Shown here: positions 1-42,108 of the stretch, one piece after another
How the letters are laid out: every line of letters starts with the position of its first letter
How positions within the stretch are numbered: the first letter of the stretch is position 1
Assembly: GCF_003697815.1 (NCBI RefSeq)
Contig: NZ_RDQG01000031.1
Location: forward strand, 1 to 42,108
Direction: 5' to 3'
Length of the DNA: 42,108 nt
Source: Halalkalicoccus subterraneus
GTDB taxonomy: Archaea; Halobacteriota; Halobacteria; Halobacteriales; Halalkalicoccaceae
Notes under the pieces: generated by a model
Told to the model about the DNA's origin: nothing
What the model saw: the letters and a program-made list of their open reading frames with translations, nothing else
The model's database searches: none
Program-made: the position numbers and the translations under genes

Positions 1-227
1 ACGCTCTCTAAGCTCTCCTCGCGCCCGCGCGGGCCGGAGAAGAAGTCCTGGCGGATCCGGTGTTTGCGCGTGAAGTTCGTCACGACGTAGGTGGGCTTCT
101 CGCTAACGACGCCGACGTACTCGGTCCACTGGCGCGCGTCGGTGAACACCCGGTCGGGCTCGGCGAGTTCCTGGAGCGCCGCCAGGTCGAACGCCAGCGT
201 CATGTCGCCGCTTCCGTCCATGCTCAT
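1..227 (-). CDS. DUF7124 family protein (partial, C-terminus outside window)
   Basis: The reverse strand reads from an ATG at 225-227 to the window edge without a stop, giving about 75 residues. The start of the conserved part reads MTLAFDLAALQELAEPDRVF, followed by DARQWTEYVGVVS and the stretch VVTNFTRKHRIRQDFFSGPR. I recognise this from memory as a conserved haloarchaeal family (DUF7124) of unknown function. Alternative in-frame starts lie at 221 and 203; the first ATG is used because it follows the upstream gene closely. It lies 45 bp downstream of the aldo/keto reductase on the same strand, so co-transcription is possible. The function is unknown and the C-terminal part cannot be seen. 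Confidence 0.75.
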   Translation of the reverse strand, partial: MSMDGSGDMTLAFDLAALQELAEPDRVFTDARQWTEYVGVVSEKPTYVVTNFTRKHRIRQDFFSGPRGREESLES

Positions 228-272
228 ATACCCGTACTCGGCCGGGCCGCCCGAAAACGGTACCGCTTCGGG

Positions 273-1121
273 CTACTCCAATCGCGCCATCTCCTCGTCG
301 GAGAGTTCGATCCCCGACGCCGCAACGTTCTCCTCTACGTGCTCGACGCTCGACGTCCCCGGAATCGGCAGCGTGACGGGCGATCGCTGGAGCAACCACG
401 CCAGCGCGATCTGGGAGTCGCTGGCGTCGTGAGCCTCGGCGATCTCCGAGACGGCGTCGGCCTTCCCACCGAGGTCGTCGTCGCCCGAGCCGATGGGCGA
501 CCACGGGATGAAGCCGATATCGGCGTCCTCACACGCTTCGAGAACGTCCTCGTCGGAGCGATCGCCGACGTTGAACTCGTTCTGGACGGTCGCGACCTCG
601 ACGATGTCGCGCGCAGTCTCCAACTGCTCGACCGAGACGTTGCTCACGCCGACGTGATCGACGTAGCCCTCGTCCTTGAACTCGGCCATCTGCTGGACGG
701 AGTCCTCGAAGGGCGTATCGGGATCCGGTCGGTGGAACTGATAGAGGTCGATCGAGTCGACGCCGAGGCGATCCAGACTGCCCATCAGCGCGTCCTGGAG
801 GTACTCGGGGTCGCCACACGGGGGCCAACTGCCGTCGAGGGTCCGCCACAGGCCGCCCTTGGTCGCGACGACCACGTCCTCGTAGTCGGGGCCAAACGTT
901 TCGCCGATCAGGCGCTCGCTCACGCAGGGGCCGTACGAGTCCGCGGTATCGACGAAGTCGACGCCGATCTCGCGGGCGCGTTCGAGGACTTCCTTCGCTT
1001 CCTCCTCGTCCTCGGGCGGGCCGATGATCTCCTCGCCGGTGATCCGCATTCCGCCGAAGCCGAGTCGATGAACGGTCAACTCGCCGCCGATGTCGAACGT
1101 GTCGCTCTCGTTTTCTACCAT
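273..1121 (-). CDS. aldo/keto reductase
   Basis: A 282-residue protein of the aldo/keto reductase superfamily, NAD(P)H-dependent enzymes that reduce carbonyl compounds in a TIM barrel. Visible markers are the N-terminal RLGFGGMRITG, then VDFVDTADSYG with the conserved Asp and the catalytic Tyr, VVATKGG with the catalytic Lys, and DLYQFHRPDP with the catalytic His. The C-terminal cofactor part contains IPGTSSVEHVEEN. The length is normal for the bacterial/archaeal YdbC/PLP-reductase-like subgroup. The substrate cannot be told from the sequence. It is followed by the DUF7124 gene on the same strand. Confidence 0.93.
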   Translation of the reverse strand: MVENESDTFDIGGELTVHRLGFGGMRITGEEIIGPPEDEEEAKEVLERAREIGVDFVDTADSYGPCVSERLIGETFGPDYEDVVVATKGGLWRTLDGSWPPCGDPEYLQDALMGSLDRLGVDSIDLYQFHRPDPDTPFEDSVQQMAEFKDEGYVDHVGVSNVSVEQLETARDIVEVATVQNEFNVGDRSDEDVLEACEDADIGFIPWSPIGSGDDDLGGKADAVSEIAEAHDASDSQIALAWLLQRSPVTLPIPGTSSVEHVEENVAASGIELSDEEMARLE

Positions 1122-1249
1122 CGGTTCGGAAAACGGGCTCCAGTACCTTCGGTGTGTGCCTCGGAGCGGGCCTTACCAGTAGTCGGAACGTGAGTTCGTC
1201 ATCCGGTTTCGACGGAGGAAGGAATCAGTCGCGTGTCTCTCGGATCGAT

Positions 1250-1465
1250 ATGACCGGAATGAATAAATATAATCGTGCTGATCAGAAACCAGTGGATCAC
1301 TCGGTCAGCACCATCGTACGTGACTGGAAAACAATCTTAATATATATCGTTATCGGACTAGTTTTACTTCTGTTTGTAGTCTTTGCCCCTGAAATCGCGT
1401 TCTACGCTGCTCTTGTCGTATTCGTTCTCGGGGCAGTGGTTCTCTTCCTCTCAAGCGATGCATGA
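1250..1465 (+). CDS. small two-helix membrane protein, unknown function
   Basis: A 71-residue protein starting at the ATG at 1250 (MTGMNKYNRADQ). An earlier in-frame start exists at 1154, but it runs through GC-rich sequence of different composition. A polar N-terminus of about 25 residues, with an Arg-Asp-Trp-Lys, is followed by two predicted membrane segments at roughly residues 27-45 and 48-68, with almost no loop between. The gene is clearly more AT-rich than its neighbours (aataaatataatcg, cttaatatatatcg), which suggests a recent arrival or weak selection on codon use. No family is recognised. It stands alone between two convergent minus-strand genes. Confidence 0.6.
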   Translation: MTGMNKYNRADQKPVDHSVSTIVRDWKTILIYIVIGLVLLLFVVFAPEIAFYAALVVFVLGAVVLFLSSDA

Positions 1466-1533
1466 ATCGACCGTCTCTATACCGCTTCACGAACCCTCCG
1501 AAATAGAAAACCGTATCGCGAACGATGAGCGAC

Positions 1534-2769
1534 CTACTGCGAGACTGCGAGCTGGTCCAGATCGAGCTCCTCTTCGAGCAAGACGTCCGTCTGGCCCGAA
1601 ACGTCGATCTCCTCGCGCATGAGCTTTTTCAGGCGGGTCTGGGGAGCGAGATCGCCGATCAGTACGCCGCCGACGACCTTGCCGTCCTTGATCGCGATGC
1701 GGCGCCACTCGGTGTCGGAGTACTTGCGCTCGACGTGCTGATCGCCGAGGGTGGGGTGGCCAAACGAGAGGAACGGGAAGTCGAAATGGGTAATCGAGTA
1801 GGAGGACACCCAGCGAAACGCTTCGCTCTCCTCGTCGGCGGTCATGTTGACGCCAGCGATCTTCCCCTGTTCTTTGGCTGAGCCCCACGAGCCGTTCTGG
1901 GCGTACTCGCCGAGGATGGTATCGTAAAAGCGGGTGAGGTCACCAGCGGCGTAGATGTCGTCGACGTCGGTCTGCATGTACTCGTCGACGACGACGCCCT
2001 CGTCCTGCTCGATGCCCGACCCTCGCAGGTACTCGGTGTTGAAGTCCAGCCCGATGGCGATGCCGACGAAGTCGGCCTCGAAGCGCTCGCCGTTGGGATC
2101 GATCGCGGCTGTCACGTGCCCCGAGTCGTCGGTCTCGAAGTGGTCGACGCCGCTGTCGAAGACCGGCTCGACGCCCTTCTCGCGCAGGCCGTCGTGGATG
2201 ATTTCCGCGCCATCGAGCGAGAGGGCGTACCGCCACCAGCGATTGCCCCGCATGAGGTACTTCCCGTCGACGCCCTGTGCACCACAGATCGCCGCCAGGT
2301 CGATTCCCAGCAGTCCCGCGCCGACGGCGACGCCCTTCTCGGCCTCGCTTGCGTCCTCCTCGATCTTTCGAGCGTCTTGGAACGTCCAGAAGTGGTGGAC
2401 CCCATCGGCGTCGCTGTTCTCGACGGGCAGTTGCGTGGGGGTACCACCGGTCGCGATCAGCAGCTTGTCGTACGCCAGATCGTCGCCCTCGTGGGTGTGG
2501 ACGACGTGGGCCTCGGGGTCGATGTGAGTGACGTGGGTGTCGAGCGAGAGGGTGATGTCGCGCTCCTCGTACCAGTCCTCGTCGTGGATGGAGATCGGCG
2601 CTTCGGGGAGTTTCCCCTTCGCGAACTCCTTGATGAGGATGCGGTTATAGAGCGGTTCACCCTCGTCGGTTACGACCGTGATATCCGCGTCGGGGTCCTT
2701 CTCCCGGAGGGTTTCGGCGGCGGAACTGCCCGAGATCCCATCGCCGATGATCACGTACGACTGGGTCAT
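1534..2769 (-). CDS. NAD(P)/FAD-dependent oxidoreductase
   Basis: A 411-residue pyridine nucleotide-disulfide oxidoreductase family protein. The N-terminal FAD-binding motif is VIIGDGISGSSAAETL (residues about 6-21). The second dinucleotide-binding motif is VAVGAGLLGIDLAAI near residue 150. The C-terminal FAD contact is DDIYAAGDLTRFYD. The N-terminal arrangement (YNRILIKEFAKGK) resembles the NirB/rubredoxin-reductase-like single-domain reductases. No redox-active CxxxxC pair is seen, so a disulfide reductase is unlikely. Start: the ATG at 2767-2769 gives MTQSYVIIGDG; longer in-frame extensions carry no family similarity. It is divergent from the DUF6149 gene. The electron acceptor is not known. 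Confidence 0.9.
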   Translation of the reverse strand: MTQSYVIIGDGISGSSAAETLREKDPDADITVVTDEGEPLYNRILIKEFAKGKLPEAPISIHDEDWYEERDITLSLDTHVTHIDPEAHVVHTHEGDDLAYDKLLIATGGTPTQLPVENSDADGVHHFWTFQDARKIEEDASEAEKGVAVGAGLLGIDLAAICGAQGVDGKYLMRGNRWWRYALSLDGAEIIHDGLREKGVEPVFDSGVDHFETDDSGHVTAAIDPNGERFEADFVGIAIGLDFNTEYLRGSGIEQDEGVVVDEYMQTDVDDIYAAGDLTRFYDTILGEYAQNGSWGSAKEQGKIAGVNMTADEESEAFRWVSSYSITHFDFPFLSFGHPTLGDQHVERKYSDTEWRRIAIKDGKVVGGVLIGDLAPQTRLKKLMREEIDVSGQTDVLLEEELDLDQLAVSQ

Positions 2770-2862
2770 GGCGGGGGGTTCGACACGAGGGGTAAAGTCG
2801 GTTGCTATTCCGAGAGCGATCGCGTCGGGACGTTCAAGGGTGTGGCGTTCCAAGTCGCACAC

Positions 2863-3453
2863 ATGAAGATCCGACAGAACCCGCGCCACTGGGCCGCCAA
2901 AAAGGCGCTGTCGACGCCCGGCATCCGCGAGGTCACGAACTACGGATTGGTCAAGATGCACACGCGGATCTTCCTCGGGAAGGCCGACGAGAGCCGCCAG
3001 GAGGAGCGCCGGGCGCATCTCGACGCCTTCTTCGACGCGACGATGGACACCTACCTGCGCGCGCTCGAAGAGGACTTCGACGAGGCGGGTGCCCGCGAGA
3101 TCACCCACGTCCAAGCCAACTTCGACTTCTACAACCACGGATGGACCGAGATGATGGAGGTCCCCGTCGACGAGCTCGAGGACCACTACGAGCGCTACGC
3201 GAACTTCTTCGAGCGCTACGACATCACGATCGATGATCCCCTCGGGACCTTCCGCCCCGCCGACGGGATCGCCGAGGCGCCCGCGACCCTCGAAAAGCTC
3301 GACGCCCCCGAGCATCCCCACGCGGAGGGCGGGTTCGCCGACGACCTCTACGTCGAGGACGAACGCGGCGAGGTCGGTGTCGGCGGCGGGGAGGAACCGG
3401 AGGACGTCGACGTGAGCAGCGCGCCCGGTGTTCGTGAGGAAGGCGACGCCTGA
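2863..3453 (+). CDS. DUF6149 family protein
   Basis: A 196-residue soluble acidic protein. The start at 2863 gives MKIRQNPRHWAAKKAL; conserved-looking stretches follow (LVKMHTRIFLGKAD, HLDAFFDATMDTYL, ITHVQANFDFYNHGWTEMME). I recognise it as a conserved haloarchaeal protein family (DUF6149) with no known function. The last 50 or so residues are rich in Gly, Glu and Asp and look disordered. It is divergent from the FAD oxidoreductase (94 bp between starts) and sits 49 bp upstream of thrB on the same strand. thrB has its own TATA-like element, so a shared transcript is not required. Confidence 0.8.
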   Translation: MKIRQNPRHWAAKKALSTPGIREVTNYGLVKMHTRIFLGKADESRQEERRAHLDAFFDATMDTYLRALEEDFDEAGAREITHVQANFDFYNHGWTEMMEVPVDELEDHYERYANFFERYDITIDDPLGTFRPADGIAEAPATLEKLDAPEHPHAEGGFADDLYVEDERGEVGVGGGEEPEDVDVSSAPGVREEGDA

Positions 3454-3502
3454 CGGCACCGGGAGACGCTACCTTTTTGCCCACCCTCCGGAAAGGACGG
3501 GC

Positions 3503-4378
3503 ATGGTTACCGTGCGGGCCCCCGCGACGAGCGCGAACCTCGGCAGCGGCTTCGACGTCTTCGGTGCGGCGCTCTCGAAGCCCGCCGACGTCGTCAGGGT
3601 CGAGCCCGCCGACGAGACGACCATCGAGATGCGCGGCGCCGGAAGCGAGTTCATTCCCGAGGACCCCGAGAAGAACGTCGCCGGCGCGGTCGCCGAGGCG
3701 ATGGACGGTCCGGCGAAGATCCGGATCGACAAGGGGGTACGTCCCTCGTCGGGACTCGGCTCCTCCGCGGCCAGCGCGGCGGCGGTCGCCGTCGGGATCA
3801 ACGAGGCGTACGATCTCGGCCACTCCCGCGAGGAGCTGGTCCCCTACGCCGCCGAGGGCGAGGCGCTAGTCTCGGGCGAGGCCCACGCCGACAACGTCGC
3901 GCCCGCAATCATGGGCGGCTTTACGATCGCGACGCCCGACGGCGTTACGCAGGTCGACGCCTCGATCCCGTTGGTGGTCTGTCTGCCCGAGATCGTGATC
4001 TCGACGCGGGACGCCCGGCGGGTCGTCCCCCGCTCGGCGCAGGTCTCACAGGTCGTCGAGTGTGTCGGTCGGGCCGCCACGCTCGTCGCGGGGATGTTCC
4101 GGGACGATCCCGAACTCGTCGGACGGGGCATGGAGGACGGGATCGTCACGCCTGCTCGCGCGGAATTGATCGACGGCTACGCCGATGTCCGCGAGACCGC
4201 CCTCGAAGCGGGCGCGACCGGAGTCACGGTCAGCGGCGCGGGTCCGGCGATCGTCGCGGCCTGTGGGGAGAACCGGCGAAAGCCCATCGCCAGCGCGATG
4301 CTCGATCGCTTCGATGAGGAGGGGATCGAGGCCCGCGCCTACCAGACGGAGGTCGGTCGCGGTGCGGAACTGTTCTGA
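3503..4378 (+). CDS. thrB: homoserine kinase
   Basis: A 291-residue GHMP kinase that phosphorylates L-homoserine to O-phosphohomoserine, the step before threonine synthase. The N-terminus MVTVRAPATSANLGSGFDVF is the diagnostic ThrB start. The ATP-binding GHMP motif PSSGLGSSAASAAAVAVG lies at about residues 83-100, and the C-terminal GHMP motif GVTVSGAGPAIVA follows near residue 245. A TATA-like ccttttt about 26 bp ahead of the ATG supports a leaderless start here and not at the in-frame codon 75 bp upstream. No other threonine-pathway genes are in the window. Confidence 0.97.
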   Translation: MVTVRAPATSANLGSGFDVFGAALSKPADVVRVEPADETTIEMRGAGSEFIPEDPEKNVAGAVAEAMDGPAKIRIDKGVRPSSGLGSSAASAAAVAVGINEAYDLGHSREELVPYAAEGEALVSGEAHADNVAPAIMGGFTIATPDGVTQVDASIPLVVCLPEIVISTRDARRVVPRSAQVSQVVECVGRAATLVAGMFRDDPELVGRGMEDGIVTPARAELIDGYADVRETALEAGATGVTVSGAGPAIVAACGENRRKPIASAMLDRFDEEGIEARAYQTEVGRGAELF

Positions 4379-4384
4379 AGCCGG

Positions 4385-5359
4385 TCAGTCGAGGGTGAGG
4401 ACTTCGCCTCGCTCGGCGCTCTCGGCGAGCGCGTCGATGGCCTCCATGTTTGCGACCGCTTCCTCGCCGCCCGTCCGGGGCGGATCGCCGGATTCGGCGG
4501 CCGAGGCGAACTGTTCGACTTCGAGGCGGAACTGGTCGACCGGGTCGAAGGTCTCCGTGCCCTCACGGCCGTCGACTCGATACGTGAGTTTCGTCTCCTT
4601 CTCGGTCGGCGCGTCGAAGGCGTCCTCGACCTCGATCCAGCCGTTTTCCCCCTCGACGCGGTAGCGCTGGACCAATTGCGAGTCGAAGCCCGAGGCGATC
4701 CGGGCCGAGGCACCGTCGCCGAACTCCAGTACTCCTGCAAGATCGGTGTCCACGCCGGCGTTCCGCGAGTCGTGGGCACTCGCGAAGGCCCTCTCAGGTT
4801 CGCCGAGGAAGAGCCGCGCCACGGAGACGGGATAACAGCCCACGTCCATCAGGCTCCCGCCGGCCAGCTCCGGCGAGAGGCGCACGTCCCCGGGATCGTC
4901 CAGCGGGAACTTGAACGTCGCCGACATCGAATGAACCCCCTCCAGCTCCTCACGTGCGAGTTCGACCGCGCGCTCGGTGCGGGGATGGTACCGATACATG
5001 AATCCCTCCATCAGCGTCACGTCCCGGTCGCGACAGTGTTCGACGACCGCGCGGGCCTCCGCGGCGTCCGCGGCGAGGGGCTTCTCACAGAGCACGTCGA
5101 GCCCGGCGTCGGCCGCCGCTCGCGTCCACTCGGCGTGCAACCCGTTGGGAAGCGGGACGTAGACCGCATCTATCCCCTCGTCCTCGAGCAGCGCCTCGTA
5201 GCTCCCGTAGTGGCGCGGGATCGCGTACTCTTCGGCGACGCTTCGCGCGCGCTCGCCGTCGCGCGAGGCGATCGCCCCGACCGCGTGGTCGCTTGCCTCC
5301 ACCGCCGGGAGGAACGCCTTCCGTGCGATACCCGCCGTACTCAGGACTCCGAACTCCAT
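4385..5359 (-). CDS. Gfo/Idh/MocA family oxidoreductase
   Basis: A 324-residue NAD(P)-dependent sugar-type dehydrogenase. The N-terminal Rossmann motif is GVLSTAGIARKAFLPAV, then DAVYVPLPNGLHAEW and the family signature VLCEKPLAADAAEA with the catalytic Lys. The middle motif GGSLMDVGCYPVS is typical of the D-xylose/glucose-fructose type. It is not obviously the haloarchaeal xylose dehydrogenase XacA, which has a longer N-terminus. Start at the ATG at 5357-5359: a TATA-like tttttatac lies about 25 bp upstream, giving a nearly leaderless transcript. It ends 6 bp from the stop of thrB, in convergent orientation. The substrate is unknown. Confidence 0.92.
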   Translation of the reverse strand: MEFGVLSTAGIARKAFLPAVEASDHAVGAIASRDGERARSVAEEYAIPRHYGSYEALLEDEGIDAVYVPLPNGLHAEWTRAAADAGLDVLCEKPLAADAAEARAVVEHCRDRDVTLMEGFMYRYHPRTERAVELAREELEGVHSMSATFKFPLDDPGDVRLSPELAGGSLMDVGCYPVSVARLFLGEPERAFASAHDSRNAGVDTDLAGVLEFGDGASARIASGFDSQLVQRYRVEGENGWIEVEDAFDAPTEKETKLTYRVDGREGTETFDPVDQFRLEVEQFASAAESGDPPRTGGEEAVANMEAIDALAESAERGEVLTLD

Positions 5360-5378
5360 ACCGGACGGTCGTACGGTC

Positions 5379-5389
5379 GGTATAAAAAC
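5379..5389 (-). promoter_or_regulatory. TATA element of the Gfo/Idh/MocA gene
   Basis: On the reverse strand tttttataccg lies about 25 bp ahead of the ATG at 5359. It is a normal haloarchaeal TATA position for a leaderless mRNA. Just downstream the plus strand shows two near-identical direct repeats, acggtcgt and acggtcggt, which could be a regulator site. Confidence 0.5.
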
Positions 5390-5453
5390 CCCGAGACGAT
5401 GCCGCGCATCCGTCCCATCGGCCGGCCGTCCCGAAACGCGAGTGGCTACGCAA

Positions 5454-5463
5454 AGTATAAATT
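5454..5463 (+). promoter_or_regulatory. TATA element of the metal exporter gene
   Basis: The sequence agtataaatt is AT-rich in an otherwise GC-rich spacer. It lies about 25-30 bp ahead of the 14-bp palindrome at 5484-5497, which places the expected transcription start on that palindrome. Confidence 0.55.
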
Positions 5464-5483
5464 CTCCTCCACTAAATAGAGAT

Positions 5484-5497
5484 TTAGACATGTCTAA
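5484..5497. promoter_or_regulatory. 14-bp perfect palindrome, probable metalloregulator operator
   Basis: TTAGACATGTCTAA is its own reverse complement. It lies 38 bp ahead of the exporter ATG and about 20 bp downstream of a TATA box, so a bound protein would cover the transcription start. The TTAG...CTAA ends resemble DtxR/IdeR/MntR-family operators (half-sites TTAGG...CCTAA). Assignment to that family is inference. Confidence 0.6.
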
Positions 5498-5535
5498 TTC
5501 AGTTCGTGGGGTATCGTTCGCGGAGCGTGGGCCGT

Positions 5536-6738
5536 ATGTCTGAACTGCTCGAAATCCTCGTCGGCTCGGTCCGAGACGGGTTCGTCCAGGTGAGCGCGTT
5601 CGTCGCGATCACGGTCGTCGTCTTCAGCTACGTCCAGTACCGGACCGGCGGGCGGCTCGTCGAGCGCCTCGAACGAAACGAGCGCGCCCAGCCGCTGATC
5701 GGCGCGCTGTTCGGACTGACACCGGGCTGTGGCGGCGCGATCGTGATGATGCCGCTGTACGTCCGGGGGAGCGTCAGCTTCGGGACCGTCGTCGCGACGC
5801 TGATCGCCACCGCGGGCGATTCGGCGTTCGTCATCCTCGTGCTCGCGCCCGAGGCCGCGTTATACGCGTATGGAATCTCCTTTCTCACGGCGGTCGTCTC
5901 GGGGTACGCGATCGACCGCTTCGGTCTCGGCGTTGCCCGTGTCGACCGCGCGGTCGCCCGCCTGCGACCGGCGGCCACCGACGGCGGGACAATGGCCCGT
6001 GCAACCCCCACGGCGAACCCGAGCCACGAGTACGACGGCATCGACTGTGGCCACGATCACGAGACCGATCGGGAAACGGAACTCATGACGTGGCTCAGCC
6101 ACGTCGTCCACGTCGCGTGGTGGGCCACCGCGCTCGTGGCGCTCGTCGCCGGAACCGTCTACCTCCTGCGGGGTGCGCCCGACGTGGCGATGGCCGTTGC
6201 ACCCACCTTCGAGGGGGTCTTCACAGTTGCCGGGATCGTCGGGTCGGTGCTCTCGGTCTATCTCTACGTGGTCGGCCGGCACTACATCGGCGAGGGTGGG
6301 GTCGGCCACGTTCGAGAGTCGTTCAGGAGCACTTACGACACCTTCCAGCACGCGGCCATGGAGACGAGTTTCGTCACGGTCTGGGTGATCGCGGGCTACT
6401 TGCTCTACGAGTACGTCGTCCTGTTCGGCAACGTCGACGTCGCGGCGCTCGCCGCGGCGGCGGGACTGCTCGCGCCGGTCGGCGGCGCTCTTCTCGGGTT
6501 GATCCCGGGCTGTGGCCCCCAGATCGTCCTCGCGGGCGTCTACGCCGAGGGTGCGATCCCCTTCTCGGCGCTCACGGCAAACGCGATCAGTCAGGACGGC
6601 GACGCGCTGTTTCCCCTGATCGCGATGGACAAGACCGCGGCGATCGTCGCCTCGATCTACACCACGATCCCAGCGCTCGTAGTCGGGATCGCCATTCACG
6701 CGGTCTTCGGGCCGATGTTCGTCTTCGGCGTTCTCTGA
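5536..6738 (+). CDS. putative 10-TM heavy-metal/manganese exporter (ArsP_2-like)
   Basis: A 400-residue polytopic membrane protein with two similar halves. Each half carries a signature: GLTPGCGGAIVMMPLYVRG near residue 58 and GLIPGCGPQIVLAGVYAEG near residue 320. These are followed by ATAGDSAFV and NAISQDGDALFPLIAMDKTAA. This duplicated PGCG...GD/DKT pattern is known from the ArsP_2 / putative manganese transporter family. The loop between the halves carries a His-rich stretch (DCGHDHETDRE) that could bind metal. Start at the ATG at 5536 (MSELLEILVG); an upstream in-frame codon at 5506 adds ten Arg/Ser-rich residues. The palindromic operator just upstream suggests metal-dependent control. 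The transported ion is inferred, not shown. Confidence 0.8.
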   Translation: MSELLEILVGSVRDGFVQVSAFVAITVVVFSYVQYRTGGRLVERLERNERAQPLIGALFGLTPGCGGAIVMMPLYVRGSVSFGTVVATLIATAGDSAFVILVLAPEAALYAYGISFLTAVVSGYAIDRFGLGVARVDRAVARLRPAATDGGTMARATPTANPSHEYDGIDCGHDHETDRETELMTWLSHVVHVAWWATALVALVAGTVYLLRGAPDVAMAVAPTFEGVFTVAGIVGSVLSVYLYVVGRHYIGEGGVGHVRESFRSTYDTFQHAAMETSFVTVWVIAGYLLYEYVVLFGNVDVAALAAAAGLLAPVGGALLGLIPGCGPQIVLAGVYAEGAIPFSALTANAISQDGDALFPLIAMDKTAAIVASIYTTIPALVVGIAIHAVFGPMFVFGVL

Positions 6739-6832
6739 TACCATCCAACACGATCGGGGCGCATCGACTGCCTCGACCCTCGACTGCCGACGGGCGACAA
6801 CTGTATCTCCGACGGCGCACCAGATACCGGGT

Positions 6833-7483
6833 ATGAGTACCGTCATCGAGTTCACCGTTCCCGCCGAGGACTGCGCGCTCGGGCGGGCGCTGGGCGATGA
6901 TCCGTCGGCCAGCCTCGAACTCGACCGCATCGTCCCGACCGACGACACCGTCATGCCCTTCTTCTGGGTGTGGAACCGCGATCCCGAGGCGTTTCTCGCC
7001 ACCGCGAGCGACGAACCCGCCATCGAGGCGGTCTCCGTCGTCGAGCAGGTCGACGGGGGCGCGCTCCTCTCGGCGCACTGGAACCGCGAGGAGGCCGGAA
7101 CGCTGTTCGCGATCGCCCGCAGTGAGGGGGCGTTGCTCGACGCTCGCGTGACGAACAGGACGTGGCGCTTCGAGGTCCGCTTCGCCGACGCGGCGGCGAC
7201 CGCGGCGTTCCGGCAGTTCTGTGCGGACCGGGACGTTTCCCTCTCGATCGAGCGCGTCGCGACCGCCTCGCCGAGGGACGACGACTACGGGCTCACGGCC
7301 GAACAGCGAGAAGCGCTCGCGACCGCCTACGAGCGGGGCTACTTCGCCGAGCCGCGCGGTGCGACCCTCGAGGACATCGCCGACGCCATCGGCATCTCGC
7401 CGCGGGCCGTCGCGGGGCGACTCAGGCGCGGACAGGCGACGTTACTCGAACACACGGGGCTGCTCACCCCGTCGGAAGGGTAA
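6833..7483 (+). CDS. bacterioopsin-activator (BAT) type HTH transcriptional regulator
   Basis: A 216-residue haloarchaeal regulator. Residues 1-155 form the BAT-type sensory domain (MSTVIEFTVPAEDCALG, then WVWNRDPEAFLA). The C-terminal HTH_10 domain (about 160-210) reads GLTAEQREALATAYERGYFA, then TLEDIADAIGISPRAVAGRL, with the recognition helix in the latter. These proteins bind DNA and often sense redox or light-linked signals, but the ligand here is unknown. It lies 94 bp after the metal exporter on the same strand, so it may or may not regulate it. A 12-bp palindrome (TTCAGTACTGAA, 7492-7503) just past the stop may be a terminator. Confidence 0.9.
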   Translation: MSTVIEFTVPAEDCALGRALGDDPSASLELDRIVPTDDTVMPFFWVWNRDPEAFLATASDEPAIEAVSVVEQVDGGALLSAHWNREEAGTLFAIARSEGALLDARVTNRTWRFEVRFADAAATAAFRQFCADRDVSLSIERVATASPRDDDYGLTAEQREALATAYERGYFAEPRGATLEDIADAIGISPRAVAGRLRRGQATLLEHTGLLTPSEG

Positions 7484-7648
7484 TAAACCGCTTCAGTACT
7501 GAACACACAGACAAAAGCTCGCTGGTCGCGTCCACCCGAACGCAGTCACACGAGCCACGTGCCGTTGGACCGCGGCGCGTCGCCCGCACGCTGCCGTCTA
7601 TGGCCCAGTCCGTGTCAGAGGCGCTCCCATTCCGGGCCCATCCACCTT

Positions 7649-8653
7649 CTATTCGATCCGTTCGCGAGCCGCCGCGATCACGAGGGGGAGCGTGATCGTC
7701 GCGTCCGCGTACACTGAGGCGTTCTCGCCGGCCTTCTCGATCTTGCCCCACGAGCGCGCCTCGTCCAGCGTCGCCCCCGAGAGCCCGCCCGTCTGCGGGG
7801 AGTCCATCGTGAGCTGGACCGCGTAATCGTAGGCAGTCGGCGTCACGAGCATGGTCTGAAGGACGTAGTTCTTCGGGACGCCCCCGCCGACGACGAACGC
7901 GCCCGCCCGCTCGGAGTGATAAGCGAGGTCGTTCAGGTGGGTCATGTCCGCGAGGGCGTCGAGCGAGAACTCCGAGGTCTGGGAGTACATCCACGCCTGC
8001 AGGCCGAGCACCGAGTCCTGGATCGCCGGACAGTAGATCGGAACGTCCGCCTCGTAGGCGGCGGCGGCGATCCCCGCGTCCTCCTCGATCCCTTCCCGTT
8101 CGTTCACCGCCGCGTTCGCCCGCCCGAGTTCGGCGGTGAGCTCGCGGATCGAAACCGTCCCGTCGACCGCTGAGAAGACCTCCTCGCGCAGGTGGGTCTC
8201 GAACAGCGTGAAGTGCTCCTGGGGCAGGTAGACGTTGTAGATCCGGTCGACCCACTCGTCGCGGAGCGCCTCGTCGTGTTCACGTTCGGTTTTCTCACCG
8301 TCACCGTGAACCGCCCCGTGGTGGTGTTTGCCGCCGATCCCCTCGATCGCGTCGTGGGTGAGGTTCGCCCCCGTCGTCACGAGCGCGTCGATGTAGCCGT
8401 CACGGATCAGATCGACGATGAGCTGGCGCATGCCCGTCGGAACCATCGCGCCTGCGAGCCCGAAGAAGACGCTCACGTCGTCCTCGTCGAACATCCGCTC
8501 GGTGATCCCGATCGCGTCGTGGAGGTCGTTCGCGCCGATACCCGCGTTTCCGTACTGCGTGGCGAGTTCACCAACGGTCATGTCGTCGTGAACGCGCACG
8601 TGATCGATCGGATCGTGGGAAAACTCCTCTCTCGGTGGAGTTTCGTCGGTCAT
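7649..8653 (-). CDS. dys: deoxyhypusine synthase
   Basis: A 334-residue enzyme that builds deoxyhypusine on a lysine of aIF-5A, normally transferring the aminobutyl group of spermidine using NAD. Diagnostic parts are VFFGLAGAMVPTGMRQ, LVTTGANLTHD, the His/Gly-rich insert after it, and GAFVVGGGVPKNYVLQ with the active-site Lys. The start at the ATG at 8651-8653 gives MTDETPPREEF; longer extensions are not conserved in character. Its substrate protein aIF-5A and an agmatinase lie 2-3 kb away on the same strand, which fits the haloarchaeal route that is thought to use agmatine. This is a firm assignment. Confidence 0.96.
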   Translation of the reverse strand: MTDETPPREEFSHDPIDHVRVHDDMTVGELATQYGNAGIGANDLHDAIGITERMFDEDDVSVFFGLAGAMVPTGMRQLIVDLIRDGYIDALVTTGANLTHDAIEGIGGKHHHGAVHGDGEKTEREHDEALRDEWVDRIYNVYLPQEHFTLFETHLREEVFSAVDGTVSIRELTAELGRANAAVNEREGIEEDAGIAAAAYEADVPIYCPAIQDSVLGLQAWMYSQTSEFSLDALADMTHLNDLAYHSERAGAFVVGGGVPKNYVLQTMLVTPTAYDYAVQLTMDSPQTGGLSGATLDEARSWGKIEKAGENASVYADATITLPLVIAAARERIE

Positions 8654-8986
8654 ACCGGACCTGCGACCGGCGGCGGTTTCAACCGTTCGGTACCGCCCAT
8701 CGAACGAAGGGGAAGAGGTGTCGACGGGTCGCGTCGGTTCGGATGGTACGTGCGACCTCGATCCGCCCGCTTGGGCCGGCTTCTGCCAGGAGAACCGACC
8801 ATCGGGACGAAACCGTGTCGACCGATCGTACTCCGTGACGGGGTGTGCCCGTGTGGGAATACGCGAGCCACTACCGGTGGATACAGTATTACTATTCACT
8901 GCTTAATTCCTCGAACGGTACTGTCGATGTATTGATCGATAGGATTAGCGTCTCATTTATGGCTCACGGGACGAGGCGCGAGCCGT
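8654..8986. other. 333-bp intergenic stretch without a convincing gene
   Basis: The spacer between dys and the Nif3-like gene holds overlapping open frames on both strands, but none shows acidic haloarchaeal composition or a recognisable domain. The part at 8885-8965 is AT-rich (attactattcactgctt, gatgtattgatcgatagg) and may hold promoter elements or a decayed gene. Nothing more can be supported. Confidence 0.5.
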
Positions 8987-9748
8987 CTACAGGCCGGTTG
9001 GCGCGTCGATCCACGTCGTTTCGAGGCCCCACTCGTCGGCAAGCGTCCGAAGCGAGCGGACCCCGGACGTCTCGGTCGCGTAGTGACCCGCGAGAACGAC
9101 GGTGACGCCCGCCTCCCGTGCTTCGTGGTAGACCTGCTGTTTCCCCTCGCCGGTCACGAACGCGTCCACGCCCGCCTCTGCGGCCTCCCCGAGCCAGTCG
9201 GCCCCGCTCCCGGTGACGATCGCCACCTCGGAGAGTTCCTCGGGGCCGAAGTCGAGCGCCCGAACGTCCCGGCCACTCGTATCGAGCTCCGAGAGTCGGT
9301 CGACGAGGTCGTCGACACGAAACGTCGAGGGGGCGTATCCGGCCAGTCCGATCGTCTCGCCGCCGAGCGAACCAAATGGAGTAGTGCTCTCTACTCCGAG
9401 GTGGTCGGCGACGCCGGCGGCGTTCCCGAGTTCGGGATGGGAGTCGAGCGGGAGGTGTGAGACGTACAGCGCCAGATCGTTCTCGATCAGCGCGCCGATC
9501 CGATCGTGCGTCCGTCCGGTGACCCGTTCGAGCCCGCCCCAGACGAGTCCGTGGTGGACACAGAGGACGTCCGCGCCCGCCTCGGCAGCCCGGTCGATCG
9601 TCTCGACGGCGGCATCGACCGCGAAGGCGGCGTGTTCGACTTTCCCTTCGCGGCCGACCTGCAACCCGTTCGCGCTCGCATCGATATCGGCGAAGTCATC
9701 GGTTCGAAGCCGGTCGTCGTAGCGATCACAGAGTTCGGTCAGTCGCAT
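8987..9748 (-). CDS. Nif3-like dinuclear metal-centre protein
   Basis: A 253-residue member of the Nif3/YbgI/DUF34 family, which binds two metal ions in a toroidal hexamer. Metal-ligand motifs are visible: DVLCVHHGLVWGG (His-His), YVSHLPLDSHPELGNA (His and Asp), and the C-terminal VVLAGHYATETSGVRSL (His and Glu). The biochemical role of the family is uncertain; metal insertion, GTP cyclohydrolase-like activity and damage repair have been suggested. Start at the ATG at 9746-9748 (MRLTELCDRYDD). It is divergent from the small basic ORF at 9840. Confidence 0.93.
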   Translation of the reverse strand: MRLTELCDRYDDRLRTDDFADIDASANGLQVGREGKVEHAAFAVDAAVETIDRAAEAGADVLCVHHGLVWGGLERVTGRTHDRIGALIENDLALYVSHLPLDSHPELGNAAGVADHLGVESTTPFGSLGGETIGLAGYAPSTFRVDDLVDRLSELDTSGRDVRALDFGPEELSEVAIVTGSGADWLGEAAEAGVDAFVTGEGKQQVYHEAREAGVTVVLAGHYATETSGVRSLRTLADEWGLETTWIDAPTGL

Positions 9749-9826
9749 GGCGGTGATTTCATCGCTATCGTTAAGAACGTGTGTCCGTGAACCCACAGTG
9801 CGGTTCGCGAGCGCGCTCGATCCAAC

Positions 9827-9834
9827 GAGGTGAT
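9827..9834 (+). promoter_or_regulatory. strong Shine-Dalgarno of the small basic ORF
   Basis: GAGGTGAT matches eight consecutive positions of the ideal archaeal Shine-Dalgarno GGAGGTGAT and lies 5 nt ahead of the ATG at 9840. Such a match is uncommon in this window, where many genes look leaderless, and it is the main reason to call the ORF real. Confidence 0.6.
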
Positions 9835-9839
9835 GACAG

Positions 9840-9953
9840 ATGGGCAAGGTTAGAAAAGCCATGCGGACATGGCGACGACTGCCGCGCAGCGTCAGACGAC
9901 GTATCACGAGCAAAGCACGGCAACTCGTCCGACGAAACGGCTCCTCGAAGTGA
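9840..9953 (+). CDS. 37-aa arginine-rich basic protein, unknown function
   Basis: A short ORF reading MGKVRKAMRTWRRLPRSV and ending RRNGSSK. About half of its 37 residues are Arg or Lys, with regularly spaced hydrophobic residues (V, M, W, L, V, I, L, V) that could form an amphipathic helix. Such a basic protein is very unusual in a haloarchaeal proteome, which is otherwise acidic. Support comes from the Shine-Dalgarno (9827-9834), a possible TATA-like cgttaag about 70 bp upstream, and a location free of other genes. It ends 24 bp before the stop of the convergent agmatinase gene. RNA or DNA binding is the simplest inference. No family is recognised. Confidence 0.55.
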   Translation: MGKVRKAMRTWRRLPRSVRRRITSKARQLVRRNGSSK

Positions 9954-9977
9954 TCTCGGGCGATCGGCGGCGTTCTT

Positions 9978-10814
9978 TTATCGATCCTGCTGGGCAGCCG
10001 CGCGCTCGTACACGAACGCCCTGAGCAGTTTTCCGCCGAGCGCCGCGGCCTGCCCGTCGTCGCGGTCGTTGACCTCGACGACGTCACAGCCGATACTATG
10101 GGGAGCGACCGCGCGCACGACCCCGCACATCTCGCGGGAGGTCAGGCCGAACGGCTCCATCGTGCCCGTTCCGGGTGCGAACGCCGGGTCGGCCCCGTCG
10201 ATGTCGACGCTCAGATATGTCGACTTCCTCGAAAACGGATCGCGCTCCCCGTCGGCTATCGCCCGGAGCCATCCGCCGACCTCCTCGGGCGGGACGACGG
10301 TCACGTCGCCGGCCGCGGCGCGCTCCCACTCGGCCTCGCTACCGGTCCGTGCGCCGACGACGATCGCCTCCTCGGCCGTTTCGAGGACGCGCCGGGTCAC
10401 GCAGGCGTGGGACCACTCGTCGCCGTCGTAGGCCTCGCGCAGGTCGAGGTGGGCGTCGATCGTGACGAACAGGTCGGGATCGGTCGCCCGGACGCCCGCG
10501 GCGCTAACGGTGTGTTCACCCCCCAAAAGCAGTGGGACGGCGTCGTCCCAGGCGACGTCGCGAAGCACGCCCGAGAGATGCTTGATGTAGTCCGGAACGT
10601 CGTTCCAGGTGTGGATATCGCCCTGATCGTGAACGGCGAGGTCCGAGAAATGCAGATCCGTCCGCCCGTCGTAATCGTCGAACGTCTCGGCGAACGTCCT
10701 GATCCGGTCGGGGCCGAAACGGGTGCCGGGCTGGAAACTGGTCGAAACGTCGAGCGGCGCGCCGACGACCACGTACTCGGCGTCCTCGCGTGGCGCCGAC
10801 GCGCCGGGAAACAT
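9978..10814 (-). CDS. speB: agmatinase (ureohydrolase family)
   Basis: A 278-residue arginase-fold hydrolase that removes urea from agmatine-type guanidino groups. The binuclear Mn ligands are all visible: LLLGGEHTVSAAG (His), VTIDAHLDLRE (Asp-x-His-x-Asp), and YLSVDIDGADPAFAPGTGT (Asp-x-Asp). Its start codon overlaps the stop of the aIF-5A gene by one base, so the two are translationally coupled. In Haloferax an agmatinase-like protein is known to be needed for deoxyhypusine formation, so the likely in vivo role is maturing the agmatine adduct on aIF-5A, with putrescine supply as an alternative. The role is inferred from context. Confidence 0.93.
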   Translation of the reverse strand: MFPGASAPREDAEYVVVGAPLDVSTSFQPGTRFGPDRIRTFAETFDDYDGRTDLHFSDLAVHDQGDIHTWNDVPDYIKHLSGVLRDVAWDDAVPLLLGGEHTVSAAGVRATDPDLFVTIDAHLDLREAYDGDEWSHACVTRRVLETAEEAIVVGARTGSEAEWERAAAGDVTVVPPEEVGGWLRAIADGERDPFSRKSTYLSVDIDGADPAFAPGTGTMEPFGLTSREMCGVVRAVAPHSIGCDVVEVNDRDDGQAAALGGKLLRAFVYERAAAQQDR

Positions 10815-11191
10815 CAGATGATCTTCCGCTGGCCTTCCATCTCGAGGTACTCGATGCTGTCCTCGGGCGAGAGGTCCGCGTCCGAAGGGGTGCTGATCGT
10901 GATGGTCTCGTAGGTGTCCAGATCCATCACCTGCGCGACCGAATCGCTCTCGACGCTGATGACCTGGCCCTGTTTTCGCTCGATTATCGGGACTCTGATT
11001 TTGGCGTCGACGGGCTGGGAGAAGCTTCGCTTCTTGTCGTCGAAGACGCCTTTGCCCTCGACGCGGGCCTTCGCGCTACCGTGTTTACCGGGTTTCGCAG
11101 TGCTGTAGTGAGTGATCTTGCATGCGGCGCCGTCCATCATGACGTAGCCGCCCTCCTGCAGATCGCGGACCTGCTTTTGCTGCGTTACCAT
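10814..11191 (-). CDS. eif5A: translation initiation factor 5A (aIF-5A)
   Basis: A 125-residue factor that binds the ribosome and relieves stalling, for example at polyproline. The modified-lysine loop [19 protein letters not shown] is present, with the lysine to be converted at about residue 36. The N-terminal SH3-like part ([19 protein letters not shown]) is followed by an OB fold. A TATA box cttatacag on the reverse strand about 27 bp upstream supports the ATG at 11189-11191 as the start. Its stop overlaps the speB start by one base (TGATG arrangement). The deoxyhypusine synthase gene is 2.2 kb downstream on the same strand. Confidence 0.97.
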
Positions 11192-11212
11192 GGACTTCGG
11201 TATCCACGGTAG

Positions 11213-11221
11213 CTGTATAAG
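11213..11221 (-). promoter_or_regulatory. TATA element of the aIF-5A-speB operon
   Basis: The reverse strand reads cttatacag centred about 27 bp ahead of the aIF-5A ATG, which predicts a leaderless transcript carrying aIF-5A and agmatinase. Confidence 0.5.
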
Positions 11222-11235
11222 TGGTTTGGAACACG

Positions 11236-12306
11236 CTACTCGTGGTCCTCGATCACACGCCCGACCCGGTCGAGACCCTCGGTTAGGGCCTCGGTTTCGA
11301 GACCGAACCCGAGTCGGAAATACCCCTCGAATCCGAAGAACTCCCCCGGCGCGAGTACGACGCTTTCGTCCTCGACGACCGCCCGACAGAAGTCCTTCCC
11401 GGAGTCGAACCCCTCGGGAACGCTCACGAACCCGTTGACGCCGACCGGGTCGTGCCACGACAGGTCGTGCTCTGTGATCCATTCAGTGACCATGTCGTGG
11501 TGTTCGCGCGCCAACTCGCGGTTTGCCGTGAGGATCGATTCTTCCTGTTCGCCCAGCGCCTGTCGGGCGACGTGTTGACCGAAAATGGACGGCGAGATCG
11601 TCGTGTAGTCCTTCCAGCCCACTGCGCCCTCGATCACCTCCTCGGGCCCGGCGATCCAGCCGAAGCGAAGCCCCGCCAGCCCGTAGGCCTTCGTCAGGCT
11701 CGCGGTGCTAATTCCCTGCTCCCCCATCGACGCGACGGGAGGAAGGGGCTCCTCACAGAGCAGTCGGTAGACCTCGTCACACAGCAGGTAGGCGTCGTTT
11801 TCTTCGGCCAAATCGTAGAGCGCCTCAACCACGTCTCGGGAGTGGTACTTCCCCGTGGGGTTGTTCGGGTTGTTCAACACGAGCAGTCGGGTCTCGGGGC
11901 GGATCGCCTCCGCGACGGCATCGAGGTCGAGTTCCCAGTCGGGTGCAGAAAGGCTCACCGTCGAGACCTCACAGATCGACTCGGGGACCGCCGAAAGCGC
12001 CTGATAGGTGGGTGTGACGACGACCGCATGGTCCCCGGAATCGAGCAGCGACCGAAAGACGAGGTAGTTCGCCTCCTGTGTGCCACACGTAAAACAGACC
12101 TCCTCGGCCGAACGGCCGTAGCGCTCGCCGACTTCCGCGCGGAACTCGGGGTCGCCGTCCGTAGGGATCACGTAGCCGAGTTCGCCGGGATCGGTGTCGA
12201 AGCGGTCCGCATCCAGACTGCGGATCCCGCTCTCGGCGAGCATGACCTCGGCGTCGTGTTCGTATTCGTCGAACCAGCGTTCGAGTCCGAAGGGGACGAT
12301 CTCCAT
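11236..12306 (-). CDS. class I/II PLP-dependent aminotransferase
   Basis: A 356-residue fold-type I aminotransferase. Visible parts are [33 protein letters not shown] (phosphate-binding region), [15 protein letters not shown] (substrate/cofactor Asn), [11 protein letters not shown] (pyridine-N Asp), and [18 protein letters not shown], where the Lys forms the Schiff base. The C-terminal Arg that binds the carboxylate lies in [15 protein letters not shown] six bases upstream (12312) is an alternative start; the ATG is preferred. It lies 25 bp downstream of the GNAT gene and 45 bp upstream of aIF-5A, all on one strand. The amino-acid specificity is unknown. Confidence 0.92.
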
Positions 12307-12330
12307 ACCCACATGACGCCCGAAGCCACC

Positions 12331-12729
12331 TCAACTCTGCCGATCCATCCCGACCAGTTCGGGCGCACACGCCTCGAACCCGAACTGTTCGTAGAACTCC
12401 GGAACGTTCGCGATGAGGTTGACGTAGGCCGTCTCGGGGGCGTTCTCGTCGAGATACGCGAGCAGCGCCTCCATCAGTCGTCGGCCGAGGCCCTCGCCCT
12501 GGTGATCGGGATGGGCGGCGATGTCGACGACGTGGTAGACGGTCGCGCCGTCGCCGACGATCCGGCCCATCGCGACTGCCCGCTCGCCGTCGCGGATCGT
12601 CACCGCGAACAGTTCGTTTCCCAATCCACGGCTGGCGGCCGCCTCGGTGTGGGGGTTCAGTCCCGCGGCCCGGCGAAGGGAAACGAACTCCGCTGGTGTC
12701 GGCGGTTCGGTTTCGATCTCGTAACTCAT
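12331..12729 (-). CDS. GNAT family N-acetyltransferase
   Basis: A 132-residue single-domain GNAT protein. The acetyl-CoA-binding motif A reads VDIAAHPDHQGEGLGRRLME (about residues 68-87), preceded by AVAMGRIVGDGATVYHV and followed by the typical late motif NVPEFYEQFGFEAC. The length fits the small aminoglycoside/polyamine-acetyltransferase-like group, but the substrate cannot be assigned. It is 28 bp downstream of the ABC1 kinase gene and probably shares its transcript. Confidence 0.93.
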   Translation of the reverse strand: MSYEIETEPPTPAEFVSLRRAAGLNPHTEAAASRGLGNELFAVTIRDGERAVAMGRIVGDGATVYHVVDIAAHPDHQGEGLGRRLMEALLAYLDENAPETAYVNLIANVPEFYEQFGFEACAPELVGMDRQS

Positions 12730-12757
12730 GGTCTGATGTGGGGGGTAAACATGACGG

Positions 12758-14422
12758 TCATTCCTCGCGCCGTCGGCGCATGCTCTGTCGGGTGAACTGT
12801 GGCCGGGTGCGGATCCCCGTGCGGCGCTTTTTGAACGACCGGTAGAGGATATAGACGATGACCACGGAGATCAGCGCGGGGACGACCGCGGGTTGCCACG
12901 CCCGGAACGAGTAGATGATCGACGTCGAGATCAGCGTCACCGAGAGCAGGAGGCCGTAGATCAGCCGTTTCGCGAATCGGTCGAAGACGTTGTTCGGGTC
13001 CTCGATGTCGACGTTGACCGTGACGTCGCCGCGGCCGAGCTTCGTGAGCGTGTCGTCCGCGATCTGGGGCAGGCGGATCGACGCCCGCGTCGAGTCCCAC
13101 AGCTCCCGGCCGGTGTCCTCGGCGATCTGTTTTGCCGTTTCCTCTCGATAGCCCTCCTCCGAGAGGTACTCCGTGGCCGTCTCGATGAAGTCGAACTCGG
13201 GGTCGAGCGTCACGCAGACGCCCTCGACGACCGTCGCGACCCGGAGGATCAACGCGAGGTTCGAGGGCAGTCTGAGCGGGAACTCGTAGATGGTGTTTTC
13301 GACCTGATTGATGATCTGGTTGACGCGGTACTGCTCGATCTGCTCGCCGCGGACGTCCGCGATGGCCAGTTCCATCACGTCGCCCATCACCTGCCGATCC
13401 GCCTCCGGGCTAAGCGTTCCCATCTCGATCAGGGTGTCGAGAATGCCGTCGATGTCCTGGTTCGCGACCGCGATGTAGAACTCGACGATCTTCTCCTGGA
13501 CGAACGGGTCAACTCGTCCGCTCATCCCGAAGTCATAGAAGACGATCGAGCCGTCCTCCTGGACCGCGAGGTTGCCCGGGTGGGGGTCGGCGTGAAAGAC
13601 CCCGTCCTCGATGATCATCTGGAGGTAGGTCCGCTGGAGGGTTTCGGCGACCGCCGTCCGGTCGATATCCAGCTCGTCGAGCTCGCGGACGTTGCTGATC
13701 TTCGTCCCGCCGATGTACTCCATCGTGAGGACCCGACCCGTCGAGTGCGACTCGACGATCTCGGGGATGGCGATCCGGTCGTCGCCCTCGAAGTTGCCCC
13801 GGATCTCCCGGAGCATGTCCGCCTCGCGCTCGTAGTCCATCTCCTCGCGGATCGTCTTTGCGAACTCGTCGGCGAGGTTCTCGAGCGAGAACGACTGGGC
13901 GTCCTTGACGAACCGCAACAGGACGGGCAGCGAGAACTTGATGACCCGGAGGTCGGCCTCGATCAGCGACTCGATATCGGGTCTACGGACCTTGACTGCA
14001 ACCAGTCGGTCGTCGACGTACGCCCGGTAGACCTGTCCGAGGCTCGCGCCGCTGATCGCGTCGCGCTTGAACTCCTCGAAACGGTCATCAACTGGTCCGA
14101 GGTCCTCCTCCAAGACGCGTTTCGCCTCCTCCCACTCGGCGGGGGGCACCTCGTCCTGAAGCTTCGAGAGCTCGTCGATGTACGCCGGCGGGAGGATGTC
14201 CGGGCGCGTCGAGAGCAACTGGCCGAGCTTGATGAACGTCGGGCCCAGCGTCAACAGCGAATCGAGCAGTCGCTGTGCGCGCTCGCGCTGGGTTTCGACG
14301 TCGACCTGTCGTCCCCGTCCGAAGAGGACGAACCGACGACGATCACGCGTGTATGCCCACAACAACGGCAGGAACTGCCATGCGACGACGAAGAACCGGC
14401 GGTACGCACGGAGCCGTACCAT
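12758..14422 (-). CDS. ABC1/UbiB (AarF) family atypical protein kinase
   Basis: A 554-residue membrane-anchored ABC1-family kinase. The family-specific KxGQ motif is in TFIKLGQLLSTRPDILP; the Ala-rich nucleotide loop is in SGASLGQVYRAYVDDRL; then AVKVRRP with the ATP-binding Lys, FHADPHPGNLAV (catalytic loop) and IVFYDFGMSGRV (DFG motif). Two membrane segments close the protein (roughly residues 485-530), and the tail is Arg-rich. Members support isoprenoid quinone biosynthesis or lipid homeostasis through ATPase activity; the archaeal role is not established. It follows the Hsp20 gene by 6 bp, so the two are an operon. Confidence 0.94.
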   Translation of the reverse strand: MVRLRAYRRFFVVAWQFLPLLWAYTRDRRRFVLFGRGRQVDVETQRERAQRLLDSLLTLGPTFIKLGQLLSTRPDILPPAYIDELSKLQDEVPPAEWEEAKRVLEEDLGPVDDRFEEFKRDAISGASLGQVYRAYVDDRLVAVKVRRPDIESLIEADLRVIKFSLPVLLRFVKDAQSFSLENLADEFAKTIREEMDYEREADMLREIRGNFEGDDRIAIPEIVESHSTGRVLTMEYIGGTKISNVRELDELDIDRTAVAETLQRTYLQMIIEDGVFHADPHPGNLAVQEDGSIVFYDFGMSGRVDPFVQEKIVEFYIAVANQDIDGILDTLIEMGTLSPEADRQVMGDVMELAIADVRGEQIEQYRVNQIINQVENTIYEFPLRLPSNLALILRVATVVEGVCVTLDPEFDFIETATEYLSEEGYREETAKQIAEDTGRELWDSTRASIRLPQIADDTLTKLGRGDVTVNVDIEDPNNVFDRFAKRLIYGLLLSVTLISTSIIYSFRAWQPAVVPALISVVIVYILYRSFKKRRTGIRTRPQFTRQSMRRRREE

Positions 14423-14428
14423 CCGGGC

Positions 14429-14785
14429 CTATGCGTCCTCGATCGGAATGGTCGTCTCCTCGGTCGGCGGGCGGCGGGGAACCTCCAGTTCGAGGACGCC
14501 GCGATCGATGGTGGCGTGGGCGTCCTCGCCGATCGCGTCCGGGGGCAGGGGGAGTTCGAGGTCCAAAAAGAGCGAGCGGTCCTCGCGGCGGTACTCGAAG
14601 CCCGCGGGAACCGACTTCTCGCGGCGCGTCTCGATTCGGATCCGGCGGTTCTCGGTCGTGATCTCCGTCGTCTCGCCCGTCGCGCCGGGCAGGTCGATCA
14701 CCACCAGATACGCCTCGTCACCTTCGAGCAGGTCGGCGAAAACGGCTTCGGGCAACTCCCGCAGTGCCTCGCGCAGCGCTGACAT
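14429..14785 (-). CDS. Hsp20/alpha-crystallin family protein
   Basis: A 118-residue small heat-shock protein-like sequence. The alpha-crystallin domain covers about residues 25-108: AYLVVIDLPGATGETTEI (beta strands), RSLFLDLELPLPPDAI, and ATIDRGVLELEVPR, the usual GVL strand near the end. The N-terminal arm is short and the C-terminal IxI-type motif may be TTIPIEDA. Related short proteins in haloarchaea include GvpH-like chaperones, but no gas-vesicle genes are near. It starts the operon that continues into the ABC1 kinase. Confidence 0.88.
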   Translation of the reverse strand: MSALREALRELPEAVFADLLEGDEAYLVVIDLPGATGETTEITTENRRIRIETRREKSVPAGFEYRREDRSLFLDLELPLPPDAIGEDAHATIDRGVLELEVPRRPPTEETTIPIEDA

Positions 14786-14805
14786 ACCGATGGGTAGGGA
14801 GGCGA

Positions 14806-14822
14806 GGGCGAAAAAGCCCGCG
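14806..14822 (-). terminator. possible terminator after the GIDE gene
   Basis: On the reverse strand, just past the stop of the gene at 14824, the sequence cgggctttttcgccc forms a short GGGC/GCCC stem around a run of five T. It is short, but it is in the right place for haloarchaeal T-run termination. Confidence 0.35.
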
Positions 14823-14823
14823 G

Positions 14824-15594
14824 TCAGACGACGAAAACGAACGGGCAGACGACTCCGGCGATCAGCCCCGGGAGGAGATACAGCCCGCCGCGCCCGAGCG
14901 CGCGAAGCCCCGTCGAGCGCGGCGAGCGATCCGAGATCAGCAGGCCGACCTCGTCCCCGAAACCGACGACGGCGTTGGCGCTTCCGGCCCGCCCGGTCTC
15001 GGGTCGCGCCTGTCCGAGGACGTAGACCTCGCTACCGGGCCGGAGCCGCCGCTCGGTGTAGCGCCTATCCGAGCCCGTCGGGAGCGAGAACAGCCGCAGG
15101 TCCAGCCGAGAGTTCTCACACGAGACGTCGTCGTTGTCCTCGATATACCTCCGAATCCGTCCGGGCGGGGCGGTCCCGCCATCGACGCGGACGGCTTCCG
15201 AGTCGCGGCTCAGACGCACGTCGGCCATGCGGGGATCGACGAGGACGCTCCCCGAGTCGTCCGCGAGCACGAACGGGACCGACTGAGTCACCGAATCGAC
15301 TTCGGTCCACGAGCCGCCGTGTTGGCTCGATTCGTACTCCTCGACGACGGTCCCGCAGAGCAGGCAGTCCGCGCCGGTGAACGGACCCGACAGGATCCGC
15401 TCGGCGATTCGAGCGGTACCCTGGAGTTCGATCGTTCGGTTCGAGTCGGTCAACAGGTCACTCACCCGTCCAGTGGGGGTAGAAAACACCCGGTAGGCGG
15501 TCCGGAACTCTCCGCCGGCGACCAGCAGCGAGCCGAAGACGACGAGGCCGCAGACCGCGAGCACGAGGAGGGAAACGGGGAAGGCGAGAACCAT
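14824..15594 (-). CDS. GIDE-domain membrane protein
   Basis: A 256-residue membrane protein. An N-terminal membrane helix (about residues 3-27) precedes a domain resembling GIDE, the intermembrane domain of the mitochondrial ligase MUL1/MAPL: TIELQGTARIAERILSGPFT, then CLLCGTVVEEYESS, VPFVLADDSGSVLVDP and YVLGQARPETG. A C-terminal hydrophobic segment (LYLLPGLIAGVVCPFVFVV) closes the chain. There is no RING finger, so ligase activity is not expected. The function is unknown. It is divergent from moeA, with a small palindrome (15604-15617) in the 76-bp spacer. Confidence 0.8.
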   Translation of the reverse strand: MVLAFPVSLLVLAVCGLVVFGSLLVAGGEFRTAYRVFSTPTGRVSDLLTDSNRTIELQGTARIAERILSGPFTGADCLLCGTVVEEYESSQHGGSWTEVDSVTQSVPFVLADDSGSVLVDPRMADVRLSRDSEAVRVDGGTAPPGRIRRYIEDNDDVSCENSRLDLRLFSLPTGSDRRYTERRLRPGSEVYVLGQARPETGRAGSANAVVGFGDEVGLLISDRSPRSTGLRALGRGGLYLLPGLIAGVVCPFVFVV

Positions 15595-15603
15595 AGTCGA
15601 ACG

Positions 15604-15617
15604 TCACAAGTTTGTGA
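15604..15617. promoter_or_regulatory. inverted repeat between divergent genes
   Basis: TCACAA-gt-TTGTGA is a 6-bp inverted repeat about its centre. It is 9 bp ahead of the GIDE gene start and about 54 bp ahead of the moeA start, so one bound regulator could affect both divergent promoters. Confidence 0.4.
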
Positions 15618-15670
15618 GATAACACTGTCGGCGACGCAGGCTTTTACTCCCGGCCCCGTAACGCATCAGT

Positions 15671-16888
15671 ATGAGCCAGGACGACCTCCAGCGCTCGGGG
15701 TTCAAAGAGCGCACGCGGATCGACGAGGCCCGCGAGCGACTGCTCGACCGAGTCGCACCCCACGAGCGAACCGAGCGAGTCTCGCTTGCGCGCGCCGACG
15801 GCCGGACGCTCGCCACCTCAGTGAGCGCCCCGAACCCCGTACCGGGCTATGACCGGGCGGCGATGGACGGCTATGCGGTGCGTGCCGAGGACACCTTCGG
15901 CGCGAGCGACCGCTCGCCGAACCTCCTGCGCGAGGGTGAGACGGTCGGTCCCGACACCGCGATTCGCGTCCACACGGGCAGCGAGCTCCCCGAAGGTGCC
16001 GACGCCGTCGTGATGATCGAGCGAGTCGCCGAACGGGGCGGCGAGCTGGAGGTCGACGACGCGGTCGCGGAGGGCGAGAACGTCGGGCCCGAGGGCGAGG
16101 ACGTCGCGGAGGGACAGGTGCTCTACGAGCCGGGCCACCGGGTCCGACCCTCGGATCTCGGCTTGCTGAAATCGGTCGGCCTGACCGAGGTAGCGGTCAC
16201 AGAGCGCCCCACGGTCGCGGTGATACCGACCGGCGAGGAGCTCGTCCAGTCCGATCCCGCCCCCGGGGAAGTGATCGAGACCAACGGTCTGACGGTCTCG
16301 CGGCTCGCGGATCGCTGGGGCGCTCGGCCCACCTATCGCGACGTCGTCACCGACGACCACGAGGCGCTTCGGGCGGCGATCCAGCGCGATCTGACGAAGG
16401 ACCTGATCGTCACGACAGGGGGCTCCTCGGTGGGCGAACGCGATCTGATCCCCGAGGTCGTCGACGACATCGGCGAGGTGCTCGTCCACGGCGTCGCGCT
16501 CAAACCGGGCCATCCCGTCGCGCTCGGAATCGTCGAGGACACGCCCGTACTAATGTTGCCGGGCTACCCGGTCGCCTGCATCGTCAACGCGGTGCAGTTC
16601 CTCAGGCCCGCACTCAAACGCGCCGGCGGGATGCCCTGCGAGGACCACCCGACGACCGAGGCGACCCTCGAACGCAAGATCCGAAGCGAACCCGGCGTTC
16701 GGACGTTCGCGCGGGTGAAGCTCGACCGGAGCGATGGGAAACCGACCGCCCTCCCCACCCGGGTTAGCGGCTCGGGCGTTCTCTCCAGCGTGGCGCTCGC
16801 GGACGGCTGGGTCGTCGTCCCGGAGGATCGCGAGGGAATCGCCGAGGGTGAAACCGTCGCGGTCGAGGACTGGGAGTGGTCGGCATGA
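15671..16888 (+). CDS. moeA: molybdopterin molybdenumtransferase MoeA (first paralogue)
   Basis: A 405-residue MoeA that inserts molybdate (or tungstate) into adenylylated molybdopterin. Conserved parts are PVPGYDRAAMDGYAVRAEDT (domain I), GSELPEGADAVVMIE, VIPTGEELVQ, IVTTGGSSVGERDLIPE (with the active-site Asp), VALKPGHPVALG and MLPGYPVACIV. The length is normal for a stand-alone MoeA. A TATA-like cttttac about 27 bp ahead of the ATG supports the start. The hairpin-rich spacer that follows leads into a second, larger paralogue on the same strand. Confidence 0.96.
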   Translation: MSQDDLQRSGFKERTRIDEARERLLDRVAPHERTERVSLARADGRTLATSVSAPNPVPGYDRAAMDGYAVRAEDTFGASDRSPNLLREGETVGPDTAIRVHTGSELPEGADAVVMIERVAERGGELEVDDAVAEGENVGPEGEDVAEGQVLYEPGHRVRPSDLGLLKSVGLTEVAVTERPTVAVIPTGEELVQSDPAPGEVIETNGLTVSRLADRWGARPTYRDVVTDDHEALRAAIQRDLTKDLIVTTGGSSVGERDLIPEVVDDIGEVLVHGVALKPGHPVALGIVEDTPVLMLPGYPVACIVNAVQFLRPALKRAGGMPCEDHPTTEATLERKIRSEPGVRTFARVKLDRSDGKPTALPTRVSGSGVLSSVALADGWVVVPEDREGIAEGETVAVEDWEWSA

Positions 16889-17079
16889 GTCCCGTCGGAC
16901 GACTCGATCATGGTTCGAGAGAGCAAAACTCTCCCGTCATCACGAAAGACGCGAAGCGTCTTTCGAACGACTACGTTCGCGAGGCGGCGACCGACGACAC
17001 CGCTGGAGACGAGTTCCAGCGTGCTCACGAGAGCGTTGCTCGCGTGAACCTCACACTCACATCGGAGGTGCTCGCATGA
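16885..17079 (+). CDS. possible 64-aa ORF bridging the two moeA genes
   Basis: An ORF starting MSPVGRLDHGSREQ and ending LTLTSEVLA overlaps the moeA stop by ATGA and the second moeA start by ATGA, which is the geometry of translational coupling on both sides. However, the DNA is almost entirely made of consecutive hairpins (16903-17047), and the protein matches no family known to me. It may simply be an open frame through an RNA-structural element. Low confidence as a gene. Confidence 0.25.
   Translation: MSPVGRLDHGSREQNSPVITKDAKRLSNDYVREAATDDTAGDEFQRAHESVARVNLTLTSEVLA
16903..17047 (+). repeat. array of six consecutive short hairpins between moeA paralogues
   Basis: Six adjacent inverted repeats follow one another: CTCGA/TCGAG (16903-16919), GAGAG/CTCTC (16919-16933), CGAAAGACGC/GCGTCTTTCG with a 3-nt loop (16943-16965), CGAACG/CGTTCG with a 4-nt loop (16964-16979), CGCTGGA/TCCAGCG (17001-17021), and TCACG-a-GAGC/GCTC-g-CGTGA (17025-17047). 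Each has its own sequence, so it is not a simple repeat. In the transcript it would be a highly structured intercistronic region. Function unknown. Confidence 0.7.
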
Positions 17080-19034
17080 GCTCTCGAAAGGAGTTTCGAG
17101 AGCTCGTCCCACCCGAGGAGGCCCACGAGGCGATCGAATCGCTCGATCTGGACGGGGGCACCGAGGAGGTCCCCCTGCGCGAGGCCCGCGGGCGGGTGCT
17201 GGCCGAGCGGGTCGACGCTGGGCTCGACGTGCCGGGGTTCGACCGCGCGAGCATGGACGGCTACGCGGTGCGGGCCCGCGACACCTTCGGCGCGGGCGAG
17301 GCCGACCCCGCCGTTCTCGAACTGGCCGGCGCGGTCCACGCCGGCGCGGAACCCGACGTGACGGTCGAGGCGGGTACCGCCGCCGAGATCTCGACGGGTG
17401 CCGTGATGCCCGAGGGTGCGGACGCGGTGGTGATGGTCGAGCGAACCGACCGCGTCGAGCGTAGCTCGACGGAACGCGAGAACGGCGAAGCCGTGAACGG
17501 TGCGGGTGAAGGCGGCGACGCAGTCGAGCTCCGCACCTCGCTCGCGCCGGGCGATCACGTCATGCTCGCCGGGGCCGACGTCGCCGCCGGCGAGCGCGCG
17601 CTCGGGCCCGGCACCCGACTGACTCCCAGAGAAATCGGCCTACTGTCGGCGCTCGGCGTCGACGAGGTGCTCGTGCGTTCGAAACCGCGTGTGGGGATCG
17701 TCTCGACGGGCGACGAGCTCGTCCGCCCGGGCGAGGCGGTCGCGAGCGAGCGCGGGCAGATCTACGACGTCAACAGCTACACGATCGCGACCGCAGTCGA
17801 GGAAGCGGGCGGCGAGGCGGCTCTCTACCCCCATGCGGGCGACGACTACGGGGAGATGGAGCGCGTTCTCACGGAGGCCGCGGCGGAGTGCGATCTGGTG
17901 CTCTCCTCGGGTTCTACCTCCGCGAGCGCCGTCGACGTGATCTACCGCGTGATCGAAGACCAGGGAGAACTCCTGCTGCACGGCGTGGCGATCAAACCCG
18001 GCAAACCCATGCTGGTCGGCGAGTTCCCCGATTCCGCGTACGTCGGCCTTCCCGGCTATCCGGTCTCGGCGCTCATGATCTTCAGGCACTTCGTCGCGCC
18101 GGCGATCCGCCGGGCGGCGGGCCGTCCCGAGCCGCGAACCGCATCCGTCGAGGCCGAAATGGCCGTCGAGGAGCGCTACGGGGAGGGCCGGACCCGACTG
18201 ATGCCGGTCGGCCTGATAGGGAGCGGGCCGTCAGAGACGGCCCGGGACGCCAGTAACGGGGGCCGAACCCTCGCGTATCCGGTCGACAAGGGTTCGGGTG
18301 CGACCACCAGCCTCGTCGAGGCCGACGGGATCGTCGAGGTCGGCCCCGACACCGCGTATCTCGACGCCGGCGAGGCCGTCTCGGTCGATCTGTTCTCGCC
18401 GGACGTCCGCCCGCCGACCGTCTTCGGCGTCGGCGAGGACGATCCCCTCCTCACGAGCGTGCTCGACGACCTCGACCGGCCGCGGTATCTCACGATCGGG
18501 AGCCGACAGGGGCTTCGGCGCCTCGAACAGGGCGTCCCCGATTTCGCCGTCGTCACCGGGGCAACTGATGACATCGAGGCGCGCGAACTCGGTGGCTGGA
18601 CCCGCGATTGGGGGCTGATCGTCGCTCCGGACAACCCCGGGGGGGTCGACGGGCTCGCGGACCTCGTCGACCGGGAACTGCGGTTCGTCAACCGGCCCAC
18701 GGATTCGGGACTCAGGGGTACTCTCGACGGCACGGTCGAGGACCTCGCCGATTCGCGCGGAGAGTCGCGTAACGAACTGGTCGAACGGATCGACGGGTTC
18801 GAACTCGCCGCCCGCGCACTGGAGAGCCCCGCACGAAAGGTCGCGTCCGGAAGCGCGGACGCCGGTCTCGGACTGCGCTCGACGGCCGAGAAACTCGGTT
18901 TGGGGTTCGTCCCCCTCGGTGAAGAACGGGTGCGGGTACTCGCGAACCCCGAGCGACTCGAAAAACCGGGTATCGAGGCGCTCCGGGAGGCGGTCGGGAA
19001 CGCTCCGACAGAGCTACCGGGCGTCGGGCGCTGA
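17076..19034 (+). CDS. moeA: MoeA fused to a periplasmic-binding-protein-like domain (second paralogue)
   Basis: A 652-residue protein. Residues 1-430 are a complete MoeA: DVPGFDRASMDGYAVRARDT, GAVMPEGADAVVMVER, GIVSTGDELVRPGE, a modified SSGSTSASAVDVIYRVI in place of the GGxSxG motif, and VGLPGYPVSALMIF. Residues 450-652 form a substrate-binding-protein-like (PBP/LysR-substrate) domain with DRPRYLTIGSRQGLRRLEQG, WGLIVAPDNPGGVDGLADL, NRPTDSGLRG and GSADAGLGLRSTAEKLGLGF. Such fusions are known in archaea and may sense or deliver oxyanions. A GGAGGTG lies 6 nt ahead of the ATG. Its 3' end overlaps the convergent HAD gene by 21 bp. Confidence 0.94.
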   Translation: MSSRKEFRELVPPEEAHEAIESLDLDGGTEEVPLREARGRVLAERVDAGLDVPGFDRASMDGYAVRARDTFGAGEADPAVLELAGAVHAGAEPDVTVEAGTAAEISTGAVMPEGADAVVMVERTDRVERSSTERENGEAVNGAGEGGDAVELRTSLAPGDHVMLAGADVAAGERALGPGTRLTPREIGLLSALGVDEVLVRSKPRVGIVSTGDELVRPGEAVASERGQIYDVNSYTIATAVEEAGGEAALYPHAGDDYGEMERVLTEAAAECDLVLSSGSTSASAVDVIYRVIEDQGELLLHGVAIKPGKPMLVGEFPDSAYVGLPGYPVSALMIFRHFVAPAIRRAAGRPEPRTASVEAEMAVEERYGEGRTRLMPVGLIGSGPSETARDASNGGRTLAYPVDKGSGATTSLVEADGIVEVGPDTAYLDAGEAVSVDLFSPDVRPPTVFGVGEDDPLLTSVLDDLDRPRYLTIGSRQGLRRLEQGVPDFAVVTGATDDIEARELGGWTRDWGLIVAPDNPGGVDGLADLVDRELRFVNRPTDSGLRGTLDGTVEDLADSRGESRNELVERIDGFELAARALESPARKVASGSADAGLGLRSTAEKLGLGFVPLGEERVRVLANPERLEKPGIEALREAVGNAPTELPGVGR

Positions 19035-19664
19035 GACCTCGAGTTCCGAAAAGCTCCGCACGCGGTGGTCGCCCAGTACGCAAACGCCGCGGCTGTCGGC
19101 ACCGTGGCGTTCGACGTGGATGGCGTCGAGGCCGGCGTTCCATGCCGCGCCCACGTCGTTCGCACCGTCACCCGCGAGCACGCCTCGGCCCTCGGCACCG
19201 AGGTCCGCCATCGCCCGTTCGACGGGCGTCGGGTCGGGTTTCCAGCCCAGCTCGTCCGAACAGCAGACGACGGTGTCGAACCAGTCGGTGATATCGAGAC
19301 GATCGAGGACGGGTTCGGTGAGATAGGGTCGACAGTGCGTAACGAGTCCGACGGGCCCCTCGATATCGGCGACGAACGCCGTGTCCTCGTAGAGGGTCGT
19401 CGCCGCGACGCGCTCTTGCGGACTCTCGACCGCGTCGAAGGCCGCCCAAAAGGGCTCGCGGTCGAGGCCGAGCGCGGTGATCTGTGTCTCCCGGTCGACC
19501 CCGAGGCCGTACCAGAGTCCCTTGGCCTCACGGTCCGAGAACTCCCGGCCGAGGCGGTCGCCCACACGGTCGAACGTCTCGCGGACGTAGGGCCATTCGA
19601 CGTCGACGAGTGTGCCGTCCAGGTCGAGCAGCCAGAAATCGTAATCGGTCGCGCTGCCGGTCAT
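19014..19664 (-). CDS. HAD superfamily hydrolase
   Basis: A 216-residue HAD phosphatase. Motif I is FWLLDLDGTLVDVEW with the nucleophile Asp; motif II is VGLVTHCRPYL; the motif III Lys is in LGWKPDPTPVE; motif IV is VLAGDGANDVGAAWNAGLD. The cap is alpha-helical, as in phosphoglycolate phosphatase-like members. Substrate unknown. Its 3' end overlaps the last 21 bases of the MoeA fusion gene in tail-to-tail orientation. Confidence 0.92.
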   Translation of the reverse strand: MTGSATDYDFWLLDLDGTLVDVEWPYVRETFDRVGDRLGREFSDREAKGLWYGLGVDRETQITALGLDREPFWAAFDAVESPQERVAATTLYEDTAFVADIEGPVGLVTHCRPYLTEPVLDRLDITDWFDTVVCCSDELGWKPDPTPVERAMADLGAEGRGVLAGDGANDVGAAWNAGLDAIHVERHGADSRGVCVLGDHRVRSFSELEVSAPDAR

Positions 19665-19722
19665 CGGGAGGAGTACCTACGACCTCGCGACCATATCAGC
19701 GTATCGCCTGCAGTCCTTACAC

Positions 19723-20094
19723 TCATCCGTCCGGTTCGACCTCGATCGAACTCCCGAAGTACTTGTTCAGGACCTCGCTTCCGGTCTCGGCGTTGAAGCG
19801 ATCGAGGTTCGCCGCGATCGCCTCCTTGAGCGCGGCGTACTCCCCTTCGGTGGTCTCGAACCGGCGGTACTCGACGGCCTCGACGGGAACGCCGAGCGCC
19901 CCCTCGGCGAGCGATCGCATGTGTCCCGGCGCGTTCACCTCGCCGCGCCAGAGGTTGTTCCGGAAGAACAGCCATCCCTCCTCGCCCGGCGGGGCGGCCG
20001 CCTTCGAGAGGCTCGTCTCGAAGGTCGCCGGTTCGATGCGAAACCCCCGGTCGGGGTCGGGGCGAAACCGAACGTGAAAGACGTACCGGCTCAC
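19723..20094 (-). CDS. LWR-salt protein
   Basis: A 123-residue haloarchaeal protein starting from a GTG (VSRYVFHVRFRPDPDRG). It is named after its conserved motif, here WLFFRNNLWRGEVNAPGHM around residues 41-59. I recognise this as the LWR-salt family, which is limited to haloarchaea and of unknown function. Start chosen because the upstream gene's stop ends 2 bases before this GTG, so the pair is tightly coupled with the pterin dehydratase. Longer open frames exist upstream but overlap that gene. Confidence 0.8.
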   Translation of the reverse strand: MSRYVFHVRFRPDPDRGFRIEPATFETSLSKAAAPPGEEGWLFFRNNLWRGEVNAPGHMRSLAEGALGVPVEAVEYRRFETTEGEYAALKEAIAANLDRFNAETGSEVLNKYFGSSIEVEPDG

Positions 20095-20096
20095 CC

Positions 20097-20372
20097 TCAG
20101 AACTCGTCGGTGACCCGTTCCGCCATCTCGACGTCCTGGTCGGTGATGCCGCCCTCCTCGTGGCTCGTAAAGCGAACCTCGACCTCCTCGTAGCCGACGA
20201 TCATCTCGGGGTGGTGAACCTCCTCTTCGGCGAGTTCGCCGACTTCGCGGGCGAAATCGATCCCTCGGAGGTAGTCGTCGAACTCGAAGGTCCGGGTGAT
20301 CTCCTCGCCGTCGCGCTCCCAGCCCTCGGGGAGTTGAGACTGGATCTCCTCGTCGTCGAGTAGTTCTGCCAT
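20097..20372 (-). CDS. 4a-hydroxytetrahydrobiopterin (pterin-4a-carbinolamine) dehydratase
   Basis: A 91-residue PCD/DCoH-family enzyme. The signature EVHHPEMIVGYEEVEVRFTS followed by HEEGGITDQD contains the catalytic His residues and the late T-D. It dehydrates carbinolamine pterins formed by aromatic amino-acid hydroxylases; in archaea a role in molybdopterin or pterin recycling is also proposed. A TATA-like gcttttatc about 26 bp ahead of the ATG indicates a leaderless start. It is followed 2 bp later by the LWR-salt gene. Confidence 0.93.
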   Translation of the reverse strand: MAELLDDEEIQSQLPEGWERDGEEITRTFEFDDYLRGIDFAREVGELAEEEVHHPEMIVGYEEVEVRFTSHEEGGITDQDVEMAERVTDEF

Positions 20373-20435
20373 ACCGGGAGGAAGGCATGCGGGCCGATAA
20401 AAGCCAGCCCTGCGATCTCCGAGTCGAACCCGGGG

Positions 20436-21764
20436 TCAGTCGTCCTCGATCCGGGCGGCGATCTCGGCGGGTATCCCGTCCGCCGATTCGGGGTGAGCCG
20501 TCCCGGAGGGGTCGGTTTCCTCGCCCCCGTCGGTCGGATCGAACAGCTGGATCGCGGTGTTGATCGTCTCCCAGTCGTCCTCGGCGGCGGCCTCCCGCAG
20601 GCTTTTGGTGGGTGCCGAAAGGAGCTGGCCGACCAGTGCGTCGGCCATCGCCTCGACGGTCTCGCGCTGTTGGTCGGTCAGCCCGCCCTGTGATTCGAGC
20701 TTCGAGAGGGCGGTTGTGACTTCCGCGCGTTTCGTGCGCTCGGCGCCCTCGTACATTCCGCTGATCACGTCGTCGGCCTGCTTGCGCTTGAACTGTCCGA
20801 GGAGCTGCTCGAGTTCGCGGTCGATCATCGCCTCGACCTGGGCGGCAGCCGCCGAGCGCTTCGCCTTCGTGCGCTCGGTGACGCTTTCGAGATCGTCCAG
20901 GTCGTGAACCGACACCGAGTCGAGTTCTCGGGCGTCGGGGTCGACGTCCCGCGGTTTCGCGAGATCGACGACGACGCGGTCGGTTCCCGAAGCGAGTAAA
21001 TCCGCGTCCAGTATCGGCTCGTCGCTACCGGTCGCGGCGATCACGACGTCGATCCCGTCGATGAACTCCGGCAGGGCCGACAGCGCGCGGGCCTTCGCCT
21101 CGCGGGGCAGCGCCGTCGCGACCCGTTCGGCGCGCGAGCGCGTCCGGTTGGCGATGACGAGCTCCGAGAGGTCGTGTCGCGAGAGCGCCTGCGCGGCGAT
21201 CGTTCCCATCTCGCCCGCGCCGATCACGAGCGCGCTCGCGCCATCGATCTCGCGCTCGTCGCCGATCAGCGAGACGGCCGCGCTGCCCAGCGAGACGACC
21301 CCCTCGTTGATCGTCGTCTCGGTCCGGGCGCGCTCGCCGACGTGGATCGCCTTCAGCAGGGTATCCTCGAGCACTGGGCCGATCGCGCCGACGCCGCGGG
21401 CCTCGGCGTAGGCCGTCTTCACCTGTCCGATGATCTGGTCCTCGCCGAGCACGAGCGATTCGAGCCCCGTGGCGACCCGAAGCAGATGTCTGAGACTCTC
21501 CTCGTGCTCAGACCACGTCAGCGATTCGGGTGGGAGCTCCCCACACCAGGCCGCGAGCGCGTGTCGGCCGGTGGAGGGCGCCGCGGTGACGACGTACGCC
21601 TCCGCACGGTTGCACGTCTGAAGCGAAAAGGCCTCCTCGACCCCTTCCTGGGAACGCAGCTCCTCGACGACCGCGCGCTGATCGAACTCGCAGGCGGCGT
21701 CGATCTCGTCGACGGAGGCAGTCCGGTGTGTGATCCGAACGCCCGTGATAACGCCGCCGCTCAC
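20436..21764 (-). CDS. hemA: glutamyl-tRNA reductase
   Basis: A 442-residue enzyme that reduces glutamyl-tRNA(Glu) to glutamate-1-semialdehyde, the first step of tetrapyrrole synthesis. The catalytic Cys lies in AFSLQTCNRAEAYVV; then GLESLVLGEDQIIGQVK, the NADPH-binding motif ALVIGAGEMGTIAAQAL and the C-terminal dimerisation helices. The last about 50 residues are an acidic extension. The start is a GTG whose bases overlap the stop of the precorrin-2 dehydrogenase gene (GTGA), so it is translationally coupled. It is the third gene of a heme operon. Confidence 0.97.
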   Translation of the reverse strand: MSGGVITGVRITHRTASVDEIDAACEFDQRAVVEELRSQEGVEEAFSLQTCNRAEAYVVTAAPSTGRHALAAWCGELPPESLTWSEHEESLRHLLRVATGLESLVLGEDQIIGQVKTAYAEARGVGAIGPVLEDTLLKAIHVGERARTETTINEGVVSLGSAAVSLIGDEREIDGASALVIGAGEMGTIAAQALSRHDLSELVIANRTRSRAERVATALPREAKARALSALPEFIDGIDVVIAATGSDEPILDADLLASGTDRVVVDLAKPRDVDPDARELDSVSVHDLDDLESVTERTKAKRSAAAAQVEAMIDRELEQLLGQFKRKQADDVISGMYEGAERTKRAEVTTALSKLESQGGLTDQQRETVEAMADALVGQLLSAPTKSLREAAAEDDWETINTAIQLFDPTDGGEETDPSGTAHPESADGIPAEIAARIEDD

Positions 21765-22405
21765 GGCTCCTCACCCCCGATGTCGACACTGTCGATCACG
21801 TCTGCAACCACTTGCGATCGCTTTGGGTCGCCGCTACGTAAATCCTTCCAAACCGACGACGACGAGACGATCGCCCTGAGCGCCTCCCGACGCTCTCCGG
21901 CGGGGAGATCAGAGAGCTCCGCGCGCAGTTCGGCGGTCAGTGACGCCATCGCGCCCGCCCCGGCGAGTTCGGGCTCGATCCGTTTTCTGAGCTCCCTGCT
22001 CAGCGCCGGGCTCGTCCCGCCGGTCGAGATCGAGACGACTACCGGGTCCTCGCGAACCGTCGCGGGGACGACGACGCTCCCCGGTTCGCGCGAGCCGTGC
22101 GTGTCGGTACGGTTGACCAGCACGCCCCGCTCGCGTGCCTCGCGCTCGATGGATCCGTTCAACCGTCCGTCGTCGGTGGCCGCGACGACCAGCGTCGGCT
22201 CGGCCCGGTCGAACCAGCCGGATACGTCCGCGGACGTCGGCGCGGCCCGGACCAGCTCGCCGTCGCCGAACTCGCCCGAGAAATCGGGGCTCACGACGAT
22301 CGTTCGGGCCTCGCGGGCGAACCGCCGGGCCTTGCGCGCACCGACGCTCCCGCCGCCGAAGACGAGCACCGTCTGATTGGTGAAGTCGTGCAACAGCGGG
22401 ATCAT
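21761..22405 (-). CDS. precorrin-2 dehydrogenase / siroheme synthase-type protein
   Basis: A 214-residue protein of the CysG N-terminal/Met8 type that oxidises precorrin-2 to sirohydrochlorin with NAD. The Rossmann motif is TVLVFGGGSVGARKARRFA near residue 12, followed by LVVAATDDGRLN, GVLVNRTDTHGSREPGSVV and VVVSISTGGTSPALSRELR. It has no methyltransferase domain. Start at the ATG at 22403-22405, overlapping the stop of the ahbAB gene by ATGA. It supplies sirohydrochlorin for the siroheme decarboxylase encoded just upstream. Confidence 0.94.
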   Translation of the reverse strand: MIPLLHDFTNQTVLVFGGGSVGARKARRFAREARTIVVSPDFSGEFGDGELVRAAPTSADVSGWFDRAEPTLVVAATDDGRLNGSIEREARERGVLVNRTDTHGSREPGSVVVPATVREDPVVVSISTGGTSPALSRELRKRIEPELAGAGAMASLTAELRAELSDLPAGERREALRAIVSSSSVWKDLRSGDPKRSQVVADVIDSVDIGGEEP

Positions 22406-23466
22406 TCTGTGTTCGCGTCCGCGCGTTCGTCCAGCCTGATGCCGGTCTTCTTCAGAATGCGCGTCGAGAACAGGGAGTCCCAGTCGGCCGCATCGACCTC
22501 CCAGAACTCGTCCATGCGCTCGCGGACCTGCTCGATACGATCCCAGCTCTCTTCCTCGCTTCGCCCGTGGGTCATCGCGAAGAAGTTGTACGGCCAGACG
22601 CCCTCGTGGCGCGGACGCTGATAGCAATGGGTGACGAAGGACAGCGAGGCGATCGCGGGGCCGACCTCGCTCACGAGATCGTCGGGGACGTTCCAGACGG
22701 TCATGCCGTTTTCCGTATAGCCGAGCGCGTAGTGGTTCGGGATCACGCCGACCCGGCGAATCTTCCCCTCCGCCTCGAACCGTTTAATCGTCTCGCGTAC
22801 CCACTCGGGATCCGCGTCGATCTCCTCGGCGATCGCCCCGTACGGGTCGGCGACGATCGGAAAGCCGTCCTGGATCGCGAGCACCAGATCGCGTTCCTCG
22901 GGCGTGATCGACTCGCGACCCACTGGCTCGACCACGGGCCCGAGAGCCGAGCAGTCGACGTCGCCTTCGGGGATCGGCCCGTCGAGCATGAACTTCGCCT
23001 CGACGCGGAACTCCTGTCGTTTGGGGAGGTCGTACGTTTGCTGGCCCGTTTCATCCTCGATCGCGGAAAGCACCTCCTCGACGCGCGACTCGTCGGCGAC
23101 CGAAACGACGAACCACATGTTCAGGTGGGGATGTTCGCGCTCGTAGTTGTGTGCGACCTCGCGGTGGGCGTTGACCGCCTCGGCGACTTCCTCGAAGCGC
23201 TCTTCGGGGGCGTGCATGGCGACGAGCGTCGCGGTACCGCCGATTGCCTGGGCGTTGACGAGCGCGCCGAAGCGCGTGAGTACGCCCTCCTCGTCCAGCC
23301 GCTGGACGCGTTCGAGGAGCTCCTCGCCGGTGATCTCGATACCCCGTTCGGACAGCGCTGCTGCGGCCCGCTCGAAGGGGCGCTTACAGACGGGAAACCC
23401 GCCCTGAAAGGCGTTGAGCAGGGCGCGGTCGACGCGATCGAGGTCCTCGACCTGGGCCCGATTCAT
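22402..23466 (-). CDS. ahbAB: siroheme decarboxylase AhbA-AhbB fusion (Lrp/AsnC fold)
   Basis: A 354-residue protein made of two Lrp/AsnC-like halves. The first (about 5-175) has an HTH-like start and ends near KRQEFRVEAKFML. The second (about 190-340) has ITPEERDLVLAIQDGFPIV, RRVGVIPNHYALGYTENGM and VWPYNFFAMTHGRSEEES, which are typical of AhbB. In other organisms AhbA and AhbB are two separate subunits that decarboxylate siroheme to didecarboxysiroheme in the alternative heme pathway; here both are on one chain. A TATA-like cgcttatcc about 27 bp upstream of the ATG supports the start. It is often misannotated as a transcriptional regulator. Confidence 0.9.
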   Translation of the reverse strand: MNRAQVEDLDRVDRALLNAFQGGFPVCKRPFERAAAALSERGIEITGEELLERVQRLDEEGVLTRFGALVNAQAIGGTATLVAMHAPEERFEEVAEAVNAHREVAHNYEREHPHLNMWFVVSVADESRVEEVLSAIEDETGQQTYDLPKRQEFRVEAKFMLDGPIPEGDVDCSALGPVVEPVGRESITPEERDLVLAIQDGFPIVADPYGAIAEEIDADPEWVRETIKRFEAEGKIRRVGVIPNHYALGYTENGMTVWNVPDDLVSEVGPAIASLSFVTHCYQRPRHEGVWPYNFFAMTHGRSEEESWDRIEQVRERMDEFWEVDAADWDSLFSTRILKKTGIRLDERADANTE

Positions 23467-23516
23467 GCGCGATGTTCGGGGTTCGGGGAGGATAAGCGTC
23501 GCGTTCTCGCGAACGG

Positions 23517-23918
23517 TTACTCCTCGACGCCGGTCACACGAAAGCCCGCCTCGCGGATCGCCTCCAGGATCGACTCGTGATCCGCCGCGGCCTCGTAGTA
23601 GAAGACGACGTCGAAGGTCCCATCGCGCAGGAGCTGTTGGCACTCCCAGACGAACTCGTCGTCCTCCAGAGCGAGTCCCTGGTGCTGGTTCGACGAGAAG
23701 TTCGTGTCGTTCGTCCCCGAGTAGACGTAGGTATCGGTCGGGTCGTATCCCGCACCCTCGGCGATGATCTCGCCGATATCGACGGTCGCCTGATGCATCT
23801 CGATGTCGTCTGCGCTTCCGAGGTCGGTGTGGACGACCGCTCCCACGAGCTCGATCTCCCCGGGTTCGAGGAGGCGCTTGGTTCGCTCGTAGAGGTCGTC
23901 GTCGAGCGTCTCGCTCAT
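23517..23918 (-). CDS. DUF5778 family protein
   Basis: A 133-residue acidic protein with conserved-looking blocks: GEIELVGAVVHTDLGSAD, DPTDTYVYSGTND, SSNQHQGLALEDDEFVWECQ and GTFDVVFYYEAAADH. I recognise it as a haloarchaeal family (DUF5778) of unknown function. A TATA box agtatatacgg lies about 25 bp ahead of the ATG. It is upstream of the ahbAB operon on the same strand, but ahbAB has its own TATA box. Confidence 0.82.
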   Translation of the reverse strand: MSETLDDDLYERTKRLLEPGEIELVGAVVHTDLGSADDIEMHQATVDIGEIIAEGAGYDPTDTYVYSGTNDTNFSSNQHQGLALEDDEFVWECQQLLRDGTFDVVFYYEAAADHESILEAIREAGFRVTGVEE

Positions 23919-24057
23919 ACGTGCGCTGGGGCGGCGATCCGTATATACTGTCCGCTACCGGCGCGGGTCCGGTTACGAGCGCCGCTGCTGGCGTCGGTGA
24001 AATAAAACGAACCATGATTCACGGGCCGGGTGCCCCGAACGATCGAACGGAACCGAA

Positions 24058-24252
24058 TTACAGTCGCTCCAGATTGACTGCTCGCGGCCCCTTATCGGCC
24101 TGTTCGATGTCGAACTCTACCTCCTGCCCTTCTTCGAGGTCGGGACCGCCGACGTCCTCCATGTGGAAGAAGACGTCCTCCTCGGAATCCTCGCTATCGA
24201 TAAAGCCGTAACCGCCAGTGTCGTTGAAGAAATCAACCGTACCTTTCGCCAT
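24058..24252 (-). CDS. cold-shock domain protein
   Basis: A 64-residue CspA-type single-stranded RNA/DNA-binding protein. RNP1 is GGYGFIDS and RNP2 is EDVFFHMED, in MAKGTVDFFNDTGGYGFIDS onward. It probably acts as an RNA chaperone. Start at the ATG at 24250-24252; a TATA-like ttttttaagg lies about 30 bp upstream. It is divergent from the prenyltransferase gene at 24345. Acidic insertions (DSEDSEED) are typical of halophile versions. Confidence 0.95.
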   Translation of the reverse strand: MAKGTVDFFNDTGGYGFIDSEDSEEDVFFHMEDVGGPDLEEGQEVEFDIEQADKGPRAVNLERL

Positions 24253-24344
24253 TGCAACCCTTCGTTCGACGCCCACCCTTAAAAAAGTGCGCAAAGAGTG
24301 GCGGACACAAAGTTCATTGCGTCGGATTGCGTCGCCGTAAATAG

Positions 24345-25238
24345 ATGGTATCGCTCGCACGTTCGTTCGGGTCCCGCGTGTACGAGAACCTCCTCCTGCG
24401 CGAGATCGACGACGGCCCGACCCACGTCGCCGTCATTCAGGACGGCAACCGCCGATACGCCAGAAAACAGGGTACCGAGACCTCCGACGGCCACCGTGCC
24501 GGCGCACAGACCACCGAACAGGTACTCAACTGGTGTGAGGAGCTCGGTATCGAGGAGCTCACCCTCTATGCGTTCTCGACGGAGAACCTCGAACGCCCGC
24601 CCGAGGAACGCGAGGCGCTGTACGACCTCCTCTGCGAGAAGCTTCAGGAGTTTGCCGACGCCGAGCGCGTTCACGACGGTAGCGTGCGGATCCGCGCGAT
24701 CGGGGACCTCTCGTTGCTTCCCGAGCGGGTGCGAGAGGCCGCCCGCTACGCCGAACAACGTACCCGGGGGTACGACACGTTCGTCCTCAACATCGCGCTG
24801 GCCTACGGCGGCCGCGCCGAACTGCTCGGCGTGGCCCGCGACGTCGCCCGGGCGGTCGAGACCGGCGAGATCGATGCAGAAGAGATCGACGCAGAAGAGA
24901 TCGACCGGCGGCTGTACGACGACGAGCTTCGGGACGTCGACCTGATCATCCGCACCGGCGGGGACGAGCGCACCTCGAACTTCCTGCCGTGGCACGCCAA
25001 CGGCAACGAGGCCGCCGTCTTCTTCTGTGCGCCGTTCTGGCCCGAGTTCTCGAAGGTCGACTTTCTCAGAGCTGTCCGGACCTACCAGCACCGCGAAGCC
25101 TCCTGGCAGCGGACGAAGACCCAACGGGCGCTCGCGCTGGTCGGCGCGCTCTCGGACGTCGACCTCCCCAAGGCACGGGACGTCATCGACAGTGAGGACA
25201 CCCCGGTTCGGGAAGCCACCGTGCCGGCCGAGCAGTAA
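24345..25238 (+). CDS. cis-prenyltransferase (undecaprenyl diphosphate synthase family), catalytic type
   Basis: A 297-residue cis-prenyltransferase homologue that elongates isoprenoid diphosphates to the polyprenyl carrier used in archaeal glycosylation. The catalytic motif is intact: THVAVIQDGNRRYARKQG at about residues 26-43, with Asp33. Then LYAFSTENLERPPEER, FVLNIALAYGGRAEL and DLIIRTGGDERTSNFLPW follow. After that the usual AELYFTD block is altered (GNEAAVFFCAPFWPEF). An in-frame 15-bp duplication gives EIDAEEIDAEEID near residue 180. A second family member lacking the catalytic motif lies convergent 200 bp away. Exact chain length and partner are not known. Confidence 0.93.
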   Translation: MVSLARSFGSRVYENLLLREIDDGPTHVAVIQDGNRRYARKQGTETSDGHRAGAQTTEQVLNWCEELGIEELTLYAFSTENLERPPEEREALYDLLCEKLQEFADAERVHDGSVRIRAIGDLSLLPERVREAARYAEQRTRGYDTFVLNIALAYGGRAELLGVARDVARAVETGEIDAEEIDAEEIDRRLYDDELRDVDLIIRTGGDERTSNFLPWHANGNEAAVFFCAPFWPEFSKVDFLRAVRTYQHREASWQRTKTQRALALVGALSDVDLPKARDVIDSEDTPVREATVPAEQ

Positions 25239-25440
25239 CTCCCGTACCCCTCGGCGAGAAACACCGATGACGACGGGTATACGGGCGTACGAGCTTTTTT
25301 TCGGCGTTCCCGGCGGACCCGCGACGGTGTGGGTCCCGCCGGTCGAGTGCTGAGGACCGAGTTCGGTCTCGGCGCTCCGGTCGCGTGATTCGGTCGATAG
25401 ACCGAACTGTCGGGGCTTCGCCGAGTCTACGTGATTTGCG
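25239..25440. terminator. terminator region with T-run and hairpins between convergent genes
   Basis: The 202-bp spacer between the two prenyltransferase genes holds a run of seven T (25295-25301) after the plus-strand gene. Next come a GC-rich stem (CCGGCGGaCCC against GGGTcCCGCCGG, about 25310-25344) and a tight hairpin TTCGGTC-gata-GACCGAA at 25389-25406. It looks like a two-sided terminator. Confidence 0.55.
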
Positions 25441-26049
25441 CTACCGTCCGAACCGCCGGCTGCGTTTCTTGTAATCGAGGACGGCCCGAAGGTAGTCCCG
25501 TTTCCTGAAGTCCCGCCAGTTGACGTCCGTGAAGTAGAGTTCGGCGTAGACCGACTGCCAGATCATGAAGTCCGAGAGGCGCTCAGCCCCCGTCTTGATC
25601 AGCAGGTCGGGTTCGTTGGGAAAGACCAGTTGGGACTCGATGTCCTCGTCGCGGATCCCGTCAGGGTCGCGCTCGCCACGTTCGACCTCGCGGGCGAGTC
25701 CGCGGACCGCGCGGGCGAACTCGCGTTTTCCCCCGAGGCCGATCCCGATACTGATCGGGGTGTCGACCCGTTTCGTGTCCTCGGGACCGCGTACCGCGAC
25801 CGGTCGCGGGGCGTCGATCTCCGCGAGTTCGCCGCCGAGCGTGGGTGCGGCCGCCGGGTCGAGTACGCTGACGTAGACGGTCACGCGGTCGGCGCCGAAC
25901 TCGAAGGCCCATTCGAGGACGTCTTCGAGGGTTGCGTAGGCCCCGCGTTCGAGGAGGTCACGCTCGGTGAGCACGATGGCGACGTGGCTCGGCGACGTGC
26001 CGTCGTGGCGCTCGACGCGGGCAGCGAGATACCGGTCGTACAGACCCAC
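25441..26049 (-). CDS. cis-prenyltransferase homologue lacking the catalytic DGNRR motif
   Basis: A 202-residue member of the undecaprenyl diphosphate synthase family. At the position of the catalytic xDGNRRxA it reads SHVAIVLTERDLLERG (residues about 21-36), so the essential Asp-Gly-Asn-Arg is gone. The C-terminal half is well kept: DLLIKTGAERLSDFMIWQS, AELYFTDVNWRDFRKRDYLR and a final RRFGR. This is the pattern of the non-catalytic partner in heteromeric enzymes (NUS1/NgBR). Start: a GTG at 26047-26049 gives a protein beginning GLYDRYLAARVERHDG; a GTG at 26100 would add 17 Gly-rich residues. It is divergent from the DUF92 gene. Confidence 0.85.
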   Translation of the reverse strand: MGLYDRYLAARVERHDGTSPSHVAIVLTERDLLERGAYATLEDVLEWAFEFGADRVTVYVSVLDPAAAPTLGGELAEIDAPRPVAVRGPEDTKRVDTPISIGIGLGGKREFARAVRGLAREVERGERDPDGIRDEDIESQLVFPNEPDLLIKTGAERLSDFMIWQSVYAELYFTDVNWRDFRKRDYLRAVLDYKKRSRRFGR

Positions 26050-26143
26050 ACCACCCCTCTCGCCGGTACCCCCGTAAGTCTCACGGCCTTCGGAAACCAC
26101 GCCCCGCCCGTCGAAACCGGCCCCCGTTTCGGAACAGATGCGA

Positions 26144-26152
26144 TAGTATAAG
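26144..26152 (+). promoter_or_regulatory. TATA element for the DUF92 gene, possibly bidirectional
   Basis: The sequence agtataagt lies about 28 bp ahead of the GTG at 26178, the position expected for a leaderless haloarchaeal transcript. The reverse strand (cttatact) could serve the divergent prenyltransferase homologue. Confidence 0.5.
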
Positions 26153-26177
26153 TGATCAACCCCGAAACCGGATCGGT

Positions 26178-27485
26178 GTGACCGGCGGTGTTCGACGGGC
26201 GGGCGCGTTCGCGTTCGTGGGTAGCCTCTCGCTCGCCGCGCCGTTGCTTGGCCCCGCCTCCTTCGTCCCCTTTGCGGCCATTGGCCTGCTCGCGGCGCTC
26301 GTCATCGACGGTGGCCCGTTGTTCGATCTCTTTGCCCGCCCCGGCGACCACGAGGATCGTACCCTCTACGGGCTCGCAGGCTTCTCGCTGGCCGCCACCG
26401 GCCTCGCCCTGCTCGTCATCGTCGGCTTTCCCCCCGAACTGTTCGCGGGTACCGTCTGCCTGCTTGCCGGGGGCAACCTCGCCCAGCAGGCGGTCGCGAC
26501 CCGCTCCGGGCGCGACCTCGCGCCGACGGCCGGCTTCGTCACCGGCGGGTTCCTCGCGGGTACTGCCGCCCAGCTGTTCGTTACGCCCTTCTCGCTCGGC
26601 GTGGCTCCCGAATCGGCGGCGTTCCTCGCGGCCTGTGGCGCGCTCATCGGCTCGCTGTTGCGAACCGTCCTTTACCAGCGCGACGACCCGCTCGTCCTGC
26701 TGAGCGTGGGGCTCGTCCTGTGGGTGATCGCGGACCTCGGGATCGAGACAGCTCCCACGGAGATCGCCGTCGCCATCGCGGTGACGGCACTGTTGGGCTA
26801 CGTCTCGTATGCGCTCGGAACCGCCTCGGTTCCGGGGATGGTCACCGGAATGCTGCTCGCGCTCGTCACCATCGTCCTCGGGGGCTACGCGTGGTTCGTC
26901 CTCCTGATCGCGTTTTTCGCCATCGGCGGCCTCTCAGCGAAGTTCCGCTACGACCGAAAACTCGACCGCGGGGTCGCCGAGGACAACGACGGCGCGCGCG
27001 GCAGCGGCAACGTACTGGGGAACTCGGCGGTCGCCCTCGTGGCGGTGCTGGGCTACGCCGCGACGCCCGATCCCCTCTCGATGCCGGCAGGCCTCTTTTT
27101 CTTCGCCTTTGCGGGGTCGGTCGCCACCGCGATGGCCGACACCCTCTCCAGCGAGATCGGCGGGGTCTACGACGATCCCCGACTCATCACGACCGGAAAG
27201 CGCGTCGCTCCGGGCACCGACGGCGCGATCACGTGGCAGGGCGAACTCGCCGGGCTCGCGGGTGCGCTCGCGGTCGCGGGCCCCGCGCTCGTCCTGTTCG
27301 AGACGATCTCCGTGTTTGGCGCGGTGCTGATCGCGGTCGGCGGGGTCGCGGGAATGACCGCCGACAGCCTGCTCGGGGCGACCGTCGAGAACCGCTGGCT
27401 CGACAATCAGGGCGTGAACTTCCTCGCGACGCTAGTCGGCGCAGCCGTCGCCGTCGGGCTCGCGGCGCTTGCAGGGCTGTTTTGA
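26178..27485 (+). CDS. DUF92 family membrane protein (phytyl-phosphate-kinase-like)
   Basis: A 435-residue polytopic membrane protein with about ten or more hydrophobic segments. The DUF92 signature is in the C-terminal third: ATAMADTLSSEIGGVYDDPR, LITTGKRVAPGTDGAITW, then GMTADSLLGATVENRW. Plant VTE6, a phytyl-phosphate kinase, belongs to this family. That makes a role in phosphorylating isoprenoid phosphates plausible, especially beside two prenyltransferase homologues. The N-terminal half (about residues 1-215) is an extra membrane region. The start is GTG, chosen because of the TATA box 28 bp upstream. Confidence 0.85.
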   Translation: MTGGVRRAGAFAFVGSLSLAAPLLGPASFVPFAAIGLLAALVIDGGPLFDLFARPGDHEDRTLYGLAGFSLAATGLALLVIVGFPPELFAGTVCLLAGGNLAQQAVATRSGRDLAPTAGFVTGGFLAGTAAQLFVTPFSLGVAPESAAFLAACGALIGSLLRTVLYQRDDPLVLLSVGLVLWVIADLGIETAPTEIAVAIAVTALLGYVSYALGTASVPGMVTGMLLALVTIVLGGYAWFVLLIAFFAIGGLSAKFRYDRKLDRGVAEDNDGARGSGNVLGNSAVALVAVLGYAATPDPLSMPAGLFFFAFAGSVATAMADTLSSEIGGVYDDPRLITTGKRVAPGTDGAITWQGELAGLAGALAVAGPALVLFETISVFGAVLIAVGGVAGMTADSLLGATVENRWLDNQGVNFLATLVGAAVAVGLAALAGLF

Positions 27486-27492
27486 GTGACGG

Positions 27493-28833
27493 CTACGCTG
27501 GTCCGACCAGTTCCTCGAAGGTCCGGATCCGAACACTGGTCGGTCGTTTCGTGTACTGACCGCGTTCGCGTACGATCACCTGCGAGAGACCGCGCTGGGC
27601 CGCGATATCCAACACGCGCTGGCTCAGCTCGCCGTCGAGAACCATCGCGTGGGGCGGGGCCTCGGCCTCGCGGATCGCCTCGAACGCTTCTTCGGCGGGC
27701 GCGCTCGACACCTCTCGGCACTCGCCGTCGAGCAGCCGAACCATCCCCGTTTCCCCACCGAGCACCGCCTCCGCGTGTTCGCGGAGGGATTCGGGCTCTG
27801 ACGGGGCTTCGTCCGACTCGGTGCTCGCTTCGGGCTCGGGGTCGGGTTCCGGTTCGGATGGGGGTTCGGATCCACTCTCGGGATCGAATTCGGACTCGCC
27901 TTTGACGCCCGGTTCGACCGGCGTCCGGGTACGGGGCTCGGGCGTGTCGGTCGTCGCCGGGCCGTCGGGGGCCGGATGGGCACTGCCGTCGGTCGCGGCG
28001 ACGAACTCCTGGGGGGCGTTCGCATCGGCGACGGCCTCGTAGGTGACCTTCTCGCGGAGCGCCTCCATGACCTCCTCGCGCGAGAGGTCCTCGACCGACC
28101 GGCCCGCGGGGGCGAAGGCGACCGAATCGATCGATCCGACCTGTTCGAGTTCCTTCATGATGAGCTCGCCCCCGCGATCGCCGTCGAGAAAGGCGGTCGT
28201 CGTGCGCTCGTTGGTGAGCTCTGCGACCGCATCGGGGACGTTCGTCCCCTCGACGGCGACGGCGTTCTTGATGCCGTATTTCAGGAGTTGGAGCACGTCC
28301 GAGCGCCCCTCGACGACGATGACCGCGTCGCCCTCGGCAACGCGGGGGCCGGCGGGATAGCCCTCGTACTCGGTGACGTCCTCGACGCGAACGCTTTCGC
28401 GCACCTGATCGAGGAGCTCGTCGCTCGACAGGACCGTCTCGTCGAAGGCCGTCGAGAGCAGGTCCCGCGCCCGGCTGACGACCTCGCGGCGGGCCGCCGC
28501 TCGGGTGTCCTCGATCCGGCTGATTTCGAGGGTCGCCCGGCAGGGGCCAACGCGCTCGATGGTTTCGAGCGCCGCCGCGAGTACGGCGGTTTCGACCTTG
28601 TCCATGCTGCTCGCGACGGTGACCGTACCGGCAGATTGGCCGCGCTGGCTCGTGACCTCGACGTCGATCCGGCCGACCTTCGAGGACTGCTGGAGGTCGT
28701 GAAGGTTGAGGTCGTCCCCGAGCAGTCCCTCGGTTTGCCCGAAGATCGCCCCGACCACGTCACTCCGTTCGACCACCCCCGCAGCCGTGATGTCCGCGTG
28801 GATGAGGTATTTCGCAGTATCGTTGAGTGTCAT
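27493..28833 (-). CDS. dnaG: archaeal DnaG (bacterial-type primase homologue)
   Basis: A 446-residue archaeal DnaG. The N-terminal archaeal domain starts NDTAKYLIHADITAAGVVER; the TOPRIM domain contains VIVVEGRSDVLQLLKYGIKN (Glu), TTAFLDGDRGGELIMKEL (Asp-x-Asp), and VAFAPAGRSVEDLS. A linker of about 65 residues (roughly 280-345) is extremely rich in Pro, Glu, Asp and Ser, then a conserved C-terminal domain ends in SVRIRTFEELVGPA. Archaeal DnaG can prime DNA but is also linked to the exosome and RNA quality control. A notable inverted repeat lies just ahead of the start (28836-28869). Confidence 0.96.
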   Translation of the reverse strand: MTLNDTAKYLIHADITAAGVVERSDVVGAIFGQTEGLLGDDLNLHDLQQSSKVGRIDVEVTSQRGQSAGTVTVASSMDKVETAVLAAALETIERVGPCRATLEISRIEDTRAAARREVVSRARDLLSTAFDETVLSSDELLDQVRESVRVEDVTEYEGYPAGPRVAEGDAVIVVEGRSDVLQLLKYGIKNAVAVEGTNVPDAVAELTNERTTTAFLDGDRGGELIMKELEQVGSIDSVAFAPAGRSVEDLSREEVMEALREKVTYEAVADANAPQEFVAATDGSAHPAPDGPATTDTPEPRTRTPVEPGVKGESEFDPESGSEPPSEPEPDPEPEASTESDEAPSEPESLREHAEAVLGGETGMVRLLDGECREVSSAPAEEAFEAIREAEAPPHAMVLDGELSQRVLDIAAQRGLSQVIVRERGQYTKRPTSVRIRTFEELVGPA

Positions 28834-28835
28834 TG

Positions 28836-28869
28836 GTAACTGTCATGAACGTCTCCATGACAGCGTTAC
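28836..28869. promoter_or_regulatory. inverted repeat immediately upstream of dnaG
   Basis: GTAAC-TGTCATG then eight bases then CATGACA-gc-GTTAC forms arms of twelve matched bases with a two-base bulge. It begins 3 bp from the dnaG start codon. AT-rich elements that could serve as TATA boxes lie further upstream (about 28888-28897 and ctatatagc at 28918-28926). It could be an operator or a 5'-leader hairpin covering the start codon region. Confidence 0.5.
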
Positions 28870-28986
28870 GTTCGCGCCCGACGGGGAAAATAATTGCCGT
28901 CTCTACCCGACAGGACGGCTATATAGCCACTGAAGGGACGAACGGTCAGCAAGTCCGTCCGCGGTCCGGACGCGAGGAACCCCGGC

Positions 28987-29241
28987 TCAGGTGCGGTGCT
29001 GGGAGCCGTTGTGATACGCCTCGAAGACCGAGCGAATGGTCTCGTCGGCCTCCTCGCGGCTCGTTTCGCCGAAGCGGTACTCCCCGATCGAAACCGTCTC
29101 CACGACGGCGATGTGTGAGGGGTCCTCGACGAGGAAGAAGGTGACCCTGTGGGCCCCGTACCAGACCGCCATCACCCGGCGGTCGTCGCTGAAGCTCACG
29201 TACTGGGCCTCGTCGAGCGCCTCGCTGAACGGGATCGCCAT
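28987..29241 (-). CDS. small conserved-looking protein, unknown function
   Basis: An 84-residue protein beginning MAIPFSEALDEAQYVSFSDD and continuing RVMAVWYGAHRVTFFLVEDP. Composition is acidic and typical for the host, with alternating hydrophobic strands in the first 60 residues and a helical C-terminus (SREEADETIRSVFEAYHN). Start at the ATG at 29239-29241. It is divergent from the CARF-like regulator (94 bp between starts). No known family is recognised with confidence. Confidence 0.7.
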   Translation of the reverse strand: MAIPFSEALDEAQYVSFSDDRRVMAVWYGAHRVTFFLVEDPSHIAVVETVSIGEYRFGETSREEADETIRSVFEAYHNGSQHRT

Positions 29242-29334
29242 ATCAGCGTTCGGGTGAGGCGGGTGATAGTTCTGGTCCCGTCGAGGGAGTGCGTATCCGA
29301 TACCTCTTAACCTCCTACGGGTGCACCAACGGGT

Positions 29335-30225
29335 ATGCAGACGCATATCGTCCCGGTCGGCTTCGACTACGACCGGCTGATCGCGCCATTGGTCCGCGAC
29401 CAGCTCGACGTCGATCGCGTGCTCCTCATCGAGGGAGCGGTCGGGAGCGAGGCGAACGTCGAGTACTCCAAACACCTCTCGAAGAAGCTCGAAGCGGACT
29501 TTCGAAACCTGCTCGGCGCCGAGACCGAACGCCTCGCGCTCGGGGACGTCTACGACTACGACGCGGCCTTCGAGCAGGCCTACCGACTGATCGACGCCGA
29601 ACTCGACGCCGGCAACGAGGTCTGGGTCAACGTCAGCGCGATGCCTCGTACGGTGAGCTTCGCGATCGCGACCGCGGCCAACTCGCTGATGGTCGAACGC
29701 GAGGCCGAACGCCGGAACGTCCACACCTACTACACCGCCCCCGAGAAGTACCTCGAAACCGAACTCGCGGAGGAACTCCACCGGGAGGTCGACCTCCTCG
29801 AAGACCTCGAAGACGGCGACGTCGATCCCGAACGCATCGCCGCGCGCCTCGAATCGGTCCGCGAGCTGCTCGGGGAGTTCGACGACCGGGGAACGACCAT
29901 CGGCGCAAAGGAGATCGACGGCCGGCATATCGTCGAACTCCCGATCGCCTCCTTTTCGAACGTCAAACCGTTCGAGGAGCTGATCCTCTTCAAGCTCGGC
30001 GAGGACGGCGAGTTCGAGAGCGTCAGCGAACTCGCCGAGGCGCTCGCGAGCGAACTCTCCGAGGAGTATACCGACAGCTTCCGCTCGAAGGTGATCTACA
30101 ACGTCGACCGGCTGGGCCCGAACGGGAAGGGCTACGTCGAGCGCGATCCCCACGGGAAGTCCTACCGGACCCGGCTCTCGCGCATCGGCGAGCTGTGGGT
30201 GCGCGCCCACACCAGCGCGGAGTGA
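29335..30225 (+). CDS. HFX_2341-type transcriptional regulator with CARF-like domain (DUF6293)
   Basis: A 296-residue protein. The N-terminal Rossmann-like domain (about 1-140) begins MQTHIVPVGFDYDRLIAPLV and contains NEVWVNVSAMPRTVSFAIAT, features shared with CARF/Csa3-type ligand-sensing domains. The C-terminal part (about 190-290) looks like a winged helix: FEELILFKLGEDGEFESVSE and GYVERDPHGKSYRTRLSRIG. I recognise it as the haloarchaeal HFX_2341/DUF6293 family. Such domains bind cyclic oligoadenylate in CRISPR systems, but no cas gene or repeat array is in this window. A TATA-like ctcttaacc about 27 bp upstream supports the start. Target genes unknown. Confidence 0.82.
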   Translation: MQTHIVPVGFDYDRLIAPLVRDQLDVDRVLLIEGAVGSEANVEYSKHLSKKLEADFRNLLGAETERLALGDVYDYDAAFEQAYRLIDAELDAGNEVWVNVSAMPRTVSFAIATAANSLMVEREAERRNVHTYYTAPEKYLETELAEELHREVDLLEDLEDGDVDPERIAARLESVRELLGEFDDRGTTIGAKEIDGRHIVELPIASFSNVKPFEELILFKLGEDGEFESVSELAEALASELSEEYTDSFRSKVIYNVDRLGPNGKGYVERDPHGKSYRTRLSRIGELWVRAHTSAE

Positions 30226-30236
30226 CCCGCCCGTCG

Positions 30237-30902
30237 TCACTCGGCTCGTGCCTTTTCAGCCCGCGTCGCGAGCGCAAAGAAGGAAATCCAGATCGTGAGC
30301 ATGGTCGCCCCGAGCGCGGCGACCCGAAACGCGGTCGTGTTCCAGACGAGTTCGACCGCCATCGGATCGGCGAAGGGAAGGGTGGTGTGGTGGGGGTCCC
30401 CGAGGATCGGGACGAAGTAGTCCACCGCGAGGTCGAAGCTGTACCAGGCCAGCGCCGCAGCGATCGCCGGGATCGAGAAGTCGCTGTAGCGGTGGATCAG
30501 GAAGGCCTGGGCGACCATCCCGAGGTGGCTCGCAAGGAGGAAGGCGTACATCGGCAGCGGGGTCTGGGCGAGGAAGGCGTCGTTGAACGAGAGGAGGACG
30601 AACGGGGTCCAGAGCCCGAGCTTGATGTTGCCGAAGAAGGCGAGCATGTCGACGAGTTCGTTCCGGCGGTCGAGCTTCCAGAGCGCGAGGCTCAACGCGA
30701 TGAACAGCGTCGCGAGCGGGCTGTCTGGCACCCACGGCCACATCGATACTGGCGTGCCCGCGAACTGGAAGCGGTAGTACCAGAAACCGAAGGCCGTTCC
30801 TGCCACGTTTATCGCGACGATGAGCCACGCGTAGCGAAGCGCGAGGTCCTCCAGCCGACGGGGGAGGGGAGCGAGCCACGCGGGGAGTGTCGGCCCGGTC
30901 AT
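30237..30902 (-). CDS. DUF1405 family membrane protein
   Basis: A 221-residue membrane protein with about six hydrophobic segments. Family features are IVAINVAGTAFGFWYYRFQF, then VPDSPLATLFIALSLALWKL and MLAFFGNIKLGLWTPFVLL, with HTTLPFADPMAV late in the chain. DUF1405 proteins have no established function. Start at the ATG at 30900-30902 (MTGPTLPAWLAPLPRRLE); an earlier in-frame start adds 18 residues with no clear signal. It ends 11 bp from the stop of the convergent CARF-like regulator. Confidence 0.88.
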   Translation of the reverse strand: MTGPTLPAWLAPLPRRLEDLALRYAWLIVAINVAGTAFGFWYYRFQFAGTPVSMWPWVPDSPLATLFIALSLALWKLDRRNELVDMLAFFGNIKLGLWTPFVLLSFNDAFLAQTPLPMYAFLLASHLGMVAQAFLIHRYSDFSIPAIAAALAWYSFDLAVDYFVPILGDPHHTTLPFADPMAVELVWNTTAFRVAALGATMLTIWISFFALATRAEKARAE

Positions 30903-30988
30903 TATCACGAGGAGCGGCGGAGTGAACCAAAGACCTGCCGGTTCCCCACGACCCACACCGATTTACCCCGAGGGATCAGACTCGCCGT

Positions 30989-32062
30989 ATGGACGACAGA
31001 GAGACACTGGTGATGACACCGGGGCCGACCGCACTACCCGAGAGCGTTCGGGAGGCGATGACCCGGCCGATACAGAACCCCGACGTCGAACCCGAGTTCA
31101 CCGAGTTCTATCGTGATCTCCTCGACGAACTCGGGCGGGTCTATGGCACCGACGATGACCTCGTCGTGCTTGCCGGCGAGGGGATGGTCGGGTTGGAGGC
31201 GAGCGTCGCCTCCCTGATCGAGCCTGGTGAGACTGTCCTCTGTCTGGCGAACGGGATCTACGGGGCGGGTTTCGCTGATCTCGTCGAACTTCACGGCGGC
31301 GAGCCCGTGATCCACGAAATCCCACCCACGGAGGGGTTCGACCCCGAATCAGTCAAAGAGGCCGTCGAAGAACACGACCCCGCGGTGGCAACGATGGTTC
31401 ACTGCGAGACTCCGACGGGTGTGTTGAACGACCTCGACGCCGTTCTCACAGTCCTCGACGAGGCGGGCGTGCTGACGATCTGCGATGCGGTCTCGTCGCT
31501 GGGCGGGACCGAGGTGCCGACCGAATTCATCGATATCTGTCTGGGGGCCTCACAGAAGTGTTTCAGCGCGCCGCCCGGGCTCGCGACACTGTCGGTGAGC
31601 GAGGCGGCCTGGAAGCGAATCGAGGCGATCGACCAGCGCTCCTTCTATCTGAACCTCGAACCGTGGCACGACCTCGGGTTCGACGATCCGCCCGCGGGGT
31701 TTCCGTACACCCACTCGGTGTCGGACCTCTACGCACTGGACGCGGCGCTCGATCGTCTGCTGGAGGAGGGTATGAACGACGTCTTCGAGCGCCACGAGCG
31801 GGCGGCCGAGCACTGTCGGGAGCGTGGGCGCGAACTCGGACTGGCGCCGTTCGCCCCGGAGTTGACTTCCCCGACCGTCACCGCCTTCGCGGTCGAGAAC
31901 GCGGGCGACCTCCAGCGGCAGGTCGCCGAGGAGGGCGTCGTCCTCGCGACGGGGTTGGGCGAGTATTCGGAGTCGATCCTCCGGGTGGGCCACATGGGCT
32001 ACAACGCCGAGATCGAGCGAGTCGATCGGGCGATGGACGCGCTCGCGGCCGCCCTCGACTGA
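30989..32062 (+). CDS. alanine-glyoxylate/serine-pyruvate type aminotransferase
   Basis: A 357-residue class V (fold-type I) aminotransferase. Visible motifs are VMTPGPTALPESVREAM, VVLAGEGMVGLEASVASL, VHCETPTGVLNDLDAV, LTICDAVSSLGGTEVP (cofactor Asp) and CLGASQKCFSAPPGLATLSV with the PLP-binding Lys. The group includes alanine-glyoxylate, serine-glyoxylate and purine-catabolism transaminases; the substrate cannot be resolved here. A TATA-like gatttacc about 27 bp upstream supports the start. It is followed by two small or vitamin genes that have their own promoters. Confidence 0.93.
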   Translation: MDDRETLVMTPGPTALPESVREAMTRPIQNPDVEPEFTEFYRDLLDELGRVYGTDDDLVVLAGEGMVGLEASVASLIEPGETVLCLANGIYGAGFADLVELHGGEPVIHEIPPTEGFDPESVKEAVEEHDPAVATMVHCETPTGVLNDLDAVLTVLDEAGVLTICDAVSSLGGTEVPTEFIDICLGASQKCFSAPPGLATLSVSEAAWKRIEAIDQRSFYLNLEPWHDLGFDDPPAGFPYTHSVSDLYALDAALDRLLEEGMNDVFERHERAAEHCRERGRELGLAPFAPELTSPTVTAFAVENAGDLQRQVAEEGVVLATGLGEYSESILRVGHMGYNAEIERVDRAMDALAAALD

Positions 32063-32105
32063 TCCCGTCGGGTTCGGCAGTGACAGTTATCGTGATTCGA
32101 GACGA

Positions 32106-32297
32106 ATGAACGTCATGTCAGTGGATACACCTTCCGAACCGGACGAGCTCGATTCGGACGCGAACATGGGGACGGGGCTGGCTCTCGGCGTCGCCCTCGG
32201 GGTCGGAATCGGGGTTGCGACGGACAACCTCGCGCTATGGCTTCCGATAGGAGTCGCACTCGGGGTCGCCTTCGGAGCGGGCATGGGAACGCGATAG
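32106..32297 (+). CDS. small glycine-zipper membrane protein
   Basis: A 63-residue protein with an acidic N-terminus ([19 protein letters not shown]) and two Gly/Ala-rich hydrophobic stretches, [18 protein letters not shown] and [15 protein letters not shown]. These have glycines spaced every four residues as in glycine zippers. It probably forms a small membrane oligomer; function unknown. A second ATG at 32118 is an alternative start and fits a TATA-like agttatc about 27 bp upstream. It lies 61 bp ahead of pdxS. Confidence 0.68.
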
Positions 32298-32358
32298 CGA
32301 AGCGGCGACGCATGGCATCACCGACACGTATTACCAGCGTCCGTCCTACGACCCGACT

Positions 32359-33267
32359 ATGGCCGAGGAGACCGACATCGAGGAGCTGAAGCGTGGCACC
32401 GATCTCGTCAAACGCGGCTTTGCACGGATGCAGAAAGGCGGCGTCATCATGGACGTCGTCAACGCCGAACAGGCCCGCGTCGCAGAGGAGGCCGGCGCGG
32501 TCGCGGTGATGGCCCTGGAGGCCGTGCCCGCCGACATCCGCAAACGAGGTGGCGTCGCCCGGATGGCCGATCCCGCTGACGTATCGGAGATCGTCGAGTC
32601 GGTTTCGGTCCCTGTGATGGGCAAGTCCCGAATCGGCCACACGAAGGAGGCCCAGATCCTCGAAGCGGTGGGAGTCGACATGATCGACGAATCCGAAGTC
32701 CTCACTCCCGCCGACGACGCCTACCACATCGACAAGCGAGAGTTCACCGCGCCGTTCGTCTGCGGGGCGCGCGATCTGGGCGAGGCCCTTCGGCGGATCG
32801 AGGAGGGCGCGGCGATGATCCGTACGAAGGGCGAGGCCGGCACTGGCGACGTGAACCAGGCCGTGCATCACCAGCGCCAGATCAAGGGGGCGATCAGGCG
32901 GATCGAGGGGATGAGCCACGAGGAGCGCGAGGCGTTCGCCCGCGAAATCGAGGCACCGGCCCATCTGGTCCACGAGACCGCCGAGGTCGGTCGGCTGCCG
33001 GTCGTGAACTTCGCCGCGGGCGGGATCGCCACCCCCGCCGACGCCGCCTTGATGATGCACCACGGCTGTGACGGCATCTTCGTCGGATCGGGGATCTTCG
33101 GCGCCCAGAACCCCGAGGCGATGGCCGACGCGATCGTCGCTGCGACGACCAACTGGGACGGTCCAGAGAAACTCGCCGAGATCGCCTCGAACGTCGGAAA
33201 GAGCATGAAGGGCGACGCGAACGTCGATCTGCCCGACGAGGAGAAGATGCAGAACCGGGGCGTCTGA
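32359..33267 (+). CDS. pdxS: pyridoxal 5'-phosphate synthase, lyase subunit PdxS
   Basis: A 302-residue TIM-barrel enzyme that makes PLP from ribose 5-phosphate, glyceraldehyde 3-phosphate and ammonia. Family motifs are [55 protein letters not shown] (catalytic Lys), [13 protein letters not shown] and [17 protein letters not shown]-like gtattacc lies about 27 bp upstream of the ATG. Its glutaminase partner PdxT is not in this window and must lie elsewhere. A PNPOx-like gene lies 340 bp downstream on the other strand. Confidence 0.98.
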
Positions 33268-33604
33268 GGACGGAACCCTCTTTGTGCGCTCGGCGGCTAC
33301 GTCGACCCGGCCGATGACGAACACCCTCACCGAGCGCGTCTAGGCAGCGCGCGATGAGGAGCCCTATGAGTGCCGAGGCCACATTCCGAACCGCAATGGA
33401 TTTCTCGCCGAGTCGTGGGGGCCGTTCGGAAATCACCGAACAGCTCCAGACCGAGCGCCGAACGGAGAAGTCGAACCGGGGCGGACCGGGTGGCATCCAC
33501 ACACCGATCCCAGTCGCAGTCGATTCCCGCCCCGTTGCCCTCGATGAGCCGGCCGACGTGGTCGGGTACCCCACCGATGGGACCGGCCGGTCCGGCGTGA
33601 GGTC
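33268..33604. other. 337-bp stretch without a convincing gene
   Basis: Between pdxS and the PNPOx-like gene there are open frames on both strands. One on the plus strand starts with an ATG at 33366 (MSAEATFRTAMDFSPS) and runs to 33614, overlapping the end of the next gene. Its Ser/Arg/Gly/Pro-rich product and lack of promoter or ribosome site make it doubtful. A short palindrome gaccggccggtc lies near 33580. No gene is called. Confidence 0.45.
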
Positions 33605-33997
33605 TCAGTCGTAGGTTCGGTAGGTTCCCGAGCCGACGTCGACGCGGACGAGCGTGTTTCCGGTCCAGGCGTCCGGGTCCGCACCGTACTTGGGGTTGAT
33701 CGCCCGGAGCGCCTCGCGTGTCGCCCCCTCGTCTTCGACCACCGTGGCGGTCCCGCGTATCGTGACCATCCACTCGGCGCTCCCGCCGCTCGATTTCTCG
33801 ATGGAGGCCGCGACCCGCGGGTTCCGCCGGACGTTCGCCAGTTTCCGGCCGGTGATCAGCGCCGAGAGGGTGCCCGACTCGTAGCGGTACCAGACCGGCG
33901 CGACGTGGGGCCGGTCCTCGTGGCTGGTGGCGAAATGGGCCATCAGCGGCTCGCCCTCGATCAGCTCCTCGGCCTCGCGCGGCAGTCCGCGGCTCAT
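33605..33997 (-). CDS. pyridoxamine 5'-phosphate oxidase-like flavin-binding protein
   Basis: A 130-residue split-barrel protein of the PNPOx/FMN-binding superfamily. The typical pattern is MAHFATSHEDRPHVAPVWYR, then GTLSALITGRKLANVRRNPR and AEWMVTIRGTATVVED. The final TYRTYD closes a short barrel. Such proteins bind FMN, F420 or heme and are not always true PNP oxidases. Start at the ATG at 33995-33997. It is divergent from the phosphoribosyltransferase gene. The nearby pdxS suggests, but does not show, a link to vitamin B6. Confidence 0.85.
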   Translation of the reverse strand: MSRGLPREAEELIEGEPLMAHFATSHEDRPHVAPVWYRYESGTLSALITGRKLANVRRNPRVAASIEKSSGGSAEWMVTIRGTATVVEDEGATREALRAINPKYGADPDAWTGNTLVRVDVGSGTYRTYD

Positions 33998-34139
33998 GGT
34001 TCGGGAAGGGGCGTGATCGACATAGGCCTTGATGGAACGCGGGCCGATGACGGACAGGGCGCGTGAGGAGAGGCCAGCCGGTGTCGAAGTCGCACGTTCG
34101 GAGCGATCCGCTTTTAGCCCGATTACCCGAACCCACCCC

Positions 34140-34685
34140 ATGGAGAAACTCATCGCCTCGCTCGACGACGCGCCGATCATCGACAAGGACGGTTACGAGT
34201 ACCTCGTCCACCCGATCAGCAACGGCGTGCCGATGCTCGATCCGGCCCTGTTGCGCGAGGTCGTCGTCGAACTCATGCGCACCGCGGAGTTGGACGTCGA
34301 TAAGATCGTCACGCCCGAGGCGATGGGGATTCACCTGGCGACCGCCCTCTCGCTGCAGACGGACATCCCCCTCGTCGTCATCCGAAAGCGCGCCTACGGG
34401 CTGGAAGGGGAAGTCCCGCTCCACCAGCGGACGGGCTACTCCGAATCCGAAATGTACATCAACGATATCGAGGCCGGCGACCGCGTGCTCGTCCTCGACG
34501 ACATGCTCTCGACCGGCGGCACCCTGGCATCGATCTGTGGCTCGCTGTCGGATATCGGCGCCGAGATCGTCGATATCGTCGTCGTGATGCGGAAGGTCGG
34601 TCCCTCCGCACTCGACGACACCGAGTTCGAGGCGACCAGCCTGCTCGACATCACCGTCGAGGACGGCGAGGTCACCGTCCACTAA
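34140..34685 (+). CDS. hypoxanthine/guanine phosphoribosyltransferase-type enzyme
   Basis: A 181-residue type I phosphoribosyltransferase for purine salvage. The PRPP-binding motif is [19 protein letters not shown] near residue 118-136; upstream are [15 protein letters not shown] and [18 protein letters not shown]. The N-terminus [20 protein letters not shown] is typical for the archaeal Hpt group, which is close to adenine phosphoribosyltransferases, so the base preference is uncertain. A TATA-like cttttagcc lies about 28 bp ahead of the ATG, giving a leaderless mRNA. An inverted repeat cccgaa...ttcggg at 34752-34775 may terminate it. Confidence 0.92.
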
Positions 34686-34867
34686 GCTCGCGACGTTCGT
34701 CGTTCACCCGCACGATCTTCGCCCCGCTGGAGTCGCTAACCACCTATCATACCCGAACATTCATTATGATTCGGGCACTGGAGAGAGACACAGATGTCGG
34801 TAGTACGTGTCCACGACTGATTTTCGCCCCGCCAGCATCGCTTTCGAACCACGGAACCCGACACCCA

Positions 34868-35056
34868 ATGAGTAGCACCCCACAGTCCCGACGAACCGCG
34901 ACCGAATCGCCCGCAACGACCGTTCCCGATCGCACCGCCGAATCGACCGCCGGGGCACCGGCCACCTTCGACACCGGCTGTCGGCGTCGACTCGGCTGTC
35001 TGATGGACGACGAGAACCTCTCGGTCTCGCCCGCCTTCAGCGCGGCGCGCGAGTGA
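34868..35056 (+). CDS. possible small protein, unknown
   Basis: A 62-residue ORF from the ATG at 34868: MSSTPQSRRTATESPATT, a Thr/Ser/Ala-rich first half, then FDTGCRRRLGCLMDDENL and SVSPAFSAARE. Third codon positions are strongly G/C-rich, as in real genes of this window, which supports coding. The N-terminus looks disordered and no domain is recognised. Longer in-frame starts exist upstream to 34766. It stands between the phosphoribosyltransferase and nadE genes, each with its own promoter. Confidence 0.4.
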   Translation: MSSTPQSRRTATESPATTVPDRTAESTAGAPATFDTGCRRRLGCLMDDENLSVSPAFSAARE

Positions 35057-35189
35057 TCGTCCGGCGTCGCGCCCCAATCACGCCGTCGCCACTGTTCCTC
35101 GGATTCGGCCCGTGTCCGGGTACGTAGAAGGAGGTAGTTCGGAACTCGTCACGGCCACCCCGTTAGACCTTCATCTGTTTAAGGAATAG

Positions 35190-35197
35190 TCTTATAC
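35190..35197 (+). promoter_or_regulatory. TATA element of nadE
   Basis: The sequence tcttatac lies about 30 bp ahead of the nadE ATG in an AT-rich stretch (35175-35225), consistent with a leader of only a few bases. Confidence 0.5.
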
Positions 35198-35224
35198 GCC
35201 TCGGATAATTCTACCATTACTGAT

Positions 35225-36103
35225 ATGAGCGATTATACCGATAGAAATATTATGCAAGAAATAACGAACGTACGGTATTCGTCCGGAGACGACGAGGAAC
35301 CCTTTCTAACGGACCCGGCGGCGCTCGAAGGGGCCCGGGACGAAATCGTCTCGTTCGTCCGCCGGCGAGTCGCGGAGGCGGACGCCGAAGGGGTCGTAAT
35401 CCCGATGAGCGGCGGTATCGACTCGACGCTGACGGCGGCGATCGCGGCCGACGCGCTCGATACCGACCGGGTGTTGGCACTGGGACTGCCCTGTCACAAG
35501 ACCGAGTATCTCGGGGCGACCGACGCGCGCACGATCGCTGATGGATTGGGCATCGAACACCGGGAGATCCAACTTCACGGGCTGCTCGAACTCTTCGAGG
35601 AGCAGGTCGCACCGGCGATCGGGTCGGCGGACGAGGAGATACTCGGAAACGTCGTCGCGCGCTTCCGAATGATCTGTGCGTACTACGCGGCCAACACGCG
35701 CTCGTCGCTCGTGCTCGGGACGTCGAACCGCTCGGAGCTGCTGCTCGGCTACTTCACGAAGTACGGCGACGGCGGCGCGGACCTCTATCCCGTGGGAGAT
35801 CTCTACAAAACGGAAATACGCGCCCTCGCCCCGCACGTGGGCGTGCCAAAGCGGATCATCAGCAAGGAGCCAACGGCGGGGTTCTGGGCCGGACAGACCG
35901 ACGCCGAGGACCTCGGCGCACCCTACGACCTGCTCGATGCCGTTCTACTGCGGCTCGTCGACAGGGAGGAACCCCCACAACGGATCGCCGACGAACTGGA
36001 CATCGACGTCGATACCGTCGAGGAGTGCAAACGGCGGTTCGTGACCTCGGCACACAAGCGTGCGGTCCCGCCGACGCCCGGGCTGGACGAGCGGACCCGC
36101 TGA
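35225..36103 (+). CDS. nadE: NAD+ synthetase
   Basis: A 292-residue enzyme that amidates deamido-NAD to NAD using ATP and ammonia. The PP-loop motif is VVIPMSGGIDSTLTAAIA at about residues 57-74. Then LVLGTSNRSELLLGYFTKYG and GGADLYPVGDLYKTEIRAL carry the dimer-interface and ligand residues, and RIISKEPTAGFWAGQTDA follows. No glutaminase domain is present, so it is the ammonia-dependent short form or uses a separate amidase. The first 20 residues (MSDYTDRNIMQEITNVRYSS) are encoded by unusually AT-rich DNA; the promoter position supports the ATG at 35225. Confidence 0.96.
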   Translation: MSDYTDRNIMQEITNVRYSSGDDEEPFLTDPAALEGARDEIVSFVRRRVAEADAEGVVIPMSGGIDSTLTAAIAADALDTDRVLALGLPCHKTEYLGATDARTIADGLGIEHREIQLHGLLELFEEQVAPAIGSADEEILGNVVARFRMICAYYAANTRSSLVLGTSNRSELLLGYFTKYGDGGADLYPVGDLYKTEIRALAPHVGVPKRIISKEPTAGFWAGQTDAEDLGAPYDLLDAVLLRLVDREEPPQRIADELDIDVDTVEECKRRFVTSAHKRAVPPTPGLDERTR

Positions 36104-36384
36104 CGAGTCCTGTGGCTTCGATGTGACTCAGTGGTAGAGGGTAAAACGGACGGCTGATCGCGTTTCGAATCGGTGGGAGGGCGGCCACCGGCCGGAAGGA
36201 GTCCGGTCCGATGGCCGGCTCGAGGAGTACACATGTCGTTCGGCGTTCGGATCGGTGCGTCAGGTAACTGCCGCGCGTTGCTTTATCATACCATGCGTTA
36301 TCGTCCCGCGCTCACTATATAACGCTACCCTATAAGCTGTTCAGATATATTAGGATACCTATTATTAATATTAGGGAAGGCCAC

Positions 36385-37104
36385 TCACGGCGTCACCCGA
36401 CGGAGATCGCTTTCGAGGTCGTCGACGTGATCGTTGTACGCCTCGACGAACCCCTGGAACGCGGGCGCGTACTCGCGGATGTCGGCGGCCGAGGGCGGTT
36501 CGTACTGCGAGAGGAGATAGACGCCGCCCGAGCCGCCGACGCGGAGATACGAGGCGGTTGCACCCTCCCACTTCAGCTCCCAGCGCGTGCCCGAGACGCG
36601 GGTGGCGAAGCTGCCGTAGTCGCCGCCCTCGTAGCGGTGGAGTTCGCCCGCGATCAGGTCACAGGTCTCTCGAACCCGCTCGAGGACGCGGTCGCGCTGG
36701 GCGACGACCTCGTCGGTCGTCTCGATCCCCGGAAAATCGGTCGAAACCCCGTCGAGAACGCCGTCGAGCGAGCGGACGTACTCGTTGTACGAGGCGACGA
36801 ACCCCTCGTAGTCCGCGAGGGCCTCGGCCAGCGCCGCGGGTTCGGGGGGCTGTTTCGTCGAGACGACGTAGGTGTCGGAACCCGATGTCGGGCTGTAGCG
36901 GAGGTACTGGAGGTCGCCGGCCTCGTACTTGAGGGTCCATTCGCCGCGATCCGTCGAAAAGGACCGCTGGCCGTAGTCCCCGCCCTGGAGTCGGGCGAGC
37001 TGGTAGGCGATCCGGCCCGCGTGGTCGCGCACCGCCCCGACGAGCTCGTCGCGTCGAGCGGTGATCTCCTCGATATCGGCGTCGAGATCCGGCGGCTGCG
37101 TCAT
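36385..37104 (-). CDS. internally duplicated protein of unknown function
   Basis: A 239-residue soluble acidic protein built of two similar repeats of about 95 residues (18-114 and 137-231). Each repeat has a helix beginning with RDxx, the motif GGDYG (residues 41-45 and 160-164), a strand pattern WTLKYEAGDLQYLRY against WELKWEGATASYLRV, then YVVSTKQPPEPAAL against YLLSQYEPPSAADI and a closing helix GFVASYNEYVRSLD against GFVEAYNDHVDDLE. No known domain is recognised. The start at 37102-37104 gives MTQPPDLDADIEE. It is divergent from the SDR gene (96 bp between starts). Confidence 0.82.
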   Translation of the reverse strand: MTQPPDLDADIEEITARRDELVGAVRDHAGRIAYQLARLQGGDYGQRSFSTDRGEWTLKYEAGDLQYLRYSPTSGSDTYVVSTKQPPEPAALAEALADYEGFVASYNEYVRSLDGVLDGVSTDFPGIETTDEVVAQRDRVLERVRETCDLIAGELHRYEGGDYGSFATRVSGTRWELKWEGATASYLRVGGSGGVYLLSQYEPPSAADIREYAPAFQGFVEAYNDHVDDLESDLRRVTP

Positions 37105-37200
37105 AGCCGAGCTACGGCCCCACGACGCATAACGGGCGTGCCTGCGGTCGGAATCGGCTGGACCGCCCGAAGCTATCCCCTCACGCGGTGTAGGACTCGT

Positions 37201-37899
37201 ATGGACATCGACAGACACGCCTCGCTCGACGGGCAGGTGGCACTGGTGACCGGTGCGACCCGCGGTATCGGCCGGTCGATCGCGATCGGGCTCGGATCCC
37301 TCGGTGCCACGGTGTACGCCGGGGCTCGGAACATCGACGACGTGGACGCCGAGGGCCAGCGGGCGATCGAACTCGACGTTACCGACGACGGGACGATGCG
37401 GGCGGCGATCGACCGCATCGACGAGGAGGCCAGCCGTCTCGACGTCCTCGTGAACAACGCCGGCGTTGCAGGCTCCGAGGCCCCGCTGCACGAGGCCGAG
37501 GTCGAAGGGATCGACGCGACCTTCGGGGTGAACCTGCGTGGCCCGGTCGTCCTCACCCGGTTTGCACTCCCCCATCTCCTGAAGCGGCCGGGCGGGCGCG
37601 TCGTCAACGTCTCGTCGGGAATGGGGGCGCTCGGGGAGGGGATGAGCGGCGGCCACCCACCCTACCGGGTGTCGAAAGCGGGGTTGAACGGGCTGACGGT
37701 CTACCTCCACGGCGAATACGGCGACGAGGGACTGCTCGCGAACGCCGCCTGTCCCGGCTGGATCCGGACGGACCTCGGCTCGGCGGCGGCACCCAGAAGC
37801 CCCGAAGAGGGAGCGGACACGCCGGTCTGGCTCGCGACCTTCGAGTCCGGAAGTCCGGCCGGCCGGTTCTGGCGGGACCGCGAGCGGATCGACTGGTAA
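37201..37899 (+). CDS. short-chain dehydrogenase/reductase (SDR)
   Basis: A 232-residue classical SDR. The NAD(P)-binding motif VALVTGATRGIGRSIAIG lies at about residues 13-30, LDVLVNNAGVAG carries NNAG, VVNVSSGMGALGEG carries the catalytic Ser, and PPYRVSKAGLNG carries the Tyr-x-x-x-Lys pair. The end is short, finishing soon after ANAACPGWIRTDLGS. The Arg after TGAT suggests NADP preference, which is an inference. Substrate unknown. It ends 7 bp before the stop of a convergent membrane protein gene. Confidence 0.94.
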   Translation: MDIDRHASLDGQVALVTGATRGIGRSIAIGLGSLGATVYAGARNIDDVDAEGQRAIELDVTDDGTMRAAIDRIDEEASRLDVLVNNAGVAGSEAPLHEAEVEGIDATFGVNLRGPVVLTRFALPHLLKRPGGRVVNVSSGMGALGEGMSGGHPPYRVSKAGLNGLTVYLHGEYGDEGLLANAACPGWIRTDLGSAAAPRSPEEGADTPVWLATFESGSPAGRFWRDRERIDW

Positions 37900-37905
37900 C
37901 CGGCC

Positions 37906-38544
37906 TCAGCGCTCCGGACGGAGGCGCTCGGGCGTCGGTGGGCGGGGCGACACCCCGAGCGCGCTGACGCCGAGGACGTAGCCCGCGGCGACGGCGCCGA
38001 CCACTAAAAGCGTGTACAGCGCGCTCAGATCGCCGAGGTCGAGCGGTAGCCACGTCCAGAGGGTTCCGACCGCGCCGAAGACGACGCCGAGGGAAGCGAG
38101 GACCCCGCCGAGCGGCGCCCCGTCGGCCCAGCGGCCGATCCAGACGAGCGCACCACAGACGAGCGCGCTCACGACGGCGAGCCCGAGGAGCGTACTAACG
38201 AACGAGAGCACCGAGACCTCGACGCCGGGCATCCCCGTCGCGTCGAGGGCGTCGAGTACCCACGAGATCGCGCTGGCGATCGCTGCGAAGACCGTATCGA
38301 AGCCGGCCGCGAGGGCGAAAAACCCTGCAACGCCCCGTTCGAGTAGGGTTTCTCGGGCGCTCGTGACCGTCGCCGGGTCGAGGTAGTCGGTGAACGCCGC
38401 GACGGCGTGGACGCCACCCACCAGCAACCCGGCGGCGACGATGGCGGAGGACCGACGCCACGCTATCCAGACGGTCCCCACGAGAAGCGCGAGGACGGCC
38501 ACGAGCGTCCCGAGCGTGACTGTTACCCCTCCGAGTTCGAACAT
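37906..38544 (-). CDS. multi-pass membrane protein, unknown function
   Basis: A 212-residue hydrophobic protein with about five or six membrane segments: VTLGTLVAVLALLVGTVWIA near the start, SSAIVAAGLLVGGVHAVAA, SVLSFVSTLLGLAVVSALVC, LASLGVVFGAVGTLWTWLPL and LYTLLVVGAVAAGYVLGVSA. A short Arg/Pro-rich tail is cytoplasmic by the positive-inside rule. Some position-specific resemblance to NuoL/antiporter C-termini (loops rich in Asp/Trp between helices) is possible but weak. Start at the ATG at 38542-38544 (MFELGGVTVTLG). Confidence 0.75.
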   Translation of the reverse strand: MFELGGVTVTLGTLVAVLALLVGTVWIAWRRSSAIVAAGLLVGGVHAVAAFTDYLDPATVTSARETLLERGVAGFFALAAGFDTVFAAIASAISWVLDALDATGMPGVEVSVLSFVSTLLGLAVVSALVCGALVWIGRWADGAPLGGVLASLGVVFGAVGTLWTWLPLDLGDLSALYTLLVVGAVAAGYVLGVSALGVSPRPPTPERLRPER

Positions 38545-38599
38545 AGTCCCCTCCTAACTACCGTCGGATTGGCTACCCAGCATCGAGAACCTTACGCTC

Positions 38600-39094
38600 T
38601 CAGTGACCCAGTTCGGTCTCCAGCGCACGAAGGAGGTCCTCGCGGGTGATGATCCCTACGAGCGCCCCGTTTTCGAGCACGGGCACGCGGTTGATATCGC
38701 GCTCTTCGCCCGCGAGGATCGAGAGCACCCCCTCGATCCCGGCGTCGGCCTCGACCGTCACGACGTCGCGGACCATGATCTCGCTGACGTCCTTGCGGGC
38801 GTTCTTCACGAAGTCGATTCCGAGGTCGAACTCGTCAAGCGAGAAGTCCACCGCATAGGGCAGCGTCTCGCTGAAGGGCGGCACGCCGATGGGGATCCAC
38901 ACCAACCGGTCCTTCTTGCGAAACAGGCGCACGAGGTCACCCTGCGTGACGATCCCCACTACTCGGTCGTCCTCGACGATCGGAAAGCCGTTGAAGTGGG
39001 CCTTCGCGAGGCGTTCGAGGACGTCACCGACCTCGTCGTCGGGGTGGGCGGTCTCGACGTCGGTCGTCATGACATCGCGGGCAACGAGGTCCAT
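38600..39094 (-). CDS. CBS-domain pair protein
   Basis: A 164-residue protein consisting of two CBS domains. The first starts VARDVMTTDVETAHPDDEVG and ends in RVVGIVTQGDLVRLFRKKD; the second begins SEIMVRDVVTVEADAGIEGV and ends ALVGIITREDLLRALETE. About 45 residues separate them, longer than usual, with a Pro- and acid-rich segment (WIPIGVPPFSETLPYAVDF). CBS pairs bind adenosyl ligands and sense energy state. Target unknown. It is divergent from the beta-propeller protein, with 88 bp between starts. Confidence 0.93.
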   Translation of the reverse strand: MDLVARDVMTTDVETAHPDDEVGDVLERLAKAHFNGFPIVEDDRVVGIVTQGDLVRLFRKKDRLVWIPIGVPPFSETLPYAVDFSLDEFDLGIDFVKNARKDVSEIMVRDVVTVEADAGIEGVLSILAGEERDINRVPVLENGALVGIITREDLLRALETELGH

Positions 39095-39182
39095 GTGGGA
39101 CGGTGGTTCGGCGGGGAGCTATGTCTTGTGGTCGGGCAGTGCAACGGAAAGCCTCATCGGCGTTCCGCGACTACCGCCGCCA

Positions 39183-40709
39183 ATGAGCACGGCCACTGAG
39201 AGTGGCGAGAACGGATTTCTCACGTTCTACCGCGAGTACGCCCACACCGGTCTCCACACCATCACCGCGACTGCCCTGACCGCCTTCGGGCTATTGACGT
39301 TCGTCCACAGAGGGTTCGTGGTGCTGGCGATCGCCGTCTACGTCATCCCCCCGGTCTACCTCTACCTGACCCGCAACGGGGAGGCCCCGAAACCGGTCGA
39401 CGGGGACGGCGAGACGCAACCGACGGATGCCTCGGATCGACCGGCCACGAGCGAGCCAGTGGATGGCGAAATCGACGACGACGACCCCGCGGCGAGCGTG
39501 AGCGACGGCGACCGGCGGCCGGATCGGGAGGAACCGGCGACCACGGGTTCGACCACCGACACGGGATCGGGCCGTCGGAACGAGGGGGCTCCCGAAACGG
39601 CATCCGGGGCCGCCACCAACTCGGGCGACGGTGACGACATCGCGGGATCGGGCGGATCGGAGCCCGCGGACGTTCGTGGCGAGCGAAGCGAACCCGCCCC
39701 CGCGGCCGGAACCGCACACGAATCCGAATCGAACTCGGCGCCGTCGAACCCCGATACGAGCGGGGTGAGCGACGCGGACGACGGGAGCGCGGCCGACGAC
39801 GCCCTCGGTCTCGACGGCGAGGACCGGGAAGACGGGTCCGAACCGGCCGAGTGGGTCGAGGCCGACGGGCCGACCGAGGAAGCGCTGTTGGACACCACGG
39901 CGGTCGGCGAGAGCGCCTACGCGGCCGGGGAGGGCGGCGTTTTGCTCGCGCGTGCTCCGGGAGAGGAGTGGGAACTCGCCCTCGAAAGCGGTCCGGCCGC
40001 AGAATCAACGATCCTCCGCGGGGTCGACGCCACGGACGAAGGCGAGGCGGTCTGGGTCGCCGGCGACGGCGGCGTCCTCGGGCGCTACGACCCCGCGGCG
40101 GGTCGTCATACCGACCACTCGGCGCCCGAGGGGATCACCGACAACTGGGCGGATCTCGCGGTCGCCGGAACGGCCGGCGAGGAACGACTCGCGCTGGTCA
40201 ACGGCTCGGGGCAGGTCCTGGTGGGCGAGTACGAGGGGAGCGAGGTCGCGTGGGACGACCCGGTCAAGCCGGGCAGCGGCTCCTCGATGAGCACGATCAC
40301 CTTCCTCGACGAGTCGCTCGGCTACTGCTGTGATACCAATGCGGGCGTCTATCGGATCGAGGGAAGCGAGTTCGAACGGGTCGGAATCGAGAACACGAGC
40401 GGGTTCGGCGCGCTCGCAGCGACGGCGGACGCCGTCGTCGTCGCGGGCGACGACGGTACGGTCCAGCGATTCGACGGGAGCGTCTGGACGCCGGTCCGCG
40501 TCGACGAGGACCCGCTTTCGGGGCTCGCGGTCGGCGCCGGCGGCGCGGAGTGGCTCGCGGTCGGCGCCGGCGGCGCGGTCTTCGAGAACCGAGACGGCGA
40601 CTGGGAGGCGGTCGACTCGCCGACCGACGCCGACCTGTTTGCGGTCGCCAGTGGCAAACGCTCGGTGGCCGTCGGCGAGGACGGGACGCTGCTCGAACGC
40701 GCTCGTTAG
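39183..40709 (+). CDS. membrane-anchored protein with acidic linker and beta-propeller-like domain
   Basis: A 508-residue protein in three parts. Residues about 18-60 hold two hydrophobic segments (TATALTAFGLLTFVHRGFVV and LAIAVYVIPPVYLYL). Residues about 65-225 are a low-complexity linker of Asp, Glu, Ser, Gly, Pro and Thr. Residues about 230-508 repeat the pattern of propeller blades (AAGEGGVLLARAPGEEWELA, VWVAGDGGVLGRYDPAAG, VVVAGDDGTVQRFDGSVW, VAVGEDGTLLERAR), similar in style to YCF48/photosystem-assembly-type propellers. Two blades share a recent in-frame 30-bp repeat (40522-40578). Probably an extracellular or membrane-surface scaffold. Function unknown. Confidence 0.8.
   Translation: MSTATESGENGFLTFYREYAHTGLHTITATALTAFGLLTFVHRGFVVLAIAVYVIPPVYLYLTRNGEAPKPVDGDGETQPTDASDRPATSEPVDGEIDDDDPAASVSDGDRRPDREEPATTGSTTDTGSGRRNEGAPETASGAATNSGDGDDIAGSGGSEPADVRGERSEPAPAAGTAHESESNSAPSNPDTSGVSDADDGSAADDALGLDGEDREDGSEPAEWVEADGPTEEALLDTTAVGESAYAAGEGGVLLARAPGEEWELALESGPAAESTILRGVDATDEGEAVWVAGDGGVLGRYDPAAGRHTDHSAPEGITDNWADLAVAGTAGEERLALVNGSGQVLVGEYEGSEVAWDDPVKPGSGSSMSTITFLDESLGYCCDTNAGVYRIEGSEFERVGIENTSGFGALAATADAVVVAGDDGTVQRFDGSVWTPVRVDEDPLSGLAVGAGGAEWLAVGAGGAVFENRDGDWEAVDSPTDADLFAVASGKRSVAVGEDGTLLERAR
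40522..40578 (+). repeat. tandem 30-bp repeat within the beta-propeller gene
   Basis: A 27-base block (40522-40548, beginning ggctcgcggtcggcg) is repeated exactly at 40552-40578, a period of 30 bp. It encodes LAVGAGGA twice with a three-residue gap. Exact identity, including third positions, means a recent duplication or slippage event. Confidence 0.85.
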
Positions 40710-40901
40710 CGGCCGCTGGTGACGTTCGTGCTGTTGCACTCGGGACACTGCGTGAGCCGCCCGAGTTTCGGTACCTCCACTCTAGCCCACTTCCCACCCC
40801 CGAGACGGCGCTAAAGCCGCAGTTCAGACACCACGAGTCGGATCGTGAACTCGCGATATCCTGTCGTACGATATATCCTGTCGTACGATACCGGATCGCA
40901 T
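40706..40901 (-). pseudogene. frameshifted small CxxC zinc-finger protein gene downstream of ychF
   Basis: On the reverse strand, 15 bp after the ychF stop, an ATG at 40899-40901 starts MRSGIVRQDI and then leaves frame. One CxxC knuckle (SDSWCLNCGFSAV, Cys codons around 40830-40819) lies in a second frame and another (KLGRLTQCPECNSTNVTSGR, ending in TAA at 40706) in a third. Removing one copy of the 17-bp tandem duplication (40856-40889) brings the ATG into frame with the first knuckle. Adding one G to the G5 run at about 40797-40801 brings both knuckles into one frame. The restored product would be 59 residues, the size of haloarchaeal small zinc-finger proteins. It overlaps the end of the convergent gene by 3-4 bp. 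Confidence 0.6.
40856..40889. repeat. perfect 17-bp tandem duplication
   Basis: The block atatcctgtcgtacgat occurs twice with no bases between (40856-40872 and 40873-40889). Its length is not a multiple of three, so it shifts the reading frame of the small zinc-finger ORF. The unit contains the 8-bp palindrome tcgtacga. Confidence 0.9.
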
Positions 40902-40916
40902 AGTCGTTGGGTCGAC

Positions 40917-42107
40917 TCAGTTCGTCGAAACGATCTCGATGACGTCGCGGTGGTCGAGTTCGTGGCCCGCGCCGACCTGGCGGTTGGACCGGCAGTCGAT
41001 CCCGTGGAGTAGCCCCTCGCCGATGTCCGAGTGCAGGAAATACGCGAAGTCCTCGGTGGTCGACCCCTCGGGCAGGACGAAACAGTCCCGCATGAACTTC
41101 CCGTCCTCGGGTTCGCCGTTCGCCGAACCGGGGAAGACGGCGATCGCGTCCAGTTCCTCGAACAGAGCGGTCTCCAGAGCTCGCTGGACGCCCGTCCCGT
41201 CGAACTCGCGGACGAACTCCCCGATCCGGGTGAGCCCCGCCTCCTGGTCGTCCGAGAGCTCCGATACGATCTCGAAGTCGCCGTCGCCGGGCCGGTAGTC
41301 GATCGCGCCCTGCTCGTCGGCGCGCTTGAGCGCCTTCTCGGCGTGGGCGCTCGCGGGAACGATCGTCAGGTGCTCGTAGTCGGGATCGCTCGTGATCGCC
41401 TCGTAGTTCGCCTGCGCTTCGGGAGTATCCATCTTGTTCGCGGCGATCACCATCGGCTTCGTTTCCGTACGGATCTCACGGGCAAGCGCCGCACGCTCGT
41501 CGGAATCCCACTCGGCGGGCTCGAAGCCGAGGTCGAGTCGGAGGATCAGACGTTTGATCTCGTCCTTGGTGATCCCGAAGGCGCTCATCTGTTCGGCGAG
41601 CTCGACCTCGATGTCTGCCTCCTCGCCCGTGTACCGGTTCGAGAACTTCTCGATGCCCTTCTCGAGGATCTCGAGGTACCACATGTCGAGTTCGGTCTCC
41701 AGGAAGTCGATGTCGTCGCGGGGGTCGTGGCCCTCGGTGAGCTCGCCCTCGGCGTCAGTCGTTCCCGAGAAATCGACGACGTGAACGAGCACGTCCGTCT
41801 CGTTGAGATCGGTCAGGAACTGGTTTCCGAGCCCGTTGCCCTCGTGTGCACCGGGGATCAGCCCCGCGACGTCGACGAGTTTCGTGGGGACGAACCGGGT
41901 TCCCTCGCGGCAGAAGCCCGTCTCGGGGGTACACGCGTGGTCGAACTCGGGGGCGGCACACTCGACGCGGACGTACGCCTCGCCCACGCTGGGGTCGATG
42001 GTGGTAAAGGGGTACGCGCCCTCGGGAACGTCGTTCATCGTCGCGGCGTTGAAGAAGGTCGACTTGCCAACCGAGGGCTTGCCGACGAGACCGATCCGGT
42101 AGCTCAT
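40917..42107 (-). CDS. ychF: YchF/Obg-type translation-associated GTPase/ATPase
   Basis: A 396-residue P-loop NTPase of the YchF/Obg group. G1 is GLVGKPSVGKSTFFNA (residues about 6-21); the switch region includes YPFTTIDPSVGEAYV; G3 is LVDVAGLIPGAHEGNGLG; G4 is VIAANKMDTPEA. A helical insertion follows G3, and the C-terminal TGS domain ends with GEGLLHGIDCRSNRQVGAGH and a final EIVSTN. YchF proteins bind ribosomes and often prefer ATP. The ATG at 42105-42107 lies at the window edge; the full coding sequence is present. The broken zinc-finger ORF follows 15 bp downstream. Confidence 0.95.
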   Translation of the reverse strand: MSYRIGLVGKPSVGKSTFFNAATMNDVPEGAYPFTTIDPSVGEAYVRVECAAPEFDHACTPETGFCREGTRFVPTKLVDVAGLIPGAHEGNGLGNQFLTDLNETDVLVHVVDFSGTTDAEGELTEGHDPRDDIDFLETELDMWYLEILEKGIEKFSNRYTGEEADIEVELAEQMSAFGITKDEIKRLILRLDLGFEPAEWDSDERAALAREIRTETKPMVIAANKMDTPEAQANYEAITSDPDYEHLTIVPASAHAEKALKRADEQGAIDYRPGDGDFEIVSELSDDQEAGLTRIGEFVREFDGTGVQRALETALFEELDAIAVFPGSANGEPEDGKFMRDCFVLPEGSTTEDFAYFLHSDIGEGLLHGIDCRSNRQVGAGHELDHRDVIEIVSTN

Positions 42108-42108
42108 T

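Follow-up and report, generated by a model that had tools for sequence, protein, structure and literature searches.

Convergent genes for a probable two-subunit cis-prenyltransferase in Halalkalicoccus subterraneus and other haloarchaea

The window analysed here, a stretch of 42,108 nucleotides from Halalkalicoccus subterraneus, carries two genes for homologues of cis-prenyltransferases (cPTs) that face each other tail to tail, followed by a gene for an integral membrane protein. The plus-strand gene (24345–25238) is an intact open reading frame for a DHDDS/UppS-like protein of 297 residues, the putative catalytic subunit, which contains HVAVIQDGNRRYA and covers positions 1–216 of the Pfam profile PF01255 (E 1.4e-69). 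Its substrate-phosphate motif DGNRR (residues 33–37; 24441–24455, plus strand) is unchanged in all 48 aligned catalytic relatives, as are the R, R and S of the block RTGGDERTS (R203–S211; 24951–24977, plus strand), which aligns with the pyrophosphate-binding R194/R200/S202 of E. coli UppS. At the position equivalent to the C-terminal RXG motif the protein reads S-W-Q (25101–25109, plus strand), the motif being missing.

The minus-strand gene (25441–26049) runs from a GTG start at 26049, where the VGLY start is conserved, to 25441, and encodes an NgBR/NUS1-like protein of 202 residues that we take as the putative non-catalytic partner subunit. Both TERDLLE and AELYFTDVNWRDFRKRDYLRAVLDYKKRSRRFGR occur in this protein, whose match to PF01255 (E 4.7e-27) covers only profile positions 108–219 and is confined to the C-terminal half of the protein. 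TERDLLE (25948–25968, minus strand) replaces the DGNRR loop, and the C-terminal RXG motif is present as RFG (25447–25455, minus strand), its Arg and Gly unchanged in 44/44 partner relatives. The protein is 92% identical to its H. paucihalophilus counterpart. The first-pass annotation of this DNA had described a plus-strand protein with the catalytic motif intact and a diverged C-terminal block, and a minus-strand homologue in which DGNRR had become TERDLLE while the C-terminal RFG was kept; the open reading frames, coordinates and motifs of both genes proved to be exactly as described.

AlphaFold2 (AF2) models built on diverse relatives were confident overall, with a pLDDT of 85 for the catalytic subunit and 83.5 for the partner. 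The top VIA structure match of the catalytic model was human DHDDS (7pb1_A; Z 28.3, rmsd 3.1, 249 aligned), with which bacterial UppS tied, and the partner model matched cPT folds, NUS1 included, at a VIA Z of about 13–14 (human NUS1 6z1n_B against model residues 1–202: Z 13.7, rmsd 4.4, 179 residues).

We examined the distribution of motifs by jointly aligning 48 relatives of the catalytic protein and 44 of the partner, window proteins included, with UppS of E. coli, DHDDS and NUS1. Every catalytic relative (48/48) has D26/G27/N28/R30 (E. coli UppS numbering), and none of the 44 partners has the DGN-R motif; in two of them a lone D aligns with D26. Conversely, the RXG arginine (R242) is found in 44/44 partners versus 0/48 catalytic proteins. 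In these aligned sequences the division of motifs far exceeds chance, and the complementary motif loss suggested by the first-pass annotation, on the pattern of eukaryotic NUS1/NgBR with its catalytic partner, thus extends across the aligned relatives of both proteins (48/48 versus 44/44). In homodimeric cPTs, Mg and the allylic diphosphate are bound by the residues of D26–R30, H43 and the F70–R77 block; of these, the partners have also lost H43 and most of the F70–R77 block. The partners mostly retain the pyrophosphate-binding residues (K or R at position 194 in 44/44, R200 in 42/44, S202 in 38/44). NUS1, by contrast, carries K, S and L at positions 194, 200 and 202, and the archaeal partner is therefore less degenerate than NUS1.

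The two genes are also found together. Among 145 haloarchaeal genomes with a completeness of at least 95%, the partner was present in 145 and a full-length catalytic gene in 144. Because the partner gene is intact and kept in all 145 genomes, we ruled out the reading that it is a pseudogene. The sole exception, a genome assembled in 120 contigs (G072, locus L252), has the partner but no catalytic gene was found in it, perhaps as a result of an assembly gap. A second search of 391 genomes gave a match in 377/377 of those of good quality, although catalytic and partner cross-matches were not separated there. In a wider sample of 119 Halobacteriota genomes, PF01255 matches occurred in 117, of which 115 had a recognisable partner separate from the catalytic gene. 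Two genomes of family f18 (G397 and G405) had neither a PF01255 match nor a match to the partner profile. In two genomes of family f20 (G399 and G407; loci L257 and L258), which have a catalytic gene and a second PF01255 match, the partner profile found no clear separate partner. The expectation from the first pass, that the partner would not be absent where the catalytic gene is kept, therefore holds in all haloarchaeal genomes searched, and the phylum sample did not refute it: both genes are present in 115/119 genomes and both absent in 2, and in the two f20 genomes no partner was clearly recognised. The gene pair for this probable two-part cPT is near-universal in haloarchaea and their relatives.

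Gene order is conserved as well. In the window, 202 bp (25239–25440) separate the ends of the two genes, and the convergent order recurs in 71/71 named haloarchaeal loci that hold the two genes no more than 6 kb apart, at spacings of 18 to 4142 bp. Outside Halobacteria the genes are linked in 28/95 genomes from ten families, again convergently in 28/28. Genes in this arrangement do not form a co-transcribed operon. A co-directional arrangement was seen only once, in an extra catalytic/partner pair on contig C39 of the same H. subterraneus genome (L005, 4785–6902), which lies in sequence of 48–59% G+C versus 66% in the window, near DUF58/DUF4129/DUF7519 genes and with a truncated amine-oxidase-like open reading frame between the two genes (PF01593, 19.4 bits, slightly below the cut-off). 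We considered whether co-duplication of a matched pair on C39 could serve as proof of pairing, and this was not upheld: the catalytic copy groups as sister with a low-G+C copy from a different genome of the genus, the partner copy is closest to a family f9 partner (83% identical), and the two thus have different histories. Extra catalytic genes with no extra partner occur in other haloarchaea (L233, L234, L247, L248, L249 and L250), those of one genome (G225) lying in low-G+C sequence; open reading frames near such genes resemble, by eye, MoxR ATPases or MacB-type ABC transporters. A further locus (L251, 6914–8779, in G002) holds an open frame of 622 residues that includes a divergent cPT-like domain scoring 103 bits and has no DGN motif.

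In a phylogenetic tree the catalytic proteins form one clade (support 99/95) and the partners another (96/88), with the MM_0014 type separate from both (100/100). MM_0014 is one of three cPT paralogues of Methanosarcina mazei, with MM_0618 and MM_1083; it has no RXG and was crystallised as an active homodimer (PMC8131916). According to Emi et al. 2019, as cited in PMC8131916, MM_0618 and MM_1083 form a heteromer with C45–50 products that is the likely source of the glycosyl carrier lipid. The concept of a heteromeric cPT is therefore not new, an archaeal heteromer from M. mazei being already on record. A heteromeric cPT is reportedly also present in Archaeoglobus fulgidus. Papers about protein function in Haloferax and about the membrane lipids of archaea yielded nothing on the catalytic/partner pair.

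We used one sampled genome, G480, to relate the window pair to the M. mazei proteins. It has three PF01255 genes, one of them near-identical to MM_0014 (460 bits), and we accordingly took it as Methanosarcina. Its remaining PF01255 genes encode a relative of the catalytic protein (48% identical to that of the window) and a relative of the partner (37%), between which the motifs are divided in the same way; by elimination, they would be of the MM_0618/MM_1083 type. The window pair thus appears to be orthologous to MM_0618/MM_1083, an assignment made by elimination in G480. The two systems are alike in pairing a catalytic with a partner homologue, one of each per genome, but the two genes are unlinked in G480, whereas those of the window lie tail to tail.

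Human DHDDS/NgBR (NUS1) and plant CPT/LEW1 show the same split, a catalytic protein with DGNRR and no RXG beside a partner with RXG and no DGNRR, and the same folds, although the archaeal partner differs from NgBR in being short (202 residues), in having no N-terminal membrane region and in keeping most of the R-R-S block. Bacterial homodimeric UppS resembles the catalytic subunit in fold and motifs (the structural alignment gives 39% identity over 225 residues) but carries DGNRR and RXG in one chain, whereas these motifs are divided over two proteins in the window pair; this division, together with the tree, rules out a homodimeric UppS. The short cPTs of the MM_0014/MA1831 type are archaeal and lack RXG, as does the catalytic subunit. 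They are, however, homodimeric proteins of about 224 residues that end in TLGG and form a clade of their own, and since the catalytic protein falls outside that clade and has a C terminus that is not TLGG, we ruled out this assignment too. NUS1 is placed on the partner side of the tree (96/88) on a branch of 6.2, so long that its placement is unsure and long-branch attraction possible, and profile scores do not choose between the partner and catalytic sides for NUS1; the tree weakly suggests that NUS1 may descend from an archaeal partner.

The motif split, the predicted folds, the co-occurrence and the conserved gene order lead us to propose, with a probability of roughly 0.88, that the catalytic and partner proteins are subunits of one heteromeric cPT of the DHDDS/NgBR type. 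In the human enzyme the RxG-bearing C terminus of NgBR reaches across the interface and contributes to the active site of DHDDS, which on its own is about 400 times slower than the complex (PMC7573591). By analogy, the plus-strand protein would carry out the chemistry, with DGNRR and the R-R-S block binding its substrates, allylic diphosphate and isopentenyl diphosphate. The minus-strand protein would keep the cPT fold without the catalytic loop, and its C-terminal RXG would cross the dimer interface to complete the active site of the catalytic subunit, as NgBR does for DHDDS. We infer that the two proteins dimerise physically, that the pair is catalytically active and that it makes a polyprenol product, probably the polyprenyl diphosphate precursor of dolichyl phosphate for glycosylation.

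Several observations count against a heteromer. The absence of RXG alone is no proof of one, because MM_0014 is an active homodimer without it (PMC8131916); human DHDDS has weak activity on its own (PMC7573591); the genes are convergent; in one haloarchaeal genome no catalytic gene was found; and extra catalytic copies occur with no extra partner. An alternative in which the catalytic protein acts as a homodimer while the partner, a degenerate paralogue, does something else, for example regulation or lipid binding, would accommodate the MM_0014 precedent, the unaccompanied extra copies and the lack of an operon. It is nevertheless unlikely, since the catalytic protein does not belong to the MM_0014 clade, the RXG arginine is universal among the aligned partners and absent from the catalytic proteins, and co-occurrence and gene order are nearly invariant. 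A third reading, in which the partner is an enzyme in its own right, cPT-like but with altered chemistry, as its almost intact R-R-S block might suggest by contrast with NUS1, is more improbable still given the loss of the D26–R30 loop, H43 and most of the F70–R77 block.

The proposed heteromeric pair also has a conserved neighbour. Beyond the partner gene, across a divergent gap of 128 bp (26050–26177), lies a plus-strand gene (26178–27485) for a DUF92 integral membrane protein of 435 residues (PF01940, E 5.2e-58), so that the catalytic gene is tail to tail with the partner and the partner head to head with DUF92. Of 80 named haloarchaeal loci, 74 show the divergent partner/DUF92 adjacency. 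Other neighbours, dnaG among them (69/80), are conserved nearly as well there, and since the whole neighbourhood is conserved inside Halobacteria we discounted synteny there as evidence for a functional DUF92 link; only other families can argue for one. Outside Halobacteria the partner adjoins the DUF92 gene in 38/95 genomes from seven families, divergently in 38/38, and in families f15, f19 and f26 this link is kept while the catalytic gene sits elsewhere. PF01940 matches occur in 119/119 sampled Halobacteriota genomes, as a single match in all except one, which has two; the two f18 genomes retain the DUF92 gene in the absence of both cPT genes. Among 14 control genomes, PF01940 was found only in Synechococcus elongatus and three archaea.

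We take plant VTE6, a phytyl-phosphate kinase, to be a member of the DUF92/PF01940 family; a literature search on VTE6 and DUF92 returned no decisive text. The conserved divergent adjacency with the partner makes the DUF92 protein a candidate for an unassigned step of archaeal dolichyl-phosphate synthesis, and as a candidate polyprenyl-phosphate pathway enzyme it would fit a gap named in a 2016 phylogenomic survey, which called the remainder of the archaeal dolichyl-phosphate pathway unknown (PMC5088576). More speculatively, and on balance doubtfully, the catalytic protein, the RXG partner and DUF92 might represent an ancestral Halobacteriota dolichyl-phosphate cluster, with DUF92 acting, for example, as a polyprenyl-phosphate kinase like VTE6 and the partner being of an ancestral NUS1 type.

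In conclusion, our analysis would extend the two-subunit enzyme for the glycan-carrier lipid, beyond humans and another archaeon, to haloarchaea. Since these include the genetically tractable Haloferax volcanii, straightforward gene deletions could show what the RXG partner does. The archaeal pair bears on whether the eukaryotic NUS1/DHDDS pair came from archaea. The part of the result most worth following is the DUF92 linkage, which points to a candidate gene for the portion of the dolichyl-phosphate pathway left blank in PMC5088576.
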